Shown here: piece by piece, positions 1 through 64,000 of the stretch
Position numbering within the stretch: position 1 is the first letter of the stretch
How the letters are laid out: each line of letters begins with the position of its first letter
NCBI RefSeq assembly: GCF_009766105.1
Contig: NZ_LMUH01000025.1
Span: 253,190 to 317,189 of the forward strand
Source of the DNA: Granulicella sp. S156
Lineage (GTDB): Bacteria; Acidobacteriota; Terriglobia; Terriglobales; Acidobacteriaceae
Direction of reading: 5' to 3'
DNA length: 64,000 nt
Made by a program: the position numbers and the translations under genes
Notes under the pieces: generated by a model
Told to the model about the DNA's origin: nothing
Database searches by the model: none
What the model saw: the letters and a program-made list of their open reading frames with translations, nothing else

Positions 1-504
1 GTATCCAAAGGTTCCTCAAGGTATAGAAAAATGGCTGCCGATAGTACCGTTTTCTGGGGGCGTCTCACGGGCATTCACAGGTGGAACAAAAAGCGCTGCG
101 GAGTCCCGTATTTGGCTCCAGAGTGTATCGCTCGTGTTGGGGTAATCCTGATAAATTTGTGGGGTTATTTCGACTGGATGAGCGATTTATCCGGTTTCAG
201 CAATCGAGAGATTTAAAAAAATAAGCTCGTGCCAAGTTTCTGGGGACGTCCAAAATATCAAAAATCGAATCAAGTCCTTTCTTGCTAACAATATAGATCG
301 AGGCTAGCCTCCGGTTGCCCATCTTTTCGATATTTATGGAATCAAGGATTGAACCTCCCGTCTCGGCATTTATGCATCCAAGATTGAAGTTCCTGATACA
401 TCCCATACATTGGGCTGTGGCAGGGCGTACGGTCGCGAGAGAACGGCGTCCATGGTGGATGTCTAAAGCCGCTGGCCAGTTAGCTAAAGAAAAGGGAGAA
501 ATAC
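1..504. other. intergenic or gene-end region without a recognised gene
   Basis: The first half kilobase has no reading frame that I can assign. Two short frames exist (31-216 on the plus strand and 197-406 on the minus strand), but neither has a good ribosome binding site or a recognisable motif. The DNA is more AT-rich than the rest, with an A-run near 216-222. The last part must hold the promoter of the OmpA-type gene that starts at 505; I could not single out convincing -35/-10 boxes. Confidence 0.4.
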
Positions 505-1449
505 ATGCATATTCAGCGTCGGCTCAGAACTACCTGTGGCTTGGCAATGTCTTTGGCGATGGTCACGTCGCTCGGTCTTACGGCAAGTGCTCAGGAAGCG
601 ACTGTTGAAGGGTTGGTTGTTGGAAGAAGCGGTCCTACGATGTTGGTCAGAACCGGAGACAGCCCTAAGCTCACCGTGCTTCTATCGGACAGCACGAAGG
701 CGACAGAAAAGGGCGGATTTCTTGGTCTCGACAGAAAGCACCCCGGCATCGTTGACTTGGTTCCCGGTCTAGCTGTGAAGGTGGAAGGCTCCTATGACAC
801 CGATCATCAGTTGATTGCAAAAAAGGTCACATTCTCGCGGACTGCCATGAACACGGCAAGGCAGATTGACGCGGGATTGAATCCTGTAAACCAGCAGGTT
901 GCAGCTGCACAGGATCAGCTGAAGAGCGATCGTAAGGACATCGATCAAAACCAGCAGGACACTGCGAAAAACTCGCAGGATATCGACACGACCAAGCAAG
1001 GGCTTGCATCGACTAACGCTGTCACAGCGTCGAATACGCAAGGCATCGGCCAGGCTAATCAGCGGTTCACCACGTTGGACCAGTACGAGGACAAGGGGAG
1101 CATAACCGTTAACTTCGCCAATGGAAAAGCCACGGTCAGCAAGAAGGACAGGGATCAGCTAACCGACTTCGTGAAGTCGGCTGCAAATACCCCGGGGTTC
1201 ATGATCGAGGTGCAGGGCTACGCTTCTTCCGTCGGTTCAGCAACATTGAATCAGAGGTTGAGCAGTGAACGGGCCGACGCAGTGCTGGCCATCATTCAAC
1301 AGTCGGGCTCTGTTCCGATGACGAGAATTTTGGCGCCTGCCGCGATGGGAACCACCAACCCAGTCTCAGGCGATCACACACGCAGCGCACAGGCCCAGAA
1401 CCGGCGAGTGGTCGTTACCATTGTTGTCAATAAGGGAATCACGGGCTAA
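505..1449 (+). CDS. OmpA-family peptidoglycan-binding envelope protein
   Basis: A 314-residue exported protein. Residues 1-29 form a signal peptide ending in TASA-QE. Residues about 30-115 look like a small beta-rich domain of the DUF5666 type (ATVEGLVVGRSG, then a KVEG and KKVTF pattern). A stretch rich in Gln/Asp/Asn (about 125-185) has helical heptad character and probably spans the periplasm. The C-terminal 110 residues are an OmpA-like domain: GSITVNFANGKATVS, VQGYASSVGSATLNQRLSSERA, and a final QNRRV, which carry the usual Asp/Arg peptidoglycan-binding positions in degenerate form (VQGYAS rather than VEGHTD). The start at 505 has AGGGAGA eight bases upstream. It probably tethers the envelope to the cell wall. 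A long hairpin follows it at 1533-1578. Confidence 0.8.
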   Translation: MHIQRRLRTTCGLAMSLAMVTSLGLTASAQEATVEGLVVGRSGPTMLVRTGDSPKLTVLLSDSTKATEKGGFLGLDRKHPGIVDLVPGLAVKVEGSYDTDHQLIAKKVTFSRTAMNTARQIDAGLNPVNQQVAAAQDQLKSDRKDIDQNQQDTAKNSQDIDTTKQGLASTNAVTASNTQGIGQANQRFTTLDQYEDKGSITVNFANGKATVSKKDRDQLTDFVKSAANTPGFMIEVQGYASSVGSATLNQRLSSERADAVLAIIQQSGSVPMTRILAPAAMGTTNPVSGDHTRSAQAQNRRVVVTIVVNKGITG

Positions 1450-1532
1450 CGTGATTCGTTTCTAAATCCCTAAAGGCGATACCACTGTTCTCTCGGTAAC
1501 GTCGGAGTAATCCAAATACATAACCGGCAATT

Positions 1533-1578
1533 CCAGGCGATAGTGCGAAGAGCTCAATACTCTCGCACTATCGCCTGG
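1533..1578. terminator. 16-bp perfect hairpin between convergent genes
   Basis: CCAGGCGATAGTGCGA at 1533-1548 is exactly repeated in inverse at 1563-1578 around a 14-base loop. It lies 84 bp beyond the stop of the OmpA-type gene and 115 bp beyond the stop of the oppositely oriented MDR gene. A strong stem at a convergent gene pair fits a bidirectional terminator, although no clear T-run follows on either strand, so an intergenic repeat element is the alternative. Confidence 0.55.
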
Positions 1579-1692
1579 CCAATTTGGGGCTCAAGTATCC
1601 GTACTCAGATATCGAGTAAGACGCATCCCCATGGATGTCAGGGCTGATTGGATAATGTCTTGCGTGGACAGAGGTTGGCTTGTGCGTCGGGC

Positions 1693-2667
1693 TTATAGCT
1701 CTACGACCACCTTGCCTGTACTTCCCTTCGCCACCAGGTCATATGCAGCTGCGATGTTGTCTGGGCCGAACTGCTGAGGGGTAAGCAGCGGCTTAAGTTT
1801 ATGCTGCTCCGCGAGCTTGGCCGCCTCCCTAAGAATGTGCCCATGATGAGCACGCTGCATCCCTGACAGTAACGGGTAGAGTGTGAACACCCCGGAGTAC
1901 GTAGCGCCACGAAAGGAGAGCGGTGCAAGCAAATGTGCTCCCCAGCCTAGACAACTGACTACATGTCCTGTGTAGCGTTTGACAGCCGCGAACGATGCAT
2001 CGAGTACTGGCCCACCCAACGTATCGTAGACAACATCGAAGCCGTCCCCTCCAGTGAATTGCGTGACATAGTCTTCGACTGCAGCGTACCTGTCGATCGC
2101 GGTTGCACCCAGTTCCTCTACGATCGATCGTTTGTTATCGGAGACGGTTGCGAAGACCTTTGCGCCGAACGCAATCGCAATCTGTATCGCTGCGTATCCC
2201 ACGCCTCCAGCTCCAGCGTGAACCAAAACGGTCTGCCCCGCGCGGACGTTCGCTCTATCGACCAGGCCTTCCCAGGCAGTGATCGTGACCAGCGGAAGCG
2301 CCGCAGCCTGCCGCATCGTGAGTGCCTTTGGCTTATGCGCGAGCAGGGCCGCATCTGCTGCGACGAACTCTGCGAGCGTTCCCTGCAGGCCTCCAACGCC
2401 ACCCACCATTCCGTAGACTTCATCGCCAGGACGAAAGGCTGTCACGCCGGCACCAACAGCCTCGACGACGCCAGCCATATCCAAGCCCAGCACCTGTGGA
2501 AGTGGCTGTTTGGCATGTGCGGCTTTTTCGGCACGGATCTTGATGTCCAACGGGTTGACCCCACATGCGTGGACCTTGATCAGCACCTGATCGTAGGACG
2601 GTTGCGGCTTCGCCATCTCCACCTCACGAAACGGGCCATCAGCTTTCTCTACGAGGTATGCCTTCAT
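1693..2667 (-). CDS. zinc-independent MDR oxidoreductase (quinone reductase-like)
   Basis: About 324 residues of the medium-chain dehydrogenase/reductase superfamily. The N-terminal GroES-like part has CGVNPLDIKIR and VLGLDMAGVVEAVGAGV, and the Rossmann part has the NADP-binding VLVHAGAGGVGYAAIQIA. There is no structural zinc cysteine cluster, and the catalytic zinc ligands of true alcohol dehydrogenases are absent, so this is a quinone oxidoreductase or enoyl-reductase type NADPH enzyme. I start it at the ATG at 2667 (MKAYLVEK), since AAAGGA lies just upstream; an ATG 15 bases earlier would put that site inside the gene. The substrate cannot be read from sequence. It stands alone and faces the OmpA-type gene. 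Confidence 0.8.
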   Translation of the reverse strand: MKAYLVEKADGPFREVEMAKPQPSYDQVLIKVHACGVNPLDIKIRAEKAAHAKQPLPQVLGLDMAGVVEAVGAGVTAFRPGDEVYGMVGGVGGLQGTLAEFVAADAALLAHKPKALTMRQAAALPLVTITAWEGLVDRANVRAGQTVLVHAGAGGVGYAAIQIAIAFGAKVFATVSDNKRSIVEELGATAIDRYAAVEDYVTQFTGGDGFDVVYDTLGGPVLDASFAAVKRYTGHVVSCLGWGAHLLAPLSFRGATYSGVFTLYPLLSGMQRAHHGHILREAAKLAEQHKLKPLLTPQQFGPDNIAAAYDLVAKGSTGKVVVEL

Positions 2668-2716
2668 CTCTGTTCCTTTCACGATCTATTGTCTAGCAAT
2701 CCAAGTCAGTGATGAT

Positions 2717-2836
2717 CTACGATAACCGGCGCAGAGAGAACAGCACCATTAGTCCTTCCATCAAGGTCGGGTGGGCAAGGATGGCATCGCGCAATGCTGT
2801 ATAGGGCAGGCCAGCAATCGTGGCGCTCTGCGCGTG
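2717..2836 (-). pseudogene. C-terminal fragment of a mercuric-reductase-like flavoprotein disulfide oxidoreductase
   Basis: Reading the minus strand from 2836 to the TAG at 2717-2719 gives HAQSATIAGLPYTALRDAIL, then AHPTLMEGLMVLFS and a short tail. This is the signature end of the dimerisation domain of mercuric-reductase/dihydrolipoamide-dehydrogenase-like proteins (family pattern AGLPYTALRDAILAHPT-EGL-LF). The frame is preceded at once by TGA, and no FAD or NAD domains exist upstream. It is therefore the tail of a deleted gene. It sits in a different frame from the MarR-like fragment that precedes it. Confidence 0.7.
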
Positions 2837-2942
2837 TCAGTGAGAGCCCTTCGGCGGAGATCGCAGCGTCTACACGCCGTCGCATATACCAATGGACGTT
2901 GCACAATGCTTCGGCCTGGTCGGCTGCCTTTGACGCGCTCAT
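2837..2942 (-). pseudogene. N-terminal fragment of a MarR-like regulator
   Basis: From the ATG at 2942, with GGAG just upstream, the minus strand encodes MSASKAADQAEALCNVHWYM and then RRRVDAAISAEGLSLTRAE. This resembles the first helices of MarR regulators, where LSLTRARVL leads into the DNA-binding wing. Homology stops exactly where the oxidoreductase fragment begins in another frame; the remaining open frame down to 2706 reads HDCWPALYS and so on and looks like nonsense. The gene therefore appears truncated by a deletion. The MarR assignment is a pattern judgement. Confidence 0.5.
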
Positions 2943-2965
2943 GATCTCCAGTGTCAACTAGTGAG

Positions 2966-2984
2966 AATCCTCATTATGAGGATT
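2966..2984. promoter_or_regulatory. palindromic operator between MarR-like fragment and amidohydrolase
   Basis: AATCCTCA at 2966-2973 and TGAGGATT at 2977-2984 form a perfect 8-bp inverted repeat with a 3-base centre. It lies 24 bp upstream of the truncated MarR-like start and 47 bp upstream of the amidohydrolase start. Size and place fit a MarR-type operator for a divergent pair. Confidence 0.6.
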
Positions 2985-3030
2985 ATGTGCAGATGAATAC
3001 AACGAACGCACTTACTTTTTTTGGAGTTTC

Positions 3031-4017
3031 ATGAAGATTATTGGAATCGAAGAGCACTTTCTTTCTCCGGATGTCCGAGCATCCTGGGCAGTGGCGGCCG
3101 GCGCAGATCAAGACGCAAGTGCATCGCTCCACCTCGGAGAAATGCAAGACAGGTTGGAAGAGTTGAGCAATGAACGCCTGGAGAGAATGGATGAAAGTGG
3201 GATCGATGTACAGGTCTTGTCCCTGACCAGCCCAGGATTGCACAATCTCGCACCCGCCGAGGGCATCGCCCTCGCACGCCGTACAAACGACCTTATCGCT
3301 GCAACGATCGCGCGCCACCCAGACCGATTCGACGGTTTCGCCACAATCCCTACCACGGCCCCTAAAGAGGCAGTGAGGGAGTTGGAGAGGTCTGTTCGCG
3401 ATCTAGGGCTGAAAGGGGTAATGCTCTTTGGTCGAACCATGGAGAAAAATCTCGATCATCCCGATTTTTGGCCGATCTTCGAGATGGCTTCTCACCTGCA
3501 TATTCCACTGTTCATCCATCCTCAGACGCCGCCTCGCGCAGTACGGGAGGCCTACTACTCCGGCTTCGACCCGCAGGTGGACCTGGCATTTGCGACGTTC
3601 GGTCTCGGGTGGCACTACGATTGTGGGATCCAGTTTCTTCGACTTGCCCTCGCGGGCGTCTTTGATCGGTTCCCGGATCTTCAGATCATTCTTGGCCATT
3701 GGGGCGAAGTTGTGCTTTTCTACGCAGAGCGTCTGAAAGCATTCTCTCGCGTGACCAAGCTCCAACGGTCCGTCGTCGATACGATGCGCGAGAACCTCTA
3801 CGTAACGCCAAGTGGCATGTTCAGTCAGTCTAATTATCAACATGCCTTAGGAGTCGTCGGCATCGACCGTATTCTCTTCTCAACCGACTACCCCTATCAA
3901 TATCGGCCTGGCGGAGGACCGAGAAATTTCATAGAGCAACTACCCGTAAGCCATGACGACAAGGAGAAGATCGCGCATGCCAATTGGGAGCGCCTCACGC
4001 GCGGCATTCGTCGATAG
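3031..4017 (+). CDS. amidohydrolase-2 family (ACMSD / 2,6-dihydroxybenzoate decarboxylase-like)
   Basis: A 328-residue TIM-barrel protein of the amidohydrolase-2 superfamily, which includes ACMSD and gamma-resorcylate decarboxylase. The metal-binding set is visible: Glu7 and His9 (EEHF), His163 (FIHPQ), His223 (GHWGE) and Asp286 (STDYPY). GFATIPTTAPKEAVRELER and GLKGVMLFGR are family segments. The family performs non-oxidative decarboxylation or hydrolysis of aromatic acids on a divalent metal, so a role in aromatic compound breakdown is likely; the exact substrate is unknown. The gene has a palindrome upstream (2966-2984) and converges with the FAD oxidoreductase, with 24 bp between their stops. 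Confidence 0.85.
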   Translation: MKIIGIEEHFLSPDVRASWAVAAGADQDASASLHLGEMQDRLEELSNERLERMDESGIDVQVLSLTSPGLHNLAPAEGIALARRTNDLIAATIARHPDRFDGFATIPTTAPKEAVRELERSVRDLGLKGVMLFGRTMEKNLDHPDFWPIFEMASHLHIPLFIHPQTPPRAVREAYYSGFDPQVDLAFATFGLGWHYDCGIQFLRLALAGVFDRFPDLQIILGHWGEVVLFYAERLKAFSRVTKLQRSVVDTMRENLYVTPSGMFSQSNYQHALGVVGIDRILFSTDYPYQYRPGGGPRNFIEQLPVSHDDKEKIAHANWERLTRGIRR

Positions 4018-4041
4018 AGACAACAAGTCTCCGCCAGCAAC

Positions 4042-5445
4042 TCAAAGAATCACTTGGCGCAGAAATTCATTCGTAAACTTCCCTGCGGGATCATAGGTTT
4101 CAACCAGACTCCGGAACTGCTTTGAACGCACATAGCTCCGTTCGAGCTGTTCTTTCGGAATCGAAAAGACTTTGGCCCAGTGTGGCCTTGGCTCAAACGG
4201 CGCCAGCTTGGCTTCAATCAGTGGAATCAGTTCGTGAACAGCAGCCTCTTCAGGCTTCCAGGTGAAATGAATCGCCAGCGAAGGACGCTCGTAGGCCATG
4301 CTCAGCCATAGATCGTCCGCGGCAATGGTGCGAAGCTCCGTAACCAACAGATGCGGCGTGATGCGGTCGCGCAGTGTCTCCACCGCGCGGATTGCCTCAT
4401 AGCCCTTTTCGAGTGGAACGAAATATTCGGTCTGGATCTCGTGTCCAACGGAGGGCGTAAAAGCCAGATTGAAGTGAGGCAGACGTTCATACCATGGGCC
4501 GGGCGTGCCGCCCTGCTCGGTGCAGGGAGTCGCATCCGCTTCTCTGCCGACAGGATGCAGCTTTTTATCCGCGAGCGTAGCTCCATAAAAAGTAGTAGGC
4601 ATGGGAGGTTTTGCGCCCTCAGTTACCCGATGCTTCAGCCATACCTGCGTGGCCTTGTTGTCCTGCCAGTGGGTGAAGAGCGAGACGCTGTACGCTGCTC
4701 CCATGATCTCGGCCAGATGCGATTCGAGCTTATCGAAAGAAAGATTCTCATAGACGACTTGCGCTACTTCAAATCGAGGCTGCACATCCACCGTAAGGTT
4801 GGTGATTACGCCGAGGGCTCCCAGCGCCACCACCGCACCCGGAAACGTTGCAGGATCGTGCGCACGAGATAGCTTGTGCAGCTTTCCATCTGCCCCAACG
4901 AATTCAATCTCGCGCACAGCCGTGGACATGTTTCCGTTATGAATGCCTGAACCATGCGTTCCGGTCGAAATACATCCGGCGAGCGAGATGTGCGGCAGCG
5001 AGGGAAGATTGTGCAAGGCCCAGCCTTGTTTATCGATCTCGATGGCCAGGTCACCCAGCCGAACTCCCGCGCCTGCGCGCACCGTATGATCGCCGGCATT
5101 GACGTCCACGTTCTTCAGACCCAGCATGGAAATCTGCGCCGAACTGGAATCCGCAATCCCGTTGAACGAGTGCCGGGTGCCGAGAGCACGCAGCTTTGCA
5201 GTCGATCGGACCTCCTCCACAACGGCTGCGACATCCTGCGGCTGAAACACATGGTCAGTGTGGAAGTGATAGGTGCCACTCCAGTTCTCGCGCGGAACGC
5301 TGCTCGTCTGGCCATAGGCTCGATTCTGATCGAGTGCCGAGACTGCCGCCGCCGCAGTTCCAAGCCTCAGAAAACTCCTGCGGTCCAGCGCAGCGGAATC
5401 TTCACGCACCAGCTCCTCACCGTTCTTCTCTAACTCTTCACGCAT
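4042..5445 (-). CDS. Tat-exported FAD-linked oxidase, L-gulonolactone/D-arabinono-lactone oxidase family
   Basis: A 467-residue protein. Residues 21-46 carry a twin-arginine signal (LDRRSFLRLGTAAAAVSA), so it should fold in the cytoplasm and be exported. A PCMH-type FAD-binding domain follows: LRALGTRHSFNGIADSSSAQ contains the His of the GxxHS motif that usually holds FAD covalently, and LPSLPHISLAGCISTGTHGSG is the second FAD motif. The C-terminal half matches the ALO domain, with HWAKVF and YDPAGKFTNEFLRQ near the end. Family members oxidise aldonolactones or alditols with oxygen or cytochrome c. AAGGA lies nine bases before the ATG. Confidence 0.88.
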   Translation of the reverse strand: MREELEKNGEELVREDSAALDRRSFLRLGTAAAAVSALDQNRAYGQTSSVPRENWSGTYHFHTDHVFQPQDVAAVVEEVRSTAKLRALGTRHSFNGIADSSSAQISMLGLKNVDVNAGDHTVRAGAGVRLGDLAIEIDKQGWALHNLPSLPHISLAGCISTGTHGSGIHNGNMSTAVREIEFVGADGKLHKLSRAHDPATFPGAVVALGALGVITNLTVDVQPRFEVAQVVYENLSFDKLESHLAEIMGAAYSVSLFTHWQDNKATQVWLKHRVTEGAKPPMPTTFYGATLADKKLHPVGREADATPCTEQGGTPGPWYERLPHFNLAFTPSVGHEIQTEYFVPLEKGYEAIRAVETLRDRITPHLLVTELRTIAADDLWLSMAYERPSLAIHFTWKPEEAAVHELIPLIEAKLAPFEPRPHWAKVFSIPKEQLERSYVRSKQFRSLVETYDPAGKFTNEFLRQVIL

Positions 5446-5718
5446 ATTGAACCGTCCTTGGCCTGGTTTCCCAATGGGCTGGAATGCCCCTTGCCCATAC
5501 GCCTACCTTTATATCTCGCCTGCAGCTACGGCGGCGACAATATTGTGGCTTGCCTATAAGCTTTGGTTCACGAAGGAATTTACAGCCCAAATCTCTGAAT
5601 GCGAGCAGTAGACCTGGACAGCATCGAGCTCGCGCATAAGCGGTCCGAATACTTCAGCGAAGAGTCTTTGTCGTTACGCCTCCACCGTTGTCAACATCAC
5701 GCAGTTAGTTCATAGCCG

Positions 5719-6354
5719 TTAGCTGGAAGTACCCCGTGGCCTTGTGGGATGTGGGCGACGCGATCTTCTGGCTTTATGTCCGTTGCCTGGAAGGGTAGAC
5801 GTTACCGTCTCGCGGACGGCCTGAAGCACCTCTTTTGAGAGCGAGGCGTCAACCTTGGCAACCGCCCGTGCCACAGCTATTGCGCCGATCTGCGCGGCTA
5901 AAGCCGAAATGGCGAGATGTCGTTTTTGAGAGGCTGGCATCTCACCCGTAATCGCCCCTTCGAGAACCGCCGCGGTCTCCTCAAACGCCTGCGCGAAGCT
6001 CTCAGCGACTGCAGTTCCCTGCCGTGCAATCTCACTCGCGGATGCCGTCATCGGACACCCATCTGCCAGATTGTCGCGATGCTCCGTTGAGAACATCGCA
6101 TCGAGATACTTCTCAAATGCCCACTTCCGGCCTCGCATCGCTACCAGGCGATGGGCGATTCCATCAGAAAAGGCCTCTGCCGCAAGCGCGTCCTTTGAGG
6201 GGAAATGCGCGTAGAGCGCACCGTGAGTCAGTCCAGCCTCCTTCGCGACTTCGGCCACTCCAACACCATCAATGCCCTTCTCTCGGAACAGACGGCTGGC
6301 GGCATGCAGGAGCGAGGTTCGATTTGTTTCAGCCTGCTCTTTAGAAACTCGCAT
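5719..6354 (-). CDS. TetR-family repressor of the divergent SDR gene
   Basis: A 211-residue regulator. Residues 5-55 form the TetR helix-turn-helix: HAASRLFREKGIDGVGVAEV, AKEAGLTHGALYAHFPSKDALAAEAF. The rest is helical, with ADGCPMTASASEIARQG, the pattern of the AcrR/LmrA-YxaF branch. GAGGA precedes the ATG at 6354. It is divergent from an SDR gene at 6486, and a perfect 22-bp palindrome sits between them, which is the typical arrangement for a TetR protein that represses itself and its neighbour until a small ligand binds. Confidence 0.88.
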   Translation of the reverse strand: MRVSKEQAETNRTSLLHAASRLFREKGIDGVGVAEVAKEAGLTHGALYAHFPSKDALAAEAFSDGIAHRLVAMRGRKWAFEKYLDAMFSTEHRDNLADGCPMTASASEIARQGTAVAESFAQAFEETAAVLEGAITGEMPASQKRHLAISALAAQIGAIAVARAVAKVDASLSKEVLQAVRETVTSTLPGNGHKARRSRRPHPTRPRGTSS

Positions 6355-6410
6355 CTTTTAAATTCCTCAAATCTTTGCATAATTTTAGTTGCGAGCGCCA
6401 TCAAAGTAAA

Positions 6411-6432
6411 TTAGATTGCAGTTGCAATCTAA
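6411..6432. promoter_or_regulatory. TetR operator, perfect 22-bp palindrome
   Basis: TTAGATTGCA (6411-6420) and TGCAATCTAA (6423-6432) are exact inverse copies around GT. The site is 56 bp from the TetR start and 53 bp from the SDR start, where it can cover both promoters. Its form resembles operators described for LmrA/YxaF-type TetR proteins, the branch suggested by the adjacent repressor. Confidence 0.85.
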
Positions 6433-6485
6433 ATATTCGAGGTGAAAACTCACCCCGAATTCACGCGTACACAAGGAGATATTCG

Positions 6486-7235
6486 ATGCAAAGACTCAAC
6501 GGAAAAATCGCTGTCGTAACCGGTGGCAGCAGTGGTATCGGCTTCGCAACCGCGAAGGCTTTTGTGAAGGAGGGCGCTACGGTCTATATCACCGGCAGAC
6601 GAAAGGAAGCACTCGAAGCGGCAGCTGCCAAAATCGGCCAGGGATGCATCCCGGTTGCTGGAGATACTGCCAAACAAGAGGACATTCAGGCACTCTACGA
6701 CCGGATTCGATCCGACCACGGTCGAGTAGACATAGTATTTGCTAATGCCGGAATCGCAGAATACGGAGTCTTCGGACAAATCGACGAAGCCCAGTATGAG
6801 AGGATCTTCGGAACGAACGTGAAAGGTGTCCTCTTCAGCGTACAGACGGCTCTGCCATTGATGCCGGATGGAAGCAGCATCATCCTGAACGGTTCGGTAG
6901 TTGGCAGCAAGGGTCTTCCCGCCAACAGCGTCTATGCAGCCACCAAGGCCGCGGTACGCTCCTTTGCGCGCACCTGGACCACCGATTTGAAACAACGAAA
7001 GATCCGGGTCAACGTGGTCAGCCCAGGCCCAATCAATACAGAAGGCATGGAAGCGCTGTTGACAAGCGGCGAGCAAGGGCAGGCACGCCGTGAACTCATC
7101 TCGAATAGTGCCCCGCTCGGACGTATGGGGAGACCGGAAGAGATCGCCAGCGCAGTTGTGTTCCTGGCCAGCGATGATGCCAGCTTCATCACAGGAGCAG
7201 AGTTCTTTGTGGATGGCGGCTTCGCTCAGGTCTAA
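6486..7235 (+). CDS. short-chain dehydrogenase/reductase
   Basis: A classical SDR of 249 residues. The cofactor motif is TGGSSGIG at residues 12-19, the NAG motif sits at 87-89, and the catalytic set is Ser137 (LNGS), Tyr150 and Lys154 (SVYAATK). Arg38-Arg39 after the second strand (ITGRRK) suggests NADP(H). A longer open frame begins at 6375, but AAGGAG lies seven bases before the ATG at 6486 and the TetR operator would otherwise fall inside the gene. It is controlled by the divergent TetR repressor; the ligand, and probably the substrate, is unknown. Confidence 0.88.
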   Translation: MQRLNGKIAVVTGGSSGIGFATAKAFVKEGATVYITGRRKEALEAAAAKIGQGCIPVAGDTAKQEDIQALYDRIRSDHGRVDIVFANAGIAEYGVFGQIDEAQYERIFGTNVKGVLFSVQTALPLMPDGSSIILNGSVVGSKGLPANSVYAATKAAVRSFARTWTTDLKQRKIRVNVVSPGPINTEGMEALLTSGEQGQARRELISNSAPLGRMGRPEEIASAVVFLASDDASFITGAEFFVDGGFAQV

Positions 7236-7241
7236 CAAGGC

Positions 7242-7264
7242 CATCTTCCGATAGATGGAAGATG
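7242..7264 (+). terminator. hairpin after the SDR gene
   Basis: CATCTTCC (7242-7249) pairs with GGAAGATG (7257-7264) across a 7-base loop, six bases after the SDR stop. There is no strong T-run, so termination efficiency is uncertain. Confidence 0.4.
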
Positions 7265-7320
7265 CAGCGGATAGAGATGCGGAAGATGCGTTGGACGCGT
7301 GGCCTATATCTTGATTCTGA

Positions 7321-7353
7321 GACGTGGGCCACCCGTCGTGACACAATCTCAGG
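7321..7353. repeat. degenerate intergenic repeat, copy 1
   Basis: The segment starts GACGTGGGCCACCCGTCGTG and continues into ACACAATCTCAGG. A diverged copy is at 27053-27086 (GACGTAGGAACTCGTCGTGG and onward). The leading GAGACGTGGG (from 7319) is also one arm of the palindrome at 12884-12909. These look like scattered copies of one intergenic repeat family. Confidence 0.5.
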
Positions 7354-7392
7354 CGTTGAACAACTCTCCACGTCCTGCATCAGATCGGAGAT

Positions 7393-8781
7393 CTACCAGA
7401 CATGGACAGCAACGACTTGCGGTGGTCCAGCCTTCCGGCCGATGACATCTGTCGCAATAAGTATCTGCAGGTTCTTCGTCTCCCAATGTGGAGGTAGCCC
7501 ACGAACCACGCTTTGCAGCATCTCCGGATTGGTGACGAGCTCGCACGCTGCCTCTGTTCCGCCATCTTCCAGCCCTGCTACTTTTAGTAGAAACTGACCG
7601 GTGGACCCTGTGGGTTCACGAGTAATCAGCGCATAGTCTTTCGTTCCACGGTCAGAATACTCGGTTCGCCATATGCGACCTGTACCCATCTCTTGTATGT
7701 ACTGATACGAATTGTTGTCGTGAATGCCGAAATGGAAGTCCTTATCCAGATCGGTGGTCCAGTGGTTATTAATGGCTCCCACGATGATCGCAGGTGAGTC
7801 GCGCGATTCGAGGAAAGAGCCCTCATCTCCGAATCGCACATTCACGGGCTTCCCAAACCTGCCGAGGAACGACGTCAAGGTCATCCCGGCGCGCACGCCG
7901 CCGATCGCCGGGCCGGAATTGCCCACAGGGACTAAATCTGACCACTGCAAGGGCGTGCTTCCATCAAGGGGCAAAAATTGGTTATGTCGATCAACTCCCT
8001 TCGCAAAAGCTCCGGGGTGGTTCTTCGCGTACTCTTCGAACAATCGCGCGGAAGGTGCATAAACGAACGGTCTACCCAGGCTGATGACAATCGATTTCTG
8101 GCTCGAAAGAACTGGGCCCCAAAATTTGGACACCGCTGCGGTCACATGCTCTGGGGTTCGGATCAAATACCCTATAGCGCCACCGATCACCAGCAAAAGC
8201 AGACTGAAAGCGACCATTCTGGCGGATAGCAGAGACCTCTCCGACACCTCCGTCCCGGGGAGGAACAACATCTGGCGAGAGGATATGGGGTGGAGTGGAA
8301 GTGTGCTGTCCACGGGTACAGTTGCGAGAATGTGGGCGGCCGACGTAGAGCTATCCTGTGACATCAGCGAGCCGGCAGTCGGTGCTTCCACGGTTGCTGC
8401 AGCCTGCCGACTGCGAAATACCGGCACATAGCTACCCGTGGAAAGGTCAATCCAAACACCATCCACATTCTGTGATTCGGCCTGGTATAGCTCCAGGCGG
8501 CGGCGGACCTCGCCTGCCTGTACCCGAACAACCGGATCATCCCCAGTCGAGTAGTTATTCTTCCGTCCGAAGACTTCAATTCCGATCAGGCGTTCCTTGA
8601 TGAAGGAATCGTTGCCCAGCAGTTTCTGTTCGACAACATACTCAATAAACTGTCGGCTCCGCTTACTGGAGCGAAAGTGCCGACTGGTGATGATTCGTCG
8701 AAGCTCCGCCCTTACCGCGTCCGGATTGACGCCGGATAAATCGACCGAAGGCTCGATCTCCTGATTGAGAAGCGTACTCAT
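7393..8781 (-). CDS. single-pass membrane protein with acidobacterial N-terminal domain, possible sensor or regulator
   Basis: A 462-residue protein. Residues about 20-110 hold a conserved cytoplasmic block (FRSSKRSRQFIEYVV, IGIEVFGRKNNYSTGDDPVV, RVQAGEVRRRLELY) that also occurs at the N-terminus of many acidobacterial and proteobacterial membrane or TPR proteins, where it has been taken as a DNA-binding-like region. One membrane segment follows at about 190-212 (MVAFSLLLLVIGGAIGYLI), then a roughly 250-residue extracytoplasmic domain of unknown function. It is divergent from the TonB receptor at 9110, so control of or sensing for that receptor is a plausible inference. I know of no biochemical function. 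Confidence 0.6.
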   Translation of the reverse strand: MSTLLNQEIEPSVDLSGVNPDAVRAELRRIITSRHFRSSKRSRQFIEYVVEQKLLGNDSFIKERLIGIEVFGRKNNYSTGDDPVVRVQAGEVRRRLELYQAESQNVDGVWIDLSTGSYVPVFRSRQAAATVEAPTAGSLMSQDSSTSAAHILATVPVDSTLPLHPISSRQMLFLPGTEVSERSLLSARMVAFSLLLLVIGGAIGYLIRTPEHVTAAVSKFWGPVLSSQKSIVISLGRPFVYAPSARLFEEYAKNHPGAFAKGVDRHNQFLPLDGSTPLQWSDLVPVGNSGPAIGGVRAGMTLTSFLGRFGKPVNVRFGDEGSFLESRDSPAIIVGAINNHWTTDLDKDFHFGIHDNNSYQYIQEMGTGRIWRTEYSDRGTKDYALITREPTGSTGQFLLKVAGLEDGGTEAACELVTNPEMLQSVVRGLPPHWETKNLQILIATDVIGRKAGPPQVVAVHVW

Positions 8782-9026
8782 TAACAGCCGAAGTGTACGC
8801 CCTATTCACTTTAGACGGCAACGAGGCATCATTTCCGCTTCGGGAATACACCCGGAGAGACCATCGCATCTTATTGATAAATCAGAGAATAATCCAAATT
8901 CCTTACCGTAAGAAACCGTGTCCAACCGTGACACAGGGGACCATGCGCCCATAGGAATGGATGGTTCGAAAAATAGACACAAACGTGCCGCGCAAAGCAA
9001 GTTGTCGCAGACTCGCTGCGACCAGG

Positions 9027-9064
9027 CCAATGCGCTTTCCTCTATAGCGCGGAAAGCGCATTGG
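9027..9064 (+). promoter_or_regulatory. 14-bp inverted repeat in the leader of the TonB receptor
   Basis: CCAATGCGCTTTCC (9027-9040) and GGAAAGCGCATTGG (9051-9064) are perfect inverse copies separated by ten bases. The element ends 45 bp before the ATG at 9110, within a 328-bp gap after the divergent membrane-protein gene. As RNA it would form a stable stem ahead of the ribosome site; as DNA it could be an operator. No T-run follows, so it is not a standard attenuator. Confidence 0.6.
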
Positions 9065-9109
9065 GAGAAACAGACGTTTGACGGCTGCAGTAAATCGGAG
9101 GTTCGAAAT

Positions 9110-12100
9110 ATGGGATCGCAGAATGATGCGCGGCTGACAGAAGGTGTCAGTCGCCGAACGCCTCGACGTGCCTATGGAGTCCTGGTTCTTTTACTCGGTA
9201 TCGTCTGCCTCGTAATGGGCAGTTGCTGCCCGGCATGGTCACAGGGCACCACTGGAACGTTGGGTGGGAGGGTTACCGATCCGAACCAGCATGTAATTAC
9301 CGGCGCAGACGTGACAGTGGTCTCGGAGGAGACAGGGGTAGAGACCCACGCCAGGACGAATGATGCTGGCCTGTGGCAGGTAAACTCCCTGGTCGCCGGA
9401 CACTATCGCTTCTCCGTGCTCGCGCAGGGATTCGCAACAGTCGAGCATTCCGCGATTGACCTCCAGATCGAAGACGTAAAGTCTGTCGATGTGCAGATGA
9501 AGATTGGCAGCGTGACCGAGCAGGTGGTGGTGCGGGCGGAGACGCCACTGATCGACACCACCGCCGCGGTCTCCGGCACCGTGCTGACGACCGCGCAACT
9601 CGAAGAGCTGCCCTCCTCCACCAACTCGCCGACGGAGCTCATAGCGCTGGCGCCAGGCGTCTTCCAGTCTCCCCCGTCCGGCGGAGCGGCTTATCTGTGG
9701 TCGACCAACTCGGAGTCTGCGGTCACGGTGAACGCCTCCGGTTCGGGCACGAACGCCGTGAACTATGTCGTCGATGGCGCGACGAACTCTATCGTCTCAA
9801 GTGGCCAGATCGCCTATATCCCTCCAATGGACTCTGTCGCCGAAGTCCGAGTCACGACGAATGCCTACGACGCATCCATTGGGCGTACCGCAGCAGGCAC
9901 AGTGAATCTGTCACTGAAGTCGGGAACAGACGCGTTTCATGGAGTCCTGTATGAGCGCAACCAGAACAACTTCCTGAATGCCGACTACGTGCAGTACCGA
10001 GCGACCGGCCAGCCTACGCCTACGATCCACTTCAATGAATATGGTGGCACGGTCGGCGGTCCGGTCTTAATTCCTAAGATCTATGACGGTCGCAAGCGCG
10101 GGACATTCTTCTTCTTTTCCTACGATGGGATTCGCAATACTTCGCCGGCCGGGACAGGCTTCCTCAGCATCCCAACCCAGGCGGAGCGCAACGGCGACTT
10201 CAGCAGTTCCTTCGAGGTGGTGAATGGCGTATCCTACCCGATCACGATCTACGATCCGTTGACGATCAACACTGCGACGGGCAATCGTCAGCCCTTTGCA
10301 AACGCGATGGTTCCGCAGAGTCGCATCAGCCCTACGGCGAAAGCGATTCTGTCTCTGATGCCGCTGCCCAACGTTCCACATACGGCAGCTGGCACCGATG
10401 CCAACGACTACTTGGAAAACGACCCGAAGGTGGATCGTTTCTACAGTTGGTCGGCGCGCGTCGACCAGACGTGGAACAACAACCATCACAGCTACGTCGA
10501 GTGGCGTCGCAACCAACTCAGGGAGCATACGGGCGATCCCTTTGGGCCCGGCAACATTCTGGTTGCCGAGGATCTGAACCGCGACAACTACGGTCTCACG
10601 CTGGACCACTCCTGGGTCGTGAACCCGAAGGTTATCGTCTCCATCAATCTAAACGGCACCGCCTTCAAGACAACTGATGGCTCACATGGGGCGACACTTG
10701 ATCCTACGCAGTATGGACTCCCGCAGAACTTCGCGGACAGCCAACCGCATAAGGGCCTTCCGAACATCACCGGCGCGCTTGGATTGAGCATAGGGGACAC
10801 GGTCGGCCCGCTATATGAGAACGACTATGAGTGGGAGGGCCATGGATTCGTAACTCACATCGTGGGTCCGCATACGCTGCGCTACGGTGCAGAGTATCTG
10901 CTCCAGCAGGAGGCCACGGGCAACCTGGCCGGCGAGACTGGTGCGATGAATTTCAGCGATGCCTGGACCTCTCCCAACCCCAACGACGCGGCTCCAGCCG
11001 GCGCGGATGCAGTGAACCCATCCTTCCTGCTCGGCTTGCCGAGTTCAGGATCGATCTCCACGAACGCGACTGCCTTCTGGACTCAGCCCTTCACCGGAGC
11101 CTACGTGCAGGATGACTGGCGCGTAACACCGAAGCTTACACTCGATCTGGGACTTCGTTGGGACATCCAGTTGAGCCTTACCGAGCGGCACGATCGTTAC
11201 TTTGCCCGCTTTGATCCCAACGCAAACATCGCGCCTGTGACGAACTACGCCCAGCCGCTCTACGCAAACCTGCTCGGCGGATCTGCCACGAATCCTGGCA
11301 TCGCACTTCTGCAGAAATATCGAGGCAGCGCTTCGGGCTTCCAGGCTCTCGGCGCTATTGAGTACGCTGGGCTCAATGGCACAAAGCGTTCGCTCACAGA
11401 TCTGCAATACAAGTACTTTCAGCCAAGGGTTGGCTTTGCCTACCAGTTCACGCCGAACTCAGTCTTACGTGGAGGCGCAGGTCGCTTCGTCCAGGCGAAC
11501 TTCGTAGCAAATCACGCCAACCAGTTGGGATACAGCGCGACAACGCCGTACACCGCATCGAACGATAACTACTACACCTCTGCCTCAACGCTCGATAACC
11601 CCTTCCCCAATGGTCTTGTGACTCCGACCGGGAACTCTCTCGGCGCACTAACGAGCATAGGGTCAGTGTCGAGCTTCTACACCTCCGACGTAAAGCGGCA
11701 GTACACCGACGACGTCAGTCTCCGTCTGCAGCAGCAGGTTCGGGACTATCTGTTTGAGATAGGTGGCGTCTTCGAACGCACGTCTGGTCTCGTGGTCGGC
11801 TATCAGATCGACAATCCAGATCTCGCGGCCTGGCATGCGGCGTTCGATCCGCAGTTCGATGCCACGGGACGGCCAGTCGATACCCTACCCGGCAATGTGC
11901 AGGTTACAAATCCCTTCAAGGGCGCGCCGTACATCACGACATCTCTAAAAACCAACACCACCGTAACGGCCTACCAACTGGCTCGTCCCAATCCCCTGGT
12001 CAATGGGATGACGGAAAATCTTTACACAGGCACGTCCATACACTATGCCTTGCAGGCCCGTGTCGAGCGCCACTTCAAGGACGGTTTCGGCATCTCCTCA

Positions 12101-12853
12101 AACTTCTCCTGGGGTAAGCAAATGGACAGTACCGGCTACTTCACCCCGTCTGTCTATTCACAGACCCTGCACAGAGTAATAAGTCCAAATGATCGGAAGT
12201 TCCAGTTTGTCGCGAGCCCCACGTATATCCTCCCGTTCGGCCAGGGCAAGCTGATTGGGAGACATGTCGATCGCATCGTGGATGAGATCATTGGCGGCTG
12301 GGAGATCTCGGCGATCTACAACTTCTACTCCGGAACGCCGCTTACACTGCCCACCAATACCGCTTTCTTCGAGGGCGGAGATCCCGCGGCTGGTATCACC
12401 AAGAGCAAGACTCAATGGTTCAACACATCTAAGTTCAAGGCATTTCCGAATCGGAGTACCACCGTGCAGCAGTTGGCCGCGTATCCGGTCTGGACCGGAG
12501 CCCAGGGACTGCCTGGTGCAAACTGGTCGCCGACGTCGTCTTCGGACCTATCGAAGAATGGAGTCTACAACGATTTCAACACTTGGATCAGCGACAACCC
12601 GACAACCTTCGGATCGGTGCGGAACCCTTATTTGAACAATTGGAATATTGGTTTGCGGAAGAACTTTCCAATCCACGATGCTCTGCGGCTGCAACTACGC
12701 ATAGACGCATTCAATGCGTTCAACCATCCGCAGTTTGGCAACGTGGACACGACTCCAACGGACACGTACTTCGGGTGGATCGGCGGGTCTCCCGTTTCGT
12801 CGCAGGTCAACACGCCAAGACAGATTCAACTTGAGGGTAAGCTCTATTTCTGA
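9110..12853 (+). CDS. Oar-like TonB-dependent receptor with carboxypeptidase-regulatory domain
   Basis: An outer membrane protein of 1247 residues. Residues about 20-45 form the signal peptide (VLVLLLGIVCLVMGSCCPAWSQ). A CarboxypepD_reg-like domain follows (GTLGGRVTDPNQHVITGADV), then the plug (PLIDTTAAVSGTVLTTAQLEELP and NYVVDGATNS), then a long beta-barrel ending in aromatic GKLYF. The architecture is that of the Oar family, expanded in Acidobacteria for uptake of glycans and other large substrates. GGAGG sits eight bases before the ATG at 9110; the frame is open back to 8918, but that extension has no site and no homology. The ligand is unknown, and no glycosidase is adjacent. Confidence 0.9.
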   Translation: MGSQNDARLTEGVSRRTPRRAYGVLVLLLGIVCLVMGSCCPAWSQGTTGTLGGRVTDPNQHVITGADVTVVSEETGVETHARTNDAGLWQVNSLVAGHYRFSVLAQGFATVEHSAIDLQIEDVKSVDVQMKIGSVTEQVVVRAETPLIDTTAAVSGTVLTTAQLEELPSSTNSPTELIALAPGVFQSPPSGGAAYLWSTNSESAVTVNASGSGTNAVNYVVDGATNSIVSSGQIAYIPPMDSVAEVRVTTNAYDASIGRTAAGTVNLSLKSGTDAFHGVLYERNQNNFLNADYVQYRATGQPTPTIHFNEYGGTVGGPVLIPKIYDGRKRGTFFFFSYDGIRNTSPAGTGFLSIPTQAERNGDFSSSFEVVNGVSYPITIYDPLTINTATGNRQPFANAMVPQSRISPTAKAILSLMPLPNVPHTAAGTDANDYLENDPKVDRFYSWSARVDQTWNNNHHSYVEWRRNQLREHTGDPFGPGNILVAEDLNRDNYGLTLDHSWVVNPKVIVSINLNGTAFKTTDGSHGATLDPTQYGLPQNFADSQPHKGLPNITGALGLSIGDTVGPLYENDYEWEGHGFVTHIVGPHTLRYGAEYLLQQEATGNLAGETGAMNFSDAWTSPNPNDAAPAGADAVNPSFLLGLPSSGSISTNATAFWTQPFTGAYVQDDWRVTPKLTLDLGLRWDIQLSLTERHDRYFARFDPNANIAPVTNYAQPLYANLLGGSATNPGIALLQKYRGSASGFQALGAIEYAGLNGTKRSLTDLQYKYFQPRVGFAYQFTPNSVLRGGAGRFVQANFVANHANQLGYSATTPYTASNDNYYTSASTLDNPFPNGLVTPTGNSLGALTSIGSVSSFYTSDVKRQYTDDVSLRLQQQVRDYLFEIGGVFERTSGLVVGYQIDNPDLAAWHAAFDPQFDATGRPVDTLPGNVQVTNPFKGAPYITTSLKTNTTVTAYQLARPNPLVNGMTENLYTGTSIHYALQARVERHFKDGFGISSNFSWGKQMDSTGYFTPSVYSQTLHRVISPNDRKFQFVASPTYILPFGQGKLIGRHVDRIVDEIIGGWEISAIYNFYSGTPLTLPTNTAFFEGGDPAAGITKSKTQWFNTSKFKAFPNRSTTVQQLAAYPVWTGAQGLPGANWSPTSSSDLSKNGVYNDFNTWISDNPTTFGSVRNPYLNNWNIGLRKNFPIHDALRLQLRIDAFNAFNHPQFGNVDTTPTDTYFGWIGGSPVSSQVNTPRQIQLEGKLYF

Positions 12854-12883
12854 ATCGATGAATCACGTCCCGGATGCGGGTGC

Positions 12884-12909
12884 CCCACGTCTCGCATCTG
12901 AGACGTGGG
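12884..12909. repeat. intergenic palindrome CCCACGTCTC...GAGACGTGGG
   Basis: A perfect 10-bp inverted repeat with a 6-base loop, 31 bp after the TonB receptor stop and shared with the convergent small gene. It can act as a terminator stem. Related sequences occur at 7319-7328, 20988-20997 and 27144-27163, so it is better seen as a repeat family. Confidence 0.6.
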
Positions 12910-12932
12910 CGCTCATCGTTGCCCTCTACGGT

Positions 12933-13181
12933 CTACAGGCTGGACGAAGCCCGATTGAAGTCAGGGATTGAGGGTGTGCACGAGGCCTCGAGCCACCGGC
13001 TAATATAGATGCCTGCGTGGGCTTCGCCGCAGTAGTGGCGCGCGCCGTAGGACGATGCTGCTTCGGTATTCCACTTGAGGACCTTCAATTCCTCCGCATT
13101 GCACTGAATCATGAACCAGTGGATCGGGTTCGAGCTCTCGGTGCCGCAAATCTCACATCGGTACTGTATTACTGCTGCCAT
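12933..13181 (-). CDS. small Cys-rich protein, putative zinc ribbon
   Basis: An 82-residue protein read from the ATG at 13181, which has AAAGGA upstream. Residues 8-11 are CEIC; C27 (IQCN) and C51 with nearby histidines (ARHYCGEAH) could complete a metal site. No family is recognised. Similar short proteins with CEICG near the start exist as conserved hypotheticals. It converges with the TonB receptor and shares the palindrome at 12884-12909 as a possible terminator. Cytoplasmic by absence of signal or membrane segments. Confidence 0.6.
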   Translation of the reverse strand: MAAVIQYRCEICGTESSNPIHWFMIQCNAEELKVLKWNTEAASSYGARHYCGEAHAGIYISRWLEASCTPSIPDFNRASSSL

Positions 13182-13627
13182 GTTGAGTCCTTTCTGGATA
13201 GCAAAACCATCCACTGTGCCGTATGTTGTCCTTGATCAAACCAAGGATAACTGAAACGGAAGACGAGGAGATAGAAGGGAGAGTGTCAGCCAGGGACTAC
13301 AGCTGTAAATCTCCGTCCAATGCCCCAATTCCGCTGAAACGCCTCTGGGTGGGTGGGCAAATCTCCTCTTACCTCAAAGATACGGATTGATGCTCGAAGC
13401 GGAGAAAGAAGTCTGGCCCCCCCGTGTCCGGCATTGAATCGGAGTTCTACTGGCGAACGCCCGCAGTTGCCACCTTCATCCCTGCACATCGGGCCACAAG
13501 GGGGAGATCTTATGATTGTTCTACGACACGAATAGGAACCTGATTCGCAAACTCGCACGCGAGCAGCGAACGGAACAAAAGAAATTGCAAACCTGTTGAG
13601 AACCAGCCTCCTTCGTATCATGGAAGG
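13182..13627. other. intergenic region without a recognised gene
   Basis: About 446 bp between the small Cys-rich gene and the methyltransferase. Open frames on both strands (13286-13621 minus, 13353-13535 plus) lack ribosome sites and motifs. The upstream promoters of the two divergent genes must lie here. I saw no strong hairpin. Confidence 0.4.
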
Positions 13628-14311
13628 ATGAATGATCCATCCAACCCATTCTCAAGTGCTGAAGCGGTCGCCCGGTACGCGGAAAATCCACCGCGTGTGG
13701 TGCCTGGCTTTGCTGATTTACAACGGATGGCAACTCTTCTCCTCGAGGAGCATGCGCCCGAAGAGGCAAGCATATTGGTTCTCGGAGCGGGTGGAGGACT
13801 GGAACTGAAAGCGTTCGCACAGGCTCATCCAAAATGGCGCTTCGAAGGAGTAGATCCGTCCGCCGAGATGCTTACCTTGGCGGAACAGATGTTGGGGCCT
13901 CTCAGCGAGCGCGTCAAACTGCAGCAAGGCTATATCGACGCAGCCTCAGAAGGGCCGTTTGATGGAGCCGCCTGCCTGTTGACGCTGCACTTTATTGGCG
14001 CGGAGGAACGGCGCCGCACGATAGCCGAGGTGCGCCGCCGTCTCAAGCCCGGCGCGCCCTTCGTCGTTGCGCACCTCAGCTTTCCTCAGGCAGGAGACGA
14101 ACGGGCACTGTGGTTATCCAGGTATGCGGCATTTGCTGCAGCCTCTGGAATAGACCTTGAGAAGGCGAAAAGCGCGAGCGCTGCCATCGACAAGCATCTG
14201 AACATCTTCACGCCTGAGCAGGACGAAGGCATGCTGCGCGATGCAGGGTTCTCCGGCGTCAGTCAGTTCTATGCGGGTTTCGCGTTTCGGGGCTGGGTTG
14301 CTTACGCCTGA
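13628..14311 (+). CDS. class I SAM-dependent methyltransferase
   Basis: 227 residues with the Rossmann methyltransferase fold. Motif I is ILVLGAGGGLELKAFA (residues about 49-64), the acidic residue after strand 2 is in FEGVDPSAEML, and motif IV/V is FDGAACLLTLHFI followed by RRRLKPGAPFVVAHLS. The N-terminal NPFSSAEAVARYAENPPRVVPG resembles the YrrT/Tam-like group. The acceptor is unknown. AAGGA lies just before the ATG. The next gene starts 90 bp downstream in the same direction. Confidence 0.8.
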   Translation: MNDPSNPFSSAEAVARYAENPPRVVPGFADLQRMATLLLEEHAPEEASILVLGAGGGLELKAFAQAHPKWRFEGVDPSAEMLTLAEQMLGPLSERVKLQQGYIDAASEGPFDGAACLLTLHFIGAEERRRTIAEVRRRLKPGAPFVVAHLSFPQAGDERALWLSRYAAFAAASGIDLEKAKSASAAIDKHLNIFTPEQDEGMLRDAGFSGVSQFYAGFAFRGWVAYA

Positions 14312-14400
14312 GGCCTAAGGTACAGATCGGCTCTACGAAGCAGTTGCGTCCTTATCCTTTCATGATCATCTAAGTGAAATATCTGTAGTTGAGGGTAGAC

Positions 14401-15399
14401 ATGTCCGACACCGTAAAGATCGTTCGCTTCCATAAGACTGGGCCCGCCGAAGTCCTTCAGTTTGACGAACTCCCGCTCCCTGAGCCTGGCCCGGGCGAGG
14501 TTCGTCTCCGCGTCAAAGCTCTCGGACTGAACCGCGCCGAGGTCATGTTTCGTAACGGCCAATACCTCGAGACGCCTGTCCATCCGTCAAAAAACGGCTA
14601 CGAAGCCGCTGGCGTAATCGAAGCCACAGGCCCAGGGGTCGATTCCAGTTGGATCGGGAAGACCGTCAGCACTGTTCCTGGAATTTTCAAACTCAACAGC
14701 CACGGAGTCTATGGCGAAGTCGCGGTCGTCCCTCTGCATGGGACCGCCGAATATCCCTCAACGCTCTCGTACGAACAAGGAGCATCCATCTGGATGCAGT
14801 ACCTCACCGCATACGGTGCACTCATCTGGCTTGGCCAAATAGTAAAAGGGGACTTTGTCGTCATCACCGCAGCCAGCAGCAGCGTAGGCATAGCTGCTAT
14901 TGAGATGGTCAAGGTCGAGGGCGCCATCAGCATCGCCGTCACGCGCACAGCCGCCAAGAAAGCCGAGCTCCTCAAGCAAGGGGCAGATCATGTCATCGTC
15001 ACCGACGAGGAAGATCTGGTAGCCCGCATTCATGAGATCACCTCAGGCAAAGGCGCACGCATCGTCTTCGATCCCATCGGTGGCAAGATCCTCGAACCGC
15101 TCGCCGCCGCAGCGGCCCACCAGGGCATCATCTTCGAATACGGAGCCCTGGCGCCCGAACCCACTCCCTACCCTCTTTTCACAGCACTCGCTAAAGGTCT
15201 TACCATCCGTGGCTACACGCTCTTTGAGGTCACACCCGATCCAGTATTCCCCAAGGCAAAGCAATACATCTTCGACCATCTTGCTTCAGGTGCCTTCAAA
15301 CCTCTTATCGCTAAGACATTTCCTTTCGCTGAGATCGTCGAGGCCCACCGCTACATGGAGTCGAACGCCCAGATCGGTAAGATCGTCGTCACTCTATGA
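14401..15399 (+). CDS. MDR-family NADPH oxidoreductase
   Basis: 332 residues, medium-chain dehydrogenase/reductase. GroES-like N-terminus (RVKALGLNRAEVMFRNGQY, NGYEAAGVIEATGPGV), then a Rossmann domain with VITAASSSVGIAAIEMVK in place of the usual GAGGVG loop. No zinc-binding cysteines, so it is a quinone-reductase or enoyl-reductase type enzyme, as in the first MDR gene, though the two are not close copies. I use the ATG at 14401, with GAGGG upstream, rather than a TTG at 14389. It is followed after 21 bp by an AhpD-like gene, and both are probably one operon for oxidative or electrophile stress. Confidence 0.82.
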   Translation: MSDTVKIVRFHKTGPAEVLQFDELPLPEPGPGEVRLRVKALGLNRAEVMFRNGQYLETPVHPSKNGYEAAGVIEATGPGVDSSWIGKTVSTVPGIFKLNSHGVYGEVAVVPLHGTAEYPSTLSYEQGASIWMQYLTAYGALIWLGQIVKGDFVVITAASSSVGIAAIEMVKVEGAISIAVTRTAAKKAELLKQGADHVIVTDEEDLVARIHEITSGKGARIVFDPIGGKILEPLAAAAAHQGIIFEYGALAPEPTPYPLFTALAKGLTIRGYTLFEVTPDPVFPKAKQYIFDHLASGAFKPLIAKTFPFAEIVEAHRYMESNAQIGKIVVTL

Positions 15400-15420
15400 T
15401 TGCAATTGGAGGAGTATCAG

Positions 15421-15828
15421 ATGGCCACAGTAAAGCTCTTGACCGACGAGGAGGTAGCCTCCGTCCCCGCGGTCAAAGCCGTATTCGACGATATACGCGC
15501 CACGCGCAAGTCGGATTTCGTGAACAATTTCTGGCGTGCTCTCGCGAACCAGCCTGCCCTTCTTGAGCGAACGTGGGCGAGTATCAAGCAGGTGATGATG
15601 GAACCCGGAGAGCTCGATCCGCTCACAAAAGAGCTGGTCTATATAGCGGTATCCACGGCGAACAGCTGCAGCTACTGCGTCCATTCGCACACAGCCGCGG
15701 CACGCACCAAGGGCCTCTCCGACCAGCAGTATGCTGAGTTCCTGGCGGTCATCGGCATGGCGGCGGAAACGAATACCCTGGCCAATTCCCTGCAAATTCC
15801 CATCGATCGAGAGTTCCTTATCGGCTAG
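15421..15828 (+). CDS. carboxymuconolactone decarboxylase / AhpD-like protein
   Basis: 135 residues, all helical, from the ATG at 15421 (GGAGGAG upstream). Residues 71-90 hold the AhpD signature: E71, then C83-S-Y-C86 and H90 (NSCSYCVHSHT). In AhpD the two cysteines form a redox disulfide with peroxidase activity, so a reducing role is likely rather than gamma-carboxymuconolactone decarboxylation. Second gene of the operon with the MDR protein. Confidence 0.85.
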   Translation: MATVKLLTDEEVASVPAVKAVFDDIRATRKSDFVNNFWRALANQPALLERTWASIKQVMMEPGELDPLTKELVYIAVSTANSCSYCVHSHTAAARTKGLSDQQYAEFLAVIGMAAETNTLANSLQIPIDREFLIG

Positions 15829-15876
15829 GAAGATGGCTTCGCGGCAGTTCCCACGTTGCACCACAGCGTCATGGAA

Positions 15877-17319
15877 CTATCCCTTCGTCAGAGCGAGGGT
15901 ATGTGATTCCGCTTCAGGCGCGGCCTTCCACAACGGGAGCGTGATGGAGAGTCGAGCCCCACCTTCGGCACGATTGGTCGCCGTGACGCTACCTCCGTGA
16001 ACACGGACGACGGCCTCGACGAAAGCAAGACCGAGTCCGTGTCCGCGTGACTCCCGACCTCTAACCCTTCGCTCGAAGAGCTGGCGACGCACGTCGACAT
16101 CAAACCCAGGACCATCATCCTCTACGGTCAACATCGCCATATCTTCGTCGGCCTCGAGCAACAGGTAGACACTGCAAGATGCGGGCAGGTGTTTGAGTTC
16201 GTTGTCTAGCATGTTGGCGATGACACGATGAAGAAGTGCTGGGTCCGCGAGCACCTTGACCGATCCCGCACTGCGAATCTGGACGCTGAGCCCCTTGTCG
16301 CTCATGCAAGGCTCGTAAAGGTCAAGCATCCCTTTCACAAGCTCATCCAGGTCGATCTCGGTGCGCGACAGCCTGAGGGCATCCGCCTTCGCTTCAGCCA
16401 CATCAAGCGACGTGTTGAGAAAATCGGTGAGCCAGTCGAGTTCGTCGATAGCCGAAACAATCGGTTCGGCTTGATCGGCTCTCCCATCGTTGGACAAGGC
16501 CGTCTCCAACTTGCCTCGGATCGCGGTAAGAGGGCTCCTCAGGTCATGAGCTAGAGAATCCGTAATGGTGTGCAACTGATGAACGGTGTTCTCTATCCTG
16601 TCGAGCATATGATTCAGCGTGCGAGCTAAATGCCCGACTTCGTCGTTTCCTCTGCTGTTGGGAACGCGGCTACTCAGGTCCGATTGGCCAATGCGCGATG
16701 CCGCTTCCGTAATCTCACGGACGTGCCCCAGCATCCTCCGTGTTGCATAAAACACGATCACAAAACCCAGCAGCACAATAGCGAGCCAGAGCGTAAGAAA
16801 GCGAACCCTCAAACTTCGCAATACTCGCAGTTCATCCCTCTCTGAGAGTCCGAGATAGATGTGGCTGCCATCCGCAATCCGAACTGCGGCTACTCGAAAT
16901 GGAACGTTGAATCCCTTTACATGAACATCGTAAGGAACATCGACCAAGGCCTTCGTAGAGCGAATTGCTGCAAGATTGGCGGACCCGTCTCCTGAACCGA
17001 CCCAGAGTTTGGCTGGTCCGTCGTCCCCCGCCTGGAGGAAGAAAACGGAGTCGTTTTCGTTGCCGGTTGAACGTTGACGATTTGGGACTTCCCGGCTCGC
17101 TAACTCCGCGACCTCGCCAACAACGCGGCGGTACAGACGGTCCTTCGGAGTTCTTTGGGCCACATCACCAAGGACCCAAACTTCGCCAGACAGCCATGCA
17201 TCGCTTCGCCGTTGAATGTCATTGGCGACGAACCGGTGGAGCATCGCGAATACCAGCATGGTTCCAATTGCGAACGCGAGTGTAGCCCAGAGCGAGATAC
17301 GCCAGGCGGCACTTCGCAT
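15877..17319 (-). CDS. OmpR-type sensor histidine kinase
   Basis: A membrane kinase of about 480 residues. TM1 lies near the start (WRISLWATLAFAIGTMLVFA), then a periplasmic sensor of about 130 residues, TM2 (LWLAIVLLGFVIVFYATRR), HAMP, a HisKA box (DSLAHDLRSPLTAIRGKLE, phospho-acceptor His) and a HATPase domain with NMLDNELKHLP, DDGPGF and GHGLGLAFVE. It follows its response regulator. Start is uncertain: I use the ATG at 17319, just after the regulator stop; an ATG at 17346 would overlap it by 20 bp. The signal is unknown. Confidence 0.85.
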   Translation of the reverse strand: MRSAAWRISLWATLAFAIGTMLVFAMLHRFVANDIQRRSDAWLSGEVWVLGDVAQRTPKDRLYRRVVGEVAELASREVPNRQRSTGNENDSVFFLQAGDDGPAKLWVGSGDGSANLAAIRSTKALVDVPYDVHVKGFNVPFRVAAVRIADGSHIYLGLSERDELRVLRSLRVRFLTLWLAIVLLGFVIVFYATRRMLGHVREITEAASRIGQSDLSSRVPNSRGNDEVGHLARTLNHMLDRIENTVHQLHTITDSLAHDLRSPLTAIRGKLETALSNDGRADQAEPIVSAIDELDWLTDFLNTSLDVAEAKADALRLSRTEIDLDELVKGMLDLYEPCMSDKGLSVQIRSAGSVKVLADPALLHRVIANMLDNELKHLPASCSVYLLLEADEDMAMLTVEDDGPGFDVDVRRQLFERRVRGRESRGHGLGLAFVEAVVRVHGGSVTATNRAEGGARLSITLPLWKAAPEAESHTLALTKG

Positions 17320-17326
17320 GATTGGA

Positions 17327-18004
17327 TTAGTTGCCTTTGAGGACATATCCAATACCTCGCAGTGTCTTGATCAACGGCTCACGGCCGACCGTATCGATTT
17401 TGCCTCGCAGCCTGTAAATGTGAACATCCACCACGTTCGTGTCTGGTTGAATCCGCATTCCCCAGACCTCCTTCAAAAGCATGGAACGAGTTACAACTCT
17501 ACCGGCGTGCCGGCAGAGATACTCAAGAAGCACGAACTCCTGCGGACTCAGGTTTAGAATTTCATCGCCTCGGCTGGCCCTGCGTTTAAGCATGTCCAAC
17601 TCCAGGTCACAGACCCGGAGACGCGTCGCATCTTCAGTCTGTGAGGAGTTGCGTCGTAGGAGGTTCCGCATCCGAGCAAGCAATTCTGCGATGGCGAATG
17701 GCTTGGTGAGGTAATCATCGCCACCAAGTTCCAGACCTTTCACCCGGTCATCTACCGACCGCCGCGCCGAAAGGATCAGCACCGGACTAGTGATCCCGGA
17801 TCTGCGTAATTGCAGGATGAGTTCGATACCATCTTGATCTGGGAGTCCTAAATCGACAATGAGACCATGGTAGACGTGCTTGGACGCCAACTGAGTTGCG
17901 GCGTTCCCGTCTTCCGCGGTATCCACTTCGTATCCCGCCTCAAGCAAGGATTGCTCGACGAAGCTCCGAATCTCGGGTTCATCCTCGACCAGCAGAAGTC
18001 GCAT
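17327..18004 (-). CDS. OmpR/PhoB-family response regulator
   Basis: 225 residues: receiver domain with phospho-acceptor Asp51 (LIVDLGLPDQDG) and the switch Lys in YLTKPF, then a C-terminal winged helix (LSPQEFVLLEYLCRHAGRVV, DTNVVDVHIYRLRGKID). Pairs with the kinase downstream. A perfect 13-bp inverted repeat stands 47 bp upstream of the ATG and may be its own binding site or another operator. Confidence 0.9.
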   Translation of the reverse strand: MRLLLVEDEPEIRSFVEQSLLEAGYEVDTAEDGNAATQLASKHVYHGLIVDLGLPDQDGIELILQLRRSGITSPVLILSARRSVDDRVKGLELGGDDYLTKPFAIAELLARMRNLLRRNSSQTEDATRLRVCDLELDMLKRRASRGDEILNLSPQEFVLLEYLCRHAGRVVTRSMLLKEVWGMRIQPDTNVVDVHIYRLRGKIDTVGREPLIKTLRGIGYVLKGN

Positions 18005-18050
18005 AGATCATGGTAAGACATTTTGATTCAGGCGTTGCATACACTACGAG

Positions 18051-18082
18051 GCTGCAAGATGACGATTATGTCATCTTGCAGC
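18051..18082. promoter_or_regulatory. 13-bp perfect inverted repeat upstream of the response regulator
   Basis: GCTGCAAGATGAC (18051-18063) and GTCATCTTGCAGC (18070-18082) are exact inverse copies around GATTAT. It lies 47 bp from the regulator start, in the region where its promoter must be. There is no T-run on either strand, so an operator is more likely than a terminator. Confidence 0.6.
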
Positions 18083-18454
18083 AATAGATGAATCGAGTTG
18101 CGCTATACAAAGATCCACATAGCCGGAATAAGAACTCCTGCCGCAAGGGTGAGCAGAACGGCCGATTTCCGGCGCGCATACTTCCATCCCATCATGATGC
18201 GCGGACACGTCGATACAGCAAGTGTTTAGGGGACTGCGTCCTCCATGAACAAATCGTCATCCTATTCTCTTCCCGCAAAGTGCTATCAAGAGAGCACCGG
18301 TCTCGTCTCAAAGAGTAGCCGTTGTATTGAGATACGGAGCCTGTTCTCTCAAGTAGTCGGCTGTCGCCGGATTGTCGTCTCTTCGTGATCCAGCTTCCCC
18401 AAGACACACACGCGACATCTACTCCCTATATTCCGGGCTGAGGGCCCATTGCAC
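18083..18454. other. intergenic region before the type III PKS operon
   Basis: About 370 bp with only short, unsupported frames. It separates the two-component system from the polyketide operon and should hold the promoter of the latter. No conserved hairpin or recognised site was seen. Confidence 0.4.
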
Positions 18455-19504
18455 ATGACTACGGCTTACCTGAACCGCATCGCCACTGCCGTACCAGAGC
18501 ACGATGTGCATGATGCCTTCGTCGTCTACGCAGAGAATATGCTTGCCGACCCGCGGCTGCGCATGCTCTTCGGCCGCATGGCGAGCCGCGCTCGCATCGC
18601 GCATCGCTATTCATTCCTCGATCCGCAGAAAGGTTCCGCGCACGACGCGCATGAGTTTTATCGGCTAGGCAACTTTCCCAACACGGCTCGACGTATGAAG
18701 CTGTTTGAGCAGAGCGCTCCAGTGCTGATGAGGAAGGCCGTGGACCGGCTTTGGCTCAATGAGAAGGAACGCTCCGGTATTACGCATGTACTGGTGACCT
18801 GCTGCACGGGACTCTATGCGCCGGGGCTGGACTTTGAGATCGTCGACCACCTCGGGCTTTCGGCGGACGTGGAGCGTACGATGGTCGGATTCATGGGATG
18901 CTATGCCGCGATCAATGCGTTGAAGCTGGCGCGGCATATTGTGCGCTCAGATCCGAAGGCGAGTGTTCTCATGGTCAACCTGGAGCTGTGCACGCTGCAC
19001 TTGCAGGAGACGCAGGATCTGGAGCAGGTGCTCTCCTTCCTTGTCTTCGCGGATGGTGCGGCGGCGAGCCTGATTACCGCGTGCGAGCAGGGCTTTGCGC
19101 TGGACAGCTTCAAGGCGGTGATGGTGCCCGAGACGAAGGGGCTGATTACGTGGAAGATCCGCGATCTCGGGTTCGACATGCTGCTCTCAGGACAGGTGCC
19201 GGGAGAGTTGGGCCGCGCGCTGCATGAGGGCGAGCTGATGTCCGAGCGCGATGGCATCGACCTGTGGGCGGTGCATCCCGGCGGGCGGTCAATCCTGGAT
19301 GCGGTAGAGAAGGGACTGGAGTTGCGACCCGATGCGTTGGCGGCGTCGCGTGAGGTGTTGTCGTGCTTCGGCAACATGTCTTCGGCAACGGTGATGTTTG
19401 TGCTGCAGCGGATCATGCAGCAGGCGCGGCCGGGGCAGCTCGGGTGTGCGATGTCGTTCGGGCCGGGGCTGACAGCGGAGACAATGCGCTTCCATGCGGT
19501 TTAG
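18455..19504 (+). CDS. type III polyketide synthase (chalcone/alkylresorcinol synthase-like)
   Basis: 349 residues with the complete thiolase-fold triad: Cys149 (GFMGCYAA), His274 (AVHPGGRSILD) and Asn307 (SCFGNMSSAT). Such enzymes load a starter acyl-CoA, extend it with malonyl-CoA and cyclise the product to resorcinols or pyrones. The following methyltransferase and FAD oxidoreductase mirror the Streptomyces srsA-srsB-srsC set that makes alkylresorcinol methyl ethers and quinones, so a lipidic phenol or quinone is the best guess. GAGGG precedes the ATG at 18455. It overlaps the next gene by 11 bp. Confidence 0.88.
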   Translation: MTTAYLNRIATAVPEHDVHDAFVVYAENMLADPRLRMLFGRMASRARIAHRYSFLDPQKGSAHDAHEFYRLGNFPNTARRMKLFEQSAPVLMRKAVDRLWLNEKERSGITHVLVTCCTGLYAPGLDFEIVDHLGLSADVERTMVGFMGCYAAINALKLARHIVRSDPKASVLMVNLELCTLHLQETQDLEQVLSFLVFADGAAASLITACEQGFALDSFKAVMVPETKGLITWKIRDLGFDMLLSGQVPGELGRALHEGELMSERDGIDLWAVHPGGRSILDAVEKGLELRPDALAASREVLSCFGNMSSATVMFVLQRIMQQARPGQLGCAMSFGPGLTAETMRFHAV

Positions 19505-20219
19505 TGCCGAGTTTGATTTCAATCGTCGGGTCTCTCCACGCGAGTTGCCGGAGCTGATGGATGGCGACTGTAGCTATGAGGATTTCCGCGACTGCCTGCT
19601 CAGTCTGGAACAAGTCAATCGCTGGTTGCTGGGTTATCGGCCGACGCTGGCTTGGCTGGAGCGGTTGCCGCATAGGCCGCGTTATCCGATCCACATCGTC
19701 GATGTTGGAAGTGGCGGTGGCGGCCTGTTGCGTCAGATTGCAGGCTGGGCACGGAGATGGGGCATCGCGGTGCAGTTAACGGGGATCGACTTGAATCCTT
19801 ATGCGGCGCGTGCAGCAGCGGAGTCTACGCCGAAGGAGCTCGGAATCACTTGGGTAACCGGCGATGCTCTGGCGTATCGGCCAGAGAAGCCGATAGATAT
19901 CGTCGTGAGTTCGCTGATGGCACATCATCTTGAGGATGAGGAGATCGTCGCGCTGCTGCGGTGGATGGAAGCGACTGCGCAGGTAAGCTGGTTTATCAAT
20001 GATCTGGAGCGGTCGGAGCGGAGTTGTCGGATGTTTGGGTGGGTGGCGGGAGTCGTGGGGTGGCACCGGTTTGTGCGGCATGATGGGCCGGTGTCCTTCC
20101 GGCGAGCCTTCCGGGAGGAGGACTGGTTCCGGTTGCTGGCGACGGCTGAGATCCCGCGGGAGGCAGTGACTGTCGAGCATTGGAGGCCGGGACGGCTATG
20201 TGTGGGGAGGTGGAAGTGA
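19494..20219 (+). CDS. SAM-dependent methyltransferase of the type III PKS operon
   Basis: 241 residues. Motif I is IHIVDVGSGGGGLLRQIA, the acidic residue after strand 2 is in LTGIDLNPYAA, and DIVVSSLMAHHLEDEEIVAL is the motif IV region. The N-terminal CSYEDFRDCLLSLEQVNRWL is typical of methyltransferases found beside bacterial type III PKS genes. The ATG lies inside the end of the PKS gene, so translation is coupled. It probably O-methylates the polyketide phenol, like SrsB. Confidence 0.85.
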   Translation: MRFSAEFDFNRRVSPRELPELMDGDCSYEDFRDCLLSLEQVNRWLLGYRPTLAWLERLPHRPRYPIHIVDVGSGGGGLLRQIAGWARRWGIAVQLTGIDLNPYAARAAAESTPKELGITWVTGDALAYRPEKPIDIVVSSLMAHHLEDEEIVALLRWMEATAQVSWFINDLERSERSCRMFGWVAGVVGWHRFVRHDGPVSFRRAFREEDWFRLLATAEIPREAVTVEHWRPGRLCVGRWK

Positions 20220-20325
20220 GGTCGGTGATTCTGAAGCATCTCGTTCGACTAAGAGATAGGAAGCCTATCGCCTCCGTTGCCTTCGTGGCACATCTCATCA
20301 CGTCTAAACATCCAAGAGGCGAACA

Positions 20326-20961
20326 ATGCCAACTTCCACTCTGCTAGCACCCCGTTCCGCCAGTTCCAGATTCAAGACTATTCTCTGGGTCTCGCTTGGC
20401 CTCACCGTAGTCTTCGTCTTCATTACCTCAGAGCTCCTCCTCATCACGGACTATCCGATGTACCACGCCTACCGTCTGCAGGTCATCGCCGACCGCCATC
20501 TCCTCATCCCGCATACACTCGCCGGAACCTTCGCTCTTTTGATCGGCCCCATCAATTTCTCCTCGCGGATCCGCGGGCGTCACCTCCAACTCCATCGCGT
20601 CCTCGGCCGCATCTACGTCATCTCCGTGTTTGTCGGTTCCTTCACGGGGATCGCTCTCGCAGCCGGCCGCCCAGGTCTTCCCGGAACCTCCATGCAGGCT
20701 GCCGCCTGGATGGTCTGCACCACCGCCGCCTTCATCACCGCGCGTAATCGTCAAATCACCCAGCACCGCCAATGGATGGCCCGCTCCTATGCAGTTACCT
20801 TTACCTTCGTCTCCAGCCGCGTGTTCAATCTTGTGCCCGCCTACTGGAGCCACCTGGGCGACGTCTTATCCGCCGTCGGTGTGATTGCCTTCACCCTGGC
20901 CTCTCTGCTGATCGTGGACCTCGGCCTAAACTGGCGCGAACTCACCACCCGTCATGACTGA
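20326..20961 (+). CDS. DUF2306 integral membrane protein
   Basis: 211 residues with five or six membrane segments (for example LWVSLGLTVVFVFITSELLL, IPHTLAGTFALLIGPINF, VIAFTLASLLIVDLGL). Conserved histidines lie at the ends of segments: YHAYRL, LIPHTLAG, QLHRVLGRIY, QHRQWMARSY. This spacing fits the DUF2306 family, whose role is unknown; paired histidines in membranes suggest haem or quinone contact, which is inference. It sits between the methyltransferase and the FAD oxidoreductase of the polyketide operon, so it may act on the lipidic product. Confidence 0.75.
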   Translation: MPTSTLLAPRSASSRFKTILWVSLGLTVVFVFITSELLLITDYPMYHAYRLQVIADRHLLIPHTLAGTFALLIGPINFSSRIRGRHLQLHRVLGRIYVISVFVGSFTGIALAAGRPGLPGTSMQAAAWMVCTTAAFITARNRQITQHRQWMARSYAVTFTFVSSRVFNLVPAYWSHLGDVLSAVGVIAFTLASLLIVDLGLNWRELTTRHD

Positions 20962-21216
20962 TTGTCGGCTAGGGGTGACGAGATTTTGAGATGTGGGCTT
21001 GCAAAATGTTCTATTTCCCGAAGCTGGTCCACACCAACGCCGAGTTGATCACAGGCCCGTAACGACCCAACTATCCTCACCACCGCAGGCTTCTTACCGA
21101 TGCCAAAATGACGATTTGTACAGAATGACATTTCAAATTGCTTTTTGGACGTCTACTAGAAATATGGAAGCTCATTACAAACTGATTGAACCTCCAAGTG
21201 AATTAGGAGCATTGAT

Positions 21217-22347
21217 TTGCAAGACGAAGTTTTGATCCTGGGTGGTGGAGTGGCAGGGTGTGCCGCTTCGATCGCGCTCGCCCGCAAGGGACGAAGCGTC
21301 ACGCTGATTGAACGCGAACCTACACCTCGCCATAAGGTCTGCGGAGAATTCCTAAGCGGTGAGGCCCTTGAAGACCTGCACGCACTTGGTATCGATGTGG
21401 CCTCGCTTGGCGCGGTGCCCATTCATTATGTTCGCCTTGCCGCAGCCAGACGCGCCGCGGAGGCTCCCTTGCCTTTTCCCGCGGCCTCGCTCACACGCAA
21501 GGCGCTCGATACGGCGCTCATCGCCGCAGCCATCGCCGCGGGAGTCCGCGTAGAGCGCGGTCGCACTGTGCAGTCGCTTAGCCGCGCGACCACCAACCTC
21601 TGGCAGGCGAAGCTCGACGACGGCACCACATACGAAGCTCCAACCGCCTTTCTCTCCACGGGCAAGCACGATCTGCGCGGCCACGGTCGCCCAAAGGACT
21701 CTCACCAATGGGTCGCCTTCAAGATGTATTACCGACTGTCTGCCGCCCAGACCGCTGACCTGGCGGACACCTCCGAGTTGACGCTCTATTCCGGAGGCTA
21801 CGGTGGTATCCAACCGGTGGAAGACGGCATTACGAATTTCTGCTGTGTGGTGCAACGGCGGTATTTTGCACGTGCGGGTCTTCGCTGGGAGGGCCTCCTT
21901 GCGAAGATGCAGCAGGACTGTCCCCACCTCGCGATGCGGCTTGACGGTGCGGTGCCGCTGCTCGACAAACCAATCACGATCACTCATATCCCGTACGGTT
22001 ACCTCCGCCGCACAACCGAAGATGGGCTCTACTGCATCGGCGATCAGGCAGCCGTAATCCCCTCGTTCACCGGCGATGGCATATCCATCGCCCTGCATAC
22101 TGCCCGTCGTGCCGCCACTGCCTATCTTGCGGCGGAGCCGGCGCCGGTCTTTCAGCCAAAACTGCGCTCCGCAATGCTGCCCCAGATGCGTCTTGCCGAG
22201 GTCGCCGCCGACGGCTTGAACAACGCGCTCGCGCGCGCTGTACTACCGTTCTGCCTCAGGGTCTGGCCCGGCGCGATGCGCGTAACGGCTAGACTCACGC
22301 GTGTCACCCAGCCCGCCCCTGTTGCTCCACAGGCCTTCGCCAACTGA
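21217..22347 (+). CDS. FAD-dependent oxidoreductase, geranylgeranyl reductase/hydroxylase type
   Basis: 376 residues. The FAD dinucleotide motif is at the start (VLILGGGVAGCAASIALARK, then LIEREPTPRHKVCGEFLS) and the second FAD motif is YCIGDQAAVIPSFTGDGISIALHTA. Architecture as in PHBH-type monooxygenases and geranylgeranyl reductases, and in flavoproteins next to type III PKS genes (SrsC-like). It probably hydroxylates the methylated resorcinol to a hydroquinone. The start is TTG at 21217, seven bases after AGGAG; no ATG fits. A 255-bp gap before it may hold a separate promoter. Confidence 0.82.
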   Translation: MQDEVLILGGGVAGCAASIALARKGRSVTLIEREPTPRHKVCGEFLSGEALEDLHALGIDVASLGAVPIHYVRLAAARRAAEAPLPFPAASLTRKALDTALIAAAIAAGVRVERGRTVQSLSRATTNLWQAKLDDGTTYEAPTAFLSTGKHDLRGHGRPKDSHQWVAFKMYYRLSAAQTADLADTSELTLYSGGYGGIQPVEDGITNFCCVVQRRYFARAGLRWEGLLAKMQQDCPHLAMRLDGAVPLLDKPITITHIPYGYLRRTTEDGLYCIGDQAAVIPSFTGDGISIALHTARRAATAYLAAEPAPVFQPKLRSAMLPQMRLAEVAADGLNNALARAVLPFCLRVWPGAMRVTARLTRVTQPAPVAPQAFAN

Positions 22348-22403
22348 AATCGATTACGCCAAAACAACTCTTGGCAGTTAAACCTTTAAGGGGAGATGAT
22401 GCA

Positions 22404-22967
22404 ATGAAATCCTTCGCAGTCGTAGCCCTCGCGCTCACCCTCGCTCCAGCCGCACTCGCCCAGCATCAGACCTTCGTAGTCAGTCCCGATGCCAGCGAGG
22501 TCAAGATGACCCTCAAAACAACCCACGAAATCGTCAACGGCACCTTTCACATCCAATCCGGATCGATTGAGTTTGACCGCAGCACTCCTAAGATGTCGGG
22601 TTCGGTGGTCGTCCTCGCCGGCAGCGGCAAAACCGGCAATGGCAGCCGCGACAAAAAGATGTACAACGACATCCTGAAGGTCGAACAGCACGCAACTGTC
22701 TCGTTTGAGCCGAAGTCCTACGCTGGCACCATCGCCACCTCAGGAGACTCGACCATTCAGGTAGCTGGTACCTTCACACTCCTCGGCACGCCTCACGAGA
22801 TCACCATCCCCATCCTTGTCCATCTTGAAGGCACAACCGCAACGGCCAGGACTCATTTTGTCGTACCGTACGTCCAATGGGGACTGAAGAATCCAAGCTT
22901 TTTGATCTGGAAAGCGGACAACGATGTCGCGATTGACCTCTTTCTTACTGGCCGGCTTCATAAATAG
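22404..22967 (+). CDS. YceI-family periplasmic lipocalin-like protein
   Basis: 187 residues; signal peptide 1-20 (VALALTLAPAALAQ), then the YceI beta-barrel: HQTFVVSPDASEVKMTLKTT, GSIEFDRSTPKMSGSVVV, LKVEQHATVSFEPKSY, VAGTFTLLGTPHEITIPI. The family binds isoprenoid or polyketide-like lipids (quinones, amphiphiles) in the periplasm. Its place just after an alkyl-phenol or quinone operon makes carriage of that product an attractive inference. AAGGGGAG is a strong ribosome site before the ATG at 22404. Confidence 0.85.
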   Translation: MKSFAVVALALTLAPAALAQHQTFVVSPDASEVKMTLKTTHEIVNGTFHIQSGSIEFDRSTPKMSGSVVVLAGSGKTGNGSRDKKMYNDILKVEQHATVSFEPKSYAGTIATSGDSTIQVAGTFTLLGTPHEITIPILVHLEGTTATARTHFVVPYVQWGLKNPSFLIWKADNDVAIDLFLTGRLHK

Positions 22968-23049
22968 AGAACCGCCTTCTAGACATACAACGATGTCATG
23001 CGTCAGGCCGGTTCACAGTAATCATGAAAATGCTCCATGGGGGGAACGT

Positions 23050-23634
23050 ATGAGCGTAAGTCGGCGGAGTTTTCTGGCGCAAGCAGGCGCGGCCGCCTTT
23101 AGCGCAGAAACCTTGGCGACACACGCGCTGGCTGCGGAGGATGTGAGTGCGGTTGACCAGGAGAGAATGCGATCCGTGGCTGCCTTCACGGCAGAGACTC
23201 TGAGTACGGACCATCCTGTGCCATTCGGCGCAGACATCGTGAACACGTCTACTGGTGAACGGTTGATGCGCGCGGTGAATCGCGTGGGCCCCGATCACGA
23301 CCCCAGCGCGCATGCAGAAACCCTGACGATTCGATTAGCATGCGCCAAGCTGGGCTCGGTGTCACTCAAGGGATACACGCTGTATACGACCTGCGAACCA
23401 TGTGCGATGTGCATGGCCTGTGCTCTCTGGTCGGGCCTTGATCGGCTGGTCTTCGGCGCCACGATTGCCGATGCAAGCCGGTTCGTTTCGCAGATTACGA
23501 TCCCAGCAAAAGAAGTGGCGCAGCGGACCGACCTGCACTGCGTAGTGGCCGGGCCGGTCGAGCGCGAGGTCTGCGTGAAACTCTTCACCGATCCGCGCAT
23601 GCAAAAAGCATTCGCAATGTGGAAGAAGCGGTAA
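23050..23634 (+). CDS. Tat-exported cytidine/guanine deaminase-like protein
   Basis: 194 residues. A twin-arginine leader (SRRSFLAQAGAAAFSAETLA) precedes a deaminase domain with the full zinc set: His88 and Glu90 (SAHAE), Cys118 and Cys121 (TCEPCAMC). PFG at 58-60 and the pattern NRV-DPSAHAE-IRLAC match guanine or tRNA-adenosine deaminases, which are normally cytoplasmic. Export is therefore unusual and suggests scavenging or modification of an external base. The ATG at 23050 has GGGGGGAA upstream; earlier in-frame starts would hide the leader. Confidence 0.8.
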   Translation: MSVSRRSFLAQAGAAAFSAETLATHALAAEDVSAVDQERMRSVAAFTAETLSTDHPVPFGADIVNTSTGERLMRAVNRVGPDHDPSAHAETLTIRLACAKLGSVSLKGYTLYTTCEPCAMCMACALWSGLDRLVFGATIADASRFVSQITIPAKEVAQRTDLHCVVAGPVEREVCVKLFTDPRMQKAFAMWKKR

Positions 23635-23777
23635 GCGAGCGCTGGTGTGTGAAGGTGCGCCGCAGGGCGAAGCCCCTTCTGCTGGCCGGGCGCTGCTCTA
23701 CTTCCCGCTCGTTGTGTATCTGGCAGATAGCCCATACCTCATAGCGTCCCCGCAACAGTGCGTGCCGTCGGACGGGT

Positions 23778-23808
23778 CCCATTTTGTCCCTGATTAAATC
23801 TGGCCCAC
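23778..23808. repeat. 31-bp intergenic repeat, copy upstream of PadR-ADOP
   Basis: A 31-bp segment beginning CCCATTTTGT and ending CCAC matches 27167-27197 at 26 of 31 positions in the same orientation. The two copies lie on either side of the PadR-permease pair. Confidence 0.55.
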
Positions 23809-23854
23809 CCTCCTGCCTCATTGACAGATGAGCCTGAACTCCGGCACTCTTCTA

Positions 23855-23864
23855 TAGATATCTA
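23855..23864. promoter_or_regulatory. TAGATATCTA palindrome before padR-like gene
   Basis: A perfect 10-bp palindrome just ahead of the GGGGAGA ribosome site and 15 bp before the PadR ATG. Placement fits an autorepression site for the PadR regulator, which binds short palindromes in its own promoter. Confidence 0.4.
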
Positions 23865-23879
23865 GGGGAGACGTTCGCA

Positions 23880-24218
23880 ATGGTTAAGTCGAAAAACGAC
23901 AACCTCCAGGGGACGCTGGCTCTTCTTGTGCTGAAAAGCCTTGAACAGGGTCCGATGCATGGCTGGGGCATCACGCTGCATATTCAGGATGTATCGCACG
24001 AAGTACTGCGTGTCGAAGAAGGCTCGCTTTACCCGGCGCTCCATCGCATGGAACAGGAGCGATGGATCGCCTCCGAGTGGGGTCTCAGCGAAAACAATCG
24101 TCGCGCACGTTTTTATCGGCTCACGGCACTCGGCCGGAAGCAGCTAAGCGCCGAGCAGGAAAACTGGCAGAAGATCACCGGTGCGGTTGCCCTGGTATTG
24201 GATTTCGGAAAGGCATAA
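23880..24218 (+). CDS. PadR-family transcriptional regulator
   Basis: 112 residues with the PadR winged helix: NLQGTLALLVLKSLEQGPMH, GWGITLHIQD, then VLRVEEGSLYPALHRMEQER, and the wing SENNRRARFYRLTALGRKQL. Short PadR proteins of this type sit directly before ADOP permeases in Acidobacteria and are thought to repress them. Only 16 bp separate it from the permease. GGGGAGA eight bases before the ATG. Confidence 0.9.
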   Translation: MVKSKNDNLQGTLALLVLKSLEQGPMHGWGITLHIQDVSHEVLRVEEGSLYPALHRMEQERWIASEWGLSENNRRARFYRLTALGRKQLSAEQENWQKITGAVALVLDFGKA

Positions 24219-24234
24219 GTCGAGGAGGCTCTCA

Positions 24235-27018
24235 ATGGCATGGATCTCCCGTTTACGCGCACTCTTAGGAAGAGACAAACTCGCGAAAGGCTTGGAGGAA
24301 GAGCTCGAATTCCACCTCTCCATGCGCGAGCAATGGAACGTCGATCACGGAATGCCACAGGCGGAAGCTCGCCGCGACGCCCGGCGCCGCTTTGGCAATC
24401 CTACCTATTGGCGAGAGCGGATGAACGAGATCGATCTCATGATCCTGCCCCAGACCATCCTGCAGGACCTGCGCTACGGCGCGCGCATGCTCCACCGTCA
24501 ACTCAGATTTACCATCGTTTCTGTCCTCGCATTAGCTCTCGGCATTGGGATTAACGTAGCCACCTTTACAGCCTACAAAGGGATGATCGCCCGGTCCCTT
24601 GATGCCCGCGATCCCGGCAAGATGGTCAATCTTGCGCTGGTCCGCCATTCAGGCATCGATTCCCTGTTCAGCTATCCCGACTATGAAGCGTACCGGGACC
24701 ACCTGCATTCCTTCACTGGCGTAATTGCCGCGATCAACATCGATTTGCTAACCCTCTCTGGCGTCGGTGACATCGGCGGCCAGCGCAAAGCTGCCGGCTC
24801 ACTGATGGGAAGACTCGGTCTGATCCCTCCCCCCGCCGTTCCCGGCAATGCAGAGCTCGCCAGCGCATTCATTGTGTCTGAAAACTATTTCCAGGTTCTC
24901 GGAGTTACGGCTTTGCGCGGCCGCACCTTCGAGGCTGGAGATGCGTCGAAGCTTGCTGCTTCACCCTATGTCCTCATCAGTGAAAACTACTGGCAGAGGC
25001 GGTTCGCAGGTGATCCAACGCTGCTGGGCAAAACCATCCGTCTCAATGGAGTCGCCTTCACCATCATTGGGATCACGCCTCACAACTTCGCCGGCACCAG
25101 CATAGCAGCACCAGATTTCTGGCTTCCGCTCACGGAACTGCCGCTCCTTCATCCCGGCTTTCATTTCCTGCGCGACCGCGAAGAGGAAGGCTACCTCCTG
25201 TATGCCCGTCTGGCTCCCGGCGTCAGCCGCGGTCAGGCACAGGCAGAGATGACACTACTCGCCGACCATCTCCGAACCCTGCACGATCCACACTTGGAGC
25301 TGAGCCAGCCCGCCTCCGCACAGCTGTCGCCAGGTTCTCCGTTCCCCAACAAGATGCCTCCTGCATTTGAGTTCGCTATTTTAGTCGTTATGGTTGCTGT
25401 CGGAATGGTGTTGCTGATCGCCTGCGCCAATGTTGCCAGCCTGCAACTGGCCCGCGCTGCTTCCCGTCAAAATGAACTAAGCATGCGCCTCTCGCTTGGA
25501 GCTAGCCGCATGCGCCTTATCCGGCAGTTGCTAACGGAGAGTGCTCTGCTGGGTCTGCTCGCAGGCGTCGTTGCGTTCCTATTCTCATGGGCCTTTCTCC
25601 AGGTGGCGTCAAACATAGCCGCCGGAGCCGTGCCCGTCGAGTATGGCTCATTCATCGTTCATGTAACACCTGACATCGAGATCTTCGCCTATGTATTCGC
25701 AATCTCTCTGATCGCTGGCATTCTCTTCGGGCTCGCTCCGGCACTCGAAAGCTCCGCTTCCGCTCTTTCGTCTGCACTCAAAACGAACGCGGGAACTTCG
25801 CCGGTTCGAAGCCGTCGGCTCCGCGACATCCTCATTGCCAGCCAGGTCGCCATCTCCTTGATGCTTATGATCGCTGGAAGCATATTGATTCGTAGTTCCA
25901 TTCACCAGCTTAAGATGGACACCGGCTACGAGAGCAAGCACGTCATTAATCTCAATCTCCGATTTCCCGAGGAATCGCAGTACACAGCCAGCCGTGAAAC
26001 AGCTACCGTCCGCGAGATTCGCACGCGCCTCGCTACTCTGCCCGGAGTCACCGAAATCACCATCGCCGAACCACCCGACGGCCCCAGCATGCGAACGGCT
26101 GCCATTTCGCTCAACGGGGAAAAACCTTCGACCCACAATACGCGGGCGCTTCTCTACTACACCTACGTTCAACCGAACTACCTTCAAACCCTCGGCATTC
26201 CGCTGCTCTCCGGCCACAACTTTCGATTGCGGTCGGGCCAGCCTGAACCTTTCGTCATCCTCAGCGAATCAGCAGCGAAACGACTCTGGCCGGGAAAGAA
26301 CCCTATCGGCCTCAGTCTCCGTATGGGCACTGATGAGCAGTACCACGGAAAGAACGAAGCTCTACCCGATGGACCGGCGTACCAGGTGATCGGCATCGCT
26401 CGCGACACACGTGGAGTCTTGTCTGACGGCAGAGACTCCGCGCAGGTCTACCTGCCGTTACCAGAAGATCATCTACAAGACCATCCAATCCTCATCCGGA
26501 CCCAACCAGACGCAATGCAGCTTAAGGATGCGATCGGTCCTGCGGTTGCGGCCATCGATCCTAGCCTGATGACTTCCACCGTTACTCTCGATGAGATGCT
26601 TCGACAGACATCAACCTTTGTGGTCTCGAGCATAGCAGCCGCTATTGCTTCTACCATCGGCGTGTTTGGACTTCTGCTGGCCACGATGGGCATCTACGGC
26701 ACCGTCAGCTACATCGTCGTCCTGCGCACACGGGAAGTCGGCATCCGCATGGCTCTCGGCGCCAAAAGGCGCGACGTCCTCGAACTCATGCTGCGCACAA
26801 GCACGCGGCCCGTGCTTGCCGGATTACTCGCCGGAATGGTTCTCGCGGTAGGAGCCTCTTATCTGCTTCGAGGCCTTATCTATGGCCTCAATTCTATGGA
26901 TGGCCTCTCTTTTATCGGTGTCTCCCTTTTGTTTCTAACCATCGCGCTACTCGCCGCCTATCTCCCATCCCGGCGAGCCATGCGAGTCGATCCCGTGGTG
27001 GCTCTCAGATACGAATAA
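24235..27018 (+). CDS. ADOP-type permease (duplicated MacB/FtsX)
   Basis: 927 residues. Residues 1-75 are a cytoplasmic domain (LAKGLEEELEFHLSMREQWN, EARRDARRRFGNP) that marks acidobacterial orphan permeases linked to PadR. Then come two MacB_PCD-FtsX units: TM near 100, periplasmic domain, FtsX block at about 380-500 (LLIACANVASLQLARAAS, ELSMRLSLGASRMRLIRQLL), then a second unit ending LLATMGIYGTVSYIV, REVGIRMALGAKRRDV and a last LPSRRAMRVDPVVALRYE. No ATPase gene is adjacent, as usual for this family. The ATG at 24235 follows GAGGAGG. Likely a stress-linked export or mechanotransmission protein; substrate unknown. Confidence 0.9.
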   Translation: MAWISRLRALLGRDKLAKGLEEELEFHLSMREQWNVDHGMPQAEARRDARRRFGNPTYWRERMNEIDLMILPQTILQDLRYGARMLHRQLRFTIVSVLALALGIGINVATFTAYKGMIARSLDARDPGKMVNLALVRHSGIDSLFSYPDYEAYRDHLHSFTGVIAAINIDLLTLSGVGDIGGQRKAAGSLMGRLGLIPPPAVPGNAELASAFIVSENYFQVLGVTALRGRTFEAGDASKLAASPYVLISENYWQRRFAGDPTLLGKTIRLNGVAFTIIGITPHNFAGTSIAAPDFWLPLTELPLLHPGFHFLRDREEEGYLLYARLAPGVSRGQAQAEMTLLADHLRTLHDPHLELSQPASAQLSPGSPFPNKMPPAFEFAILVVMVAVGMVLLIACANVASLQLARAASRQNELSMRLSLGASRMRLIRQLLTESALLGLLAGVVAFLFSWAFLQVASNIAAGAVPVEYGSFIVHVTPDIEIFAYVFAISLIAGILFGLAPALESSASALSSALKTNAGTSPVRSRRLRDILIASQVAISLMLMIAGSILIRSSIHQLKMDTGYESKHVINLNLRFPEESQYTASRETATVREIRTRLATLPGVTEITIAEPPDGPSMRTAAISLNGEKPSTHNTRALLYYTYVQPNYLQTLGIPLLSGHNFRLRSGQPEPFVILSESAAKRLWPGKNPIGLSLRMGTDEQYHGKNEALPDGPAYQVIGIARDTRGVLSDGRDSAQVYLPLPEDHLQDHPILIRTQPDAMQLKDAIGPAVAAIDPSLMTSTVTLDEMLRQTSTFVVSSIAAAIASTIGVFGLLLATMGIYGTVSYIVVLRTREVGIRMALGAKRRDVLELMLRTSTRPVLAGLLAGMVLAVGASYLLRGLIYGLNSMDGLSFIGVSLLFLTIALLAAYLPSRRAMRVDPVVALRYE

Positions 27019-27052
27019 CCGGCAGGTGGTCTGGATCTTCTCTTGTCCTATA

Positions 27053-27086
27053 GACGTAGGAACTCGTCGTGGCACGATTTCCTGAG
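27053..27086. repeat. degenerate intergenic repeat, copy 2
   Basis: GACGTAGGAACTCGTCGTGG, followed by CACGATTTCCTGAG, resembles 7321-7353. It lies 35 bp after the permease stop. Confidence 0.45.
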
Positions 27087-27143
27087 TGTGACCGTTCGAC
27101 TCATCGGTTGATAGGGAACAAGATCCTTCGGCCTGTCCTACAA

Positions 27144-27197
27144 CCCACATCTCGAGATGTGGGGCACCCATTTTGTTCCTGATCAAAGCTGAGCCAC
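27144..27197. repeat. 20-bp perfect palindrome plus 31-bp repeat downstream of the permease
   Basis: CCCACATCTC-GAGATGTGGG at 27144-27163 is a perfect 20-bp palindrome. It is followed at 27167-27197 by the second copy of the 31-bp repeat found at 23778-23808. The palindrome is a T-for-C variant of the one at 12884-12909. It might also terminate permease transcription. Confidence 0.6.
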
Positions 27198-27270
27198 TCA
27201 CCCTAAGGTTGAATGGTTACCTGAAAGTCAGCTTGCCAGAAGTAGATTCCCCTCTGGTACGATTCCCGCC

Positions 27271-27726
27271 ATGAATAAACTTGCGCCATTCCTCTGGTTC
27301 AATGACAACGCCGAAGAAGCCGCTGAGTTTTACCTGAGCGTCTTCCCGCACGCTCGCAAGCTCGATGAGCTGCGCTCCAAAGGAGTCGGTCCCTGGCCCG
27401 TGGGCAAGATTGCCACGATCACAATCGAGCTTGAAGGCCAGGAGATGGTCTTCCTCAACGGCGGCCCCTCGCAACAGCTCAATCCTGCCTTCTCGTTCTT
27501 CGTCCGCTGCGACTCCCAGAAAGAGATCGACAGCTATTGGGACAAGTTGATCGAAGGCGGCAAACCCATGGCCTGCGGCTGGCTCACAGACCGTTACGGC
27601 TTATGCTGGCAGATTGTGCCACGCAATATCAGCGAGTTGGTCAGCCACCCCAAAGCCATGGCAGCCATGATGGGAATGATTAAACTGGACCTACCCACAT
27701 TGGAAGCTGCCGAGAGAGAGAACTGA
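27271..27726 (+). CDS. VOC-superfamily protein (PhnB-like)
   Basis: 151 residues: PFLWFNDNAEEAAEFYLSVF at the start, GQEMVFLNGGP in the middle and GGKPMACGWLTDRYGLCWQIVP near the end form the two beta-alpha-beta-beta-beta units of the '3-demethylubiquinone-9 3-methyltransferase' annotated group. Despite that label the group has no methyltransferase motif; it is a glyoxalase-fold protein of unknown reaction. Single gene behind a repeat region. Confidence 0.82.
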   Translation: MNKLAPFLWFNDNAEEAAEFYLSVFPHARKLDELRSKGVGPWPVGKIATITIELEGQEMVFLNGGPSQQLNPAFSFFVRCDSQKEIDSYWDKLIEGGKPMACGWLTDRYGLCWQIVPRNISELVSHPKAMAAMMGMIKLDLPTLEAAEREN

Positions 27727-27727
27727 T

Positions 27728-27760
27728 AGCACGGCGAGCTCATCCGGCAGCTCCGCCGCA
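27728..27760. repeat. 33-bp near-identical copy of a YdeI gene segment
   Basis: From AGCACGGCGAGCTCATCCGG through CTCCGCCGCA this matches 30163-30195, inside the YdeI-like gene, with one mismatch. On the minus strand both copies encode AAELPDELAVL. The copy here follows the VOC stop codon directly and is outside any gene. Confidence 0.6.
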
Positions 27761-27806
27761 TCTCCCGGCACGTAGCAAGGAGCGAAAGAAGACGCAGTGT
27801 TCCGTC

Positions 27807-29672
27807 TTACTTAGTCTTGCTTCCCAGCCATGCTTCCCGAAACTGCTTCTGCTCCGCCGAGAGTGTTACTCCCGTACTCTCTACCGGCACCAGTTCCAGC
27901 TCTCCCGGATCGGCGAGGGTGGCGGTCGCGCGCACCTCCTGCCCGCGGCGGCGGAAGACGATCTCCACAGTCTCTCCCGCTTTATGTCCCGCCAGCGCCT
28001 TAACCAGATCCTCAGGCGCAGCCAGCGAAGTGCCCGCCACGGAGAGAATCTCATCATCGAGATCCACTCCAGCGTTGTAGGCAGGAGAGCCAATCATCGT
28101 AGAGTTTGAGACGCGCAAAGCCTTGTCGCTCTTCACCAGGCGCAAACGTCCAAGGGATGCCGGCCCTGCCTGCTTTCGCAGCACATAGCCCGCGTGCAGC
28201 AGCAGTGGAGCGTAATCTACCTTGTCGGTTCCTGCGATATAGCGCTTCACAAACTCAGCGGCAAAGGCTGGATCTCCGCTCACCGCGGCCAGTTGGGTCT
28301 GCACATCGGCGATGGTGTACGGCTTGCCGACGAGGCCCGGCGCGGGTCCACCCGGTTTGCCGTAGGCGCGCCACATAGCGCGCATGAAGTCGTCCAGCGT
28401 GACGCGGGATTGGGAGCGAACACGCAGCGTGAGGTCTAGCCCCAGCGCGACGGCATCTCCGTATGAGTAGTACGAAACGAAGTCATTGCTCCAATATTTC
28501 GGGAAGTCATCACTGCTGCCGTCCACCAGCGGCGCCAGGCGGCTCATATCCATCGCGGAGCGATAGCTGCTTCCGGGTGCACTCAGGACGTAAGACACGT
28601 CTCCCGCAAAAGCTTTGAGATCAGTGGCTGGCGTGAGGCCGCTGCGCAGCATGGAAAGATTACCGTAATACTGCGTGAAGCCTTCGGCCAGGAACATCTC
28701 GCCGGAAATATTCACGTCGCGGAAGTTGAAGGGCTCCAAGCCTTCCGGACGGATGCGTTTCACGTTCCAGCAGTGAAAGAACTCATGCGCAGCGGTCTCC
28801 AGCGAGAGTTTCTTTCCCGTGACGACAGTGCTGTTGCGATGTTCCATGCCATCGCCGTTGTCCCAGGGAAAAGCGTCCGCAAGGAAGGTATAGGAGCCTG
28901 GTTCATAATCCGGCAACTCGCCGAAGACCGCCTGCTCTTCGCGCACCAGCTTCTGCACCCCTGCAAAGTAGGTATCGAACTCCGCATCGGTCGCCTGGCT
29001 GTGAGCCACAAGGCGGATCGTCTGGGCCTTGCTGCCGGGATTCAGTCCTGGCACCTGAAAGGTCCGCAGGACGAAGTGACTCAACTCCACGGGACTGTCC
29101 ATGAGGTATAGCAGGTTGGGCGCGGTGAAGGTCTGCGTGTCCGGTGTGGGATAAAGCTGCGTTGCGATCTTCCAATCGGAACCATTGGGCAGAGCGAACG
29201 TGACACGCACCGGACGATCGTCAAAACCCTGCGCCCACATCACCGTTGCCGGAAAGTTAATGTGCGCGTGGGTCAGATCAACGGCTAGAAAGGTACCGTC
29301 TACTCTGTCCCCAAAGAGCTTATACACAACATGTACCGTTCCGTCATGACTGGTGACAGACCAGGACCGCGGATCGGACTTGGTGACGGTGAGCGGCCTT
29401 CCACCGCCGTCTGTGAAGCGTTCTTCAAAGACATTCGAGGCGAACTCAAAGGCAGCGTACCGTCCTGGCGACGACCGGCTCATCTGCATATGCAACGGTC
29501 GCTGCGGCACATTGTGGAAGGTGGCCTCCACATTCATCACGTGGTGTACTGCATCCGGAAAGGACAACCGATACTCGGTGGCAGAGTGCGATTGCGCAGC
29601 AGCCGACGCCACGGCAAAGCTTGCGGCAAGGCACAAGACACGCGAAAGATAACGGGAACCAGTTGGATTCAT
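27807..29672 (-). CDS. M61-family metallopeptidase with PDZ domain
   Basis: 621 residues. Signal peptide at 1-27 (LCLAASFAVASAAAQ). An N-terminal beta domain leads into the zinc protease core: HEFFH near 296-300, the downstream WNVKRIRP, and Glu330 in FLAEGFTQYY as third ligand. The last 120 residues form a PDZ domain (GSPAYNAGVDLDDEILSVAG). M61 enzymes are glycyl aminopeptidases or related exported peptidases. The start is the ATG at 29672; a GTG lies one codon earlier, and neither has a clear ribosome site. Confidence 0.9.
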   Translation of the reverse strand: MNPTGSRYLSRVLCLAASFAVASAAAQSHSATEYRLSFPDAVHHVMNVEATFHNVPQRPLHMQMSRSSPGRYAAFEFASNVFEERFTDGGGRPLTVTKSDPRSWSVTSHDGTVHVVYKLFGDRVDGTFLAVDLTHAHINFPATVMWAQGFDDRPVRVTFALPNGSDWKIATQLYPTPDTQTFTAPNLLYLMDSPVELSHFVLRTFQVPGLNPGSKAQTIRLVAHSQATDAEFDTYFAGVQKLVREEQAVFGELPDYEPGSYTFLADAFPWDNGDGMEHRNSTVVTGKKLSLETAAHEFFHCWNVKRIRPEGLEPFNFRDVNISGEMFLAEGFTQYYGNLSMLRSGLTPATDLKAFAGDVSYVLSAPGSSYRSAMDMSRLAPLVDGSSDDFPKYWSNDFVSYYSYGDAVALGLDLTLRVRSQSRVTLDDFMRAMWRAYGKPGGPAPGLVGKPYTIADVQTQLAAVSGDPAFAAEFVKRYIAGTDKVDYAPLLLHAGYVLRKQAGPASLGRLRLVKSDKALRVSNSTMIGSPAYNAGVDLDDEILSVAGTSLAAPEDLVKALAGHKAGETVEIVFRRRGQEVRATATLADPGELELVPVESTGVTLSAEQKQFREAWLGSKTK

Positions 29673-29813
29673 CACAGTAAGCCGATCATATGTTCCCGCC
29701 CGGATTTCGAAAAGGTCACCGCGTCAAAATCTGCCCATTAGAACCACACCGCCAATACTGTCCCGACGATTGAATCGTTCCCGGGAAGTCGGCATAGGTA
29801 AGTAATTCGGCAG

Positions 29814-30494
29814 CTATCCCACTACCCGCTTTTCTGCCGCATCGCACAACTTCTCCACCCTCTTCTGTCGTGCCTCGGGCGTCTGGTAGTGGAACACCGC
29901 CATCAACTCCCCGCGCCGCTGGAGGATAGTCATCTTCTCCCACCCAGCCTTCGCCTTCGGCCGCCGACGGAATGCCGCTGCAATCACCGGCGGCAACTCA
30001 CGCTCGCCTTCCATGGCGCCGAGCAGACGTTCAGCCGACTGCTCGGCACGATGCATACGGGCGTCGTCACTCTTGACGCCCATGACCCACTTCCCTAACT
30101 CGCGCCGCGTGTACTCGGTGAGTTCGTCGTACCACTCACGCAACCCCGGCTCGTCATCCAGCAGCACGGCAAGCTCATCCGGCAGCTCCGCCGCACGAGC
30201 CTCCATATCCGGCTGCAATGAAAACTCCGCCATCGCTCCCGGCGCAACCCGGCCACCACGCTGCATGGCTTTATTAACCAACAGGTAAAATCCCCCGCGC
30301 GGATCAGGAAAGAGCGAGGTGCGAAAAGCAAAACCCACACCGTTTGGAGACCGGATCTCACCCTTCACACGCAGCCGCACCATCTTCCCCCACACCTCGG
30401 AGGGCTCGAACGGGACACGGGCAATCGTCCAGCCCAGAGCCCGGTCACCCTTCTCTAGAATTGCCTGGAATGTCTTCGCTCGATTCCCTGCCAC
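29814..30494 (-). CDS. YdeI/DUF1905-type protein
   Basis: 226 residues from a GTG start at 30494. The N-terminal half has the DUF1905 pattern (FQAILEKGDRALGWTIARVP, WGKMVRLRVKGEI), and the C-terminal half is the YdeI domain: LREWYDELTEYTRRELGKWV and LPPVIAAAFRRRPKAKAGWE. YdeI proteins have been linked to antimicrobial-peptide resistance in other bacteria; the reaction is unknown. No signal or membrane segment. A 33-bp part of this gene is repeated at 27728-27760. Confidence 0.82.
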   Translation of the reverse strand: MAGNRAKTFQAILEKGDRALGWTIARVPFEPSEVWGKMVRLRVKGEIRSPNGVGFAFRTSLFPDPRGGFYLLVNKAMQRGGRVAPGAMAEFSLQPDMEARAAELPDELAVLLDDEPGLREWYDELTEYTRRELGKWVMGVKSDDARMHRAEQSAERLLGAMEGERELPPVIAAAFRRRPKAKAGWEKMTILQRRGELMAVFHYQTPEARQKRVEKLCDAAEKRVVG

Positions 30495-30612
30495 AGTGCG
30501 CCTCCAGAGCTACCAGCGTATCTCAGCCAGACATCATAAAGGCGAGCCAGGGAGAAGACCAAACAACAGCAAAAGCCTTGACGCAAAGAGCACAAAAGCA
30601 AAGACGCAAGAG

Positions 30613-31644
30613 CTAGCTTTTTATCAGTCCAAGGCGGACCAGACTTTCGCCCGCTGCAACGATAGATTCTTCGTTCGAACGGGGTGCCCATCCCAGGATG
30701 CGCTTAGCCTTTTCGTTCGAGACATTCTTTCTTTTTCCAAGTTCATGCACGACCTGCCTCAGGTCTGGCACGAAGAGGGCGAAGGTTCGCACCAGCCAAT
30801 CCGGAATTTCGCGGGTCGGTGCCCGGCGGCCGGCATCGCCTAAGCGCTGCCTCAAGAAAGTTGCCACATCGAGGAGCGAGACCAATCCGCCGGCAACAGC
30901 GAGAAATCGCTCGCCGCTGGCAAGCGGATTGACCATCGCGCGAAGGTGCATATCAGCCACATCACGGACATCGACCGTGCCGAAGGCGATGTGGGGACAA
31001 AAGGGGAATCCATCCATGAGCCTCTGGATGAGGAAGATGGATGTCGAGAAATCAGGGCCAAAGGTCGGCCCGAAGATACCCACAGGATTGACCACGGAGA
31101 GTTCGAGATTGCCGCCTTCACTCCGGATGAAATCCCATGCCGCCCTCTCGGCAATTGTCTTGGACTTCTGGTAGGCGCCCACGCCTGGAGCATCGGTGTT
31201 GGTCCAGACCGTTTCGTCAAATGGAGCGGTCTGCTGCTTGTGCCCATATCCGACGGCGGCGAACGAAGACGTTAGAACAACACGTTCGACTCCTGCATCA
31301 CGGGCAGCGCGTAACACGCGAAGGGCACCATCGCGGGCGGGGACGATGAGTTCGTCCTCATGTTTCGGCAGTGATCGAGGAAAGGGTGAAGCCACGTGGT
31401 GAACAAAGCGGCACCCCGCAACAGCTTCGCTCCAACCGGCATCCCGAAGGAGATCCGCAGTAACGAAGGTGAGCGCCTCCGGATACGGCGTGCCCGCGTT
31501 CGTCAGCATGGCACGAACATCCGCTTCCCGGCCGGGTGACCGTACGGTCGTGCGCACGCGGTACCCAGCACGGAGAAGTTGGTCGATACAGTGAATGGCA
31601 ACGAAACCGGAGCCGCCTGTGACGAGAACGAGGTCTTTACTCAT
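30613..31644 (-). CDS. extended SDR, dihydroflavonol-4-reductase-like
   Basis: About 343 residues from the ATG at 31644. The NAD(P) motif is LVLVTGGSGFVAIHCIDQLL (the usual GxxGxxG third glycine is replaced by Ala), Arg pairs follow (RVRTTVRSP), and the catalytic Tyr and Lys are in AYQKSKTIAERAA. VVLTSSFAAVGYG supplies the Ser. Members reduce aldehydes or ketones. A GTG at 31659 would lengthen it by five residues. It follows the TetR gene in the same direction, and a near-perfect 20-bp palindrome lies between them. Confidence 0.85.
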   Translation of the reverse strand: MSKDLVLVTGGSGFVAIHCIDQLLRAGYRVRTTVRSPGREADVRAMLTNAGTPYPEALTFVTADLLRDAGWSEAVAGCRFVHHVASPFPRSLPKHEDELIVPARDGALRVLRAARDAGVERVVLTSSFAAVGYGHKQQTAPFDETVWTNTDAPGVGAYQKSKTIAERAAWDFIRSEGGNLELSVVNPVGIFGPTFGPDFSTSIFLIQRLMDGFPFCPHIAFGTVDVRDVADMHLRAMVNPLASGERFLAVAGGLVSLLDVATFLRQRLGDAGRRAPTREIPDWLVRTFALFVPDLRQVVHELGKRKNVSNEKAKRILGWAPRSNEESIVAAGESLVRLGLIKS

Positions 31645-31660
31645 GGAAAAAGTATACACA

Positions 31661-31680
31661 TAGACCGAACGTTCGCTCTA
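31661..31680. promoter_or_regulatory. 20-bp near-perfect palindrome between TetR and SDR genes
   Basis: TAGACCGAAC-GTTCGCTCTA pairs in nine of ten positions (one C-C clash at 31665/31676). It lies four bp after the TetR stop and 16 bp before the SDR ATG. This fits an operator of the upstream TetR protein that controls an internal promoter for the SDR gene. Confidence 0.7.
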
Positions 31681-31683
31681 GTT

Positions 31684-32247
31684 TTAGGCTTTGACCATCT
31701 CCCACATACTTTCGGCAATCTCGCGTAACAGGGGTGTGGCAATCTTTTTCGGCTGGCGCGCAAGACGCGTGACAACGCCGAGTGTCATCTCCTCCAGCAC
31801 ATCTGAGGGCCATTCCTTGAGGACGCCTCCTCGCGATTTGCTGGAGAAGCGTTTGGCGAAAGCTACTGACCGCTCGTCCGTGGCCGCCTGTTCGGGAGTG
31901 CAGGCGAAACCTGCATGCTGATATTGCTCATAGAAACGCATCTCTCGCTGGTGCTTGCGATAGAAGTTGTAGAGACTGATGAATATCTGAACGAAGACGT
32001 GACCAGGTTCCTTTTCGACATCGAAATCAGCGAGGAACGCCTCAAGCTTGAGAGCGTAGATACGCACGTAAAGCGCCTGTATGATCTCTTCTTTGCTGGA
32101 GAAATGGTGATAGATGACGCCTGCGCTAGCCCCGGAACGCTGGCCGATCAGCGACATTGGCGCGTCATGAAAGCCGCGCTCGACAACGATGTCGAGCATC
32201 GCATCAAGAATAGCGTCGCGTTTCGACGGCTTCGATTTCAAGGCCAT
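31684..32247 (-). CDS. TetR-family regulator of the downstream SDR gene
   Basis: 187 residues. The HTH lies at about 10-55: KRDAILDAMLDIVVERGFHD, APMSLIGQRSGASAGVIYHH, FSSKEEII. The ligand domain has FISLYNFYRKHQREMRFYEQ and CTPEQAATDERSVAFAKRF. Placed before an oxidoreductase gene with an operator-like palindrome between them, it probably derepresses that enzyme when it binds a reactive small molecule. Confidence 0.88.
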   Translation of the reverse strand: MALKSKPSKRDAILDAMLDIVVERGFHDAPMSLIGQRSGASAGVIYHHFSSKEEIIQALYVRIYALKLEAFLADFDVEKEPGHVFVQIFISLYNFYRKHQREMRFYEQYQHAGFACTPEQAATDERSVAFAKRFSSKSRGGVLKEWPSDVLEEMTLGVVTRLARQPKKIATPLLREIAESMWEMVKA

Positions 32248-32556
32248 ACTCGTATTGTTCCACGCTCGCGTCCTCTCACCTACCTAAAAGACCAGCCTGG
32301 AAGACTTCCTTGACCTCACAATAGCCGTCGCGAAACGTTGCTCTCTTAGCGCCCGTTGCGTCAAAGCTTTTCTGGCACCCCTTCATGAATAAGCAATAAA
32401 GCGTCCCCTCAAGCAAACCAATCAGCGTGCGATATTCGCCCATATAGCGCCATCCAAAGACAAACGTCACATCCCACCACGAAACGCCACAAAACTGATG
32501 CCCTCTTCAGAGCATCTGGAATCCTCGCTCAACAGAACTACACTGGAACTATCGCG
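32248..32556. other. divergent intergenic region, TetR to lpxB
   Basis: About 309 bp carrying the promoters of the TetR gene and lpxB. One frame on the minus strand (32276-32470, 64 residues) is open but has no ribosome site, motif or family that I know, so I do not call it a gene. Confidence 0.35.
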
Positions 32557-33870
32557 ATGAAGCCCAATCCGCGCATCTTCCTCTCTGCCGGCGAAGCCTC
32601 CGGCGACGCCTACGGCGCTGCCCTCATCGATACCCTGACCGAACGGCTTCCCGGTGCGGCTTTTACCGGCCTGGGCGGCTCTCAGATGGAGCGCGCTGGC
32701 CAGCAGCGCGTCGTCCGCGCCGAAGAGGTCGCCGTCATGGGCGTTACTGAAATCCTTCGCCACATCCCGCATATCTATGCGAGTTACCGCAAACTGGTCC
32801 GCTCCATCCGCGCCAACCGGCCTGACATCGCCGTACTTATCGACTTCCCCGATGTGAACTTCCGGCTAGCCAAGCATCTCCATCGAGCCGGAGTCCCCGT
32901 AGTCTGGTTCGTCAGCCCCCAACTCTGGGCCTGGAAGCGTCGCCGCCTGCGCTGGGTCCAGCAACGTGTCGACAAGATGCTCGTCATCTTCCCCTTCGAG
33001 GAGAGGTTCTACCGCGAACGCGGTGTCGATGCTCAATTCGTCGGCCACCCCCTGGCCGAGCTTCCGTTGCCCTCAATCTCTCGCGAGGCATACGCCGAGC
33101 AGCACGAACTGGACCCGGCAAAGACCTGGATCGCTCTTCTGCCCGGCAGCCGTTGGAAGGAGATTCGCGCCAATCTCCCGACGCTTCAGGAATTGGCCAT
33201 GAGCGACCTGATCGCCAGCTCCGCAGCCTATACGACCTTCGACGGCAACAGAGTCCGGCAGCCACGAGATCCAGCAGCCCATACTCTCTATGAGTTCCTG
33301 CTGCCCGTCGCCTCCACCATCGATCCGACCCGGCTTCGGATCTACATCAACCAACTGAACGCCGAGCACCTGAAGTACTTCGGCCCGGAGGCCTCCAGAC
33401 TACGCCTCACCTTGGTCCCAAACGCCTCCGAAGCACTCTTCCATGCTCGCGCCTCGGTCGTTGCCAGCGGCACGGCAACCGTCCTGGCGGCCATTGTTGG
33501 CAATCCATTTATCGTCGTCTACCGGGTCTCGGCGCTGACCTTTGCACTGGCCAAAAAGCTCGTCGAGTACCCCTCCGAATTCCCCAATATGCTCGATCTC
33601 GACGGCAACCTGCCGGTAGCGATGGTCAATCTCATCGCCGAACGGCGTATCGTTCCGGAGCTTCTCCAAAGCCGTTTCACCGCCGCCAACGTCGCCTCTG
33701 CCCTCTCCCCACTGCTGGCCGAGGGGCCAGAACGCGAGACCCAGATCGCAGCCCTGGCCAAAGTCCGCAACAAGCTCCGTGCGACGGATCAGACAGAGGG
33801 GTCTCCCATCAATCGTCTCGCCGAAGCCGTAGTCGATCTTCTCTCCACCGAACAGTCCGTAAGCCCTTAA
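32557..33870 (+). CDS. lpxB: lipid-A-disaccharide synthase
   Basis: 437 residues, against about 380 in E. coli. Transfers GlcNAc-derived UDP-2,3-diacylglucosamine onto lipid X to give the lipid A disaccharide, at the inner face of the inner membrane. Family motifs in order: FLSAGEASGDAYGAALIDTL, FTGLGGSQM, VLIDFPDVNFRLA, VWFVSPQLWAWKRRR, QFVGHPLAE, LLPGSRWKEIRANLP, VVASGTATVLAAI, LLAEGPERE. Residues about 213-244, between ANLPTLQEL and YEFLLPVA, are an insertion relative to the usual form. It is not next to other lpx genes here. Confidence 0.92.
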   Translation: MKPNPRIFLSAGEASGDAYGAALIDTLTERLPGAAFTGLGGSQMERAGQQRVVRAEEVAVMGVTEILRHIPHIYASYRKLVRSIRANRPDIAVLIDFPDVNFRLAKHLHRAGVPVVWFVSPQLWAWKRRRLRWVQQRVDKMLVIFPFEERFYRERGVDAQFVGHPLAELPLPSISREAYAEQHELDPAKTWIALLPGSRWKEIRANLPTLQELAMSDLIASSAAYTTFDGNRVRQPRDPAAHTLYEFLLPVASTIDPTRLRIYINQLNAEHLKYFGPEASRLRLTLVPNASEALFHARASVVASGTATVLAAIVGNPFIVVYRVSALTFALAKKLVEYPSEFPNMLDLDGNLPVAMVNLIAERRIVPELLQSRFTAANVASALSPLLAEGPERETQIAALAKVRNKLRATDQTEGSPINRLAEAVVDLLSTEQSVSP

Positions 33871-33999
33871 CCGTACAATCTCGTCTAAGACATTTGAACC
33901 GGAATCATTCATCCAGCAACCCAAACGACGGGGCACCATAACGATAGGGGCGCAGTGCCGGAACCGCGGCAAGCAGCCTTCGCCCAAGGACTTTACTGC

Positions 34000-35961
34000 A
34001 TGATCCAACACCTCCGCAGCCTCTGCATCCTTCTGGTTGGACTCTCGCCACTTGCTCTCCACGCAGCGCCCCCGGGGAGACCGCAGATCGACATCACCGG
34101 CTATGTGATTCATGCCGACCTCGATCCAGCGACCGGAAAATTGAGCGCCACGGCGGCCGTTACCTTTACCGCGCTCGACGACCTCAACGTCGTCGTCTTC
34201 GGCCTGAACAACGGCCTGCAGGTCAGCAAGATTACCGACTCGACCAACGCCACACTGAACTCCGAGCGCAACGTCACCGACTCGACCATCCGGGTTACGC
34301 CTCCGGCTCTGGTAGCCAAGGGTTCCTCGACAACCTACACCTTTATCTACTCCGGGGCGCCAACGGTCGAAACCAGTCCGGTCGATGGCATTAAGCTCGT
34401 CCAGGTAGCCGATCCCGTCAGCATCCTGCTCTATGCGGGTCGCTGGTTTCCCATGACCGGTCTCTTCACAGACCGCTTCACCGCCGAGATGCACATCACA
34501 GTACCCGAGGGCGAACGCGTCGTCGGCAGCGGCGTAAGTGGTGAACACAAACTCCCCGGCGGCGGCACCGAGTTCGTCTTCAACTGGACCAAGCCAGGCT
34601 TTCCCGGAACCATCATCGCGGGCAAGTTTCTCCCGCCGATCAGCTCACCGGGCATTCCTAATATTCGTGCCTTCGTCACCGATAAGTACAAGGAAAAAGG
34701 CCACGACTTCACTTCCACAGTCGCTAGAGAATTCGAGTTCATGACCAACCTCTTTGGAGGTGCAGAGTCAGGGCGTCTAGAAGTTGTTGAACTCCCGGCG
34801 GATTCGGTCTCCGCCGCCTGGGCGCCCGAGATCGTCGCCATCCGCCCCGACCGGGCCAATACACGGCTGTTTGCAAACACCGTGGCGCACCAGTGGTGGG
34901 GATCGGAGATATCTCCTGCGTCTCTAAATGACGCGTGGATCACCAACGGCATGTCGCGCTACGCCGAACTCCTTTACCTCGAAGACTCCGCCGGCAAGAA
35001 CGCCATGCAGTCCGCCATCACCGACATAGAAGCAGGTGCACTGGCCTACGACACCGAACCTCTCACCACGCTCGGCCGACTCGATCCCTTTTCACCGCAA
35101 TTTCAGTCGATGACCCTTGAAAAGGGCGCGATGGTCTTCCATATGCTGCGCTGGGAGATGGGCGATGATGTCTTTCAGCAGTTTCTGCGCTCTCTGCTCT
35201 CTCAATACACTGACAAATCTGTCCATACAGCAAACGTCCTAACCGTCGCCGAGGCACAATCGAAGCTTCAACTCACTCCCTTCTTCTCGCAGTGGCTTGA
35301 CGGCACCGGTGCACCCGAGTTCGGCAATAACTTCACCGTCTTCCGACTCGGCAACAGTAAGGGTTTCCGCACCGTCGGCTCCGTCACACAGGACCTGGAT
35401 CTCTTCCGTATGCCTATCGAGCTGCGCATCGAAACCGAGGGCAAAACAGAAGAGCGCCGTGTCGATCTCTCCGGAACGGAATCGGCTTACTCTATCGAGA
35501 CCTTTGGACGCCCGCGTCGCATCACCATCGATCCTGATAACTGGGTGCTTAAGAGCACACCCGACCTAGCCGTCCGTATTGCCGTGCTGCGCGGCCAGCA
35601 GGAGGTCGCACAAGGGGATCTGATGGCCGCCATCGCTGAGTACCAGAAGGCACTCGACTCCAATCGCGCCAGTTCGCTGGCCAACTACCGCCTCGCAGAG
35701 ATCTTCTTCACCCAGCGCAACTATCAATCCGCCGCCAATTCCTTCCGCGATGCTCTCCGCGGGGACGGCGACCCTAAGTGGACCGAGGTCTGGTGCCACA
35801 TCAATCTGGGTAGGATCTTCGACGTGACTGGACAGCGCGAACGTGCCGTCAACGAGTACCGCCTCGCCGTACAGACCAACGACAACACCCAGGGTGCGAT
35901 CAACGAAGCCCGCGCACTGATGCAGAAGCCTTACCAGCGCGAGCAGGTTGCGACCAACTAA
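34000..35961 (+). CDS. catalytically dead M1-type peptidase homologue with TPR-like tail
   Basis: 653 residues. Signal peptide 1-22 (ILLVGLSPLALHA). Residues 25-200 match the beta-saddle of M1 aminopeptidases. The core keeps AHQWWG, NDAWITNG and the helix LEKGAMVFHMLRWEMGDD, but the zinc site is lost: HExxH reads N293-T294-V-A-H297, and the third ligand Glu reads Asn316. The GAMEN exopeptidase motif is absent too. The C-terminus (about 545-650) has TPR-like helices (QGDLMAAIAEYQKALDSN, LANYRLAEIFFTQRNYQSAA). Likely a binding or scaffold protein in the periplasm. Start at 34000 with AAGGA upstream. Confidence 0.85.
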   Translation: MIQHLRSLCILLVGLSPLALHAAPPGRPQIDITGYVIHADLDPATGKLSATAAVTFTALDDLNVVVFGLNNGLQVSKITDSTNATLNSERNVTDSTIRVTPPALVAKGSSTTYTFIYSGAPTVETSPVDGIKLVQVADPVSILLYAGRWFPMTGLFTDRFTAEMHITVPEGERVVGSGVSGEHKLPGGGTEFVFNWTKPGFPGTIIAGKFLPPISSPGIPNIRAFVTDKYKEKGHDFTSTVAREFEFMTNLFGGAESGRLEVVELPADSVSAAWAPEIVAIRPDRANTRLFANTVAHQWWGSEISPASLNDAWITNGMSRYAELLYLEDSAGKNAMQSAITDIEAGALAYDTEPLTTLGRLDPFSPQFQSMTLEKGAMVFHMLRWEMGDDVFQQFLRSLLSQYTDKSVHTANVLTVAEAQSKLQLTPFFSQWLDGTGAPEFGNNFTVFRLGNSKGFRTVGSVTQDLDLFRMPIELRIETEGKTEERRVDLSGTESAYSIETFGRPRRITIDPDNWVLKSTPDLAVRIAVLRGQQEVAQGDLMAAIAEYQKALDSNRASSLANYRLAEIFFTQRNYQSAANSFRDALRGDGDPKWTEVWCHINLGRIFDVTGQRERAVNEYRLAVQTNDNTQGAINEARALMQKPYQREQVATN

Positions 35962-35963
35962 AG

Positions 35964-36548
35964 CTATAGGCGCAAGTTGGCGTTCTTCACCAGCATCGGC
36001 TCTTCGGTATCTTCAACAATCCGCGAAGAAAACCCGATGTCGAGCAAAAAAACACTCACCGCATCGGCAATCGAAGCCTGGAGAAACCGGCTGCGCACGA
36101 TCTCCAACTCGCCCTCGAGCAGATTAGCCGTCGCGCCACGCAGCGCCACACAACGCCCGGAGCGATAGGTGCAGGAGGCAAGATCCGTGATGCTCAACGC
36201 GCGCGTGGGCGTGCAAAGGATCGTGCGTGGCGGAGCCATGCGGTCCAACAGACTGAAGATCTCCAGCTTGGATTCAAGTTCGTCAGGAACGAAGTCGATC
36301 ACCAGGTCCGCATCGTGCACAGCGTCTTCGACGGTGCCAGCATAGCGCAAGGAACCCGTCGCGCCCACCGCCGCAACAAACTCTACATATTCATCCTGCG
36401 CGCGCCGGAGGTTCGAGGGCATTACATCCTCAAGCACAACCTGTACCCCAGCGCCCGCACAACGAAACGCGAAGGCACGCCCTGCAGAACCAGCACCAAT
36501 GACGGCTACCGATCGCACATGAAAGGCGCCGTGCTCCTGAGCGGACAT
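35964..36548 (-). CDS. NAD-binding half of a 3-hydroxyacyl-CoA dehydrogenase-like protein
   Basis: 194 residues. The N-terminal Rossmann motif SVAVIGAGSAGRAFAFRC, EDVMPSNLRRAQDEY, DADLVIDFVPDELESK and TILCTPTRALSITDLAS follow 3HCDH_N. The protein ends where the C-terminal dimer and catalytic domain should begin (family about 285 residues), and the position of the catalytic His (family GLHFFNP) reads LRGAT, with Arg137. A conventional dehydrogenase reaction is therefore unlikely. It could be an NAD-sensing remnant. Small gene 36555-36737 precedes it by six bp, probably in one operon. Confidence 0.75.
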   Translation of the reverse strand: MSAQEHGAFHVRSVAVIGAGSAGRAFAFRCAGAGVQVVLEDVMPSNLRRAQDEYVEFVAAVGATGSLRYAGTVEDAVHDADLVIDFVPDELESKLEIFSLLDRMAPPRTILCTPTRALSITDLASCTYRSGRCVALRGATANLLEGELEIVRSRFLQASIADAVSVFLLDIGFSSRIVEDTEEPMLVKNANLRL

Positions 36549-36554
36549 AAACCG

Positions 36555-36737
36555 TTACTTGGCCGAGACGGCGGTTAAAACCGATTCGTAGCTCGGGTCT
36601 GCCTTGCGAATATGCTCGGCGACGCGCTCACGCTCCTCGGGTGTCAGCACCGGCAGCACGGACAAAATGCGGCGCAGGGTTACTGAGATATCGTCAACGT
36701 AGTTCATGGTGCGAATAGCTTCTCCAGAAAGTGGCAC
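36555..36737 (-). CDS. small hypothetical protein
   Basis: 60 residues when started at the GTG at 36737, which has GAGGAG six bases upstream; a later ATG at 36707 lacks a site. The sequence (ISVTLRRILSVLPVLTPEER, ERVAEHIRKADPSYESVL) is helical and amphipathic, with no known family. Six bp before the dehydrogenase-like gene, so it is probably translated from the same message. Confidence 0.6.
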   Translation of the reverse strand: MPLSGEAIRTMNYVDDISVTLRRILSVLPVLTPEERERVAEHIRKADPSYESVLTAVSAK

Positions 36738-36821
36738 GAATAGCTCCTCAATTTTCTTTAAGTGTACGCGCCCGCAACGAGGGAAACCCATTCCACCACG
36801 CGAGCAATTTGGTTAGCTCCA

Positions 36822-38402
36822 TCAAATAACAGACCCTTCATCCACACGGAAATGGGCCTCATCCGTTGGACCGCCTGCCCCCTCACCCTCGACCGGCTTT
36901 TCGTAGCCGTCGCGATCGGTCATCTCCATGATCGCAGCCAACTTCGTCGCGAAGTCCGGATGCAGCGCATTCGGCGCATAACGCCATGTCCAGTTACCAC
37001 TCGCAGCCGCTGGGACGTTCATGCGGGCCTCGCTACCGAGGTGCAGAACGTCCTGCAAAGGAAAGATACAGGTCGTCGCAACCGAACCGGCCGCCGCCCG
37101 GATCATCGCCCAGACGATGTCACCATCATGGTCGATGCGCTGCAGATACATCTGCACATTGGCGCGTTCTACCGGCGAGGCGTCATCACGCCACCAGCCA
37201 AGGGTAGTATTGTTGTCGTGCGTGCCCGTGTAGACCACGGTGTTGGGCACATAACGATGCGGCAAATATAGATGAGCACCCCTGTCCGCGAAGCCGAACT
37301 GCAGGATGCGCATTCCGGGCATACCGAAGTACTCGCGCAGCTCGTCGACCTCAGGAGTGATGAGGCCGAGATCTTCAGCGATGAACGGTAAATCGCCGAA
37401 GATCTCTTTGAGCCGCTGAAACAGGGGCCGGCCAGGAGCTTTCACCCACTGGCCATTGATAGCGGTCTCTTCTTCCGCAGCAACCGACCAGTAGGCCTCG
37501 AAACCACGGAAGTGGTCCAGACGTACGTTGTCATAGAGCGTCAGCGCACGGCGGATGCGCGCAACCCACCAGTCGAAGCCATGCTCTTCCAGCAACTTCC
37601 ATTTGTACAGCGGATTGCCCCAGAGCTGGCCCGTCTTCGAGAAGTAATCTGGCGGCACTCCTGAGACACGGATTGGTTTGCGCTGATCGTCGAGCTCGAA
37701 GATCTCCGGATGCGTCCACACGTCGGCGCTATCGTAGCTGACAAAGATCGCGACATCGCCCAGAATGGCGATCTTGCGCTCCGCACAGTAGGCGCGCAGC
37801 GCCATCCACTGTTCGTTGAAGAAGAATTGAACAACCTGCTCGATCGCCAGTTCGCGGCTGCTTTCATTCAGCAGCGTGGCCATCGCAGTCGTGTCGCGCA
37901 AGGCGTATTCGGGAGGCCACTCGATCCAGCTCGCATAGCCGAAACGCTGGCGCAGCACGTTGAATATCGAGTAGTCGGTGAGCCATGAGGTATTGTCCTG
38001 CGCGAAACGATGGAAGCGCGCACGGTCTTCGTCACCGGCGCGGTCGAGAAAATTCGCCGCCGCTTCTTCAATAAGCGGATGCTTGAGCGAAAAGGCGGCC
38101 CCAAAATCACACGGGCCGTCGTTGCCGGGAAGCCCTTGAATGCGATCCCATCCAATCCATCCGGCTTCGGCGAGCCGTTCCAGACTGATCAAAAGAGGGT
38201 TTCCAGCAAACGCCGAGAGTGCGGAGTAGGGCGAACTGCCGTAGCCCGTCGGGCTGAGCGGAAGCACCTGCCACAAACGCTGCTTTGCCGCGGCCAGAAA
38301 GTCTACAAAGTTATAGGCCGCTGGACCGAAATCGCCGACACCACCATAAGAAGGCAGTGACGTTACATGCAACAAGACCCCTGAGATGCGCTCCGTGGCC
38401 AT
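36822..38402 (-). CDS. malQ: 4-alpha-glucanotransferase (amylomaltase)
   Basis: 526 residues, GH77. Transfers alpha-1,4-glucan segments between maltodextrins in the cytoplasm. Motifs: LHVTSLPSYGGVGDFGPAAY, WQVLPLSPTGYGSSPYSALS, DVAIFVSYDSADVW, YDNVRLDHFRGFEAYW (nucleophile Asp), FIAEDLGLITPEV (acid/base Glu region) and VVYTGTHDNNTTLGWW. I start at the ATG at 38402 after GGGGG; the frame stays open to 38549, but that extension has no homology and would run into the downstream end of the foldase gene. No other glycogen gene is adjacent. Confidence 0.92.
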   Translation of the reverse strand: MATERISGVLLHVTSLPSYGGVGDFGPAAYNFVDFLAAAKQRLWQVLPLSPTGYGSSPYSALSAFAGNPLLISLERLAEAGWIGWDRIQGLPGNDGPCDFGAAFSLKHPLIEEAAANFLDRAGDEDRARFHRFAQDNTSWLTDYSIFNVLRQRFGYASWIEWPPEYALRDTTAMATLLNESSRELAIEQVVQFFFNEQWMALRAYCAERKIAILGDVAIFVSYDSADVWTHPEIFELDDQRKPIRVSGVPPDYFSKTGQLWGNPLYKWKLLEEHGFDWWVARIRRALTLYDNVRLDHFRGFEAYWSVAAEEETAINGQWVKAPGRPLFQRLKEIFGDLPFIAEDLGLITPEVDELREYFGMPGMRILQFGFADRGAHLYLPHRYVPNTVVYTGTHDNNTTLGWWRDDASPVERANVQMYLQRIDHDGDIVWAMIRAAAGSVATTCIFPLQDVLHLGSEARMNVPAAASGNWTWRYAPNALHPDFATKLAAIMEMTDRDGYEKPVEGEGAGGPTDEAHFRVDEGSVI

Positions 38403-38502
38403 CGAACCCCCTAGCGCCAATCGATCTAAAACGTAGGACGTAAACAAGCAGCGCCGGGATGCGTAGTCGCTTCCCGGCGCTGAAAAGAATGATGCAGTTT
38501 CA

Positions 38503-40473
38503 CTAACGCCCGCCGAACGGCGAAGCAGGCTGCTTGGCGCTGTACACAATCGCTTTAGCCTTCTCGTATTTGTCCATCAGAGAGCCGACAAAGACATTGA
38601 ATACCTCTTCGCGCTGCGCGTTCAAGAGTTTCTCCCGGCTAGCCGGAAGGTTCTTTGCAATATCGTCCGCAGTAGGCTCCTGTTTATCAACAAGCTGCAG
38701 CACACCGCCACCAGGGCCCTCATTTATGGGACCAGAGATACCACCCTTGGGCAACGAGAACGCCACAGAAGCCGGTCCGGTGAGCGCACCCAGATCGGGA
38801 ACCTGAGCGTCACGACCGACCAAATCACTCGTCTTCAGCGGGAGGTTCATTTCTGCTGCAGCCTTCTTCAAATCGTTGAGCACCTTGGCACGATCTGCAA
38901 GCTTGATCAGCTCAGAATTGAGGATCTCCGGGGTCTTCTGCGCGCGGTAGTCGTCGAGAATGTGAGGCTTGTAGTCAGCAAAGTCCGGCGCATGTGCCGC
39001 CTTAATGTCGTCTACCTGGAATACTGCATAGCCTTCACCCGTAGAAGCCGCTGCCGGAGCGGCGCCCTTGGTCACAGTGAATGCCTGTGTCAGAACACTG
39101 GAGCTGTCGGCCAAACTGGCGATCACACCGTCGTGGCCAATATAGTCGGTCGTCACAAGATGCAGACTGTGAGCATCCGCGGTCTTCTGCATGCCATTCT
39201 TCTTTGCTTCAGCGGCAAGCTGGTTGGCATAGTTCTGCTCCGCGGCTCCAGCCTTTTGCTGTTCCAGCAGAGGAACGATCGTGTCCTTGACCTCAGCCAG
39301 CGACTTCGCGTGCGCCTCGTCCTTCTGCTCGGTCTGGATGATGTGATAGCCGAACTGCGTACGCACCAAGTCCGATGTCTGGCCTGGATTCAAGGCCATC
39401 GCGGCCTTTGAATACTCAGGAACAAACCCGCTGGTCGGCATCAGCGGCAACTCGCCGCCCTGGTCCTTGCTGCCGGGATCGTCTGAGTTCTTCTTGGCGA
39501 GATCCGCGAAGTTGCCACCAGCTTTGATCTGCTTCAAGATGTCCTCAGCCTTGGCCTTAGCGGCAGCATCCGTCTTCGCATCCGCGCCCTTAGCGACAGC
39601 GATCAGAATATGCCGTGTCTTCACCTGCTCTGCAACCTTGTACTGGTCCTGATGCGCGCTATAGTAGGCCTGCACATCGGCATCGCTCACCTGGGGCTTG
39701 CCGCCCGGAAGGTTGGAGGCGTCGAAGGAGAAGAGCTCAAGCTTGCGTGTCTCGGGAACAGCATTTGCATAGCGAGCAGCATTCTGCGTGAAGAAGGCCT
39801 GCAGATCACTGTCACTGGGATTGATCGTCTTCTTGATATCGCTGGACAAAATCACAGCATAGTCGAACTTGACCTTGGTTCCCTGCTGCATATAGTCCGC
39901 TCGCACGGCACTGTCCGAGACAGTGACACCACCCGTAACCAACGACTGGAGGCGCTGCAGTTCAAGATCCGACTTCACCTCGGTCTCGAAGTCGGGCACA
40001 GAGATGCCGAAGTACTGCTGCACGAAGTTGATGTACTGATCCTGACCAATGAACTTGCCACCCGGGAACAGGTATTGGGAGAGGGTTCCCGTCCGCAGGA
40101 AAGTCCGCAGATCGTCGTCGCTCACCTGCAGGCCCAAACGGTCGGCCTCCAACCCAAGCACCTTGCGCTCCACCTGCTGCTGGCCGATGCGACCGATCAA
40201 CAGCGGCGCATACTGCTCAGGCAGATGTTGCTGCTGGAGTTGCTGCATCGTCTGACGCTGCACTTCCGCTGTCTGCACCTGAGCGGTGCCACCGAGGATC
40301 TTGCCGAAGATACCCGGCGTATGGATCGTCGCGTAGACCGCTGGGTTGTTGCTCGCGCCATTGTCGAAGATGCCGGGAACCAGGGTGATGACCATCGTGA
40401 TGATGGCAGCGCCAATAACGAGCGCAAAGATGGCTTTGGTGAGCCGGTTGTCTTGCTGCAGAATACGAATCAT
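38503..40473 (-). CDS. PpiD/SurA-like membrane-anchored peptidyl-prolyl isomerase
   Basis: 656 residues with one N-terminal membrane anchor (KAIFALVIGAAIITMVITLV) and the rest periplasmic. A SurA_N-like helical region (about 80-260) is followed by a parvulin domain near 285-385: VKTRHILIAVAKGAD, GGNFADLAKKNSDDPGSKDQ, GGELPLMPTSGFVPEYSKAA, FGYHIIQTEQKDE. A second C-terminal helical region follows. Function: folding of proteins as they leave the Sec channel. No clear ribosome site before the ATG. The gene lies downstream of a 468-bp gap. Confidence 0.88.
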   Translation of the reverse strand: MIRILQQDNRLTKAIFALVIGAAIITMVITLVPGIFDNGASNNPAVYATIHTPGIFGKILGGTAQVQTAEVQRQTMQQLQQQHLPEQYAPLLIGRIGQQQVERKVLGLEADRLGLQVSDDDLRTFLRTGTLSQYLFPGGKFIGQDQYINFVQQYFGISVPDFETEVKSDLELQRLQSLVTGGVTVSDSAVRADYMQQGTKVKFDYAVILSSDIKKTINPSDSDLQAFFTQNAARYANAVPETRKLELFSFDASNLPGGKPQVSDADVQAYYSAHQDQYKVAEQVKTRHILIAVAKGADAKTDAAAKAKAEDILKQIKAGGNFADLAKKNSDDPGSKDQGGELPLMPTSGFVPEYSKAAMALNPGQTSDLVRTQFGYHIIQTEQKDEAHAKSLAEVKDTIVPLLEQQKAGAAEQNYANQLAAEAKKNGMQKTADAHSLHLVTTDYIGHDGVIASLADSSSVLTQAFTVTKGAAPAAASTGEGYAVFQVDDIKAAHAPDFADYKPHILDDYRAQKTPEILNSELIKLADRAKVLNDLKKAAAEMNLPLKTSDLVGRDAQVPDLGALTGPASVAFSLPKGGISGPINEGPGGGVLQLVDKQEPTADDIAKNLPASREKLLNAQREEVFNVFVGSLMDKYEKAKAIVYSAKQPASPFGGR

Positions 40474-40890
40474 GCTTGGCTAACGACCTTCACTTCGCGC
40501 GAGTCCAGAGAGGAAACCTCGCGTGCCCGGGATTTTTGCGCACGGCTGATGCTCCGTCCCATACTGTTGGACGCACCACGCCTGCTTGCAGGGGCTCGCT
40601 CTAAAGTATAAATCAGCGCAGCACGGCGCTCCGCTGCAAAAGATGGCAATCGAGGTATAAACGCCGCTACCTGGTCCAACCGAGAGGAGCACCTCCCGCC
40701 ATCCGCTCCTTCGGCAACCCTCAGGGGCGCTATGGCAAATTTGAGGGATGATGTTCAGAAATTCTGCCACGGTATTGTGAAACTGGCCTAAACGGTCTTG
40801 GTCCGGACTTCGCAGTGCCTTGCAACCGGTTCGGTTCGCCGCAAGTCAAACATCGCCAAGGCACGACTTTGTGATTCCACGTAAAACTGA
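40474..40890. other. upstream region of the PpiD-like gene
   Basis: About 420 bp without a supported gene. The longest frame (40480-40770 minus) is Cys-rich nonsense with no family. The minus strand contains several small GC hairpins, including GGAGGTGCTCC near 40690, so an untranslated leader or small RNA is possible, but I cannot identify one. Confidence 0.35.
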
Positions 40891-40915
40891 GCCGCCGGAG
40901 TATCTCTCCGGCGGC
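40891..40915 (-). terminator. terminator of the BON-domain gene
   Basis: GCCGCCGGAG (40891-40900) and CTCCGGCGGC (40906-40915) form a perfect 10-bp GC stem with a 5-base loop, 26 bp after the BON gene stop. On the minus strand TCAGTTTT follows, a short U-tract. Confidence 0.75.
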
Positions 40916-40941
40916 TTTGGCTTTCTGTCTTCCGATTCAGC

Positions 40942-42210
40942 TTAATACGGCCTGTAGTACACCGGGCCATAGGGATAAGGACCGGGGCCATAGCGAACCG
41001 GTGTAGGACCTGCAGCATAGGACAACCGTGCCATCTCCTGCTGCGACACCGTCGTTACCGTAGTCGGCTGGGCAAGCGTGAATGTCAGTACAGACTCCGG
41101 TGGCACAATCACGCGCCCGTTAGGCGAGGCAGCCGAGCTTGCGACACCCGCTGCACCGCCAACACCCGCACCGATGGCTGCACCAGCACCACCGCCTGCC
41201 ACCGCACCAACGATCGCTCCGAGCGCACCCAGGCCAATCGCACTATTCACCGTTCCGGTCGTCTTGTCACGACCGGCTTGTCCCCAGGGGTTCGTTGCCA
41301 AAGGATACGTCTGACCGCCAAGCGTGAGGCTCGTCAACTGCAAAGAGAGCTCTCCCCGTCCCTTTAGGGTGCCAGCCTTTTTCGCGTCGACTACCGTTCC
41401 CTGAATCGAGGCGCCACGTGGAATAGCAACTGCGCCATTCGCTACGATGTCATTCATCACAATTCCAGTAAAGGGCGTTCCTGGCTGGACATGATTAGAG
41501 TCCAGGCCCCGATCGATACGTACCTGCAACGCCACCCCACCGGGCACTGTAACTTGCAGGCCAGCCCGCTGACCAGCATGAGGTCCACCGTTGGGAGAGC
41601 CGGGCGCATAGTTATTGCTATACAACGGCTGACGTGGTCCAGGTCCAGGCTGGCCATTGGGAGGCGGAGGTGGCCCACCAGCGGGTGCGCCATTGCCGTA
41701 TCCAGGCTGTGAGGGTTGATTGCTGTTGTCTGCCTGCACCGGAGGCTGTTGGCCTTGATCGCCGGGCTGCGCCGGAGCATACGTTCCGTCCGACTGTAGA
41801 ACCATATTGTTACCAGGGTTGTTCCCTGGATCGGAACCGGGGTTATTGCCCGGTGCACCCTGTTGCTGAGTGTCGCCATTGTTGTCGGCAACCGCCGCTG
41901 GAGTGTCACCAAGGGTTAGCTCGTCAACCACCTTCTTCACGCCATCGGCGCGTGCTACCAGGTTCTCTGCCTTGCTGCGTGCGGCCTCGTCATGCACATT
42001 TCCCGAGAGAGTCACAGTACCGTAGACAGTCGTGGACTGGATGTTCTGCGTAGAAAGCTCGGGAGCAGTAGCCAATTGCCGGAGGACGTTAGCTTCAATC
42101 TGAGCATCCGAAACAGTCGGCTTATCCTGCGCCTGCGCGCCTACCGCAGCAAATGCAAGCCCACCGGCCAGCACGACCCCACTCAGATGATTTATTTGAC
42201 GAAAACTCAT
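40942..42210 (-). CDS. exported BON-domain protein with glycine zipper
   Basis: 422 residues from the ATG at 42210 (GGAGGGAG upstream). Signal peptide 1-28 (LAGGLAFAAVGAQAQ), BON domain at about 35-95 (DAQIEANVLRQLATAPELST, TVYGTVTLSGNVHDEAARSK), which binds phospholipid membranes, then a Pro/Gln/Asn/Gly linker (about 100-205), a beta domain (VALQVRIDRGLDSNHVQPGT), and a glycine zipper (LGAIVGAVAGGGAGAAIGAG) able to insert in a membrane. Common in Acidobacteria; likely an outer envelope stability protein. Confidence 0.82.
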   Translation of the reverse strand: MSFRQINHLSGVVLAGGLAFAAVGAQAQDKPTVSDAQIEANVLRQLATAPELSTQNIQSTTVYGTVTLSGNVHDEAARSKAENLVARADGVKKVVDELTLGDTPAAVADNNGDTQQQGAPGNNPGSDPGNNPGNNMVLQSDGTYAPAQPGDQGQQPPVQADNSNQPSQPGYGNGAPAGGPPPPPNGQPGPGPRQPLYSNNYAPGSPNGGPHAGQRAGLQVTVPGGVALQVRIDRGLDSNHVQPGTPFTGIVMNDIVANGAVAIPRGASIQGTVVDAKKAGTLKGRGELSLQLTSLTLGGQTYPLATNPWGQAGRDKTTGTVNSAIGLGALGAIVGAVAGGGAGAAIGAGVGGAAGVASSAASPNGRVIVPPESVLTFTLAQPTTVTTVSQQEMARLSYAAGPTPVRYGPGPYPYGPVYYRPY

Positions 42211-42393
42211 AACTTTTCTCCCTCCAGGGGATTTAGCGACCATAAGACCAACTCCATTGACCTTGCCAACCCGGCCAATATTCCTATCTAAGGGCCGCTG
42301 CCCCGCACTATCATTGACGCGATTCCAAGAGAAAAGTTCCGGTTTCTTATAGGTGCATCTTCTTCAGCACACCCCATGAGGCCGTAGCCCGAA

Positions 42394-42422
42394 TTGACCT
42401 CTGCCGCCTTGTAACGTTATAG
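42394..42422 (+). promoter_or_regulatory. promoter of the initiator tRNA
   Basis: TTGACC (42394-42399) and TTATAG (42417-42422) are 17 bp apart, and the tRNA begins six bp further. Spacing and position fit a sigma-70 promoter that starts at or next to the mature 5' end, so little or no 5' processing would be needed. Confidence 0.75.
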
Positions 42423-42428
42423 TCAAAG

Positions 42429-42505
<77 letters not shown>

Positions 42506-42506
42506 C

Positions 42507-43217
42507 TTAGCCGAAAGGCCAACCCCAAATAACCCCACGTAAGAGCGACTCCAGGTCTCCGTGGGGTTTTGGTGCGTTTGCAAGGTTCCTTTGCATGGCT
42601 ATGCGCTCCTCAGTGCCTTCCTTAACGACTTTCGTATTTGCTTCGCGTTTCGCTTCCATCAACGCGTTGCCGTAGACGTTCATCGTGGTCGAGATTTGGG
42701 CGTGCCTCATCAGCTTTTGCTGCACCCCCATTGGCGCTCCCGTGTCATCCAGCCAGGAACGGTAGGTGTGGCGGAAGGTGTGCCCCCCGATCCCGTCATA
42801 CTTCCCTGCTGCTTCCCAGCGATCCTCATGGATCGGCAAGCGACCGCCGTTCGGAACTGGGCTGTCCTGTCGGCACCAGACTCCGCCCCCGGCACCGCAC
42901 TTCGGACACTCAACTAGGCAGCACCCGGCAGGCCGGATATAGTCCTGCTGGATGGGAGCCGCATGGTAGTGACGCCAGGGGACGTGGCTGCGGAAGACCA
43001 ATTCCAACCCCATGGATGGGGTTGGATCCTCGGTTGCGGCCTCCCTCTCGGACTGAAGCTTCCAGTCCAGAAGAACCGTCGCGAACTCAGGATCGAGCGG
43101 AAGCTCATCCTCGGAGTACTCCGTCTTCACCATCTTGACGCGACCGTGAACAACGGCTCGGACGACCCTCATACTGAGGTTCGCGAAGTCGATGTCCTCC
43201 CATTCGAGTGCCAGCAC
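42507..43217 (-). pseudogene. truncated tyrosine recombinase next to tRNA-fMet
   Basis: C-terminal catalytic part of a phage-type integrase, about 236 residues. It begins around EVLALEWEDIDFANLSMRVV; the frame reads upstream as IVRRRAE, which covers the first catalytic Arg, but the N-terminal DNA-binding domains are gone. The HxxR box is HTFRHTYRSWL, with LMRHAQISTTMNVYG giving the last His and the nucleophile Tyr. Between them sits an unusual insert with CPKCGAGGGVWCRQ, a possible metal ribbon. It points at the tRNA, the usual att site, so it is the remnant of an element that inserted there. Confidence 0.78.
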
Positions 43218-43256
43218 CTCTTCAGCACGTCGGCGTACAATTTGAACTGACAGAGC

Positions 43257-44297
43257 GTGTCTATGAAATATCGATTGGGCCCCCTTTCAAAGGGAGTCGC
43301 AGTGTGGTTTTCGCGGTTGCGTTTTGAAGAGAGTGCAGAACAGCTCCCCATCGGTAGTCCTGCGGGAGAGGCCGCTTTCCTGGCAAGAATTGAGCTCGAT
43401 ACAACCGGATCTGACTCCCAGAGCAAGGCTTTACAAGCCAAGCCGTATCTTCGAAGGCTTTGCTTCGGTGCCTCCTCAGGTTTGTTCCTTTCATGTTTGC
43501 TGTTTCAAGCGGTTCAGGCGGAAGGCATGCACTTCGCTTGCCCTGCCGAAAGCGATCTCTCCACCTCATCGACCATCCTTCGTGCCGGCCTTCCGAATCG
43601 AGACCGAGTCCCAGGATACACAGGATGCATTCGTTCGGCGGGTTTCTCTGCGGTGGAAGCGAGTTCTCCCGCAATCGCACCACGACTTATCGTGATCGGT
43701 TTTATGGGAGGGCGGGTCAAGGGCGGCAATCTCATACACAGAGAAGCCCAGCTCGCGAAGGAGTTGCAAGAGAGCTATCCACTCCGTGTGGATGCTGCCG
43801 TCTTTGCCAATCACCATGCGCAAGATGCTCTCGGACTCGTCCTGCATCTCCTGGACCGGAATCAGGATGGCCATCTGAGCGCGACCGAAAAGAACTCTGC
43901 CCGTATTGTGATCTACGGACATAGCTGGGGAGCATCGGAGACCGTCGCCTTCGCCAGGCAACTTAACGTGCTCAAGATTCCCGTGCTGCTGACCATTCAG
44001 GTGGATAGCGTCCAGAAACAGAACGAAAATGATGCAGATATTCCACCTAATGTCCGTGAAGCAATCAACTTCTATCAGACCGAGGGACTGCTGCATGGCC
44101 GCACTCTGATTGTGGCCATGGACCCGGCAAAGACGACGATCCTGGGAAATTTCGAGTCATCCTACAGACACAGCCCCGTTTCCTGCGCGAAGTATCCCTG
44201 GATTGCCAGGGTTTTCATGAAACCTCATATTGAGATCGAGAACGACCCCTCTGTATGGGAAAAGATCACTGCGCTCATTCAGGAAAAACTTTCCTAA
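43257..44297 (+). CDS. secreted alpha/beta-hydrolase-like protein
   Basis: The open frame is 346 residues; the real N-terminus is unclear. A signal-peptide-like stretch lies at about 62-86 (RRLCFGASSGLFLSCLLFQA, then VQA-EG), and no standard start lies just before it, so the true start may be the GTG at 43257, or the gene may be fused to integrase-side DNA. The core has LIVIGFMGGRVKGG, an EF-hand-like LDRNQDGHLSATEK and a nucleophile elbow IVIYGHSWGASETV (GHSWG). Acts outside the cytoplasm as an esterase or lipase-like protein. Accessory gene beside the integrase remnant. Confidence 0.6.
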   Translation: MSMKYRLGPLSKGVAVWFSRLRFEESAEQLPIGSPAGEAAFLARIELDTTGSDSQSKALQAKPYLRRLCFGASSGLFLSCLLFQAVQAEGMHFACPAESDLSTSSTILRAGLPNRDRVPGYTGCIRSAGFSAVEASSPAIAPRLIVIGFMGGRVKGGNLIHREAQLAKELQESYPLRVDAAVFANHHAQDALGLVLHLLDRNQDGHLSATEKNSARIVIYGHSWGASETVAFARQLNVLKIPVLLTIQVDSVQKQNENDADIPPNVREAINFYQTEGLLHGRTLIVAMDPAKTTILGNFESSYRHSPVSCAKYPWIARVFMKPHIEIENDPSVWEKITALIQEKLS

Positions 44298-44336
44298 ATC
44301 GGAGTCGTTTCCAGTTCGCAGGCACGGTCTATCCCA

Positions 44337-45416
44337 TTGGTTAGCATCCTATCAAGGGTGAACTATAGCGTAAGAATTGGCAGAACTTGCTCGAAACGTC
44401 TCTTTCCGGTCTCCCTTGCCTTGCTCAGCCTCTTGGTGATGGAGAACTATGGACATGCCTCCGTCGCATTGCTGATGGAAGAACCCTACGGCAAGTTCGG
44501 GGCCATGAATCCAACCGGCCATGCGGCGATCTACCTGAATCACATTTGCGCGGATTCTCCCATCGTCCTTCGGCCCTGTCATGATGGGGAGTTTGGCGTT
44601 GTCATCAGCCGCTATCACAAGATCGACGGCTATGATTGGATCGCTATTCCTTTAGTCGCGTATCTCTATGCCGTCGACGCACCCGGCGGTATTCCTTCGA
44701 CGGTGGACAAGGACCAAGTCGCGGCGTTGCGCAATGCCTATCGCCAGCAGCATCTGCTGGATCTCGCCCCGGACGATAAAAAGGGTGGCGTCCCGAAGGG
44801 TGAGTGGACCGAATTGGTGGGATCGTCGTACGACCGCACCATTCACGGCTTCCAGGTAGACAGCAATTCAGAGCAGGATCAGCGCTTCATTGCCATCTTC
44901 AACGACCGCAAAAACGTCGGTCACTTCAATCTGCTCTTCCACAACTGCGCGGACTTCTCTCGCGTGGTGCTCGATATCTATATGCCGCACGCGGTTCACC
45001 GCAACCTCATCGCCGATGTAGGCCTCACGACGCCCAAGCAGGTAGCACGCTCTCTGGTGGAGTATGGGAAGAAGTATCCCGAGGTCAACATGACCGCCTT
45101 CATCATCCGGCAGGTGCCTGGCAGCATACCCCGCAGCCATCCTGTCGATGGCGTAGCCGAATCCCTGGTGAAGAGTAAAAAGTATGTCATCCCCCTGGCC
45201 GTGTTCGCTCCTGAACTGACCGGTGGAGCGGTCGTTGCCTATCTGGCCGACGGCCGTCTGAAGCTGCCCAAAGGGGCGACGGTCCTGAACATCGGCGACC
45301 AGGAGATCAGCGACACCGACATGCCGGAGACATCCATCCCCGATCCTCGCAAGCCGCTCCCGGTTAGTTCTGAACCGGCAGCTACAGCGGCCGCCCCACC
45401 GGCCCCCAAACTCTGA
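44337..45416 (+). CDS. exported protein with permuted papain-like (DUF4105-type) motif
   Basis: 359-residue frame from a TTG at 44337; a GTG at 44358 is an alternative. Signal peptide ends near residue 41 (PVSLALLSLLVMENYGHA). The pattern NPTGHAAIYLNHICAD with a conserved His, and later NLLFHNCADFSRVV with His-Asn-Cys, is what permuted NlpC/P60-like or Lnb N-terminal (DUF4105) proteins show, with Cys as nucleophile. The C-terminus is Pro/Ala-rich. Function unknown; it follows the hydrolase-like gene by 39 bp in the same direction and may be co-transcribed. Confidence 0.6.
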   Translation: MVSILSRVNYSVRIGRTCSKRLFPVSLALLSLLVMENYGHASVALLMEEPYGKFGAMNPTGHAAIYLNHICADSPIVLRPCHDGEFGVVISRYHKIDGYDWIAIPLVAYLYAVDAPGGIPSTVDKDQVAALRNAYRQQHLLDLAPDDKKGGVPKGEWTELVGSSYDRTIHGFQVDSNSEQDQRFIAIFNDRKNVGHFNLLFHNCADFSRVVLDIYMPHAVHRNLIADVGLTTPKQVARSLVEYGKKYPEVNMTAFIIRQVPGSIPRSHPVDGVAESLVKSKKYVIPLAVFAPELTGGAVVAYLADGRLKLPKGATVLNIGDQEISDTDMPETSIPDPRKPLPVSSEPAATAAAPPAPKL

Positions 45417-45505
45417 CAGGTCCGCTACGGACAAGCCCCGCAGTTGTTCCGGTCCGATCACGACGAAGTGCTGAGGAACCTCGGATTAAGTCCTTGCTTT
45501 GGAGG

Positions 45506-45526
45506 GGCGGGACTTTCAGTCCCGCC
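45506..45526. terminator. 9-bp hairpin in a 400-bp gap
   Basis: GGCGGGACT and AGTCCCGCC form a perfect stem around TTC. It may terminate the gene that ends at 45416. The rest of the gap (45417-45816) has one weak minus frame (45581-45796) without recognised family or convincing ribosome site. Confidence 0.45.
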
Positions 45527-45816
45527 GTAAACGGCAACGAGCGACACACACCGTCGGCTGGCTAATCTTTGGGATACAGCTTATGAGGTCGCCGGAAGCG
45601 AAAAACGAATCCAACGACCATTGGTGAGAAATCCCGAAGCGGAAATGCGAACAAAAGGCGACGATCCAAGGCTCACAAAATCAAGCCCACCCCACGAGGT
45701 TTCAACCCCAAACCAACCCCCAAATAAGAACTCCCTAAACCTACTTTCAACGACTTTCTCCTCCATCGATTCCTGCTGAACCTTCATCTGACTCAAAATC
45801 GAACTTACTTGGCTGG

Positions 45817-46473
45817 CTATTGCGGCTTTGACGTCGGAAACGATTCTCCATACAGCTCCACCGCCACCGCCTCTGGACTCAAGAACGCGTGCTGGACATG
45901 GTGCTGTAGTAGCACATCGAGCCGAGTGTAGCCCCAGGCAACAGCGCCAAAGGGAATTTTGATCTGGCCAGCAGCTTCAACATCCCGGATTTCATCTCCT
46001 ATCAGGAGCGCATCGGACGCCGCAATCCCAGTCATACCCAAAATTCTGCGAATGCGTGACGCCTTACCGAAGAGAGAACTCCCGCACTCGATATGGCGAA
46101 AGCGCCCAACGTGCGTGGGCGACAAGACATGCTCTACAACAGCTGAGGCATTTGAGCTCAAGACCGTTAATATGGCGCGCGTCTCTGATAGCTCCCTGAG
46201 CATCGTATCCACGCCACCAAAGAGAGATATCTCGTTCACATGATTCTGCATGCTTGCTCGCATGTATCTTGCAAGCAATGGAAGCTTGTAAAGCGGCACA
46301 CCATGATGTTCGAAGATCTGGCGAGCAGTCATGCCCCGCAGGAGTGCCAGATTCTCCCGATCGAGCTTCCTGAATCGAAACTTTCTCGCTGCATCATCAA
46401 AGATTTCCAAAGATAAAGCGAAAGTGTCTGCAAGTGTCCCATCGAAGTCAAAGATCAGCAGTTTAGGCGGCAA
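45817..46473 (-). CDS. HAD-family phosphatase (phosphoglycolate phosphatase-like)
   Basis: 218 residues. HAD motif I is LIFDFDGTLADT (Asp nucleophile), motif II is LTVLSSNAS, Lys in FGKASRIRRIL is motif III, and ALLIGDEIRDVEAA is motif IV. The cap is inserted after motif I (C1 type), as in Gph-like phosphatases. Hydrolyses a phosphoester in the cytoplasm; substrate not readable. Stands alone. Confidence 0.85.
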   Translation of the reverse strand: MPPKLLIFDFDGTLADTFALSLEIFDDAARKFRFRKLDRENLALLRGMTARQIFEHHGVPLYKLPLLARYMRASMQNHVNEISLFGGVDTMLRELSETRAILTVLSSNASAVVEHVLSPTHVGRFRHIECGSSLFGKASRIRRILGMTGIAASDALLIGDEIRDVEAAGQIKIPFGAVAWGYTRLDVLLQHHVQHAFLSPEAVAVELYGESFPTSKPQ

Positions 46474-46823
46474 GCTCGAGGGACTCCAATCGATTCAAGT
46501 TCTGATTGCAAGAATACGGTTCATAGAGCCTTCAGAATAGTTCCCCCCTAAAAATACAAGCATTTCCAAGTTCTTGATCAAGTAGAGATCAGGTCTATAC
46601 AAGGCAAGTAAGACCAAAGACTCCACACCATCGAACACACGGCAGGGTGGTCTCACCAGAAACGACGCCACTTGAGCATGGGCACAATCGTGCTTCGCCC
46701 TCAATAAATCTGGGGATCTGGCACCATCGAAACCTGGAATCTGGCTCTACCCGGGCATTTATGCCGCGAGTATGTTTGGGGTCGCAGCACCCACCACTCA
46801 AACACACCCTCGGGGATACCATC
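46474..46823. other. divergent intergenic region
   Basis: 350 bp between the HAD gene and the 723-residue orphan. The orphan's frame is open from 46647 but shows no support before 46824. Promoters for both genes must lie here; I see no marked repeat. Confidence 0.35.
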
Positions 46824-48995
46824 ATGGCTAGGTCCAGCAGCGCATCACGCAGCAAAGCTCAGACAGGTTCCGGCCCAGCCGCCACTCTGACACAAGCTCA
46901 GGGCATGATTCAGGATTATCAGCAGATCATGCAGCCACCGGTGTCGAACCAAATGGCCAACGCCTTCTTCGCGGTCCAACGTCATCCGAAGCACGCGAAG
47001 AGGACTGAGTTGGTGACCGTCAACCCCGACAATGGCCTGATCTGGTTTTATCCAGACCATAGCTCCAATTCCGGTTGGTCGCATGAAGTAAGCACTATTT
47101 ATGACGCGCCAACGGATAGCAATGGCCCGATTCTACCGACTGCTTTGTTGCCCTTCTATCAGCGGGAGACGCTCTATGTTTTTGCCGAGTACGGCAATGA
47201 ACCGAGCAACGGAGTGACTACCGCTCAACTGTTAGGCATGCAATGGACTGAGTCCAGAGGGTGGGCTGAGGCGAGCCTGCCCTCGCCGTTGCGATCCATT
47301 CTGTTGCAGATGACTCAGGCCTCGCTGTTCTTCGATGAAGACGGCATGGGCTATCTGTATGGCGTGACGTATAGCTTCAGCAACCAGGCGACCCTCGTCA
47401 TTGTCGGCGTGGAGCCGAATGGATTCGAACTGACGACGCTCTATTTGGGACCGGCGATCACAGGTGCCAGCTATAAGCTGCTTTCGGGCACACAGAACAA
47501 ACAACTCATCATTATGAGCCTACAGTGTTCGACAGCAACCTTCGCGAGCGCGATCAAAGAGGCCGGAAGCATCAGCCTGACGGGAGAGACCAGTAGCCAG
47601 GACCTCGGCGTCGGTGACCTTACTGCGGATACAGTTGTTCCGATTGCGCGCGGTTCAGCCCCCCAGCCGAGCTTTCTTCTACTCACTCAGGCTCAGTCGT
47701 TATACCTGGTGGTTGGCAATGGTCTTGATGGGAGTCCCGCAGCTACAGCCACGCAGATCACCGGTGGAACCAATCAACCGGCAGCTTTAATCTCTATCAC
47801 CGGTGGAAGCCAGGAAGGTGGAGGTGCCTTCACAGCCTTTGCACTTGATGCTGCTTCAAATTCCCTATGGACACTGACCCAGACCTCCTCAGGGGGAAGC
47901 TACGCCTGGGTACCGATGGGCAATATCGGCATCGCAATCGCCGCACCGCAGTTTATGGCGGGCGGGCCCGAGATGTTCTTGTGCAGTGAAAAAACAATTG
48001 TGTCGCACATCACACAGCGTGCAAGCACGGGTTCCTGGTTCACGCTGCCCATTGCAACGCCCTCACTGGACACGCAGCCGATCACTGAGACGGCGAGCTA
48101 CAGTCAGCAATTCACGTTAACTTCGACATCAACCGGTATGGTGATGCCGAGGGAAGTCCTAAGTATTTATTCAAACCCGGCCCAGGTGCTGGTCATCAAT
48201 AACATCGCTTACAACTCTTCGCCAACCTCTCCGGCGATCGTCCAAACTGATCCCAGCGGCAATCTGACCGTTACTTCGGCTGCCACTGGCTTGGCTTCAC
48301 CCATTCTGTCGGTCACGGGTGCAGCATTAACCGGAACCCCAGCAAACAGCTATCGCGGCGACCTGCAACTGCATCAGAGGATCGCTGGGCAAGGCTTTAT
48401 TTATAACGGCCAGAGCCTCATTACCGGCGGTGTGCTGCCAGCGAGCGCGTCATCAGATGATTCGAATGAGTTAGCCACCAATCTGCAGCAGTTGAGCGGC
48501 GTGGCCGTCAACCTTGGCACTGGCTCCTCGAGCAGCGCCCTTAAGGGCGCGCGGAGATCGAGTCTGATGCAGATCCGCGAAGGAAAATTGCACTGTCGGC
48601 AGATTACCCATGAGGAATATGCCGCGATTGCAGGAACCTCCGAATCTGTATTCGGTGATGCCTGGGGCGGTTTTGCGCATTTCTGCAAACAAGCCTGGAA
48701 TGACATCACACAGATCGCACTGGAGATCGCTGAGAAGACGGCTACCATCGCCGTCTCGATTTACAACTCGACCAAGAACTTTATGCTGACCACGATTGAC
48801 GACATTCGCGACGCGCTGGAAGTCATCCTTCAGTGGATGGCGAAGTTGTGGAACGAGATTGTCAACGTCCTCGAAAAGTTTATTGAGTTCATCAAACTAT
48901 TGTTCGACTGGGACAAAACCCTTAACACGAAGGCAGTTGGGGATATCGAATGCATCGGACAACGGGTATGGTTTCATCCAGTGTCTGGTCTGTGA
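46824..48995 (+). CDS. large orphan protein, apparently truncated at its C-terminus
   Basis: 723 residues from the ATG at 46824 (CGGGGAT upstream). There is no signal peptide. Residues about 40-520 look like a beta-propeller (repeated pieces such as LVTVNPDNGLIWFYPDHSSN, LSIYSNPAQVLVINN). The last 150 residues are helical (EIAEKTATIAVSIYNSTKNF, ALEVILQWMAKLWNEIVNVL, KFIEFIKLLFDWDKTLNTKA) and resemble, from memory, much longer hypothetical proteins in which a phrase like FDWDDILRTK continues into another helical domain. Here it stops shortly after. Function unknown. Confidence 0.6.
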   Translation: MARSSSASRSKAQTGSGPAATLTQAQGMIQDYQQIMQPPVSNQMANAFFAVQRHPKHAKRTELVTVNPDNGLIWFYPDHSSNSGWSHEVSTIYDAPTDSNGPILPTALLPFYQRETLYVFAEYGNEPSNGVTTAQLLGMQWTESRGWAEASLPSPLRSILLQMTQASLFFDEDGMGYLYGVTYSFSNQATLVIVGVEPNGFELTTLYLGPAITGASYKLLSGTQNKQLIIMSLQCSTATFASAIKEAGSISLTGETSSQDLGVGDLTADTVVPIARGSAPQPSFLLLTQAQSLYLVVGNGLDGSPAATATQITGGTNQPAALISITGGSQEGGGAFTAFALDAASNSLWTLTQTSSGGSYAWVPMGNIGIAIAAPQFMAGGPEMFLCSEKTIVSHITQRASTGSWFTLPIATPSLDTQPITETASYSQQFTLTSTSTGMVMPREVLSIYSNPAQVLVINNIAYNSSPTSPAIVQTDPSGNLTVTSAATGLASPILSVTGAALTGTPANSYRGDLQLHQRIAGQGFIYNGQSLITGGVLPASASSDDSNELATNLQQLSGVAVNLGTGSSSSALKGARRSSLMQIREGKLHCRQITHEEYAAIAGTSESVFGDAWGGFAHFCKQAWNDITQIALEIAEKTATIAVSIYNSTKNFMLTTIDDIRDALEVILQWMAKLWNEIVNVLEKFIEFIKLLFDWDKTLNTKAVGDIECIGQRVWFHPVSGL

Positions 48996-49259
48996 ATCGC
49001 CATCGACTTCCACTTCCGATGAGGTTCCCTACGGCGCATTGGCCTTCTTCGATACCACTGTGACGGATCCCAAAGTTGGCGGAGGATGCTCCATTAACTG
49101 GAGTCCGGCTCCTGCAATAGATGCAGGGAGGGTGCGGCGGCATGCTACAATTCGCTCGTTTCTAGTCATAATAATTTCATTCTCCCGTAGCTCAAGAAAG
49201 TCGTTTTACTTCTGAGCGCGGTGTCTGTGATAGGGACATGCAATTCCCTGTGACTTTAT

Positions 49260-49279
49260 GCCGCCACAGGTGTGGCGGC
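49260..49279 (+). promoter_or_regulatory. 9-bp stem-loop abutting the MocR ribosome site
   Basis: GCCGCCACA and TGTGGCGGC flank GG. The stem ends three bases before AGGAG and 13 bases before the ATG at 49293. As DNA it may be the operator of the regulator; as RNA it may limit ribosome access. Confidence 0.5.
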
Positions 49280-49292
49280 GCAGGAGCAATTC

Positions 49293-50819
49293 ATGTCCGC
49301 CGAAGACATTTTGTGGCCGCAACTGATAGTGCTGTCGAACCGGCCCGATCTGACGCTGCAAGCCCAGGTGCGAGGCGCTATCGCACAAGCTGTGATCGAT
49401 CACCGATTGCCTCCGGGTACTACATTGCCGTCGTCGCGCAGGCTGGCCGAGATGCTGGGTATCAGCCGAAACACTGTAGTGTCCGCCTACGATCTGCTTA
49501 CTCTTGATGGTTTTCTGCTTGCGCAGAGCCGGGCGCGGCATGTCGTTAATCCTTCCGCGCTGGAGAATGCGTCACAAGCGGCCGGGAAACAGTCAGAAAT
49601 CTATCGGAGACGGCCCGATTGGAACACGCGATTGCTACACGCGCCATCGCGTGCTCGACACGTGACCAAGCCGGTGGATTGGTACAACTATCCCTACCCT
49701 TTTGTTTACGGTCAGCCCGATCCGACATTGTTCCCAACGGCAGAGTGGCGCGAAGCCGTGCAACTGACGCTGCGTTCTCCTGTCATCCGTACGTGGGCTG
49801 GAGATCAGGTCGATGCAGACGATCCCGTGCTCATCGAGCAACTAATAAAACAAGTTCTGCCGCGGCGAGGCATATGGGCCTCGCAGGATCAGATCTTAAT
49901 CACAATCGGCGCACAGCAAGCGCTATATCTGACGGCAGCCCTGCTGCTTAACCGGGAAAGAACCGTTGGTCTCGAACAGCCTTGCTACCCGGACATTCGC
50001 AATGTCTGCCGGCAGTTTAGTGCGCACATCGTCGGTTTGCCGATGGATCGGGAAGGACTGAGCCTAACTGCCGCCCTCGCCGACTGCGACCTCCTGTTCG
50101 TTCAGCCAAGCCATCAGAACCCAACGAGCGTAACAACATCACTATCCAGGCGGCGCGAACTGTTGCAGGCAGCAGCCGTTCACGATCTCCTGGTCGTTGA
50201 GGATGACTACGACAGCGAGTTGACCTTCGCAGGGGAAGCCAGCCCCGCACTCAAAGCGCTCGATCAAGATGACCGGGTAATCTATATCGGCAGCCTGTCT
50301 AAAACACTCGCCCCCGGCTTGCGCCTGGGTTACATGGTTGCAGCTCCGGAGTTCATTGCTGAGGCACGGGCGATGAGACGGTTGACGGTTCGCCATCCTC
50401 CCAGCAACAACCAACGCGCCATCGCACTCTTTCTACAACTAGGCCATTACCACACTGCAATCAAGCGTCTTATCGCGGCCTACCGGAGCCGGGCGACAGC
50501 GTTAGCCGAGGGGTTACGCTTGCATCTGCCGGAGATGGCGTTCGATCTGCCAACCGGTGGTTCGGCTTTATGGGCAGAAGGACCGCCCGAAATATCGTTT
50601 GACTCTAAGGTGAAGATGGCTGCGAAGCTAGGACTACTGTTCGACCCCGGATCGGTGTTCTTCGACCATCCGGATCCACCAGAGAATTTCGTTCGACTTG
50701 GCTATTCTTCGATACCAGTCGAACGCATCGACTCGGGAATCCGCGCCCTGGCTCGTACTCTGTATTCTTCCGCTCCGTCTGGACAGCATTCCCGACAGAC
50801 GCCACCAGAAAGCCTTTGA
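49293..50819 (+). CDS. MocR-type GntR/aminotransferase regulator
   Basis: 508 residues. N-terminal GntR winged helix at about 15-80 (LQAQVRGAIAQAVIDHRLPP, LAEMLGISRNTVVSAYDLL) fused to a fold-type I PLP domain: ITIGAQQALYLTAALLLN, VQPSHQNPTSVTTS, VVEDDYDSELTF, and the Schiff-base Lys in YIGSLSKTLAPGLRLGY. PdxR and GabR are relatives; they sense PLP or amines. The ATG has AGGAG seven bases upstream; a GTG at 49272 is in the hairpin. No PLP-synthesis or transporter gene lies next to it, so the target is unknown. Confidence 0.9.
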   Translation: MSAEDILWPQLIVLSNRPDLTLQAQVRGAIAQAVIDHRLPPGTTLPSSRRLAEMLGISRNTVVSAYDLLTLDGFLLAQSRARHVVNPSALENASQAAGKQSEIYRRRPDWNTRLLHAPSRARHVTKPVDWYNYPYPFVYGQPDPTLFPTAEWREAVQLTLRSPVIRTWAGDQVDADDPVLIEQLIKQVLPRRGIWASQDQILITIGAQQALYLTAALLLNRERTVGLEQPCYPDIRNVCRQFSAHIVGLPMDREGLSLTAALADCDLLFVQPSHQNPTSVTTSLSRRRELLQAAAVHDLLVVEDDYDSELTFAGEASPALKALDQDDRVIYIGSLSKTLAPGLRLGYMVAAPEFIAEARAMRRLTVRHPPSNNQRAIALFLQLGHYHTAIKRLIAAYRSRATALAEGLRLHLPEMAFDLPTGGSALWAEGPPEISFDSKVKMAAKLGLLFDPGSVFFDHPDPPENFVRLGYSSIPVERIDSGIRALARTLYSSAPSGQHSRQTPPESL

Positions 50820-50861
50820 GCGGAGTTCCCTCTTCGAAAAATTGCTATAGTGAACGGAACC

Positions 50862-51338
50862 ATGAAGCATTTTGCAGCTATTTCATTGCTATCGACGCTA
50901 GCCCTTGCCGGCTGCCGCGCTACCCCGCCCTCGTCCACCGAAACCAAGGTCGCTTACTGGACCAAGCACCACATCACTATCGGTGGAAAGAAGGATGTCA
51001 ATCCCATTAAGGCGAGCGCTGAAAACATCGAAGAAGGAAAACAACTTTTTACTTCCTACTGCATGGTCTGTCATGGCCTCGATGGCCAGAACACCGGTGT
51101 TCCCTTTGCCGCAACCATCTCTCCGCCTGTTCCCTCGCTGGCGTTGCCGCAGGTTCAGGCCTATACAGACGGCCAGCTCAAGTGGATCATCGAGAACGGA
51201 ATCTATCCTTCCGGTATGCCGCCGTCAAAAGGCGAGTTCTCCAATGACGAGATGTGGGAGATGGTTCTTTATATTCGCCATCTGCCTAAGGCCGGTAGCC
51301 TTGGGGAGCCTGCCGTTTATAACGGCGCTTCAAAGTAG
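50862..51338 (+). CDS. lipoprotein c-type cytochrome
   Basis: 158 residues. Lipobox LALAGC (lipidated Cys18), then a single haem site Cys67-Cys70-His71 (SYCMVCHGLDGQ) and a distal Met in IYPSGMPPSKGEFSNDEMW. Class I cytochrome fold. Anchored in the outer face of a membrane, it would pass electrons in the periplasm. It converges with a second cytochrome gene and shares a terminator. Confidence 0.88.
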   Translation: MKHFAAISLLSTLALAGCRATPPSSTETKVAYWTKHHITIGGKKDVNPIKASAENIEEGKQLFTSYCMVCHGLDGQNTGVPFAATISPPVPSLALPQVQAYTDGQLKWIIENGIYPSGMPPSKGEFSNDEMWEMVLYIRHLPKAGSLGEPAVYNGASK

Positions 51339-51402
51339 CCCTTTTCGGTGTTGTTGGACTATGCCGTAAAACGTGCTTTTTGACTGTAGGGCCTAGGAAA
51401 GC

Positions 51403-51433
51403 AGAGGCGCGTGCGAATATCGCACACGCCTCT
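51403..51433. terminator. bidirectional terminator between two cytochrome genes
   Basis: AGAGGCG-C-GTGCG and CGCAC-A-CGCCTCT form a 12-bp stem with one mismatch and a 5-base loop (AATAT). TTTC follows on the plus strand. The convergent gene ends are 65 and 21 bp away. Confidence 0.8.
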
Positions 51434-51453
51434 TTCTGGCAAAGTGTTTTTCT

Positions 51454-51870
51454 TTACTTGGGAGTTGCTGCCGGCATGATGGCTCCAGCCTTGATCCAAT
51501 CCGTCACGGTCTGGATGTCAGCGTCTGAGAGCTTCGGCTTGTTCGGAGGCATATCCTTCGGGTCCGACGATGGGCCTTCGTGACGGATCAGCGTGAGCAG
51601 AAGAGACTTGGACGGATCGCCTGGCACGAGCGCGGGTCCAGTATGTCCGCCCTTGAGCAGAGTTTCGCGCGTGTCTATGTTCAGGCCACCGCGATGATTG
51701 ATTCCACCATGACAACGTGCGCAGTTCGTATCGAAGATCGGCTTAACGCGGGCTGTATAAAATTCAGGCTTCGAAGCGTCCTCTCGAGCCTGAACGGATG
51801 TTGTATTTAACCCGATGGTTAAAAGCACTAGAGTGCTGAAGCCCGTGAAACCTACAACGACGGATCGCAT
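51454..51870 (-). CDS. periplasmic c-type cytochrome (planctomycete-type)
   Basis: 138 residues. Signal peptide 1-29 (LVLLTIGLNTTSVQA). The haem site is Cys50-Cys53-His54 (FDTNCARCHGG), followed by GGLNIDTRETLLKGGHTGPA, LVPGDPSKSLLLTLIR and the Met-bearing PKDMPPNKPKLSDADI. This is the PSCyt1 kind of domain found at the start of large planctomycete and acidobacterial proteins; here it stands alone. GGAGG before the ATG. Confidence 0.85.
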   Translation of the reverse strand: MRSVVVGFTGFSTLVLLTIGLNTTSVQAREDASKPEFYTARVKPIFDTNCARCHGGINHRGGLNIDTRETLLKGGHTGPALVPGDPSKSLLLTLIRHEGPSSDPKDMPPNKPKLSDADIQTVTDWIKAGAIMPAATPK

Positions 51871-51957
51871 GTTACCTCCAATGAGTGGGGAAATTTAGAA
51901 CGTGATGATGTGAGCATACGGCCAGACTAGGCAAGAAACCAAACTTGTTTCCATACA

Positions 51958-52914
51958 ATGAAGGCCATGCGCACCATCGTCATTACCGGACCTCCACCGG
52001 TACAGATCCTCGATGTGACCGGGCCGCTCGAGGTATTTTCCCAAGTACCGGGCTACGAGATCGTTCTTGGAAGCCCCGATGGGGACAATGCCCTGCGTAC
52101 CAGCCGCGGAATCTCCCTTAGCCCTGCGAAATCCCTCTACGACCTTGACGGCCCTATCGATACGTTGATGGTGGCGGGTGGCCCCGGAGCAGAGAGCGGC
52201 CAATACGATGAGCGTTTTCTTGGCTGGGTGCGCAAGGCGGCTGAGCGCTCAAGACGCGTGGCCTCCATCTGTACCGGAGCATTCCCCCTGGCGGCAGCGG
52301 GGCTGCTCGATGGGAAGCGAGTCGTCACTCACTGGGATTTCTGTGATCGGCTGGCACGCGAGTTTCCGGCTGTGACCGTAACCCCCAATCCTATCTATAT
52401 GCACGATGGGTCTGTTTACACGTCAGCTGGTATCACCGCAGGCATCGACCTTACGCTCGCACTTGTCGAAGAGGACCACGGACATAAGGTGGCGCTTGAT
52501 GTAGCCCGGCGGCTGGTGATGTTCCTTGTTCGTCCGGGCGGGCAGGCACAGTACAGCCATATGCTGTCACACCAGGCGGTTACGTCCAAACCACTCCGCG
52601 AGCTCCAGGTGTGGATGATGGAGAACCTACGCGACAACCTGACGATTGAGCGCCTGGCGGAGCGGATGGGCATGAGTCCTCGCCACTTTACCCGCACGTG
52701 TTTACGCGAAACAAAGATGAACCCAGGGCAATTTGTCGATCGAATGCGGGTAGAAGCAGCCCAACAGATGATCGACAGCTCCGATATGGGCCTCAAAGAG
52801 ATCGCGGATGCCTGCGGCTTTCAGAATGCCGACTCGATGCGCCGCACGTTTCTACGCATTCTCGGGGTGACAGCCGGCGACTATAGCCGCCGGTTCAATC
52901 GCAAATACAGCTAG
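51958..52914 (+). CDS. GlxA-family AraC-type regulator
   Basis: 318 residues. The N-terminal DJ-1/PfpI-like domain keeps the nucleophile-elbow Cys105 (SICTGAFPLAAAGLLDG) and AGGPGAESG; the C-terminal AraC domain has two HTH units (LTIERLAERMGMSPRHFTRT and LKEIADACGFQNADSMRRTF). Such regulators in other bacteria respond to amino acid derivatives or quaternary amines. Divergent from the second cytochrome gene (87 bp apart), so it may regulate it. Confidence 0.9.
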   Translation: MKAMRTIVITGPPPVQILDVTGPLEVFSQVPGYEIVLGSPDGDNALRTSRGISLSPAKSLYDLDGPIDTLMVAGGPGAESGQYDERFLGWVRKAAERSRRVASICTGAFPLAAAGLLDGKRVVTHWDFCDRLAREFPAVTVTPNPIYMHDGSVYTSAGITAGIDLTLALVEEDHGHKVALDVARRLVMFLVRPGGQAQYSHMLSHQAVTSKPLRELQVWMMENLRDNLTIERLAERMGMSPRHFTRTCLRETKMNPGQFVDRMRVEAAQQMIDSSDMGLKEIADACGFQNADSMRRTFLRILGVTAGDYSRRFNRKYS

Positions 52915-52925
52915 GCGGCGGAACA

Positions 52926-54308
52926 TCACACCGCAAGGGGTAGCTCCAGATGAACGACGAGTCCGCCGGTCGAAGCATTCGTTGCCTTCACCGTGCCGCC
53001 ATACATTCGGACGATGCGATCCGTAATCGCCAGCCCTAAACCCGCGCCTCCAGTCTGCTCAGCATTATTTGTGAGTACCCGATAGAAAGGCTGGAAGATC
53101 TTTTCAAGATGTTGCGCGGACACACCAGGACCATGATCGCGCACCTGAACTACAGCCCACGAGTGCTCGGAGAAGATCTGCCTGTCTATTGTGATCTCTA
53201 TCTTGCTGTTGGGTTGCGAGTAGCGAATGGCATTGCGGACTACATTTTCGATGGCCCGGCGCAACTGCTCCTTGGTGGCCCTGGTCGCGCATGGGTCCGA
53301 CGAATAGACGACGACAGCACATTGTTTGGTCTGTGCCTCAAAGTTTCCATCGACGGCAAGCTCCTGAACGAGGCTGGTGAGGTCTACCGTCTCCTGAGGG
53401 CTCGGATCTGCTCCGCTGTTGATGCGGGCAAGAGTAAGAAGCTGTCCAATCAACTGATCGAGATGTTCCACCTCCGACTCGATGCGGTCCAGATACTCTG
53501 TCCGTTCCTCTGGAGGACATTGCCGCAGCAAGCCCTCTGCAACGCTGAGGCGAGCCAGAGGGGAACGCAGTTCGTGGGAGACGTCTCCCAAAAGCCGTTG
53601 CTGCCCCTGGACCAGGGATTCGATTCGCTCGGCCATTCGGTCAAAGCTCCTGCCGAGGCGTCCAATCTCATCGCGTCGCGACCTAATGCTTTGGTCGCTG
53701 CGCGTATCCAACCAGCCATCTGCGATTCGGCCTGCAGCGGTGCTTAGCTGCACGACCGGATTAGAGATGTGACGGGCAAGCAAAAAGCAGAAGCCCCCTC
53801 CAACCAAAATAATTGTGAGCAAGCCGAACAACCTGGAAAAGCCGAGTCTTCCGGCCATCTTAATCATGGAAGGAGCAGGGATGACGAGCAGTATCGTGTA
53901 TCTGTGTCCGCTCGTTGCAACCGTCTGCTGGGCTGCGAAGCTGCCTCGATTTCCAACTCTTCCGACGAAAGGTTCCGCATCGCTCGTAGATCTCGCGACC
54001 TCTATCCCATCGGCAGAAGGGCTGCGACCCAATACATCTTTGCCACTTGCATCAAAGATGTATGCATCTACATCGCCGCTTTGATTCATACGATGCAAAT
54101 GATTTTTCAAGCCTGCGGGACCATCGTGCTCATAGATATCCGCGGCCAACTTTGCTTCGAGAGGCAGATAGAGCGATATTCTGTTCAGAATTTCTTTACG
54201 CAATGATTCATTCATGCCCGTAATGAGTGTGCCAACAAACAGAGTCGCAGCAATCATCAGAAATGCCAGGCAGAACCAAAGGAAAATCTTGAGGAACAGG
54301 TTTCGCAT
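52926..54308 (-). CDS. CpxA-like sensor histidine kinase
   Basis: 460 residues. TM1 at about 8-30 (FLWFCLAFLMIAATLFVGTL), periplasmic sensor of about 130 residues, TM2 near 165-185 (LFGLLTIILVGGGFCFLLAR), HAMP, HisKA with LLGDVSHELRSPLARLSVAE, HATPase with NVVRNAIRYSQPNS, DHGPGVSAQHLEKIFQPFYR and GGAGLGLAITDRI. Arrangement and motifs are those of CpxA. It starts six bp after the response regulator. Envelope stress is the likely signal. Confidence 0.87.
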   Translation of the reverse strand: MRNLFLKIFLWFCLAFLMIAATLFVGTLITGMNESLRKEILNRISLYLPLEAKLAADIYEHDGPAGLKNHLHRMNQSGDVDAYIFDASGKDVLGRSPSADGIEVARSTSDAEPFVGRVGNRGSFAAQQTVATSGHRYTILLVIPAPSMIKMAGRLGFSRLFGLLTIILVGGGFCFLLARHISNPVVQLSTAAGRIADGWLDTRSDQSIRSRRDEIGRLGRSFDRMAERIESLVQGQQRLLGDVSHELRSPLARLSVAEGLLRQCPPEERTEYLDRIESEVEHLDQLIGQLLTLARINSGADPSPQETVDLTSLVQELAVDGNFEAQTKQCAVVVYSSDPCATRATKEQLRRAIENVVRNAIRYSQPNSKIEITIDRQIFSEHSWAVVQVRDHGPGVSAQHLEKIFQPFYRVLTNNAEQTGGAGLGLAITDRIVRMYGGTVKATNASTGGLVVHLELPLAV

Positions 54309-54313
54309 CTTCC

Positions 54314-55060
54314 CTATTCGCTCCCTGCTCGATCCGTCAGAGCATAAAGGTAGCCGACTCCACGAATACCCTTGATTCGTTCGGTGCCATTCGGAGCGTT
54401 GCCAACCTTCTTTCGCAGACTCCAGACATGCGTGTCGATGCTTCGGTCATAGGGCGAAAACTCTCGCCCTAATACATCTTTGGTGAGCTCTTCGCGCCCC
54501 ACGACAGATCCCGCCGAGCGCAGCAGTCTCTCCAAGAGATCAAATTCGACGGTCGTTAGATTGAGCGTTACGCTTCCGCACCGGACCGTTCGCGCACCGG
54601 GGTTCAGCTCCATATCGCCGATTTGAATCGAGGCGGCTCCAGAGATTGCGCCATTGGTCTTCGTCGAGCTCGTTCTACGCAAGATAGCGCGGATGCGCGC
54701 CAGGAGTTCACGGGTGATAAATGGTTTGGAGAGATAGTCGTCTGCCCCCATCTCCAGCCCTAAGATCCGATCGGGATCATCGCCGCGGGCGGTGAGCATC
54801 AGGACCGGCGTACTGGACTTCGTCCGAATCTGCCGGAGAGCCTCAAAACCATCCATGTCCGGGAGCATTACGTCGAGGACAACTAAATCGTACGTATCAG
54901 AAAGAGCCCGTTCAACACCTAGTCCGCTGGCTTGAACCGTCTGGACCGAATATCCTTCCGCCCCGAGGAAGCGCGAAACCAGCTTACAGAGCTCTGCATC
55001 ATCGTCGACGACTAAGATACGTCCCGCCACCGACTCCGATTTGTAATCCGCCACAGGCAT
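54314..55060 (-). CDS. CpxR-like response regulator
   Basis: 248 residues. Receiver with Asp19-Asp20-Asp21 and phospho-acceptor Asp63 (LVVLDVMLPDMDG), switch Lys in DDYLSKPF, and winged helix (LTTVEFDLLERLLRSAGSVV, DRSIDTHVWSLRKKVGN). Forms a system with the kinase downstream. Four CTTGAC/CTCGAC repeats, at 10 or 11-bp steps, lie about 100 bp upstream in the divergent promoter region. The RND operon begins 1.9 kb away, on the other strand. Confidence 0.9.
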   Translation of the reverse strand: MPVADYKSESVAGRILVVDDDAELCKLVSRFLGAEGYSVQTVQASGLGVERALSDTYDLVVLDVMLPDMDGFEALRQIRTKSSTPVLMLTARGDDPDRILGLEMGADDYLSKPFITRELLARIRAILRRTSSTKTNGAISGAASIQIGDMELNPGARTVRCGSVTLNLTTVEFDLLERLLRSAGSVVGREELTKDVLGREFSPYDRSIDTHVWSLRKKVGNAPNGTERIKGIRGVGYLYALTDRAGSE

Positions 55061-55158
55061 GAGGCACTCAGCTTTACCTTTCTACGAGGCTTCTCGCCGC
55101 ACCTTTCATTGTAGGTCTCCTCTTCTACTGCGCCGTCGAGAAATGTCAACCCCTTTCC

Positions 55159-55195
55159 CTTGACAATCCTCGACACGCACTTGACCAAACTTGAC
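55159..55195. promoter_or_regulatory. four helically phased CTTGAC repeats
   Basis: CTTGAC at 55159, CTCGAC at 55169, CTTGAC at 55180 and CTTGAC at 55190: steps of 10, 11 and 10 bp, one DNA turn each. Tandem direct half-sites one turn apart are the standard target of OmpR/PhoB-family dimers. The array is between the divergent CpxR-like gene (start at 55060) and the gene at 55259, and could control both. Confidence 0.7.
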
Positions 55196-55258
55196 ATAAC
55201 TTCTGCAACTCGGAGAGTCCAATCGCAAGAACGAAATACCACTCCAGATGTCGAAGGC

Positions 55259-56128
55259 ATGACCCGTATGGCGCAATTGAGTACTTGTTGGACGAAGAAT
55301 GGATGGAAAAATCGATACAGCGTGGTACTTTCATCCCTCTTTACAAAGCAGCGGCCACGACCTTCTATCAGGCTGTTGCTTCCGGTGGTTATCGCTATTT
55401 CAACAAGCTCCGTATTAAGGGCACAAGTTCAGACTATCGCTGAATCTACATCGTCTTCGGACCCCCAAAGCCAGAATCTGCCCGACGCGCCGGCACCCGC
55501 ACAACAAAACCCCCAATCACAGACTCCTTTCTGGATGCATCGCTATGGCCAGCTTGACGAGCCGATGGACCTTGACGACAAGTTCAAATTCTTTATCGAG
55601 CCCGCATTCGGGCCTCGTGCCGTTTTCAGCACGGCGGTTCGCACCGGAATACGCATGGCAGACCCACCCAAAGGCTATCCTCACGATTGGCACTCGGGCA
55701 TAGGAGCGTATGGGCGCCTCTACGGAGATAGCTTTGCTCGCAACGGAGCGGAGAGTATTGGACGCTTTTCGGCCTCGACGCTTTTGCACGAGGACCCTCG
55801 CTATCGACGCTCCTCCAGCACCTTCGTTCCCATGCGCATAGCGCATGCCCTCAGCTACACGTTCGTCGACAGGACAGATGGTGGAAGTCTCACTCCTGCG
55901 ATTTCAAACTTCACCGGAGCGGCAGCCAATGGATTTATCGGGAACCTATACCTTCCTCCCGGCTTCGACAATCTGACCCATGCGGGCCAGAGAAGCATTG
56001 ATGCCTTTGGAGGATTAGCGGGCCAGAACCTTCTGCAAGAGTTTGCACCGGACCTCGGCCATGCCCTAAGAAAAATCCATGTACCGCATATCCCGCTACC
56101 GCCGGTTTGGTGGACTGGAGACAAATAA
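55259..56128 (+). CDS. exported protein of unknown function
   Basis: 289 residues from the ATG at 55259; a second ATG at 55268 is possible. A hydrophobic segment at about 38-57 (LLLPVVIAISTSSVLRAQ) is a signal peptide. A Gln/Pro/Asp linker follows (PDAPAPAQQNPQSQ), then a compact domain with FFIEPAFGPRAVFSTAVRTG, RFSASTLLHEDPRYRRSSS and a tail of Pro and Trp (HIPLPPVWWTG). Related proteins are common as hypotheticals in Acidobacteria. The phased repeats upstream suggest control by the CpxR-like regulator. The next gene begins two bp after its stop. Confidence 0.6.
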   Translation: MTRMAQLSTCWTKNGWKNRYSVVLSSLFTKQRPRPSIRLLLPVVIAISTSSVLRAQVQTIAESTSSSDPQSQNLPDAPAPAQQNPQSQTPFWMHRYGQLDEPMDLDDKFKFFIEPAFGPRAVFSTAVRTGIRMADPPKGYPHDWHSGIGAYGRLYGDSFARNGAESIGRFSASTLLHEDPRYRRSSSTFVPMRIAHALSYTFVDRTDGGSLTPAISNFTGAAANGFIGNLYLPPGFDNLTHAGQRSIDAFGGLAGQNLLQEFAPDLGHALRKIHVPHIPLPPVWWTGDK

Positions 56129-56130
56129 CT

Positions 56131-56730
56131 ATGCGGGCCTGGGACTCCACTCTCCATGGTTTGCGGCGGCAGCTCTCTGCAACGAGCTCTGCCCAACCGA
56201 ACCATCGGGTACCACTAGCCTCCGATGTGACCGTGGATGAGGTGTTCTGGCAACATCTCTGGGAGTTTTATCGACTTGCGTTTGTGCTATGTGGAGATAC
56301 AGTATCGGCAGAAAGGATTCTTGTAGACACCTACGAGCGCGCCAGGGTGGCTACCTATGTGAAGCCTAACTGGCACACTCGCTGGGTGAAACATTGCCTG
56401 ATCTCAGCCAGCGTCGAACACATTCGCAAGCTAAACACTGAAGCATCTCTCGGCAAAGCTCACGATACCTGCTGGAGCGATTCACTGCCCGTTCCGTTCT
56501 GCTCGAACTTTCCACGTATTCTTTTCGTACTGCGGATATGGGAAGGAATCTCAACTGCGGATGCGTGCCGCTACTGCGCGCTCTCGCGAACGAATGCCGA
56601 GGCTATTCTGCTGGATACATGGATGCAAATACGCAGCCACCCCGAATCTCTTGCTGAGTTTGCTGCCAGGCTTCAGTTCCCTCTTGAACGAGTGCCTCAA
56701 GGGCACGAGAAGACGAAGGACGCTGCGTAG
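56131..56730 (+). CDS. degenerate ECF sigma-like protein
   Basis: 199 residues starting two bp after the previous stop, so translation is coupled. Residues about 40-100 (FYRLAFVLCGDTVSAERILV) recall sigma region 2, and 130-175 (FPRILFVLRIWEGISTADAC, RYCALSRTNAEAILL) recall region 4, where the family pattern is VFVLRDWEGLSTAEAA followed by an HTH. The region 2 -10 recognition helices are weak. It may be an inactive or highly diverged sigma factor; the HTH could still bind DNA. Confidence 0.45.
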   Translation: MRAWDSTLHGLRRQLSATSSAQPNHRVPLASDVTVDEVFWQHLWEFYRLAFVLCGDTVSAERILVDTYERARVATYVKPNWHTRWVKHCLISASVEHIRKLNTEASLGKAHDTCWSDSLPVPFCSNFPRILFVLRIWEGISTADACRYCALSRTNAEAILLDTWMQIRSHPESLAEFAARLQFPLERVPQGHEKTKDAA

Positions 56731-56928
56731 ATGAAAGATTCCACTGAAAGTTATTGATCTAAAGCGCGAGAGGATCATCTTAACCGTGCGAAGGAAAACA
56801 AACGCAAGCAGAACATCCCCCCTCCTTGCCATTACCAGTATATCGGGCACCAGGGGCTTGCAGCGAGACCCGGGTCGTGACGTAGAGTCGCTAACCTAAG
56901 CCAGAAACTTTAAGAAGAGGTAGAGAAC

Positions 56929-58182
56929 GTGACAAACAACCACGAGGACACAACGGATCATCCTCTGACCACCAAAGACGAGATCGTAGTCCATACCAGG
57001 AAACGCAGACCATGGCTGGGCTGGCTGATCTTCCTACTCGTAGTCGCGGCAATTTTCATCCTGGCCCGTAGACACAAGAGCCAGCAAGAAGCCTCGGAAA
57101 CTACGCCACCACCTCAGATCCCCAATATTAAAGTGGCCGAAGCCCATCGAGGATCTATTGGTTACTATGTCGAAGCACTCGGCACAGTAACGCCTGTAGC
57201 CACCGTCAATCTCTATAGTCAGGTCAATGGCGTGGCTGTGGCAGTGCACTTCACAGAAGGCCAGATCGTTCACCGCGGCGATCCCCTGCTTGACATCGAC
57301 CCACGCCCCTATGAGGCACAGCTCCAGGAGTCGCAGGGCCAACTGGAGCACGATCAGGCCGTTTTGCAACAGGCGAAGATGGACCTCGCACGCTACGAGC
57401 AGGCATCCACACCCGGAGCGCTGGCCAGGCAGACCTTCGAAGATCAACAATCTACCGTCGAGCAATACAAAGGTACCGTCAAGAACGATGTGGGACAGGT
57501 GCAGTATGCGAAGGTACAACTAAGTTATTGCCATCTCACATCCCCCATTAATGGGCGTGTGGGGCTTCGTCTGGTGGATCCAGGGAACACCATCTTTTCC
57601 GGCAGCGCGAGCCCGATCGTCGTTATCACGCAGCTGCAGCCCATTACTGTCGTCTTCAATGTGGCCGAGGACAACCTTAGCCAGGTCCACGATCAAATCC
57701 TGCATCGCAGCGGCTTGCCCGTCGACGCCTTTGACCGCAGCCAACAGGTGAAGCTGGCAACTGGAAAGCTGCTCACACTCGACAATCAAGTCGACACCTC
57801 GACTGGAACCGTGCGGTTCCGTGGACAGTTCGACAACAAAGAACTCAACCTCTTTCCAAATCAGTTCGTCAATGCCAGGTTGCTGGTGAAGACACTGACG
57901 GATGCGGTCCTGGTGCCATCCGCGGCTATCCAGCGCAACGGGACGCAGGCGTTTGTGTATGTCGTCAACGGCGACACCGTGAAGACGCAAAACGTGACGG
58001 AGCTTACAACGGATGGCGATGTCTCCGCGGTGGATGGACTTAATTCCGGCGAGATCGTACCGGTTACCGGGTTCGACAAACTGCAGCAAGGAGCAAAGGT
58101 AAAGGTCCAGAGCCAACAAGCCTTCGGGCAGGCCAATATTGCTCATCAAGAGCCACAGGAGCGCGCCGGGAGGACTCAATGA
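56929..58182 (+). CDS. RND efflux periplasmic adaptor, MdtA-like
   Basis: 417 residues from a GTG start (GAAGAGG upstream). Anchor at about 28-46 ([19 protein letters not shown]). Lipoyl half-motif [20 protein letters not shown], a helical hairpin ([20 protein letters not shown]), the second half-motif [16 protein letters not shown], beta-barrel ([14 protein letters not shown]) and membrane-proximal domain ([19 protein letters not shown]). Membrane-fusion subunit that links an RND pump to an outer membrane channel. Stop and next start overlap as ATGA. Confidence 0.92.
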
Positions 58183-61100
58183 ACCCCTCCCGCATCTTTA
58201 TCGAGCGGCCGATCGCAACAGCGCTGCTGATGGCCGCGATCCTGGTAGTTGGTCTTGCCGCCTATACGTCGTTGCCTGTTTCAGCACTGCCACAGGCGGA
58301 CTATCCGACGATCCAGGTGCAGACCTTCTATCCCGGTGCGAGCCCCGATGTGATGTCTTCGGCGGTCACCGCTCCGCTGGAGAGGCAGTTCGGACAGGTT
58401 CCGGGGCTGACCCAGATGACCTCCACCAGCTCCGATGGCAGCTCCATCATCGTGCTTCAGTTCTCATTGAGCCTGAATATCGATGTCGCGGAGCAGGAGG
58501 TCCAGGCGGCTATCAACGTTGCGCAGGGATACCTGCCATCGGACCTTCCGGTGCCGCCTGTCTATAGCAAATCGAACCCTGCCGATGCTCCTGTGCTCAC
58601 GCTTGCGCTGACCTCGGACACGATGCCGCTCTCTAAAGTAGAGGACCTCGTCGACACACGGCTCGCCCCGAAGATCTCGCAATTGAGCGGAGTCGGACTC
58701 GTGACGATCAGCGGTGGCCAGAAGCCCGCTGTCCGCATCCAGGCGAACCCTGTTGCGCTCGCCTCTTATGGCATTAATCTTGAAGATCTACGGACGGCAC
58801 TGTCGAACACGAGCGTCAATACCGCGAAGGGCAGCTTCGACGGCCCAGTACAAAACTTTCAGATCAATGCGAATGACCAGTTGATCTCCGGCGCAGGCTA
58901 CCGGGACGTGGTAGTCGCCTATAAGGATGGGGCGCCGGTCATGCTGACCGATGTCGCCAAGATCACCGACGGCGTTGAGAATGGCAAACTCGCCGGGTGG
59001 ATGGATCACACGCCGGCCGTGATCGTGAATGTTCAGCGGCAACCTGGTGCCAACACCATCGCCGTTGTGGACGAGATCAAAGAACTTCTCCCCAAGCTGC
59101 AGGCATCGCTTCCTGTATCCGTAAAGCTCAAGGTTCTGACGGACCGCACAACGACTATCCGCGCCTCGGTCAAAGATGTCGAGTTTGAGTTGATGCTCAC
59201 CATAGGGCTCGTCATCATGGTGATCTTCCTCTTCCTTCGCAACTTCTATGCGACCGTCATCCCCAGTGTTGCCGTGCCTCTGTCGCTTATCGGCACACTT
59301 GCTGTCATGCACTCGCTCGGGTACAGCATCAACAACCTGACGATGATGGCTTTCACCATCGCAACGGGCTTCGTCGTCGACGATGCGATCGTGATGATCG
59401 AGAATATCTCGCGCTACCTCGAAGAGGGCATGGCGCCGATGGAGGCTGCGCTCAAGGGAGCCGGAGAGATTGGCTTTACGATCATCTCCCTGACGATCTC
59501 GCTTATCGCGGTGCTCATTCCTCTGCTCTTTATGGGGGACATCGTAGGCAGACTCTTCCGAGAGTTCGCCGTTACATTGAGTGTGACCATTCTTATTTCG
59601 GCTGTCGTCTCACTGACACTGACACCGATGATGAGTTCGCGGCTCCTTCGCCACACGCCGCCCGCACAGCAAAGCCGTTTCTATCACTGGACCGAAGAGA
59701 TCTTTGAGCGCATTATCGCGAGCTACAGCCGCAGTCTGCGATGGGTTTTACGGCACGAGACGATCACGCTCATCGTGGCTGCGTGCTTAGTGGTCCTCAC
59801 GGTTTTTCAGTACATCGAGATTCCGAAGGGATTCTTTCCCCAGCAGGACACGGGAATCATCCAGGGTGTCTCGCAAGCGCCGCAGTCCATCTCCTATGCG
59901 GCCATGTTCAAGAAGCAGCAGCAGCTCAATGACGTGATCCTCCAGGATCCAGCGGTGGAGAGCATCTCCTCGTTCATTGGCGCCGATGGAACGAATACAA
60001 CGCTCAATAGCGGCCGTGTTCAGATCAACCTGAAGCCGATGGAACAGCGCCACATGAATGCCAGTGACGTGATTGCTCGTCTCCAGAAGAGTCTGAAGCA
60101 GGTGCCAGGCATCGAGCTCTTTCTTCTGCCGGTGCAGGACCTCACAGTCGACGATCGCGTGAGCCGTACGCAATACCAGTACACGCTCGAAGACCCCGAC
60201 GTCTCAGAGTTGAATGCCTGGACGGAAAAGACAGTAGCCGCGTTACGCAAGCTTCCGCAGATTGTGAATGTAACAACCGATCAACAGAACAACGGGATCA
60301 GCGCGCACCTTACGATCGACCGCGCAACGGCGTCGCGACTCAACATCACACCCGACCAGATCGACTCCACGCTCTACGACGCCTTCGGGCAACGGCAGAT
60401 CAGTACGCTGTATACCCAGTCGAACCAGTATCACGTCATCCTGGAAGCTCTTCCGGAGTTTCAAAAGAATCCGTCGAAGCTGAACGATGTTTACATTCAA
60501 AGCTCGACCAGCTCTTCCAGCAGCGCTCAAAGCACTTCGAGCCGTACCTCTTCGGCCTCGAGCGGCGTGATCTCTACGCTGACGCCTTCGTCTTCCAGTG
60601 GGTTAGCTTCTTCAACGCCCACCAGCACTCTTTCTAACAACACGGGAAACAGCTCTACCTTATCTACCAACTCGACAGGCGCGCTCTCTTCGTCTTCAAC
60701 GGCGACCAGTAGCCTTGCCTCGACCACACCCACATCCGCGCTGTCCTCTTCTTCTTCCTCTTCGTCCTCGACCAGCTCAACGGCGAGTTCCAGCGGCGGC
60801 AGCTCCTCGAATCCTGCGCAGACTCCTGTTCCCCTTTCTGCTATCAGTCATTTCGATATCACGCCCTCGCCGCTCACCATCTCGCATCAAGGTCAGTTCC
60901 CTGTCGTCACGATCTCCTTTGACGTTGCTCCCGGATACTCTCTTGGACAGGCCGCCGACGCCGTGGAAAAGGCACAAGATAAGCTCAAGATGCCAGCGAG
61001 CGTTCAGGGCAGCTTTCAAGGAACGGCTGCGGCGTTCAAGGCGATTGGTTCCAATGAGGCGATCCTCATTCTGGGCGCGCTTGTCGCTGTCTACATTGTG

Positions 61101-61601
61101 CTGGGAATCCTTTATGAGAGCTTCATCCATCCTCTGACGATTCTCTCCACGCTTCCGTCCGCGGGTGTTGGAGCGCTGCTTACGCTTCGCCTCTTTCATC
61201 AGGACCTCGACATCATCGCCATCATCGGCATCATTCTGCTAATTGGCATCGTTAAGAAAAACGGCATCATGATCGTCGACTTTGCGTTGCAGGCCGAACG
61301 CACTGAAGGCAAGTCAACGACGGAGGCGATCTTCGAAGCGTCGCAGCTCCGCTTCCGTCCGATCATGATGACGACGCTGTGCGCGCTCTTTGCCGGGATC
61401 CCGCTCGCCTTTGGCTCCGGCATCGGCTCCGAGCTGCGCCGTCCGCTCGGCCTGGCGATGGTGGGTGGACTACTCGTGAGCCAGGTCCTCACGCTCTACA
61501 CCACGCCCGTGATCTATATCTTCTTCGATCGTGTTGCGCAGCGTTTTCGTGCGATGAGACAGACAGAGCCTGACGGCACGGAACTGGCGGAGCAGTCATG
61601 A
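58179..61601 (+). CDS. RND efflux pump subunit, MdtB-like, with Ser/Thr-rich insertion
   Basis: 1140 residues; the usual length is near 1040. [20 protein letters not shown] begins TM1; [56 protein letters not shown] (proton-relay Asp-Asp in TM4) and [14 protein letters not shown]-like regions follow the family. Between NDVYIQSS (residue about 774) and VPLSAISHF (about 880) an insertion of roughly 100 residues is almost pure Ser/Thr/Asn/Gly. In relatives this place is a short loop. The overlap with the adaptor (ATGA) and with the next pump gene shows one operon. Confidence 0.92.
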
Positions 61602-64000
61602 ACATTCCTGCTCCCTTTATCAAGCGTCCGGTTGCAACCACTCTGATGGCGATCGGCTTCGCCATTGCGGGCATGATTGCCTTCAAGGCTTTGCCGGTCT
61701 CGTCACTGCCGCAGATCGACTTTCCCACGATCACTGTCGCTGCGACGCTGCCCGGCGCCAGTCCAGAGATCATGGCGTCCTCCGTCGCCACGCCGCTCGA
61801 ACGGCAGTTCGGCCATATTGCCGGTGTAACCCAGATGACTTCCTCCAGCACGCTGGGGGCTTCATCGATCATTCTGCAGTTCGACCTCGATCGTAATGTC
61901 GATGGAGCCGCGCGCGATGTGGAAGCCGCGATCAATGCGGCTCGGACCTACCTGCCCTCTAACCTGCCTGCCAATCCCACCTACAGGAAGGTGAATCCTG
62001 CCATTGCTCCTGTCATGGTCTTGACCCTGACCTCCGATGTGCACGATCGAGGAGCGCTGTACGACACCGCCTCCTCGATCATCCAACAGAAGATCTCTCA
62101 GTTGGATGGGATCGGTCAGGTGCAGGTGGTCGGCAGTTCTCTGCCCGCCGTGCGTATCGATCTGAACCCGCAGCAGCTCAATAGCTACGGGCTAGGCACG
62201 CAGGACGTTGCCAACGTGATGTCGGGACAGAACTCCAATCGTCCCAAAGGACAGATCGGCGACGATCTGACGACAGCGGACATCACGGCAAATGATCAGA
62301 TCCAAAAAGCGAAGGACTACGCGCCGATCGTCATCAGTACCAGCAATGGCAAGGTAGTACGGTTGGAAGATGTAGCCACCGTCACCGACTCCGTTCAAAC
62401 CGTTCGCGCCGCCGGCTTCGTCAATGGAAAACCCTGCGTCGTGATCCTGGTCTACCGGCTGCCGGGCGCGAATGTGATCGAAACAGTCGATCGCGTAAAG
62501 AAAGAACTCCCTTCTGTTCGCGCTTCGATTCCTCAATCCGATCAACTGGATGTCATTGACGATCTGACGACGACGATTCGCGCCTCAGTGAACGACGTGG
62601 AACGAACGCTGATTCTTTCCATCGTCCTAGTCGTCGCCGTCGTGTTTGTCTTCCTGCGCAGCCCCCGCGCCACGTTGATTCCTGGGGTGGCCGTGACGAC
62701 CTCCCTCATCGCGACCTTTGCGGTGATGTATTTCTGTGGCTATAGCCTCGACAACCTCTCACTGATGGCGCTCACCATCTCAACGGGCTTCGTCGTCGAT
62801 GACGCCATCGTTGTGATGGAGAACATCACACGCTACATCGAGGAGGGTCTCCCACCAAAGAAAGCTGCCTTGAAGGGAGCGCAGGAGGTCTCCTTCACCG
62901 TGCTCTCCATGAGCATGTCGCTGATTGCAGTGTTCACACCCATTCTCTTTATGGGCGGAATCCTGGGGCGGCTCTTTCACGAATTCGCTTTCACGCTTGC
63001 CACCTCGATCGCGATCTCGATGGTCATCTCGCTCACCGTAACTCCGATGATGTGCGCGTACCTGCTGAAGTCGACCAAGAACGAAGAGCATGGATTTTTC
63101 TATCGTCTCAGCGAGCGCAGCTTCGACTTCCTGCAAGCCGGATACCGGCGCAGTCTTACCTGGACTCTGCGCCACCCAATCCTCATCATCCTGAGTCTCG
63201 TTCTCACGCTTGCGCTGAACGTAGTCCTCATCGGAAAGGTTCAGAAAGGATTTTTCCCTCTCCAGGACACCGGAACCATCTTCGGAGGCATACAAGGCCC
63301 TCAGGATGCGTCTTTTCCAGCGATGCGGGATTCTATCCTTGATGCTCAGCGCATCATCAAGGCCGACCCCGCTGTGTCCTCCGTCGCTGGCTTCACAGGA
63401 GGCGGGGGCGGAGCGAGCAATACGGGCTTCATCTTTATGGCGCTGAAGCCTCTGGGTGAACGCAAGATCAGCGCTGCCGGCGTGGTCGATCGGCTACGGC
63501 CTCAGTTGGCCGGGCTGACGGGAGCTTCTACATTTCTGCAAGCCGCACAGGATCTCAGCGTGGGGGGCCGGCAAAGCAATGCTGCCTATCAATACCAACT
63601 GTCCGCCGATACGGTCGACGACCTCAGCACCTGGGGACCAAAGCTCTTTCAGGCGATGCGAAACCTGCCGCAATTGAAGGACGTGACAACCGATCAGCAG
63701 AACGACGGCCTACAGATGCTGCTGAACTATGATCGCCCCACCGCAGCACGCCTCGGTGTAACACCTCAACTGATCGACAACTCGCTCTACTATGAGTTCG
63801 GCGAGTCACAGGTTTCCACGATCTATACGTCACTCAACCAGTACTACGTGGTCATGGAGGCGGCGCCACAGTACTATCGCAGCCCAACGACGCTTCGTGA
63901 CACGTTCCTGCACTCTTCAGGCTCGGGATCCGTTCCCCTGAACGCCGTAACCAAAGCAACGGCTTCCACGTCGCCGCTTGCGGTCAATCACTCCGCGCTG
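61598..64000 (+). CDS. RND efflux pump subunit, MdtC-like (partial, runs off the window)
   Basis: 801 codons without stop up to the last base. Starts at ATGA overlapping the previous stop. [56 protein letters not shown] and [20 protein letters not shown] (two Asp of the proton relay) are canonical, as is [12 protein letters not shown]. At the site where the first pump has the Ser/Thr insertion this one has only [13 protein letters not shown]. MdtB and MdtC form a heterotrimer in E. coli, so these two probably do as well. The 3' end, and an outer membrane channel if any, lie outside. Confidence 0.92.

Follow-up and report, generated by a model that had tools for sequence, protein, structure and literature searches.

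An acidobacterial family of M1 aminopeptidase homologues with a replaced zinc site and a TPR-like tail, usually encoded behind lpxB

TAF2 is not known to have aminopeptidase activity. According to portions of two papers, this protein brings an aminopeptidase-like fold into the large complex TFIID, of which it is a subunit (PMC6220335, PMC4309443). The yeast protein Tma108 is an M1 pseudopeptidase which, in the part of PMC11266112 that deals with it, is proposed to bind and not to cut; it keeps all the active-site residues but one and binds nascent chains, apparently via its cleft. In E. coli, lipid A is described in sections of PMC7730581 as controlled by LapC (YejM), which possesses a periplasmic pseudo-hydrolase domain, and by LapB, a TPR scaffold, and an excerpt of PMC3087551 presents lipid-A genes as often clustered. 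In the literature that we searched, which covers part of the field, we found no description of an acidobacterial M1/TPR family or of an lpxB-linked peptidase.

The gene which we analysed belongs to a window (the whole stretch of 64,000 nucleotides taken from Granulicella sp. S156) and has the following features, listed together with the lpxB gene which precedes it:

32557 to 33870, plus strand: lpxB, lipid-A-disaccharide synthase (Pfam 278.9 bits; NCBIfam lpxB 240.9 against a cut-off of 190.25)
34000 to 35961, plus strand: gene of the pseudo-M1/TPR protein, 653 residues (open frame, Pfam matches)
34000 to 34068, plus strand: putative signal-peptide-like segment, residues 1-23 (reading of the sequence)
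34081 to 34659, plus strand: M1 N-terminal beta domain, about residues 28-220 (predicted model, VIA-align to LTA4H and other M1 proteins; borders approximate)
34660 to 35307, plus strand: catalytic-like domain of thermolysin fold, about residues 221-436 (Pfam PF01433 at 276-432, predicted model)
34876 to 34890, plus strand: dead HExxH motif, N293 T294 V295 A296 H297 (codons AAC-ACC-GTG-GCG-CAC)
34945 to 34947, plus strand: N316 in place of the third zinc ligand, Glu (codon AAC)
35116 to 35118, plus strand: L373 at the position of the catalytic Tyr, YxKG (codon CTT)
35308 to 35535, plus strand: beta domain like M1 domain III, about residues 437-512 (predicted model, of lower confidence here)
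35560 to 35925, plus strand: TPR-like helical tail, residues 521-642, replacing M1 helical domain IV (Pfam TPR, predicted model, conservation)

Judging by its Pfam score, the window protein is a member of peptidase family M1 by homology: the Peptidase_M1 model matches residues 276-432 with 61.7 bits against a cut-off of 27.7. In the tail, TPR_16 (residues 531-589, 33.4 bits against 32.7) and TPR_2 (within about the same residues, 30.0 against 27.0) pass their Pfam cut-offs, the other TPR models are at or below their own, and the NCBIfam scan of the protein brought no model up to its cut-off. The frame starts with the ATG at 34000, which follows an AAGGA and opens the signal-peptide-like N terminus; the GTG at 33955 is a second possible in-frame start. 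An earlier note, made from the letters of the window, had read the metal motif HExxH-18-E as N293-T-V-A-H297 and N316, and the codons confirm this reading, together with the intact frame of 653 residues and the retained AHQWWG. As it had also stated, the GxMEN motif is lost: the sequence is WAPEI, with the Glu (E277) alone in place. The export that it had proposed is supported by the look of the N terminus, and of 138 rows of the family, 133 have a hydrophobic signal-peptide-like stretch ahead of the mature protein when a simple and loose rule is applied. Finally, it had placed a TPR-like tail after residue 545; the tail holds, its start does not, the modelled helices beginning somewhat earlier. 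The genome of the window contains four further PF01433 matches, and the frames at all four carry intact HExxH-type motifs.

The AlphaFold model of the window protein (pLDDT 80, pTM 0.75) consists of an M1 beta domain, a thermolysin-like domain, a third beta domain and then TPR-like helices from residue 521. Searched with this model, Foldseek ranked IRAP and ERAP1 at the top. With VIA-align, LTA4H (3fui; Z 38.7, 420 residues, 3.3 A) and the M1 protein of Deinococcus radiodurans (6a8z; Z 37.9, 404 residues, 3.5 A; 22-23% identity over 403-404 aligned residues) are tied as best, since their Z values are within 1 of each other. The predicted structure of the window protein has the three-dimensional fold of M1.

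We then describe the family in the phylum, with a search profile (A1) of 29 rows from which one broken orthologue, L021, was excluded. (The genome of this orthologue, at L021:3845-5900, is derived from a metagenome; the gene breaks into two frames at about residue 400, which could reflect decay or a faulty assembly.) Within the order of the window, the profile has a match at 1e-10 in 245 of 249 genomes and at 1e-80 or better in 237; the 12 genomes without a full-length match (four with no match, eight with weak ones only) may in part be assembly gaps. In a sample of 297 genomes of the phylum, the full-length type is present in 97, of which 96 reach 230 bits or more in one row and one (G282) has it in pieces, and 65 of these 97 fall outside the class of the window. 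The next whole matches of this sample do not exceed 128 bits; they cover the M1 core and have no tail. The 178 loci collected gave 157 frames over 200 bits, 141 of them distinct when identical frames are counted once, and the zinc site was scored once per genome in 137 genomes, some of which may be of the same species (L100 and the C-terminal piece of L021 were not scorable). The complete triad of zinc ligands occurs in none of them: 61 keep no ligand, 75 keep one and 1 keeps two. Ligand 1 is never His; it is Asn in 80 genomes, Arg in 45, Asp in 7 and another residue in 5. The alignment column of L373, which we take to be that of the M1 catalytic Tyr, has a Tyr in 10 of the 137 genomes and a gap in 2; a Tyr stands there in 26 of 27 active M1 rows, which is consistent with this assignment. 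In a comparison set of ordinary M1-type genes, a frame was obtained from 38 of 40 loci, and H[E/D]xxH is present in 38/38. Beyond what the earlier note had seen, the loss of the zinc site is common to the whole phylum-wide family, and most of the genomes tested show a link between its gene and lpxB. The pseudoenzyme which that note had suspected is supported by the clade-wide replacement of the zinc site and by constraint; the members of the family are almost certainly pseudopeptidases, that is, zinc-free homologues of M1 aminopeptidases.

The tree was built by a quick method from 96 hand-picked rows, 69 of the family and 27 of the 38 ordinary active M1, after removal of the four zinc columns; some of its branches are long and some rows have an unusual composition, for the most part active ones. 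A branch with an SH-aLRT support of 100 splits the 69 family rows from the 27 active ones. Three subclades each form one side of a branch: the class of the window (99), the remaining lineages with a link to lpxB (98) and type B (100). Type B had been delimited first, by its motif and by the absence of lpxB, and its status as a clade was seen afterwards in the tree. The simplest reading of these sequences would be that the zinc site was lost once and that drift came after, both the root and this number of losses being provisional. The motif sets are NTxAH..N, NxxAH..D and DEIAQ..Y in the class of the window, mostly RRxA[Y/L/R]..D/E in the second subclade and mostly REVAY..Q in type B. A single substitute metal or catalytic site for the whole family was rejected, as the replacing residues differ by subclade.

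The conservation of the modules was computed on 44 hand-picked diverse rows of the family (set A2). On average, two rows are identical at 0.31 of positions for the N domain and 0.32 for the catalytic-like domain, against 0.41 for domain III and 0.46 for the TPR tail (0.51 for the core of the tail), which is the best-conserved module of the phylum-wide alignment. In the old active site the column identity is 0.28 for T294, 0.26 for H297, 0.25 for N316 and 0.17 for L373, while N293 (Asn or Arg) has 0.61 and the columns of A296, Q298, W299, W300, K375 and G376 have 0.91-1.00. This means a retained fold, an active site that can for the most part vary freely, and a guarded tail.

The best explanation of the whole would be an exported pseudo-M1/TPR scaffold or chaperone-like helper in lipid-A or outer-membrane assembly, to which we give about an even chance; the outer-membrane role taken by itself, for which gene order is the basis, we hold more tentatively, at somewhat below even. 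It can be supposed that the zinc site was lost once, early in Acidobacteriota, in a protein whose TPR tail replaced the M1 helical domain. The protein would be exported to the periplasm and peptide cutting would be abolished; the dead M1 body may then be a platform, folded and rigid, and the docking of partners would fall to the surface of the TPR tail. Co-produced with LpxB in most lineages, such a protein could act as a scaffold or chaperone-like helper for lipid A or the outer membrane. The loss of the zinc site, the grouping in one clade, the constraint and the lpxB neighbourhood are observed, and the architecture is predicted; we infer a periplasmic location, co-transcription with lpxB, a scaffold role and the role in the outer membrane. 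A protein-binding helper in outer-membrane building is suggested because the gene is kept under strong selection and usually stands right behind lpxB.

The same conservation data could be read in favour of a periplasmic peptide-binding pseudopeptidase, whose cleft would capture the N-termini of peptides or unfolded proteins and whose TPR tail would pass them on, without being specific to lipid A. The nearly invariant core around the old site would fit such a protein, as would the retention of the Glu of GxMEN (Glu277) in 73 of 137 genomes, and Tma108, as presented in the relevant part of PMC11266112, is a precedent. However, columns 294, 297 and 316 and the Tyr column are all below the mean of their domain, column 293 being higher, the Glu which grips the substrate amine in active enzymes is missing from the other 64 genomes (51 have Gly), and the invariant core may be structural only. 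We regard this explanation as unlikely.

The preferred reading, a helper in lipid-A or outer-membrane assembly, draws on the gene neighbourhood. In the window, the stop codon of lpxB is 129 bases ahead of the pseudo-M1/TPR gene, on the same strand; because of this gap their co-transcription is putative, and a weak, sigma-70-only test found no promoter or terminator pattern between the two. We counted as testable the type-A genomes whose sequence extends 1300 bases or more ahead of codon 30 (n=111, from two of the three subclades). In 108 of these 111, window included, a same-strand lpxB precedes the gene by no more than 1.6 kb and is usually its direct neighbour. Its stop is found 40 to 416 bases before codon 30 in 106 of them (216 in the window), 751 bases before it in L173 and 1536 in L160, and the three genomes without lpxB upstream are G040, G007 and G263. 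The linked genomes cover 15 family-level groups and 16 named loci. Further upstream, 14 loci, all from the class of the window, have an ABC-exporter gene (ABC_membrane and ABC_tran in L023). In type B, lpxB adjoins the gene in 0/18 testable genomes, and no neighbour is common to more than 3 of 19 loci. Three of these 19 loci are near other lipid-A, outer-membrane or LPS-core genes, which may be due to chance: L126 adjoins Pfam-assigned genes for LpxI, an LpxA-type acyltransferase, OmpH/Skp and Omp85, L137 adjoins relatives of the LpxI, LpxA-type acyltransferase and OmpH/Skp genes, and L142 adjoins two heptosyltransferase genes.

Two observations can be added on the neighbours. The LpxB of the window (32557-33870) aligns to its model as two segments (profile 1-210 and from about 250 onwards). 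The same is seen in several other members of the genus and suggests an insert or a divergent stretch after residue 210; split matches also occur elsewhere in the phylum. On the minus strand, at 35964-36548, convergent with the pseudo-M1 gene, the window encodes a protein of 194 residues which matches only the NAD-binding half of 3-hydroxyacyl-CoA dehydrogenase; relatives with 57-71% identity occupy the same place in L006, L007, L008 and L009, and none does in L027.

The presence or absence of lpxB is uninformative on function, since lpxB is too common: it is found in 272 of 297 genomes of the phylum, against about 97 for the pseudo-M1/TPR family. In G390 and G438 the family gene is present and no lpxB match was found; in G153 and G150 we found neither lpxB nor a full-length family gene; G048 and G239 have lpxB and weak family matches only. 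In three genomes of the window's genus (G043, G127 and G169), lpxB is followed by a relative of 4-alpha-glucanotransferase with 66-74% identity to that of the window (the copies of G127 and G169 are cut by a contig end); the family gene is absent between them and left no remnant better than E 2. In a fourth genome of the genus, G159, the family gene is absent and other genes follow lpxB. As these four keep lpxB without the family gene, the latter is dispensable for lipid A somewhere. The gene downstream of lpxB in G159 (L211:5091-7247, minus strand) presumably encodes an M13 (neprilysin-type) peptidase-like protein.

The linkage to lpxB might be an old arrangement that was passed on vertically and says nothing about function, the protein having another role in the envelope. 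This would agree with the 18 type-B genomes in which lpxB is not adjoining and with the loss of the family gene from some genomes of the window's genus which retain lpxB. However, functionless gene orders usually break up over such distances, and the linkage, with 108/111 genomes, extends across two subclades and 15 family-level groups. We consider this explanation as quite unlikely.

The zinc site of the closest relatives was followed by scanning the genomes of 84,980 species for patterns derived from the window protein, a procedure which finds close relatives. It gave 36 loci, 28 of which (L006-L033) are close orthologues. In each of these 28 the motif begins with N-T. Asn stands at position 316 in 27 of them and Phe in L008, and the position of His297 is Arg in three (L019, L027, L032). 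Apart from these, L034 (39% identity by tblastn) has the motif DEIAQ...Y, six non-acidobacterial M1 matches (L035-L040) retain HExxH and L041 matches the TPR part only. The locus L007 comes from a record labelled Verrucomicrobia, but it encodes a copy with 77% identity to the window protein and has lpxB upstream; the genome is probably mislabelled. Among the named relatives, Granulicella mallensis X5P3 (L027) comes closest, with 92% identity; against it the window has a Nei-Gojobori dN/dS of 0.038 (dS 1.03). By the same method, dN/dS is 0.074-0.156 for three more orthologues, a fourth being saturated, and 0.02-0.21 in eight other pairs of the family; frames in the pairs without the window run from stop to stop, hence some non-coding sequence is included. 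For lpxB, the ratio is 0.133 between the window and L027, and 0.114, 0.081 and 0.48 in three other pairs. The earlier note had excluded random decay, and the N-T of 28/28 orthologues and this low dN/dS bear it out; an HExxH restored in close relatives, which it had named as a sign to the contrary, was looked for in the 28 orthologues and is absent from all. The Asn/Thr/Asn set, whose conservation as a clade it had proposed to check, is conserved among the close relatives of the window; family-wide it is one of several replacement sets.

The NT clade comprises 65 genomes which share N-T and N/F316, so that the invariance of N293 and T294 belongs to its definition. Position 316 is Asn in 98.5% of them and the Tyr position is Leu in 91%; the mean frequency of the commonest residue is 0.77 per column. 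This near fixation, and a ligand 1 which is not random among the 137 genomes (Asn 80 or Arg 45), are what one could expect if the protein were still an enzyme, working with an unorthodox metal site or with a metal-free chemistry that uses the replaced residues. However, the replacing residues vary between subclades, and within the NT clade itself the remaining His is Arg in 9/65 genomes and the catalytic Tyr is gone in 61/64 genomes with a residue at that position, so we think this very improbable. A sequencing error at the zinc-site codons, which the earlier note had envisaged, or a pseudogene, has practically no chance left and is treated as refuted, with the same N-T residues in 28/28 orthologues, an intact frame, a dN/dS of 0.04 and nothing found in favour.

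As sequence searches give it the label Peptidase_M1, a subfamily present in 97/297 sampled acidobacterial genomes can be mistaken for an enzyme. The link with lpxB offers a concrete and testable way into the building of the outer membrane in a major soil phylum. The NT, DE, RR and RE types form a natural series of dead active sites, in which the drift of a pseudoenzyme after the loss of catalysis can be followed.

Finally, we compare the family with the known systems. LTA4 hydrolase, the two-domain M1 of Deinococcus radiodurans and ERAP1/IRAP resemble it in the predicted fold of domains I-III and in the QWW-like and KG core. Unlike these active M1 proteins, the family, as seen in the window protein, has zinc ligands 1 and 3, the general base, the catalytic Tyr and GxMEN replaced, and a TPR tail where helical domain IV stands. 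Tma108, in the portion of the source already quoted, is linked to the ribosome and retains its active site but for one residue, whereas the window protein has lost the zinc site itself and looks exported. TAF2 is a eukaryotic nuclear protein and is likened to the family by the use of the fold. With Pfam at E 0.001, neither the LapB zinc ribbon PF18073 nor LapC PF11893 is found in the window protein. Among 21 genomes (that of the window and 20 relatives), PF11893 has no match and the ribbon is over its cut-off in 0/21, with one sub-threshold match in G003; the latter test is weak, as at most 150 candidates were scored per genome with this 28-residue model, which also rings in controls such as B. 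subtilis. According to sections of PMC7730581, LapC differs from the window protein by its inner-membrane helices, and LapB by its nine TPRs and its rubredoxin-like domain. The likeness, within what these sections describe, is that lipid-A synthesis is tuned there by a hydrolase domain that is dead and by a TPR protein, a precedent for the role proposed here. By this analogy, the family may be a factor controlling or assembling lipid A or the outer membrane, an independent invention of "pseudo-hydrolase plus TPR" in one soluble periplasmic protein that is encoded behind lpxB and absent from the literature searched; we think this possible, if rather doubtful.
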